From a virus: a stretch of DNA of 20,338 nt. The notes below the pieces were generated by a model. The model saw only the letters and a list, made by a program, of their open reading frames with translations. It ran no database searches and had not been told where the DNA came from. This document shows, one piece after another, positions 1 through 20,338 of this stretch (the first letter of the stretch is position 1; each line of letters begins with the position of its first letter). The stretch lies in the IMG/VR virus record IMGVR_UViG_3300045777_000042, positions 1-20,338 of that record, one strand, 5' to 3'. Made by a program: the position numbers and the translations under genes.

Positions 1-582
1 CGCCTGCTTGAACCGGCTCGCGCGTTCCTCTGGCGTCAGTTCGGCCATGGCGCCCTGATAGCGCAATGACCGATCCGCATCGCGATACTTATCGACGATC
101 TTTTTGACCTCTTCCTTGCCGGTGTGCGCGGCGAGGTAGCCGACGCCCAGAGGCAGCAGATTAAACCGCGACCCTTTTGTGGCGTCCTTTTGGTCGCCGC
201 CCGGCGCGGCGGTCGTCCGCCGCTGCGCCGCCGAGAAGGCCGCCTGTTCCCGCTTCACCGCCCGCAATGAGGCGATGGTCTGAGACTCCCAGGCTTTGAC
301 GCCTGCGGCCTGCGATTTCGTCCAGGACGACGCGTTGCCCGCCAGTCCGGCAGAAGCCGCGTAATTCTTCCATGCCGATGCGACCTGCTCGATGTCGCTT
401 TTGGCGACGCGAAGCTTCGAGAGCGACGCGACAAACTTGTCTGTCGCGCCCGTACCGGCCATCGCCTTGGACACCGCCTTGATTTCGGACTCCGTGTCCT
501 TCAGGGCTTGCGCGACGGAGCGGGCGGGCTTCGTCACGTCGTCCTTGAGCATGATCGACAGTGTCGATGTCAGATTCGCCAT
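1..582 (-). CDS. T: Tail tape measure protein, N-terminal part (truncated by window edge)
   Basis: Tape measure proteins fill the tail tube lumen, set tail length and are ejected ahead of the DNA. The first 194 residues are visible and no stop occurs before the window edge. The protein opens MANLTSTLSIMLKDDVTKP and continues with alternating charged and alanine-rich helical sequence (residues about 20-120), as in the N-termini of Mu/P2-type tape measures. A short hydrophobic stretch lies around residues 143-155, with lysine- and arginine-rich sequence after it. The start is the ATG inside a TAATG junction with the -1 frame of the chaperone gene upstream, so translation is probably coupled. 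A GAAGGG lies about 10 bases before it. Identity rests on this position directly after a frameshifting tail chaperone and on composition. The diagnostic long body of the protein is outside the window. Confidence 0.85.
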   Translation of the reverse strand, partial: MANLTSTLSIMLKDDVTKPARSVAQALKDTESEIKAVSKAMAGTGATDKFVASLSKLRVAKSDIEQVASAWKNYAASAGLAGNASSWTKSQAAGVKAWESQTIASLRAVKREQAAFSAAQRRTTAAPGGDQKDATKGSRFNLLPLGVGYLAAHTGKEEVKKIVDKYRDADRSLRYQGAMAELTPEERASRFKQA

Positions 583-1051
583 TAAACCAGCCCTTCAATG
601 CGCATCGCTTCCCGCATTTCCGCCAGAAGCTCATCCCACGCCATGGCCATGATTTCAGCCATGGACCAGCCGATTATGCGCTTGACGAAGGCCCGATAGG
701 AGCGCCATCCGCCGGGGGCGAAGTTTCCTCCGGCGCGGCCCGGAACCGGCGGGGCAAAAAATCGCGGGCGGCCTCGTCCAGAGCGAACTTATCGTCGTCG
801 TCGAGCGCGGAAAGCACGGCGTCAGGAATGAGATCGCCAGCGGCGTCGCGGAACATCGGAAGCCGCGCCATGGTGACGCCAGCGTCGTCATCGAGACCAT
901 CGATAAAATCCGCCACCTCTTTCACCGTCAGCCGAGAGACATGAACCTCGCGATATTCCTTCCCGCCAAATTCCACCGGCCAGTCGAGCGCAACCGTTTT
1001 CGCGCGCGACTTGCCTCCGACAAATGTCGCGACCGCTTTTTCTTCACTCAT
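582..1051 (-). CDS. E': Tail assembly chaperone, long frameshift fusion (E+E')
   Basis: This is the predicted -1 frameshift product of the chaperone gene. Zero-frame codons run from 1051 to 755 (99 residues). Reading then resumes one base back and continues for 57 codons to the TAA at 584-582. The fusion of about 156 residues adds a C-terminal domain containing GGWRSYRAFVKRIIGW followed by the helix SMAEIMAMAWDELLAEMREA. No stop occurs in the -1 frame before the junction, and its stop overlaps the tape measure start as TAATG. In P2, lambda and Mu the long form carries the part that binds the tape measure protein. The family rule and the reading frame are established; production of the fusion here is inferred. 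Confidence 0.85.
674..1051 (-). CDS. E: Tail assembly chaperone, short (zero-frame) form
   Basis: This 125-residue protein corresponds to P2 gpE / Mu gp41-type tail assembly chaperones, which coat the tape measure protein during tube polymerisation. The N-terminal half (VALDWPVEFGGKEYREVHVS, then LTVKEVADFIDGL) has the beta-beta-alpha layout of that family. An acidic stretch follows around residues 82-93 (LSALDDDDKFALDE). The ATG at 1051 is preferred over a TTG two codons upstream, because it gives MSEEKAVATF. The upstream AAGGCG would serve either. The C-terminal 26 or so residues after the slippery site are proline- and serine-rich (ending GPSSSA) and look like a disposable tail read only when no frameshift occurs. 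The gene sits between the tail tube and tape measure genes, exactly where P2 E lies. Confidence 0.88.
   Translation of the reverse strand: MSEEKAVATFVGGKSRAKTVALDWPVEFGGKEYREVHVSRLTVKEVADFIDGLDDDAGVTMARLPMFRDAAGDLIPDAVLSALDDDDKFALDEAARDFLPRRFRAAPEETSPPADGAPIGPSSSA
755..761 (-). promoter_or_regulatory. Programmed -1 frameshift slippery site T TTT TTG
   Basis: The minus strand reads GAT TTT TTG in the chaperone frame, so the heptamer T TTT TTG is correctly phased as X XXY YYZ. This is the same slippery type known for P2 E/E'. An SD-like GAGG (772-775) lies 10 bases upstream, a spacing known to stimulate -1 slippage in bacteria. Downstream, CCGCCGG (746-752) can pair with CCGGCGG (709-715), and other GC-rich pairings are possible. 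The pairing begins only about two bases after the heptamer, so its role as a stimulator is uncertain. Confidence 0.88.
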
Positions 1052-1110
1052 GATCAATTCGCCTTGTTCGGATTCATGATTTTGTTGCGGCCTTGGCGTT
1101 TAGTTCGCCA

Positions 1111-1641
1111 TCAGCCGATGCGCAAAATCGCGTTGATTGCGGCAAGCTGATCGACGCCGTTAACCCGCCACTGGCTGGCGAAGAAGTCGTAATAATAAAG
1201 CTCCGACTTGTTCCAGAACAGCGAATAGCGCGTGATTTCCTTGATTTCATGCGTCTGGTCGGCGAGGTCGCCGCGCTTGAATTCGGACGCCTCGACGGAG
1301 GTCAATCGCCCCCAGGCCACCGCCTTCAGCTCAATCGGCGTGTTGCCGTTCTTGTCGCGAATGACGCCGTAAACGGTATAGGGCTTCGTCCCGGTCGATC
1401 CGAGACCGAATTGCGCCATCGTCTGCTGATCGTAGCCGGCAAGCTTGAAGCCGATGGTCAGCGCGTCAATGCCAAGCCCGGCGATTTCGATGGCGCCGAT
1501 GGCGCCGCCGGCATGGTGTTCCTGCGTCTTCTCCGACAGCTTCGGAAGCGTGACGCCGGAAATTTGCAGGTGCTTGGAATTATTCGGGCCGTCATCGGAA
1601 GCGAACAGGTTGACGGTTTCTGGAATCCACAGAGATGCCAT
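1111..1641 (-). CDS. FII: Major tail tube protein (P2 gpFII family)
   Basis: This 176-residue protein forms the inner tube of the contractile tail, through which DNA passes. It matches P2 FII-type tubes in length and pattern: an N-terminal NLFASDDGPNN segment, then GVTLPKLSEKTQEHHAGGA, the central IAGLGIDALTIGFKLAGYD, and a C-terminal TRYSLFWNKSELYYYDFFAS leading to GVDQLAAINAILRIG. The ATG at 1641 follows AGAGG with 6 bases between. The gene lies directly after the sheath gene and before the chaperone gene, as in P2. A weak 5-bp inverted repeat (1094-1098 / 1106-1110) immediately follows its stop. It appears intact. Confidence 0.93.
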   Translation of the reverse strand: MASLWIPETVNLFASDDGPNNSKHLQISGVTLPKLSEKTQEHHAGGAIGAIEIAGLGIDALTIGFKLAGYDQQTMAQFGLGSTGTKPYTVYGVIRDKNGNTPIELKAVAWGRLTSVEASEFKRGDLADQTHEIKEITRYSLFWNKSELYYYDFFASQWRVNGVDQLAAINAILRIG

Positions 1642-1671
1642 GTCATGCCTCTAACAAATGGGTTGCGGAGG

Positions 1672-1698
1672 GCCAGCGCGCCGCCGTGACGCGCTGGC
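1672..1698 (-). other. Strong intergenic hairpin between sheath and tube genes
   Basis: A perfect 9-bp GC-rich inverted repeat, GCCAGCGCG and CGCGCTGGC, with a 9-base loop occupies the 64-base gap between the sheath stop and the tube start. No run of T follows, so it is not a canonical intrinsic terminator. It could mark an mRNA 3' end, an RNase processing boundary or a stability element that lets sheath and tube be made in different amounts. Confidence 0.6.
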
Positions 1699-1705
1699 GT
1701 CAGGA

Positions 1706-3559
1706 TCAGGAGATATATTGCGGGGCGAGGGTCGAAGCCTGCGCAATCAGCGTGGCGAGTTCGACCGTAAGCGCGTCGTAATAGTCGGAGGCGTTGACGG
1801 TGACGACGGTGATCGGCGCCGGGATTTCGTTCGAGAAGTCCAGCGTGAAGCGGCCCTGCTGCAACTCGCTCGGGCTGTTCAGCGACGGGTCAAAGCTGAC
1901 CTTGAAGCCGAGCGAAACCTGATTGGCGAGAAGGTAGGAGCCGAGCACAATCATGTCGTTCTCGACCGCCTGAATCGCGTGAGGCGTCACATTGTCCACG
2001 CCGAGACGCAGGCGGATCGACTTGAGCAGCGCGAGATAGACGAAGTCCTTGCCGCGCCGCTTGTTGTAGAACCACTTGAGCGGATCGGTGGACGCGTTCC
2101 ACACGCCTACCCAGACGAAGCCGCTTGACGAAACCGCCGTGTCGGAGCCGATCACGCCTTGCTCGATCACGCTGATTTGCTGCGCCAGAAGCTGTTGGCC
2201 CTGCGTCGCGCCATCCGTGAGGCTGAACGGGTAGTAATTTTTCAGCCCGCCGATGCCCTGCACCTGCTGGCCGGAAATCGACCAGAACGGCAGGCCCTTG
2301 TGCTGGAAATCGACCGCGACGAACAGGCCGAGGGCTTCCGCCACACCATCCGTATAGCCGGAACCGGACCCGGGAATGACCCATGCGTCGGCGGGGATGA
2401 GGCGATCCGAGGCGAGCGTCTGGCGCCAGGCGTAATCATCGGCCAGCACGCCCGTTCCGGGACCGCCGACAACGGCGACGCCAAGCAGCGAATTCAACAC
2501 GGCGGGAAGCGCGGCAGTGATCGGGTTGGCGACCGCCGAACCGGCGACGCCGGTCACGGTGAGGTCGAACCCGTCGCCGATGGCGTAATCGGTCGCGCCG
2601 TCATTGATCGTGAAGGCCACCTGCGAGGCATAGGCCGAACCAACGGACGCCGTGGCGAGATAGGCCCCATTGGGCGCCTGCACCGAGAACACGCCGCCGT
2701 TGGTCGGAACCGCCTCGACGACGGTAATCACGAAAGCGTCGCCGACGATGAAATCTGCCAAGCCGTCCGCGATGGTGAAATTGACCGCGCCGACGAACGG
2801 CGTCGCCACAACAGCTTCGCCCACGTCCAGCCCCGTCGGAGACTGGACAGAGAAGCGTCCGCCGTTGACCGCAGTCGAAACGCAAGTGACGGTCCACGCG
2901 CCCTTGGCCGTCGTGCTGCTTCCCGCGCTGACGCCGGAAATCAGACCATTGCCGGTATTGCCGCCCGCCTTGATCGCAGCGGTCGCAGACCGGCCGCCGC
3001 CCGTGCATCGCACCTTGTAAGTCCCGATGATCGCGCCGGCCAGAAACGCGGGCGCACCGAGCGTGACCGTGCCGTTGCCGATATTGCCGCCGCTCTTGGC
3101 CGCGCTGGCGACCGCCGTCGAGCCGCCGCTCGCCGTGACGATGCGCCCGGTGTAGCCCGGCGAGGCGATCAGGCGCGGGATCGCGCCAAGGCGCGGGCCT
3201 GCCGACAGCAGTGCGTAAAGGCCGGTCCCCGCCGCCTGCGAGCCGACGATATTGGCGATAGTGTCGTCGATGGTCGATCCGCGCTGAACCAGCACGGCGA
3301 CGATCTGCGCCGCCGACTGGAAAAGCGCCAGTTGATTGTCGATTGACTTGATCGCGTTGGAGAAATCGCCAGTTCCGGCCTCCGACAAAAACGCAGTGTC
3401 GGACGAATTGAACACTACGGGAGTATTGAGCGGAAACGTCGTGGCGTCGGCGTCGTCCGCCGGCAGCACGAGGCCAATCACGGAAAGGTCCGCAGCCTGT
3501 ACCGGCCGGGGAGAATTCGTGCTTTCCAGAATGTTGATGCCATAGGTGGGCGATGTCAT
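1706..3559 (-). CDS. FI: Contractile tail sheath protein (P2 gpFI family) with internal insertion
   Basis: Sheath subunits surround the tail tube and contract to drive it through the cell envelope. The N-terminal part (residues 1-140) starts PTYGINILESTNSPRPV and has the sheath pattern GLVLPADD followed by NTPVVF. The C-terminal part (about 345-617) carries the conserved AWVIPGSGSGYTDGVA, GLPFWSISGQQVQGIGG, SSGFVWVGVWN and DFVYLALLKSIRLR segments. At 617 residues it is clearly longer than P2 FI (about 400). The extra length is one block, residues about 142-342, of glycine- and threonine-rich beta sequence. The start is well supported: AAGGAG lies 6 bases before the ATG. The sheath precedes the tube gene as in P2. 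Both conserved halves are in frame, so the insertion looks functional rather than disruptive. Confidence 0.93.
   Translation of the reverse strand: MTSPTYGINILESTNSPRPVQAADLSVIGLVLPADDADATTFPLNTPVVFNSSDTAFLSEAGTGDFSNAIKSIDNQLALFQSAAQIVAVLVQRGSTIDDTIANIVGSQAAGTGLYALLSAGPRLGAIPRLIASPGYTGRIVTASGGSTAVASAAKSGGNIGNGTVTLGAPAFLAGAIIGTYKVRCTGGGRSATAAIKAGGNTGNGLISGVSAGSSTTAKGAWTVTCVSTAVNGGRFSVQSPTGLDVGEAVVATPFVGAVNFTIADGLADFIVGDAFVITVVEAVPTNGGVFSVQAPNGAYLATASVGSAYASQVAFTINDGATDYAIGDGFDLTVTGVAGSAVANPITAALPAVLNSLLGVAVVGGPGTGVLADDYAWRQTLASDRLIPADAWVIPGSGSGYTDGVAEALGLFVAVDFQHKGLPFWSISGQQVQGIGGLKNYYPFSLTDGATQGQQLLAQQISVIEQGVIGSDTAVSSSGFVWVGVWNASTDPLKWFYNKRRGKDFVYLALLKSIRLRLGVDNVTPHAIQAVENDMIVLGSYLLANQVSLGFKVSFDPSLNSPSELQQGRFTLDFSNEIPAPITVVTVNASDYYDALTVELATLIAQASTLAPQYIS
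2534..3136 (-). repeat. Duplicated beta-rich domain inserted in the sheath protein
   Basis: Residues about 142-342 of the sheath hold internally repeated motifs. These are SGGNIGNGT and AGGNTGNGL (156-164, 198-206); GGRFSVQSPTG and GGVFSVQAPNG (233-243, 288-298); and VNFTIADGLADFIVGDAFVI and VAFTINDGATDYAIGDGFDL (259-278, 314-333). From general family knowledge, the NFTI-DGA-DF-VGD-F pattern recalls beta-sandwich repeats seen in some phage decoration-type proteins. It probably forms one or two surface lobes on the sheath. The function is unknown. Confidence 0.75.
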
Positions 3560-3598
3560 GAATGACTCCTTGAGATCGGGGAATGTCGGAATTTGCGG

Positions 3599-3988
3599 TT
3601 AGCGGGTGACGCCTTGCTCGACGGTCACATTGCCTTTTTGACGGCGCCAAACGCGCGCGTCGGTCGTGGCGAGTTGCAGCGCATCATAGGCATATTGGCC
3701 GGCCGGAATGCTTGCCGCCTTGTTGAAGTCGAACGTCAGCAGCCAATCTCCGGGCGAATTCGGGTCGATCATGATGAGCGAATTATCGGTCGAAAACTCG
3801 ACGAAATCGCCGTCCGTCACAGTTGGATCGGCCCGCCATTGCATCCGTAGTTTGGATGCGGACAGATCGACCGGTGACCCGCCCTGCGCCCAATGAAAGC
3901 GCAAGTTCACGGTCTGGTTGTTCGAGATCGTGAAATCTGTTCCGGGCAAGGGCTCGCCGTCGTCGGGAATGACGAGGGAGATCGTCAC
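3599..3988 (-). CDS. Small Ig-like/BppU-like fibre-region protein
   Basis: This protein has about 129 residues and starts at a GTG that overlaps the TGA of the preceding gene (GTGA). Upstream extension of the frame would run backwards through that gene and is not credible. The sequence is beta-rich: DFTISNNQTVNLRFHWAQGG, then PVDLSASKLRMQWR, a middle SLIMIDPNSPGDWLLTFDF, and a terminal VWRRQKGNVTVEQGVTR. This alternation resembles the single immunoglobulin-like or BppU N-terminal-like domains found beside phage fibre genes, which often attach fibres to baseplates. It lies between the fibre cassette and the sheath gene. No catalytic motif is visible. The domain assignment is a pattern-level judgement. 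Confidence 0.7.
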   Translation of the reverse strand: MTISLVIPDDGEPLPGTDFTISNNQTVNLRFHWAQGGSPVDLSASKLRMQWRADPTVTDGDFVEFSTDNSLIMIDPNSPGDWLLTFDFNKAASIPAGQYAYDALQLATTDARVWRRQKGNVTVEQGVTR

Positions 3989-4413
3989 AGCGGCCAGCCC
4001 TTTTCGATGACCGCGAGCCGGTCGCTCGTCAGCAGCCCGGACGCGACGAGATAAGCGAGGCCCTCCTGTAGCGAGGCCAACGAGAGGTCGATCCATTCCA
4101 AAGCCGGATCGGCTACGATAGCCAGAAAATCCTTGATGACGGGATCGGTCGAAGCGCGGATGGCGACGCGCTCGGCGGATGTGAACATCAGCAGGAATTG
4201 CGGACGGCTCGGCGTCAGCAGATATTGCTGCACGGGCGCGATGACGGGCGGCGCGGCAGGCGCGGCCCATGTGACTCCGGTCACGATCCAGCCCGCCTCG
4301 ACGGCATCGGGGACCTCGACGAATTGAGCCGCGACCAGCACATGAAACTGCGCCTGCGGATCGGTGGAGATGTCAACGGCGACGTTGTCGAGAATGCGCG
4401 CGTAATTGGTCAT
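3985..4413 (-). CDS. Tail fibre-associated small protein (fibre assembly type)
   Basis: This is a 142-residue protein. Its N-terminus MTNYARILDNVAVDISTDPQ, then EVPDAVEAGWIVTGVTWAAP, follows the common pattern of small phage proteins made beside tail fibres (a TDP/FH segment, then PD-V-PGW-Y-G-F-PP). The C-terminal half (residues 63-142) is helical: LTPSRPQFLLMFTSAERV, ADPALEWIDLS and a final GLLTSDRLAVIEKGWPL. I chose the ATG four bases after the stop of the glycine-rich gene over an ATG six codons upstream, since the shorter form starts at the conserved N-terminus and leaves the upstream gene free. Its stop overlaps the next start. It may be a fibre chaperone or a fibre tip part; this is inferred from position. 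Confidence 0.65.
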   Translation of the reverse strand: MTNYARILDNVAVDISTDPQAQFHVLVAAQFVEVPDAVEAGWIVTGVTWAAPAAPPVIAPVQQYLLTPSRPQFLLMFTSAERVAIRASTDPVIKDFLAIVADPALEWIDLSLASLQEGLAYLVASGLLTSDRLAVIEKGWPL

Positions 4414-4417
4414 TTCA

Positions 4418-5470
4418 TCACCATTCCACAATTACGAGGCCGTCGCCGCCCGCGCCGGAGACTGCCGTAGGCCCCGACGCCCCCCCACCGCCCGCGCCAA
4501 TACCTCCGGCGCCTCCAGTCGCGACGGATGTGTTAGTGGCGGCCCCGCCGCCACCGCCAAAGACGCCGCCCGCGCCAGCAGTACACCCCACACCAGCGAT
4601 CCCCACCGCCCCGCCGCCTGCGCCGGGTCCGCCTGCCCCCGCTGGGGTTGTGTTTGTGCTCTTTCCGCCGCCGCCACCGAATAGCAGATCGCCCGCGAAG
4701 CGCAGGAATGACCATGAGGGGGGCGTCCCAAGACCGGCGACGGTCGGCGCAGCAACGTCGCCAAAAAGAGACGGGCCGCCTTGACCGCCGACACCGGCGC
4801 CATTGCCCGAGAACCCCGCGGTGCTCGAACCGGAAGAAGACGCGGCGGTGACGGACGCGCCCCCCGTCGCGCCGCGATTAGTTCCTGTACCTGTGTAAGC
4901 CCCGGACGCGAACCCATTCCCGATAATCGTCGCAGCCGAGCCGCCGCCTGTAGCCGCCACCACTATCGTCGCATCGATAGTGCCGGATGATCCGCCCGTG
5001 GAATTTATATCTCCGCCCGAACCCGCGCCGCCCGTAGGCGTCGAACTGATCGCCACGCCCATTGCGGCATAAGTTCCGCCGGCGCCGCCTGTTGCGGAGC
5101 AGACCACATCAAAACTCGACGTGCCGCCCGCGCTGCCGTTACCAGAACCGTTGATGCTCGCGCCGCCGGCGCCAACCGTAACCGCGTAAGACGTCCCCGG
5201 CGTCACCAGGATGGTTTTGAGCGAAAAGCCCCCGCCCGCGCCGCCCGTGGCCTTGCCCGTCCCGGTGTTGCTCGCTCCGCCCGAGCCGCCAGCTCCATGC
5301 ACGCGGGCGCGGATTTGCGCCACGCCCGGCGGGACGATCCAGGAGCCGCTTGAATAAAAGGCCGCGTATTTTCCGGTTCCGAAAATACTCTGGCCCGGCA
5401 GGGACGGAGTCCCGACCGCGCCGAAACAGGCGTTAACGGTCGACTTGAGAAATTGCGAGAGTGACGACAT
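4418..5470 (-). CDS. Glycine-rich tail fibre/adhesin protein
   Basis: This is a 350-residue protein. A short N-terminal region (1-45, SSLSQFLKSTVNACFGAVG) leads into YSSGSWIVPPGVAQIRARVH. From about residue 58 to the end it consists of glycine-dense sequence (GAGGSGG, GGAGGG, GGGGGKS and similar) broken by short beta strands, and it closes GGDGLVIVEW. That opening (W-VPPGV-QIRVRVxGAGG) and closing (GGDGLVIVEW) are hallmarks of phage glycine-rich fibre domains. Related adhesin tips such as gp38 of T-even-like phages fold as packed polyglycine helices and carry receptor-binding loops between glycine runs. The start overlaps the previous stop as TAATG. It is probably the host-recognition tip. 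No cysteine pairs or enzyme motifs stand out. Confidence 0.75.
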   Translation of the reverse strand: MSSLSQFLKSTVNACFGAVGTPSLPGQSIFGTGKYAAFYSSGSWIVPPGVAQIRARVHGAGGSGGASNTGTGKATGGAGGGFSLKTILVTPGTSYAVTVGAGGASINGSGNGSAGGTSSFDVVCSATGGAGGTYAAMGVAISSTPTGGAGSGGDINSTGGSSGTIDATIVVAATGGGSAATIIGNGFASGAYTGTGTNRGATGGASVTAASSSGSSTAGFSGNGAGVGGQGGPSLFGDVAAPTVAGLGTPPSWSFLRFAGDLLFGGGGGKSTNTTPAGAGGPGAGGGAVGIAGVGCTAGAGGVFGGGGGAATNTSVATGGAGGIGAGGGGASGPTAVSGAGGDGLVIVEW

Positions 5471-6150
5471 TAAAACAGTCTCCAATCCGAGCCAGACCAC
5501 CAGATCAGGAAATCGGCCCCGATAGCGTCAATCGTCAGGTCGCTGGCTCTTCCCATGATCGTGTAGCCGTTGCGCGCGATGGTCGGCTGATTGCTGAGCG
5601 AAATGACTTCCCCGTCCGTGATGCGGATCGTATCGCCAGAGGCGGGCGACGCGGGAAGGGTGAGTGTGATCGACGATCCGCCGACGATGCGGTAGGCGTA
5701 GCCCGAGACGAGCGAGGTATTGGCGGACACGGGGTGCGTCATCATCGCCGCGACAGCGGCGGCCAAAGCGGCGGCGGCATCGGTGGCGACTTCAGCTATC
5801 GCGGCCTGCGCCGTGGTCGAAGAGATCGTTCCGGCTGGTGTAAAATTAACATGGTCCGCCGCAATACTACCCGCCAAAAGCGTCGCAATCTGGCCTAGTG
5901 CGGTCGTCATCTCGGCTTGCGCGGTGGCGATGGATGCTTCCAGCGCGGCGAGCGTTGGCCCGACATTCGCCTCGATTGCCGCCAGCGCGTCGCCGGTTCC
6001 CGATGCGATCAGGGCGTCAAAATCCGCCCGCACCGCCTCCGCCGCGCGAAGCCGCGCGCCGATGTCGGTTAAAGCCGCGTCCCATGCCGCCTTTGAAAGC
6101 GCCATCCCGTTCGGCGCGGCATAGTCGTCACTGGCGACGGGTAGCGTCAT
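5470..6150 (-). CDS. Short tail fibre protein with coiled coil and beta C-terminus
   Basis: This 226-residue protein has two parts. Residues about 20-95 and 110-137 are alanine-rich helices likely to form a trimeric coiled coil. They are separated by DHVNFTPAGTISSTTAQAAI, a phrase typical of phage tail fibre shafts. Residues about 145-226 are beta-rich (YRIVGGSSITLTLPASPASG, then TIARNGYTIMGRASDLTID, ending WWSGSDWRLF), like the C-terminal domains of fibres where a column of beta strands carries asparagine- and threonine-rich turns. GGAGG-type SD sequence (GGAGG, 6 bases before the ATG) supports the start, which lies 23 bases inside the upstream gene. It probably works with the glycine-rich protein that follows with a TAATG junction. 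Confidence 0.75.
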   Translation of the reverse strand: MTLPVASDDYAAPNGMALSKAAWDAALTDIGARLRAAEAVRADFDALIASGTGDALAAIEANVGPTLAALEASIATAQAEMTTALGQIATLLAGSIAADHVNFTPAGTISSTTAQAAIAEVATDAAAALAAAVAAMMTHPVSANTSLVSGYAYRIVGGSSITLTLPASPASGDTIRITDGEVISLSNQPTIARNGYTIMGRASDLTIDAIGADFLIWWSGSDWRLF

Positions 6151-6334
6151 GAATGACCTCCGCGCCGAATTGATTGACCAGCAGAGTCAGAAAAGCGCCG
6201 GTCATCGTATGATCGTGCAGCGGCAGCAGCCGCGCCGCGCCGTAGCTCAATGGCTGCGTGACTTTCACGTCGTATTCCGCGTTCGGGTCGATTTTGGCCG
6301 GGTCGAAGCCTGTCGCCGTGGATTTATTCGCCAT
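6128..6334 (-). CDS. Small protein in the fibre cassette, unknown function
   Basis: This is a 68-residue protein that I do not recognise. It begins MANKSTATGFDPAKIDPNAE, continues with YDVKVTQPLSYGAARLLPLH, and has a short hydrophobic segment MTGAFLTLLVNQFGA near the C-terminus. GAGG lies 7 bases before the ATG. Its last 23 bases overlap the start of the fibre gene, so the two are probably translationally coupled. The sequence is too short for a domain call. The hydrophobic segment is too short and too polar on both sides to be confidently a membrane helix. It could be a connector between the large upstream protein and the fibre. Confidence 0.65.
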   Translation of the reverse strand: MANKSTATGFDPAKIDPNAEYDVKVTQPLSYGAARLLPLHDHTMTGAFLTLLVNQFGAEVIHDATRRQ

Positions 6335-6343
6335 GTTTCAACC

Positions 6344-8674
6344 TCAAGCCGCAAACATCATAATGTCCTGCACGAACGGCACCTTGACGACCGTCGAAGT
6401 CGTCGCGGTCGGCATGACGGCGGCGCCGGTCTGACCCGTGTCCGGCGTGAAAGTCGAAGTGAATGTCACCCGCGCCGCGTCGGTCGGATCGGCGCTTTGA
6501 GACGTGACCGAAGGCGTCAGGATCGCGCCGGACGCCAACAGCAGCTTGTTGGTGAACGTGTGCAAATTGCTGTCGAAATTATCGACCGTCGTCACGACCG
6601 TGATTGACGACGACGAGAATCCAAATGGCTGCTGTTTGCTCGGAGCGGTCATCGTCCCCTGCATCCGCCCCGCCCACGCGCGGGCATTGGTATCGAGCAC
6701 GATGGCCGGCATAAGGTCCGTTGTGCCGACGAAGGTCGCGCGAAGCTGGCAGAGGGCTGGCAGGCCATAAAGCGGATTATCCGTGCCGCGAGGCGTCAGA
6801 GTGCTCCACGCGGTCGCGCCGACCGGAAGGAGTTCCCACACGAATTGAGTACCGCTTGGCGCCCATCCGCCATAAAGCAGTTTGATTTCCGTCATGCCGC
6901 CAGAAAGCGCAATCGGCTGGAAATTGACCACGACGCGGGTCGATGCGAATTGAGCGGCATTGACGTGGAAGGCAAAATCGTACGTATTGTCGCCCTGCGC
7001 CCAAACGCCATCGGTGGACCAGAACAGCGAGCCTTGCGCATATTTATTGTTGCCCACGGTCGCGAGCGCATGGTTGCCCACGGTAACGGTAAACCACGCA
7101 TAACGCTTTCCAGGATCGAGCAGCGTCGGCGTGAAGGAAAATTTATTCCAGCCAACGCAGAGAGCGCCGCAGGCGACCGTCACATTCGCGAAAACGGAAG
7201 ACCAATTTGGCTCGCCTGTCGCGGTCGTCTCGCAAAGGAAAAGGTGGACATCGCCTCCCGTATTATCGACGCGGGTAAAATACAGATCGACCGAAGTAGC
7301 GATCATCGCCTGACTGTTCAAAAACGTCTGCGCGTAGATCGAGCCGTTCACGCCGTACGAAGTCGTAATGTAAGACCAATAGGTGTCGGTGTAGGAATCG
7401 ATCTGCAATTCCGTCACGGCGTAGGTCTTATGCCCCGCCGATGCTGGATCGGCGTTCCATGTATTCGCATTGAAAGTGTTTCCGCCGTTGAGAAGGGCAT
7501 TTTGCGCTTGTGTGTCAGTGGATAGTCCATCGTTGACATAAGTTTGGCCGTTGGCCGTGAAGGTCTGGCCGACCTCAGTGTTAGGGAGCGTCGCGAATCC
7601 GGTCATATTCTGGCAGACGTTGATCGTCGGGCCATAAGAAACCGCCGTGCGCGAAACGCTGTTTTGGACCGCAGTCGTGACCGTGTGGACCTGCTGCGAG
7701 ATGTCTTTATAGGCATCGATCCCTTCGACGCTGATGCGTGTGATTTCCGTCCATGCCGGAAGCGCGAAATTGTTCGTGATCGTCAGCAGCGGATCGCCCG
7801 CCGTCAGTAGCCCAAGCTGATTGTTGATGATCGACGCCCAAGGAAAGCGCACGCCGGTCCAGATACGCGCGAGCCAGCTTGCGTTCGTCATGTCCCAATC
7901 GTCGACGAACAAGCCGGGGTCTTCCCAATAAGCGCGCGCCGTCGCCGGTAATTTGGTCGCCAGATTGAGGTTATTCAGATTGACCTGAATCTGCTGCATT
8001 AGCTCCGCGCGAGGGATGGTTTTTAGCTGACCCGCGAGATTGGCGATGTCGGTTTCGAGCGTCGCCGTGCGCTGCGCAATGGCGGAAAATTCCGCCTCAA
8101 GAACCGTGACGCGGCCCTCGACCTCGAACAGCGTCTTAAGCCGCCAACCCTCGCCGGAAACGATCTGCGAAATGCCGGTCGCCGTCAGCAGCACAAAGGC
8201 GAGGCAGCAATCCGACCCGGCGATGCTCGGCTTGATCGGCGCGGGCGACGGCAGGCCGTCCTGCACCACGATCTGCACATAAAGCTCGTCGGCGACCGGC
8301 GTCGCTTGCTGAACCGTCGCGCCGCTTGAAACGTCCGTCTCGAACATGCGGTTGTCGTTGTCGGTCTGCTGCGCGCCGCGAACCAGCAGCGCAACCCATT
8401 TCTGGTCATTAGTGACTAGCGGCAGATAGGCTTGCAGATTGATGTTGATCGCGCTCGTCGATGTGTAAAACACATTGTCCTGAAACAGCGCGCCCGGATT
8501 GATCGCCAGTTGAATGGCGCTGGTCTGCGAAATGGTGAAGCGCGCCCATGCGTTCGGATAGGCGATGGCCCCGCCCGCGAGCGTCTGCGCATCGGCGCGG
8601 GCGAACACGCCGATGTTGGTGAAATCATCCGGCGTGGCAATTTCGGCGTCGGTAAAAATCACGCGCTTGGTCAT
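6344..8674 (-). CDS. Large baseplate/fibre-attachment protein with beta-sandwich domain
   Basis: This 776-residue protein sits between tail protein I and the fibre genes, where P2 keeps its fibre gene H. The N-terminal region (1-175) opens MTKRVIFTDAEIATPDDFTN and is beta-rich with a structural-phage character. A coiled coil spans about 181-220 (FEVEGRVTVLEAEFSAIAQR). A conserved-looking stretch YWEDPGLFVDDWDMT is at 249-263. Residues about 440-575 form a likely beta-sandwich (SIYAQTFLNSQAMIATSVDL, DVHLFLCETTATGEP, GWNKFSFTPTLLDPGKRYAW), which recalls carbohydrate-binding or anchor modules. The remainder is beta and threonine/serine-rich. The start lies 9 bases after the previous stop. It probably attaches fibres to the baseplate or binds a surface glycan. 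No enzyme motif was seen, and the exact role is unknown. Confidence 0.7.
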   Translation of the reverse strand: MTKRVIFTDAEIATPDDFTNIGVFARADAQTLAGGAIAYPNAWARFTISQTSAIQLAINPGALFQDNVFYTSTSAININLQAYLPLVTNDQKWVALLVRGAQQTDNDNRMFETDVSSGATVQQATPVADELYVQIVVQDGLPSPAPIKPSIAGSDCCLAFVLLTATGISQIVSGEGWRLKTLFEVEGRVTVLEAEFSAIAQRTATLETDIANLAGQLKTIPRAELMQQIQVNLNNLNLATKLPATARAYWEDPGLFVDDWDMTNASWLARIWTGVRFPWASIINNQLGLLTAGDPLLTITNNFALPAWTEITRISVEGIDAYKDISQQVHTVTTAVQNSVSRTAVSYGPTINVCQNMTGFATLPNTEVGQTFTANGQTYVNDGLSTDTQAQNALLNGGNTFNANTWNADPASAGHKTYAVTELQIDSYTDTYWSYITTSYGVNGSIYAQTFLNSQAMIATSVDLYFTRVDNTGGDVHLFLCETTATGEPNWSSVFANVTVACGALCVGWNKFSFTPTLLDPGKRYAWFTVTVGNHALATVGNNKYAQGSLFWSTDGVWAQGDNTYDFAFHVNAAQFASTRVVVNFQPIALSGGMTEIKLLYGGWAPSGTQFVWELLPVGATAWSTLTPRGTDNPLYGLPALCQLRATFVGTTDLMPAIVLDTNARAWAGRMQGTMTAPSKQQPFGFSSSSITVVTTVDNFDSNLHTFTNKLLLASGAILTPSVTSQSADPTDAARVTFTSTFTPDTGQTGAAVMPTATTSTVVKVPFVQDIMMFAA

Positions 8675-8683
8675 GCAATAGCC

Positions 8684-9322
8684 TCAGAGATTCGAGCGGG
8701 CGACCCACTGGCCGAGAAAGGCGGAGCCGTCGAGCGGCGGCGCATCGTCAATCGACAAGGGACTGTGATGGGCGAAGGATACGCGAATTTGCGTCTCAGG
8801 CGCGCGGGCGACGCGCAGCGCCATCAAACAGCGATTGATCGGCGTCATATCGGGGTTGCGGACGGAACCGGAGCCAATGGCGGCGCGGCCCATGACGAAA
8901 GGATTGCCCGGTTCGACCGTCGCCACATTGACGAGATAACGCGCGAGAAACGGCGGGTGATTGACCGGCGTATGGCCCATGACCGCCCGCCCCACGGCGA
9001 AGCGCGCGGGATAGGAGACCGCATCGAGCAATGATCCGTCAACATAGGCCAGGAACCGGTTTACAGCGGCGCGTGTGCCCTTCAGCCACGCGTCGGTCGG
9101 CGCGTTGGTGATGACCGTGCGCTTGCGGGATTCGGCCCAATCCGAGAACCACAGATCGACGCTTTCATGCGCCGCCAGCCATGGCAGGAAGGCGAGCGGC
9201 GACGTGGCAGGATCGACAATCTGCTGGACGGGGACCGGCAGGCCGCCGTCATCCATCGCCGATGCCGCCGCGACCTCGAACAGGTCCGAACTTGACGGAA
9301 GAAGGGTGGCGGGATTGGTCAT
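8684..9322 (-). CDS. I: Baseplate wedge/tail protein I (P2 gpI family)
   Basis: This 212-residue protein has the gpI pattern: a start with LLPSSSDLFEVAAASAM, a proline-bounded VQQIVDPATSPLAFLPWLAA, HESVDLWFSDWAESRKRTVI and the KGT motif (DAWLKGTRAAVNRFL). P2 gpI and gpJ together form the baseplate wedge that links the hub to the fibres. The ATG at 9322 overlaps the TGA of gene J (ATGA). The frame is open further upstream, but that extension runs antisense-free through J in another frame and is not needed. At 212 residues it is slightly longer than P2 gpI (176). The C-terminal half (about 100-212) carries repeated R-VMGH-P-N and VMGRAAIGSG-type segments and may be the fibre-facing part. Confidence 0.9.
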   Translation of the reverse strand: MTNPATLLPSSSDLFEVAAASAMDDGGLPVPVQQIVDPATSPLAFLPWLAAHESVDLWFSDWAESRKRTVITNAPTDAWLKGTRAAVNRFLAYVDGSLLDAVSYPARFAVGRAVMGHTPVNHPPFLARYLVNVATVEPGNPFVMGRAAIGSGSVRNPDMTPINRCLMALRVARAPETQIRVSFAHHSPLSIDDAPPLDGSAFLGQWVARSNL

Positions 9323-10239
9323 CCCGACACCGTCGTGGAGATGGTCAGGCCGGTCATCACCGGGATGGTGTAGGGATCGGCTGGGATATCGGCGGAAGGC
9401 GAGGCGCGGTCCACGCGAAGCACATTGCCGCCATAGGCCGCGCCGGAAATCACATCGACAGGGACTTGCGCGCCGATCAGCAGCCGGGCGTTCGCCGCCG
9501 CCCAGACGCTCGCCGAGGCAGCGGCCTGCACCGTCGCGGGGTCCGGGCCGGTCGGGATCGTCAACGCCAGCGCCCCCGTGTAAAGAGCCCGCGTCGCGCC
9601 CAGGACGCTGATCGAGGTCGCTTCGGGTTTCACGCCCGATGCGGAACACGCGGCATAGACAGCCGCGATCTCCAGCGTCGTCGGCGCGCGGCCTCCGGGA
9701 CCGGCCAAAACAATGTCAACGTCGCCGCGCCGGCCATGTGTTTCAAATCCGAGCACGGCCACGTCGATCAGGACAGGAACGGCGGTGAACGCCTCGAATT
9801 TATAACGGTCGGCGCTTCCCGCGCTCGGACGGTCGAAGGCAAGCAAATAACGATTGAGCAGCGCCGGGTCCGTCTCCATGACGGCGGCGGAAGTGTCGGT
9901 GGCCGCCGCGACCGTCAGGCGCGAAATATTGATCCGCGCCACGATGTTGTCGAGATCGGACTTCTGCGCCAGCGGCGCGAGAACCGCCTTGACCGCATCG
10001 TTGACGCGCTGGCGGTCGAGCAGCCGCGTGGCCGAATAGGCCTCGCCGACGATGACGACAGGGTCGGTCTCAAGCACAGCTACGTCGTAATCGGGTAACT
10101 CGGGATTGGCCGCGCGCAACGTCGCCCAGCGCGTCTGGAAAGCGGTCAGAAACGCCGAATTCAGCGTCTCATAGGACAGCGCCTCAATCGCGGCTGGGGC
10201 TGGAATGGACGAGAGATCGATGATCGTCGGCGCGGACAT
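9319..10239 (-). CDS. J: Baseplate assembly protein J (P2 gpJ family)
   Basis: This is a 306-residue protein of almost the same length as P2 gpJ (302). Its conserved core runs ETDPVVIVGEAYSATRLLDR and RVNDAVKAVLAPLAQKSDLD, then NIVARINISRL. It also has a central DRYLLAF-type segment (NRYLLAFDRPSAGSADRYKF) and a C-terminal region beginning GRAPTTLEIAAVYAAC. gpJ forms baseplate wedges with gpI around the spike. AGGAGG about 5 bases before the ATG is one of the best ribosome binding sites in the window. It lies between W and I as in P2 and overlaps I by 4 bases. It appears complete. Confidence 0.93.
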   Translation of the reverse strand: MSAPTIIDLSSIPAPAAIEALSYETLNSAFLTAFQTRWATLRAANPELPDYDVAVLETDPVVIVGEAYSATRLLDRQRVNDAVKAVLAPLAQKSDLDNIVARINISRLTVAAATDTSAAVMETDPALLNRYLLAFDRPSAGSADRYKFEAFTAVPVLIDVAVLGFETHGRRGDVDIVLAGPGGRAPTTLEIAAVYAACSASGVKPEATSISVLGATRALYTGALALTIPTGPDPATVQAAASASVWAAANARLLIGAQVPVDVISGAAYGGNVLRVDRASPSADIPADPYTIPVMTGLTISTTVSG

Positions 10240-10247
10240 GACCCCTC

Positions 10248-10625
10248 CTAAAACGTGATGATTTCGGACGAGGCGACGGTAAAATCGCCCTCAAGCGCGT
10301 TTGGCCGATAGTCGCCGGAAATCTGCACGCCGAACTGGCCCTGTTGCAATCGATCGGTGGAATTATCCGCGCCGGGATAGCCGACCTGCCTCACGCGAAA
10401 GCGCGGCTCCCACAACTCGACGGCGATGGCGACGGCAACATAAAAATTCAGCAGCACTTGCGGCGTCAGGTTGGCCTTGCCGAGCAAGGACGGGACAGCG
10501 GATCCGAAGGTGCGGCGCATCACGCGGGTGCCGATGGGCGTGGTGAAAATCACATGCAGCGATTGCTTGACATGCGCGAGGCCGGTCAGGACGCGGCCTG
10601 TCCTGCGGTTAACGCCGGCCGTCAT
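10248..10625 (-). CDS. W: Baseplate protein W (P2 gpW / T4 gp25 family)
   Basis: This 125-residue protein of the gp25-like lysozyme-fold family has a structural wedge role in contractile tails. Diagnostic sequence includes GLAHVKQSLHVIFTTPIGTR, VMRRTFGSAVPSLLG and a closing ALEGDFTVASSEIITF. P2 gpW (115 residues) and T4 gp25 have the same IFTTPIG-R-M-P-FG core. The ATG overlaps the TGA of the preceding hydrophobic protein. J starts 8 bases after its end. It is not the lambda gpW, which is a head-tail joiner and also occurs in this window (17557-17775). Confidence 0.92.
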   Translation of the reverse strand: MTAGVNRRTGRVLTGLAHVKQSLHVIFTTPIGTRVMRRTFGSAVPSLLGKANLTPQVLLNFYVAVAIAVELWEPRFRVRQVGYPGADNSTDRLQQGQFGVQISGDYRPNALEGDFTVASSEIITF

Positions 10626-11386
10626 GTTGCGATCATTTCGTCTGTCGCCGCTTTCATCGTGGCGAGGTGCTGCGGCTGGATCATCGACTGAAACACGCCT
10701 TGTAAAGCATCGCCGCCCGCGCCCGATACAATCGCGGCCATAGCCGACACCGACGAAACCGATGAGGCCGCTCCCATAAGATCGTCGTGCGCCGCCGTCG
10801 CGTTGGATACGACGCCAGTGAGCGTCGAAGCCATGCCATTGACCGTAGCGATGGCGTCCGTCACGGCGACAGTCCCGGAGATGACGCCATTCGTCACACT
10901 CGAAAGCGTCGACGCCATGCTGCTCAACTGGCTCGTCATCTGCAACGGCGCGGTGATCGCGGCGGGCAAAGACTGCCCAATCATGGAGCTGACGTTGCTC
11001 GCGGCGACAAGACTGAGCGGACCAATATCGCCAGACGTGATGCCGGAAAGGGCGTTCGTGAATGACTGGACCGACGACACGGCGCCAGACAAGCCTGACA
11101 CAGCCGAAGCGAGGCCGCCAATCCCGGGGATGCCGGCGGCAGCCGACAGCGCCGCCGTCACGCTGCCTATCTGGCCGTTGAGCGCCCCAATCGCCGCGCC
11201 GACCGGGTTTTGCAAAATCGAGGCAATGCCGCCCGCTTTGACCAGGGATAGCAACGGCGCGAGGTTCCCGCCTTCAATGGATTTGATGATCTTCAGCTTT
11301 TCAGCGAAGACGCTCGCGGTCTTGAGTTGAGGCGATCCGCCTATCAGCCCAAGCACAATGTTTTTGACATCCGGTATCGAAAGCAT
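10622..11386 (-). CDS. Hydrophobic, charge-poor protein inserted between V and W
   Basis: This is a 254-residue protein that I do not recognise. The first 50 residues are mixed (MLSIPDVKNIVLGLIGG, FAEKLKIIKSIEGG). From residue 51 to 199 only two charged residues (D120 and D177) occur. The rest is alanine, serine, glycine, valine, threonine and leucine (for example AAIGALNGQIGSVTAALSAA and GLASAVSGLSGAVSSV). The last 55 residues regain some charge (QHLATMKAATDEMIAT). P2 has no gene here. The context (spike gene before, gp25-type gene after, ATGA overlap) says it is a tail part. Candidate roles are a tail tip, hub or membrane-interacting component. The start is 10 bases after the V stop, with GGGG 5 bases upstream. 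No signal peptide or clear single transmembrane helix was seen. Confidence 0.7.
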   Translation of the reverse strand: MLSIPDVKNIVLGLIGGSPQLKTASVFAEKLKIIKSIEGGNLAPLLSLVKAGGIASILQNPVGAAIGALNGQIGSVTAALSAAAGIPGIGGLASAVSGLSGAVSSVQSFTNALSGITSGDIGPLSLVAASNVSSMIGQSLPAAITAPLQMTSQLSSMASTLSSVTNGVISGTVAVTDAIATVNGMASTLTGVVSNATAAHDDLMGAASSVSSVSAMAAIVSGAGGDALQGVFQSMIQPQHLATMKAATDEMIAT

Positions 11387-11396
11387 TTACGCCCCG

Positions 11397-11984
11397 TCAG
11401 CAGTTGAAAAGGACTTTCTTGGCGACGTGTGCGATTTTATTTTCGGCCTGATGCACCATGCCGGAGGCGTCCATCACGACCGACGCAAGGCCGCCCGTAA
11501 CGCCGTGGCTGACCAGATCGGACACGGACTTCAACGCGGCGGCGGTCATGTTCGTCGTTGTCGTTCCGACAGCCAGTAAATGCAGGCCGTCCTTGACGGT
11601 CTTCATAACATTGCCGCGCACGGAAACGTCGGCGGCTGGGTCTTTCGACGGCGACGGGTTGGCGTCAGACCATCCGTGGGGGAAGCCCAATGCTTGCGAA
11701 GGATCGCCATTCGGCGCGATCACCATATATTGCTCGCCAACCGATGGCGGCGAATGGACCTTTAGCGCGCCCGCGATCTGCGAATACGGGAGCCACGGCG
11801 ATTTGACGGGGTTGCCGTCATCGTCCATGCCGACCTCCTGCCGGTAAAGGTGATTTGTTGCGTCAACGTCCGTCACCTTGCCCTTGCGAAACGTCCGCTC
11901 AAAGCGGGCCTGCAAATCGGCGTGACTGGACCGCAAGTCCGTGACGGCGGTCTGAAGCTCCATAATCAGGTCTTCGAGGGTCAT
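11397..11984 (-). CDS. V: Baseplate spike protein V (P2 gpV family)
   Basis: gpV forms the trimeric central spike that pierces the outer membrane. This 195-residue version begins with a helix (MTLEDLIMELQTAVTDLRSS) and has an OB-fold-like section (about 33-105) containing KGKVTDVDA, PWLPYSQIAGALKVHSPPSV and GEQYMVIAPNGDPSQAL followed by GFPHGWSDAN. The C-terminal 80 residues are less beta-helical than in P2. They end ASGMVHQAENKIAHVAKK with no HxH iron-binding tip motif visible. The ATG at 11984 overlaps the previous TGA (ATGA). A longer frame upstream is a shadow through the neighbouring gene. It starts the P2-type tail section. Confidence 0.88.
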   Translation of the reverse strand: MTLEDLIMELQTAVTDLRSSHADLQARFERTFRKGKVTDVDATNHLYRQEVGMDDDGNPVKSPWLPYSQIAGALKVHSPPSVGEQYMVIAPNGDPSQALGFPHGWSDANPSPSKDPAADVSVRGNVMKTVKDGLHLLAVGTTTTNMTAAALKSVSDLVSHGVTGGLASVVMDASGMVHQAENKIAHVAKKVLFNC

Positions 11985-12748
11985 GGTCCGACCTGAACAT
12001 CTGGCGTGGACGGATTGGCGGAAGCCGTCACTTCCTCGTCGACAACGCCGGAATCCGCGCCGACTTGCGCCGGGATCGCGTCGGGAGCGGCGCCGAGGCC
12101 GATGGACGCCATTGTGTCGCCGGAAAGCCCAAATGTCGCGGCGAGCGCCTCGAATACGGTCAGCGATCCGCCCCGAATTGACGCCTCCAGAATATCGGCC
12201 AAGCTGGACAGCTCGCCGCCAACGGCGCGCATTTGCGCCAGCAGATCGGCCCATGCCTGCGTAGGCTCGCCAAAAGGCGGGTCGGACAGCGCATCGACGG
12301 TGAGCGAATAGACATGCGCGGCGACCTTTACGCCCTTCTCGGTCTCAAACAGCGGCGGCGCGTACATTTCCGCCGCAATCGAGAGGCGGAAAGATTCCCA
12401 TATTTTCGCCCATGGGCTGGCGTCGGGAGCGAGCGCGGCAACGCATTCCCGCCACATGAAAAAGAGCGCCGTCGACCCCTTGAGCGCCGCCGCGCCGGGG
12501 CTTGCCCCCGGAACAGCGTCAACCGGCGCGAAAAGCTCAACGCGCAGGCCGGTTTGAGAATCGCCCATAATCAATGAGACGTCGCCGGGGTGCGCCGAGG
12601 CGCGCTCGACGAAGACGCACACAGCCGGACCGAGCGTCGCGTCAACGGGGCTGTCGGGCTGCATCTCAACGCGGACACTTGAGCCCATGCGCGCGCGGAA
12701 CGCCTGCGTCAGGATGACAAGGAGAGCAATGCCGGAAAGCCCACTCAT
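11981..12748 (-). CDS. Putative tail terminator/neck protein, unassigned family
   Basis: This 255-residue protein lies between the head-tail attachment protein and the spike V, where phages encode tail terminator or completion proteins (gpR/gpS in P2, gpU in lambda). The N-terminal part has a helix (ALLVILTQAFRARMG), a strand with VFVERASAHPGDVSLIMGDS and GLRVELFAP, then helices (ALFFMWRECVAALAPDASPW, KIWESFRLSIAAEMY) and a strand (VKVAAHVYSLTVDALSDPP). This could be the alpha/beta fold of terminators, but I recognise no family. The last 60 residues are acidic and proline-rich (ADSGVVDEEVTASANPS) and probably unstructured. I start it at the ATG 4 bases after the previous stop, leaving out 13 upstream codons. 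The function is inferred from position. Confidence 0.6.
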   Translation of the reverse strand: MSGLSGIALLVILTQAFRARMGSSVRVEMQPDSPVDATLGPAVCVFVERASAHPGDVSLIMGDSQTGLRVELFAPVDAVPGASPGAAALKGSTALFFMWRECVAALAPDASPWAKIWESFRLSIAAEMYAPPLFETEKGVKVAAHVYSLTVDALSDPPFGEPTQAWADLLAQMRAVGGELSSLADILEASIRGGSLTVFEALAATFGLSGDTMASIGLGAAPDAIPAQVGADSGVVDEEVTASANPSTPDVQVGP

Positions 12749-12752
12749 AAGG

Positions 12753-13145
12753 TCATACCTGAAGCAAGGCGCAAACGACGCGGCCAAGCCCGTCCGGCTC
12801 GACCGCGACGATTTTGAAGACCGGCCCCCCCGCGCGCGACGTCGCGGCGATGCGCCAGCCTTTCTGCGGCGTCAGCCCCGCGTCGAATACGGACGCGGCG
12901 AAATCGACTTGGGGGTCTGGCTGGATCAGATCGGACCGCGCGCCGGTGACGCCCGCCGCGCCCTCGACACGCTGAATTTTCGTCGGCAAGTCGAGGACGC
13001 CGACAGCCGTAAACTGCGGCAGCGACGGATCGGGACCTCCGGCGAACACGTCGCCGGCCAGCCACGGCATCACCAGCACCTGCTCGCCAAAATGGCCGTC
13101 GAGCAAGGGCTGTCGCGCCGCGCAAAGGTCCCGATAGGACGCCAT
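12753..13145 (-). CDS. Head-tail attachment protein (lambda gpFII-like)
   Basis: This is a 130-residue protein downstream of the major capsid gene. The C-terminal half (VDFAASVFDAGLTPQKGWRI, ATSRAGGPVFKIVAVEPDGL, GRVVCALLQV) resembles the lambda gpFII family, whose members sit at the portal vertex and join head to tail. The N-terminal region MASYRDLCAARQPLLDGHFG also fits that family layout. It starts 1 base after the capsid stop and is followed by the next gene with a 4-base gap, so the three are tightly coupled. Position and pattern agree; I could not confirm with a search. Confidence 0.78.
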   Translation of the reverse strand: MASYRDLCAARQPLLDGHFGEQVLVMPWLAGDVFAGGPDPSLPQFTAVGVLDLPTKIQRVEGAAGVTGARSDLIQPDPQVDFAASVFDAGLTPQKGWRIAATSRAGGPVFKIVAVEPDGLGRVVCALLQV

Positions 13146-13146
13146 G

Positions 13147-14172
13147 TCAGAAGCTGCCGACGAGGCGGCGCAGGGCGGCCGGGCGCGTGCAATAGCTCAA
13201 GGGGTTCGTCTGCAACTCAAGACGCACGCCCTTGTTATTGTCGCTCGGGATCGCCTTGGCGTAGCGCGGCAGGCCGATGGTGTTCACCGTCTCCATGTAA
13301 TCCGCCGGCGCGAACACCGTGCGGAAGAAATTCGGAACGCCAATCGGATAAATGCGCGCTTCCGTCGTTCCGATGAACGGCGAGACGCCGCCACTGCCAT
13401 CGTTGAGCGGGATATAGCCCTTGTAGTTTTCCCAGGTGATGCCGCCGAACGTCAATTGCTGATAGGCGATGCCGTTACGGAGCTGCTGACCTTCCTGGTA
13501 GAGGTAAGTCTTCTCCACGTCGGGATGGGTAACGAGCGCATCCCAGAACTGATCGCCCGCCAGGGCGGCGATACCGGAATAGGCCACGCCGCCAAGGCTC
13601 TGCGCGACCGAGCGGACGACGGCGGCGGCGGCCTTGCGGGGCTTGCCGGACGCTGTCAGATCGAACGTGATGTCGGCGGGAGCCGAAATGCCGAATTCGG
13701 TGAACAGGTTGTAGACGGTATTGCCCGCCGCATCGAGGATGATTCCCTTGACGGCGCCGACGCGCTGGTGCTCCAGCGTGGCGTCGAAGTTCGGCGTGAC
13801 TTCGCCCAGGCGCTGGGCCAGATAGGTTTCGATGGTGCGGGCGCTCGCAGGCGTGCCGAATTCGCGGATGTTCTGCACTTCCTCGGCGACAATGGCGTCG
13901 TCGATCTGGAAATGCGACGTGTTGAGCTTTCGCGCGCCGCGCAGCAGCTTCGGGCGGCTTTCGCCGGGACCGCCGCGACGGGTCGGCGAGATCAGCGCCA
14001 GATAGCCGTCCTTGTTCTCGATCGCGACGTCGGTCGTCGTGATGCCCGTTTCGGAAAACAGGCCCAGCTCGCCAATCCGGCCGGGAACGAACGGCAGATT
14101 GTTGATGCTGTCGGTGAGGCTGAGGAAAGAGAAGGCGTTCGAGTCGAAAATATTGATAATCAGATCGGGCAT
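13147..14172 (-). CDS. Major capsid protein (lambda gpE family)
   Basis: This 341-residue protein is the same size as lambda gpE (341). Recognisable sequence includes the N-terminal arm (IINIFDSNAFSFLSLTDSIN, NLPFVPGRIGELGLF), SPTRRGGPGESRPKLLRG with ARKLNTSHFQIDDAIVAEEV, and a C-terminal IGVPNFFRTVFAPADYMETV and PNFFRT/RLELQTNPLSYCTRPAA. These are characteristic of the gpE clan of HK97-fold capsids. AGGAG lies 9 bases before the ATG. It follows the decoration gene with a 59-base gap, the second largest gap in the head module. It appears complete and is preceded by its protease, scaffold and decoration genes in lambda order. Confidence 0.95.
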   Translation of the reverse strand: MPDLIINIFDSNAFSFLSLTDSINNLPFVPGRIGELGLFSETGITTTDVAIENKDGYLALISPTRRGGPGESRPKLLRGARKLNTSHFQIDDAIVAEEVQNIREFGTPASARTIETYLAQRLGEVTPNFDATLEHQRVGAVKGIILDAAGNTVYNLFTEFGISAPADITFDLTASGKPRKAAAAVVRSVAQSLGGVAYSGIAALAGDQFWDALVTHPDVEKTYLYQEGQQLRNGIAYQQLTFGGITWENYKGYIPLNDGSGGVSPFIGTTEARIYPIGVPNFFRTVFAPADYMETVNTIGLPRYAKAIPSDNNKGVRLELQTNPLSYCTRPAALRRLVGSF

Positions 14173-14224
14173 TGCCGGGGTCTCCTGAGATGCAACGCCG
14201 ACCGGACGGGGCGGCGAAATGGAT

Positions 14225-14240
14225 GCGCGCCTTAGCGCGC
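14225..14240 (-). other. GC hairpin spanning the decoration-protein stop codon
   Basis: The sequence GCGCGC - 4 bases - GCGCGC forms a 6-bp stem whose loop contains the TAA of the decoration gene. No run of T follows. It may affect ribosome release or mRNA stability between decoration and capsid genes. Alternating GC is common in such DNA, so chance is possible. Confidence 0.35.
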
Positions 14241-14603
14241 GATGATTTGAGCGGCGGCGAGCGAGGCGAGGCCCGCAAGCTGCGCGGCGGCGTTGTCGGT
14301 GTCTTTCCAGATCAAGCCGGAGGTGCGGACCTCGGCGTGCCGGAACACGCCGACCGCTTTGGCGTCGGCGGATGTGGCGTCGGTGCGGTCGAAAAGGAGC
14401 CCGGCGGCGGTCTGCGAACCGTCGGACGCCGCCGCGTCGCGCAGCACGTATTTGCCCGAGGCCGTAATCTTGCCGAGCACGGTTCCCGGCTGGAGAACGC
14501 CCTGGCCGGAGGCGATCACGATATTGTCGCGCGACAAATTGCCGGTGTCGTCGAACGACAGCAGGAATGAACCGGCGTGCGGAGTTTCAGTAAGCGAGGT
14601 CAT
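14232..14603 (-). CDS. Head decoration protein (lambda gpD family)
   Basis: This 123-residue protein is close to lambda gpD (110 residues). It contains GVLQPGTVLGKITASGKYVL, then DGSQTAAGLLFDRTDATSAD and a strand-turn stretch VGVFRHAEVRTSGLIWK, which together match the decoration (HDPD) family. It binds the threefold axes of the expanded capsid and stabilises it against internal DNA pressure. It sits between the scaffold-protease gene and the capsid gene as in lambda. The ATG at 14603 has GGAG about 10 bases upstream. It appears intact. Confidence 0.88.
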   Translation of the reverse strand: MTSLTETPHAGSFLLSFDDTGNLSRDNIVIASGQGVLQPGTVLGKITASGKYVLRDAAASDGSQTAAGLLFDRTDATSADAKAVGVFRHAEVRTSGLIWKDTDNAAAQLAGLASLAAAQIIAR

Positions 14604-14621
14604 GGGGCGATATCTCCGGAA

Positions 14622-15014
14622 TCAACGAGAGGGACGGGCGGCGCGGCGCGCGTAGATCGCGGCGGTGTCGATGACTTTCGGCGGATCGATGGCGGCGTTG
14701 CACTCGCCGCCCGGCCCGAGGTTGGGCTGGCGCAGATCGGCCATGACGGCGGACAGCGGCGAGACCGGCGTGGCGCCCGCGACTGGCCCCGCTTCAAGAG
14801 CGGCGGCGGCGTCTTCCGGCGACATGGCGGTCTTGAAGGCGAAGTGATTGGCGAGTGTCTCGCGGCCCTTGGCCGACGCGTGGCCGAGGATGGCGCTGAT
14901 GCGCGCACGCTCAGCTTCGGAACCAGCCTTGACGCCATCGGCGTGGGCGGCGGTGCGGGCGGCGGCGACAGCGGAATCGAGCGTCGCCTGAGTGATCTGG
15001 TTTTCGGTAGACAT
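14622..15014 (-). CDS. Nested capsid scaffold protein (lambda Nu3-like)
   Basis: An in-frame internal start within the protease gene would make a separate 130-residue scaffold from the protease C-terminus. The codon is Met298 of the protease, with a good SD, AGAGGG, 6 bases upstream. The product begins MSTENQITQATLDSAVAAAR, is helical and alanine-rich through about residue 85, and ends in a proline- and arginine-rich tail (ARRAARPSR). Lambda has the same nesting, C containing Nu3, with the scaffold sequence shared. The frame and SD are seen. That it is used is inferred from lambda. Confidence 0.78.
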   Translation of the reverse strand: MSTENQITQATLDSAVAAARTAAHADGVKAGSEAERARISAILGHASAKGRETLANHFAFKTAMSPEDAAAALEAGPVAGATPVSPLSAVMADLRQPNLGPGGECNAAIDPPKVIDTAAIYARRAARPSR

Positions 15015-15905
15015 GAATGGCCCTCTGTTTTGGGTGTTTCGTGCAGCCGAGAGGTCGGCGCCGATCATTGCGAACACGTCGTCAAGCGTGCCGACGGCAT
15101 CGGCCAGGCCAGCGTCAACCGCCGCCTGGCCCATGAAAACGCCCGCCTCTGTCTTGCGGACGGCATCCTCTGTCATCGGGCGATGCACCGCGACGGTCGA
15201 GACGAACAGGCCGTAAATCTGGTCGATCTGGCCTTGAATGCGGGCGCGGGCGTCATCGGGCAGCGCCGAAAGCGGGTGGCCGTCCGCCTTGTAGGCGCCG
15301 GCGGTCAAAAGCGTCGGCTTGACGCCGGATTTTTCCACCTGGGCGGATCGGTCGAGGTGCATCCAGACGACGCCAATCGAGCCGAGGACGCCCGACGGCG
15401 TCGTGACGATCCGGGTCGCGCCGGAGGCGATGGCGTAACCCGCCGAAGCCGCCTGCCCGTTGACGAAAGCGTAAACCGGCTTTTTGGCCGCGAGCGCCCG
15501 CACCTTGGCCGCCGTCTCCATGGCGCCGGAGGCCGAACCGCCCGGCGTGTTCATGTCGAGAATAACCGCGCGGATGGCGGGGTCTTCCGCCGCCGCCAGT
15601 TGCGCGTCGATCCCCTCGTAGGAGGTCAGACCCGATGAAGCGCCGATCCACGCGCCGCGATTGACCAGCTCGCCGAGCACGCCGATCAGCGCCACGCCGT
15701 TCTGTTCGCGATACATCGGGATGGTGCGCCCATCCTCGCCACGCGGGCCGGATGGTTTGCCGACGAAGCGCGAGGCGTCGACCTCGGCCAGCGGCTCAAT
15801 GCCGAACCGGTCGGCGAGGCCCGACGCCAATGTGATCGCCGCCGTTGGATCGACCAGCAGCGGCTGGTTGAAGACCAGCGACGCGATGCGAAAAACCGTG
15901 GTCAT
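14622..15905 (-). CDS. S49-type capsid maturation protease with C-terminal scaffold (lambda gpC-like)
   Basis: This 427-residue protein cleaves scaffold and portal-region proteins during capsid maturation. Residues about 65-285 form the SppA/ClpP-like fold. ILDMNTPGGSASGAMETAAK (116-135) is the oxyanion-strand region. The nucleophile is Ser154 in the NGQAASAGY motif and the general base is Lys206 in AGAYKADGHP, giving the Ser/Lys dyad of the S49 family. Residues 298-427 are the scaffold segment, also made separately (see nested gene). The ATG overlaps the portal stop (ATGA). Length is close to lambda gpC (439). Both catalytic residues are present, so it should be active. Confidence 0.93.
   Translation of the reverse strand: MTTVFRIASLVFNQPLLVDPTAAITLASGLADRFGIEPLAEVDASRFVGKPSGPRGEDGRTIPMYREQNGVALIGVLGELVNRGAWIGASSGLTSYEGIDAQLAAAEDPAIRAVILDMNTPGGSASGAMETAAKVRALAAKKPVYAFVNGQAASAGYAIASGATRIVTTPSGVLGSIGVVWMHLDRSAQVEKSGVKPTLLTAGAYKADGHPLSALPDDARARIQGQIDQIYGLFVSTVAVHRPMTEDAVRKTEAGVFMGQAAVDAGLADAVGTLDDVFAMIGADLSAARNTQNRGPFMSTENQITQATLDSAVAAARTAAHADGVKAGSEAERARISAILGHASAKGRETLANHFAFKTAMSPEDAAAALEAGPVAGATPVSPLSAVMADLRQPNLGPGGECNAAIDPPKVIDTAAIYARRAARPSR
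15021..15026 (-). promoter_or_regulatory. Internal Shine-Dalgarno for the nested scaffold
   Basis: The minus strand reads AGAGGG six bases before the in-frame ATG at 15014-15012, inside the protease coding sequence. It decides the start of the nested scaffold. Confidence 0.7.
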
Positions 15906-17554
15906 TGTGGCGCCGCCTTGTTCTTGTCGCCCGGCTTGTTTCCCGGCTGCGGCTTGTCGTCGCCCGCCTCGGCGGGGACCGCCGCAAGCTGCTTGGCCGC
16001 CTGTTGCGGGATCAGTGGCGGCAGGCCGAGGCGCTCGCGCTCCTTATGCTCGCGCGCCTGCTGCGCCAACACGTCAACCCAATCCTTGCCCTGTTCGGCG
16101 CATTCGTCCTCAAGCGTCGAAAGGCCGCCGTCCATGCGGGTGAGAGCCGCAAGGGCTTCCTTCTGCGGATCGACCCAGCCGCGCGGCGGGCCGACCCATT
16201 TGCCAGCGCAATAGGCAGTCTTGGCCTCGTAAAAGGATGGGGCGCCCTTCGGTAATTTCACGTCACCCCGGTCGATGGCCTCTTCAAGCCACGCCGCGTA
16301 TATCGGCTGCGCGAATTGCGCCGCGAAATTGTCTTTCCGCGCCGTGAACCCGCGCCAGATTTCGACCAGCGCCGCGCGCGCCGAGGAATAATTGACCTGA
16401 CTCCAATCCATCGACAATTGCTCGTAACTGACGCCGATGGCCGTCGCGATGTTGCGCAGCACCGTCCGCTCGAAGCTGTCGAAAACCGAATTCGGGTGGT
16501 TCGGGTTGGTGAGCTTGACGTCTTCGCCTGCCGCCAGAAAATTGATCTTGACGCCCTGAAGGCTGATCGGAGCCTTTTCGTGCCAGTCGAGGCGGCTTTC
16601 CTGATAGGCGGACAGGCCGTCCGACATAGACTCGGCTAACTGTTCGGCGTCGAGCGGCGATGTCACGAAAGCCGCCAGCACGGCGTTCAGCACCGCCGCC
16701 TGCAACTCCGCCTCGTCATATTTGCCGAGCATCCTGATTTTCTTCAGGATCGGCGCCAGCGGCGAGACGCCGCGAAACTGCCCCGCCGCCTGCGGCTCGA
16801 ATGCGTGCGCGACCTGCGGACGGCCCCAGGCCGTGCGGCGCGCAACACGCTCCCAGGTCCATATTTTCAGATTGGCGAAATAGGCTTCGCCGGGATGGGC
16901 GCCGCGAAACCAATAAGCCAGCGGTTCGCCGCGCTCGCCAACCTCGACGCCGCCGCGCAGCAGATAGCTGTCGGGCATATTGTTGCGGTTCGACAGCCGG
17001 TCCGGATGGATGATCTGGACCGCCGTCGAATAAGCGTAGGAGCGCGGAATCCACTGGATTTGCGCGATGGCCTCGCCATCCCAGATGCGATGCCGGAAGC
17101 CCAGCGCCAGCAGACCGCCCCAATTGAGCCGCTCGCCCGCGTCGCAGGCGAAATCGATGTTTTCCGCCCACAGCCGCCATTGCGTCTCGATATTGGCCGC
17201 CAGATCGGCGGCGGCGTCCTCGTCGATGCCGAGCGCGCGAGCGTTGGGCTTGGACGACAGCCGCCAGTTCGAGCCGATGACCGCGTCGACGACGCGCGCG
17301 ACGCCGCCCGATGCCCACCCGTCATTGCGCGCCAGATCGTGGATACGCGCCGAAAGCACAGTGCGGTCGGCGGCGATGGCGACCTGCGGCGCCGGATTAT
17401 AGGGCGACCACGATTGAAGGTCCGGATCGGTCAGCGACGCGCCATGATAGGCCCGGCCCATGCCCCACGCGCCATAGGCCGACGCGCGGGCGGCGGGAGC
17501 GCGCAGGACAGGCGCGCCGTCGGGGCCGAGGATGGACGATATCGGCGAGGTCAT
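15902..17554 (-). CDS. Portal protein (lambda gpB family)
   Basis: This 550-residue protein forms the dodecameric channel at the head vertex through which DNA is packaged. Length matches lambda gpB (533). Conserved stretches include HDLARNDGWASGGVARVVDA, then IGSNWRLSSKPNARALG, QWRLWAENIDFACDAGERLN, RHRIWDGEAIAQIQWIPRSY and a C-terminal WVGPPRGWVDPQKEALAALT. The last 30 or so residues are proline- and lysine-rich (AEAGDDKPQPGNKPGDKNKA) and probably disordered. It starts 2 bases after the gpW stop. Its stop overlaps the protease start by 4 bases. It appears complete. Confidence 0.95.
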   Translation of the reverse strand: MTSPISSILGPDGAPVLRAPAARASAYGAWGMGRAYHGASLTDPDLQSWSPYNPAPQVAIAADRTVLSARIHDLARNDGWASGGVARVVDAVIGSNWRLSSKPNARALGIDEDAAADLAANIETQWRLWAENIDFACDAGERLNWGGLLALGFRHRIWDGEAIAQIQWIPRSYAYSTAVQIIHPDRLSNRNNMPDSYLLRGGVEVGERGEPLAYWFRGAHPGEAYFANLKIWTWERVARRTAWGRPQVAHAFEPQAAGQFRGVSPLAPILKKIRMLGKYDEAELQAAVLNAVLAAFVTSPLDAEQLAESMSDGLSAYQESRLDWHEKAPISLQGVKINFLAAGEDVKLTNPNHPNSVFDSFERTVLRNIATAIGVSYEQLSMDWSQVNYSSARAALVEIWRGFTARKDNFAAQFAQPIYAAWLEEAIDRGDVKLPKGAPSFYEAKTAYCAGKWVGPPRGWVDPQKEALAALTRMDGGLSTLEDECAEQGKDWVDVLAQQAREHKERERLGLPPLIPQQAAKQLAAVPAEAGDDKPQPGNKPGDKNKAAPQ

Positions 17555-17556
17555 GG

Positions 17557-17775
17557 TCAGAATGCCACCCTGCGGCCTCTGGGACGCGCGCCGGGAAGGC
17601 CAAGCTGGCCTTTCAGGTCGCGGATGTAGCCGGCGAGCAAAGCCACGTTCGCCTTGGAGAATTCAGTCCACTTGTCGCCATGGCGCAGGCGGACGACGCC
17701 GCCCGTCGTCATGATGTCGTGATAGGCCTGCTCGGCGGACGCGAGATTGGCCTGCGCCGTGGTTGCGTCGCCCAT
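17557..17775 (-). CDS. Head-tail joining protein (lambda gpW family)
   Basis: This is a 72-residue protein, close to lambda gpW (68 residues). The pattern is clear: two helices around a hairpin, with SAEQAYHDIMTTGGVVRLRH, GDKWTEFSKANVALLAGYIR and DLKGQLGLPGARPRGRR. gpW binds below the portal after packaging and is needed for tail attachment. The ATG overlaps the previous stop as TGATG. It lies directly before the portal, as in lambda. It is distinct from the baseplate W at 10248-10625. Confidence 0.92.
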   Translation of the reverse strand: MGDATTAQANLASAEQAYHDIMTTGGVVRLRHGDKWTEFSKANVALLAGYIRDLKGQLGLPGARPRGRRVAF

Positions 17776-17978
17776 CAGGCCGGAACCTTGGCGTCGGGAG
17801 CGGGTGTGATGGGCGTGTCTTCGGTGGCGGGAGCGGCGGGGGGCTGGGCGGCCTCGGCAGCGGCCTGAAGCAAATCGGCGGCGCGCACGAAGCGTTCGCG
17901 GTCATGGGCGAAATCGCCGGACGCCGCCTGCCCGCGCAAGAATTCAGCGAGGGTTTCGTGTTCGGATTTATCAGCCAT
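17775..17978 (-). CDS. Small acidic protein between terminase and gpW, unknown
   Basis: This is a 67-residue protein without a clear family. The N-terminal half is helical and charged (MADKSEHETLAEFLRGQAAS, DRERFVRAADLLQAAAE). The C-terminal half is proline- and alanine-rich (QPPAAPATEDTPITPAPDAK) and likely unstructured. Both ends overlap neighbours as TGATG, so it is made in step with the terminase and gpW. Lambda has no gene here. It may help terminase or connector assembly, but this is a guess from position only. Confidence 0.7.
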   Translation of the reverse strand: MADKSEHETLAEFLRGQAASGDFAHDRERFVRAADLLQAAAEAAQPPAAPATEDTPITPAPDAKVPA

Positions 17979-19834
17979 CAGGAGCCTCCGTTAAAACTGC
18001 GCGCCATATCCGACAGCGTCCGGCGCGGCTTGCCGGGGTCGCCTTTCAAAGCGGCTTCGCGATTGTCGAGATCGATGTGAGAGGCGACCGAATGCGCGGC
18101 GATGGCGTAGACTGTGCAGTCAAGGGCTTCCGCCGCCTGCGCGCCGATGCGCTCGAACTTACGGACCGGCTTGCCGCCGATCATCTTGACCACGCGGCGC
18201 TCGGACAGAAGCTGCTCGAACCAATTCAGCGGCAAGGTCTTCGAAAAGCGAACCGTCTCGCGATGGCGCGACAGGCGAACCAGCAGCGCCGACTTGACGG
18301 TATCGACGCCGACAACCCACAAGCGCCCCTTGCCGGGGAGCGTCCCTTTGGCGACTTTGCCTTTTGACGCTTCAATGACGGGGCGGTTGCCCCACATGCC
18401 CTTGATGGCCATGATGTTGCGGCGTGCGCGCGGCCAACAGAACTCGTAAACCTGATCGACCCATCCGCCATCGCCCGCATCGACCGCAGTTGCGTCAACG
18501 CCGATTTTCCCGCCGAGCGGGTGAGACCATCGGGTCCCCAGAAGTTCATCAAGCTCACGCCAGACGTGCGGCTCGCCCGGCGACCCCCACAATACGAAAT
18601 GCCCAAGGGCGTAGATCGTGCCGGCGCGGCTCCATCCGTAGACGGCGCATTCAAGGCGGTCGTCTTGGACGTCAACGCCCGCTGTCAAGATCAAAACCTC
18701 GGCAGGGATGCCAAGCCGTTCGCCCGACGCATCCAGCACAGACAACCCAAACGGCTCGACGCGCTCGAAAAGCTCTTCCGGGTCGATCGGGTCGATCGTC
18801 TCGGACCATGGGTCGCCGAGGATGGTGTTTTTAAAAGTGCGAAGCCGGTCAGGATCGTCGCAGACCTGAATGAATTCCGCCGCCAACTTCCCCCAAGAGG
18901 CGTTAAAGTGCGGCGAAATCAACGTGTTCAGCTTGAAGCCGGCATGTCCGACAATTTCAGGCCGCGTCGCGCGCCATTGGCCATCCGCGACCATCTGCAA
19001 CTTGAACCGCTCGTCAATGAGCGCGCCACATTTCGGGCAGGCCCATCGCGCCGTTTCGGGCTTTCCTTTATCCCAGCGAATCTGCCCCCATTCGGGCTCC
19101 GAAAATTCCTGGCATTCGACGCAGCGGATTTCATAAATGCGGCGGTCGCTCGCCTCATACTCGCGGCAAATGGTCGAGGTTTCCAAATCGACCGGCGTCG
19201 AGCCCCTGACGATCTTCCTGTTCGGGAAGGTCATCGTGCGCTTGATCGCCAGATCGACCGGGTCGCCTTCGCTCGTCACCTCCATTCCGTCTTCTTCATC
19301 GATCAGAAGAATTCGAACGGTGTGGCGGCGTAGGTTGCGCGGCGATTTGGCCGCGACGATCTTTAGGGAGCCCCCGGCGAACTTCCGGTGGCGGATGGTG
19401 TTGCGGCCCGTTTCGTCCAGATCGCTCGACAAAGCGCCGCAGACGGCCGGCGTGGCCTCAAAGATCGGCTCCATGTCGGAAACGACATAATCGCGGCAAT
19501 CGTCCTCGGTCGGGAGCAAAAGCAGCAGCGGGGACGGGTCATTAGCGATGAATGACGCCAGCGCCCCCGTCAACAGCGTCGAATACCCGACGCGCGCCGA
19601 TTTCCGAACCGTAACGCGCTCAATCGCAGGCGACGAAATCGCGTCGGCAATCCCTTTCTGAAACGGCCAAAGCCGAACGGGGCCGGTCTTCGCGGCCACG
19701 CCTTCCGGCAGCCGCATGTTTTCTTCGATCCAGAGTGAAAGCTGGACGCGCGGCGGAGGCTTTAGCCGCCGCAGCGCATTGACGCGGACGCGCGCAAGAG
19801 AGTCACTCACCCTTTGACGCCTCGTCGAGCGCAT
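17978..19834 (-). CDS. A: Terminase large subunit (lambda gpA family)
   Basis: This 618-residue packaging motor cuts concatemers and pumps DNA into the head. The Walker A-like motif KSARVGYST (78-86) is nearly that of lambda gpA. Walker B is ILLIDEEDG (175-183). A zinc-ribbon-like pair C238xxC241 and C266xxC269 is present. The nuclease half (about 350-618) has AGVDVQDD with Asp388, and GVDATA with Asp447, as candidate metal ligands. gpA-type terminases cut at cos. The start is uncertain: the ATG at 19834 gives a 32-base overlap with the small subunit, and a GTG at 19810 is an alternative that leaves only a slight overlap. Length is near lambda gpA (641). Confidence 0.95.
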   Translation of the reverse strand: MRSTRRQRVSDSLARVRVNALRRLKPPPRVQLSLWIEENMRLPEGVAAKTGPVRLWPFQKGIADAISSPAIERVTVRKSARVGYSTLLTGALASFIANDPSPLLLLLPTEDDCRDYVVSDMEPIFEATPAVCGALSSDLDETGRNTIRHRKFAGGSLKIVAAKSPRNLRRHTVRILLIDEEDGMEVTSEGDPVDLAIKRTMTFPNRKIVRGSTPVDLETSTICREYEASDRRIYEIRCVECQEFSEPEWGQIRWDKGKPETARWACPKCGALIDERFKLQMVADGQWRATRPEIVGHAGFKLNTLISPHFNASWGKLAAEFIQVCDDPDRLRTFKNTILGDPWSETIDPIDPEELFERVEPFGLSVLDASGERLGIPAEVLILTAGVDVQDDRLECAVYGWSRAGTIYALGHFVLWGSPGEPHVWRELDELLGTRWSHPLGGKIGVDATAVDAGDGGWVDQVYEFCWPRARRNIMAIKGMWGNRPVIEASKGKVAKGTLPGKGRLWVVGVDTVKSALLVRLSRHRETVRFSKTLPLNWFEQLLSERRVVKMIGGKPVRKFERIGAQAAEALDCTVYAIAAHSVASHIDLDNREAALKGDPGKPRRTLSDMARSFNGGS

Positions 19835-20264
19835 CTCTCACGCTTCGGTCCACCGTCTCGATGTCGTGCCGCGTCAGGTGCGGCAGTAATTGCGCAACGT
19901 CAGTCGGCAAAGCCAACATCCGGCCTCGGATTTCACTCAGGATAGACGCCCACTCGCGCTCAACAGCGGAGGCTTCGACCAAGTCGTGCCGCATCGCCGC
20001 GTTCTTGAGCGAATAGCCAACGCGCTGCTCGCGGGCCAGTAAAGCGCGCTCTTTCGCAAGGTCCGCCTGTTCTTCCTCGCCTCCGCGACCCGCTGCAACA
20101 TCCCCAAGGTTGGAGATGATCGCCCGAATAGCGTCAGGGTGCGGATAGACGCCGCGACCAATCTTCGAAATCACGCCGGATTTCACTAATTGCTCGATGC
20201 GCTGCCGCGAATACCCGGTGATTTCCTGCAAATCATGTGCGGAAATCTCCGCTTTTAGCGGCAT
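19803..20264 (-). CDS. Nu1: Terminase small subunit (Nu1-like)
   Basis: This is a 153-residue protein with an N-terminal winged-helix DNA-binding region (ISAHDLQEITGYSRQRIEQL, then VKSGVISKIGRGVYP) resembling lambda gpNu1, which binds the cosB site. The middle is a charged helix, with EEEQADLAKERALLAREQRV, typical of Nu1 oligomerisation or coiled segments. The C-terminus (DVAQLLPHLTRHDIETVDRS) probably contacts the large subunit. The ATG at 20264 has AAGGG about 10 bases upstream. It is the first gene of the visible operon. Confidence 0.85.
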   Translation of the reverse strand: MPLKAEISAHDLQEITGYSRQRIEQLVKSGVISKIGRGVYPHPDAIRAIISNLGDVAAGRGGEEEQADLAKERALLAREQRVGYSLKNAAMRHDLVEASAVEREWASILSEIRGRMLALPTDVAQLLPHLTRHDIETVDRSVRDALDEASKGE

Positions 20265-20338
20265 GTCAAGGCCCTTATGAAAAATTGTGCAGAGTTTTAC
20301 GTCGGGCCTTTACTAGCCGTGGTGAGGGGGGCGCCAGG
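20265..20338 (-). promoter_or_regulatory. Leader before terminase; possible cos region or promoter
   Basis: No gene is visible in these 74 bases to the window edge. They hold a perfect 7-bp inverted repeat, AAGGCCC (20268-20274) and GGGCCTT (20304-20310), with a 29-base AT-rich loop; one arm is next to the terminase start. A GC-rich GGGGGGCGCCAGG occurs at 20326-20338. In lambda-type phages the cos site lies just before the small terminase gene, so these are candidates for cosB or cosN elements. No convincing -35/-10 pair was seen. The assignment is speculative. Confidence 0.3.

Follow-up and report, generated by a model that had tools for sequence, protein, structure and literature searches.

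Does the short gene ahead of the tape-measure gene in this viral DNA encode two tail-assembly proteins, the longer one made by a -1 ribosomal frameshift as in phage P2? The stretch that we analysed, called the window below, has 20,338 bases and takes in the whole of an IMG/VR fragment. A sequence-only reading had proposed a frameshift cassette of the P2 E/E' design at one end of it, with a correctly phased slippery heptamer, a Shine-Dalgarno (SD)-like GAGG 10 bases upstream, a GC-rich inverted repeat downstream, a short, low-complexity zero-frame tail and a -1 frame open for 57 codons that ends as TAATG at the tape-measure start. The features of this region, from upstream to downstream, are as follows.

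1111-1641, minus strand: tail tube protein FII (Pfam PF04985 Phage_tube, E 2.8e-27), adjoining E upstream.
674-1051, minus strand: gene E, tail assembly chaperone; zero frame of 125 aa, ATG at 1051, stop at 676-674.
772-775, minus strand: internal Shine-Dalgarno-like GAGG, exactly 10 nt upstream of the heptamer.
755-761, minus strand: slippery heptamer T_TTT_TTG in the zero frame of E, reading GA(T TTT TTG) CCC.
674-754, minus strand: zero-frame tail of E, 3' of the heptamer; low-complexity, with lengths that vary between relatives.
582-755, minus strand: E' extension in the -1 frame, 57 codons (755-585) plus the stop TAA (584-582).
1-582, minus strand: start only of the tape-measure gene T (open reading frame and TAATG overlap), cut by the contig end.

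These coordinates agree with every position stated in that reading and bear out most elements of the proposal: the position and phase of the heptamer, the spacing of the GAGG at 775-772, the 26-codon zero-frame tail (PRRFRAAPEETSPPADGAPIGPSSSA, then the stop at 676-674) and, by an open-frame check, the 57 open codons of the -1 frame, the last A of the E' stop TAA being the first base of the tape-measure ATG at 582.

The identified genes of the window all lie on the minus strand and include a terminase, a portal protein, an S49-type protease, decoration and major head proteins, baseplate W, baseplate J and fibre-like genes. The tail end of the gene order runs from the sheath (PHROG 23) through the tube protein FII (PF04985) and E (PF10109) to the tape-measure start. 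E is flanked by FII and T, as in a P2-type cassette, with T named by its position alone, after E/E' as in P2; a Pfam search with the tape-measure fragment gave no family match. The genome is a mosaic of a P2-like contractile tail and of head and packaging genes that resemble those of lambda (gpA terminase, S49 protease, decoration). The sheath protein (1706-3559, minus strand) has 617 aa against the 496 positions of the PHROG sheath profile that it matched and appears to carry a mid-protein Gly/Ala/Val-rich insert of repeated units. Adjoining baseplate W is a Ser/Ala/Gly-rich protein of 254 aa (10622-11386, minus strand), for which no match was found in Pfam or PHROG.

The E protein matched Pfam PF10109 (Phage_TAC_7) at 25.5 bits (E 1.4e-5), a borderline score with the cut-off at 25, and the E+E' fusion matched the same family at 27.1 bits; E also matched PHROG 166, tail protein. 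A tblastn search with E found no relative among 50,697 annotated phage records.

The products gpE and gpE+E' of phage P2 were reportedly treated by Christie et al. in 2002. The P2 record NC_001895 annotates E, an E+E' join (-1, T6G) and T in the same order as here, and the P2 T6G frameshift has been described (PMC3931495). P2 E belongs to PF10109 and P2 E' to PF06528. The two loci share the order FII-E-E'-T, the T_TTT_TTG site, an E' of 57 codons, an E in PF10109 and an upstream SD-like element, which reads AAGG(TGG) in P2. They differ in that the P2 sequence is very divergent from that of the window, that the zero-frame tail past the heptamer has 26 codons here against 6 in P2, and that the head genes of the window are lambda-like, not P2-like; moreover, P2 has a possible GUG start, whereas the window has no start codon near the beginning of E'. 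The E' of the window alone matched no Pfam family, and PF06528 (Phage_P2_GpE) was recovered in 2 of 16 relatives (best E 0.0017) and in P2 E' itself (E 2e-22). When the -1-frame peptide was compared with P2 E' by means of a profile built from these 16 relatives, the two aligned over 39 columns (hhalign probability 86%, E 5e-6).

Relatives of E were gathered by protein search of viral contigs and genomes, plus two DNA patterns. The heptamer was counted in the 41 non-redundant loci found by protein search, the loci found only by the DNA patterns, which included the heptamer, being excluded. A T6N sequence occupied the same two codons in 35 of the 41 (27 T6G, 4 T7, 3 T6A and 1 T6C, the T7 relatives being L033, L034, L064 and L072), so that the heptamer was conserved among homologs. 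Since TTT accounts for just 23% of Phe codons and TTG for 9% of Leu codons in these 41 loci, the site lies far from the codon-usage expectation. In the window itself, the heptamer contains the sole TTTTTT of the 20 kb, both strands counted, and the spelling of Asp-Phe-Leu as GAT TTT TTG has a probability of about 0.013 under the window's own codon usage. A -1-frame E' of similar kind was present in 39 of the 41 relatives, namely the 35 with T6N and four with degraded heptamers; the remaining two (L026 and L055) had neither a slip-capable site nor E'.

The four degraded heptamers comprise three of the form T-TTT-NNN (T-TTT-ATG in L032, T-TTT-CTT in L065 and T-TTT-ACG in L069) and one T-TTC-TTG (L078), all of them with E' kept in the -1 frame. 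Their sequences suggest slippage in which the P-site tRNA alone would re-pair. The upstream SD-like pairing energy was retained in L032 (-7.6 kcal/mol) and L069 (-5.9 kcal/mol). Another variant was seen in Mannheimia phage 587AP1 (L212), whose P2-type E carries G_GGA_AAG in place of T6G; the type of slippery site thus appears to have been switched within the P2 group.

The -1 frame bears the mark of coding constraint. In 11 disjoint pairs of relatives, substitutions past the zero-frame stop fell 76/52/157 on positions 1/2/3 of the -1-frame codons (p 1e-14), and those in the overlap 35/30/54 (p 0.018). In the overlap, changes are most frequent at the second position of zero-frame codons, which is the third position in the -1 frame, as expected if the -1 frame were under stronger constraint than the zero frame. 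Gene order, the family of E, the identity and phase of the heptamer, the homology of E' and the -1-frame constraint all agree with the P2 E/E' design. We thus consider it very probable, from these comparisons, that the locus, in a phage whose contractile tail is P2-like, is the E/E' tail-assembly-chaperone frameshift gene and would make a minority E+E' fusion by -1 slippage. As far as its sequence tells, it adds a divergent member to the established P2 E/E' frameshift class, and the presumed mechanism is not new.

What might stimulate the shift? The GAGG of the window, at its spacing, has an anti-SD pairing energy of about -5.9 kcal/mol, and this spacing falls inside the 9-14 nt known for SD elements acting on -1 shifts (PMC5009743). 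In 49 relatives under 80% identical, the averaged anti-SD energy profile dipped sharply for 8-mers whose first base lay at -18 to -14, to a mean of about -4 to -5 kcal/mol versus -0.9 for the whole profile. A short SD-like word ended 10 nt from the site in 25 of 59 loci and 9 nt from it in 8 of 59. Because [KE]-[AV] residues yield AAGG or GAGG regardless, complementarity was compared with a synonymous-codon null in which codons were redrawn with each locus's own usage. The observed value in the 49 relatives was -5.68 against -4.02 for the null (z -5.0, 0/300; nine control positions, z -1.1 to +3.0), and the test repeated on 16 other P2-type phages, P2 among them, yielded z -3.2 (0/300; seven control positions, z -0.4 to +2.6), z-values which overstate the certainty because the spacing window was fixed after the first profile had been seen and the loci share ancestry.

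An internal SD has apparently been selected at the site across many relatives, and base pairing of the GAGG with the 16S anti-SD probably makes slippage more frequent. The wider proposition, that P2-type T6G sites in general, from this divergent group to P2, would be stimulated by a selected SD-like element about 10 nt upstream, we regard as evenly balanced between true and false. Since the shift in certain tailed phages has been described as seeming to involve no stimulators (PMC5009743), a selected SD would be a modest addition. A literature search with combined terms found no paper on SD elements in tail frameshifts; the element at P2-type sites may already have been noted in the original P2 paper.

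In the alternative that best survives, the GC-rich hairpin downstream is the main cause of the frameshift and the SD is incidental. The inverted repeat that the sequence-only reading had pointed to is present as sequence (for example UUCCGG...CCGGAG), but it folds at chance level: in five folding windows, the downstream sequence gave no stabler fold than its dinucleotide shuffles did (z +0.45 to +1.12), so that such a repeat is expected from the GC content anyway. The relatives speak more in favour of a hairpin, the folding z of the group being lowest exactly at +7 (-0.86 +- 0.18, other positions ranging from +0.14 to -0.73) and strong hairpins standing about 6 nt past the heptamer in L010, L023, L011 and L076. 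In a species-swap test, pairing of a locus's own 5' arm and 3' region beat that with swapped species at +23 (p 2e-4) and also at +38, but the test was positive at +68 as well, beyond the expected position, and no common downstream structure recurred among the relatives. A mainly hairpin-driven shift is therefore improbable in our view. We make no claim for a downstream hairpin as stimulator, the window fold being at chance and the group profile and swap test suggestive without being position-specific; the evidence can be explained without one.

Considerably less likely is that E' is a separate protein, translated from an internal start or through coupled re-initiation, and that the heptamer is incidental. 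This possibility gains some credit from annotation. A scan of viral contigs for P2 homologs had yielded 80 near-identical loci, unfit for the study of evolution, and 18 diverse P2-type records were used instead; in their feature tables, E' appeared as a separate short gene in 10, as a join in 4 and was omitted in 4. In the window, however, the first start codon of the E' frame is codon 32 (ATG 662), with no ATG, GTG or TTG earlier; initiation there would leave out the first half of E', which is conserved, and no SD precedes this ATG in the sequence. The heptamer, moreover, is kept with E' and absent where E' is absent. In P2-type records E' is often mis-started rather than lost. For this window, the loss of E' in automatic annotation that had been expected is nonetheless likely, as none of its first 31 codons is a start codon.

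The -1 frame could also be reached through slippage of the RNA polymerase on the T6 run, giving an mRNA with one extra U, a reading to which the homopolymeric run and its extension to T7 in four relatives lend some colour. A run of six T is, however, short for transcriptional slippage, the site is always in the X_XXY_YYZ phase, the SD-like element stands at a distance known from ribosomal -1 shifts, and the four relatives with degraded heptamers keep E' with runs of just three or four T; we hold this explanation to be slightly less probable still than a separately initiated E'. Least credible of all, and already contradicted by the comparative data, is the view that the second frame is open by chance, belongs to a pseudogene or results from faulty assembly: such a GC-rich genome does have many long spurious open reading frames (140 of 50 aa or more), but an identical E occurs on a second contig (L002), and dozens of diverged phages keep E', with substitutions that are periodic in the -1 frame.

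Returning to ribosomal frameshifting in E, we infer the slippage itself, its stimulation by the SD and the roles of both proteins as follows. Most ribosomes would read E and stop at 676-674, producing the 125-aa chaperone. In a minority, the P-site tRNA on TTT and the A-site tRNA on TTG would move back by one base and re-pair on TTT TTT, a slip that pairing of the GAGG with the anti-SD would boost, and these ribosomes would go on in the -1 frame to produce a 156-aa E+E' fusion with the junction ...ARDFL-APPVPGR.... By analogy with lambda gpG/gpGT and with P2, the abundant E would coat the tape measure, and the less frequent fusion would recruit tube subunits through its E' domain. Lambda likewise encodes, ahead of the tape measure, a tail chaperone together with a -1 fusion made in smaller amounts (PMC5009743). 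Its heptamer is G_GGA_AAG and that of the window T_TTT_TTG, and the two systems are not known to be related in sequence. The -1 frameshift of E. coli dnaX also has an internal SD upstream of its heptamer (PMC5009743), but combines an A_AAA_AAG site with a downstream hairpin, whereas here the hairpin is unsupported and the effect of the SD is a presumed one.

For this group, for which no relative was found in annotated phage records, the frameshift is backed by comparison and not only by eye, and E+E' can be annotated from the exact coordinates above. A testable claim on the tuning of such low-level phage frameshifts comes from the SD-like element upstream, which has apparently been selected. 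In this divergent phage group, as in P2, the frameshift would set the proportion in which the two tail-assembly proteins are made.
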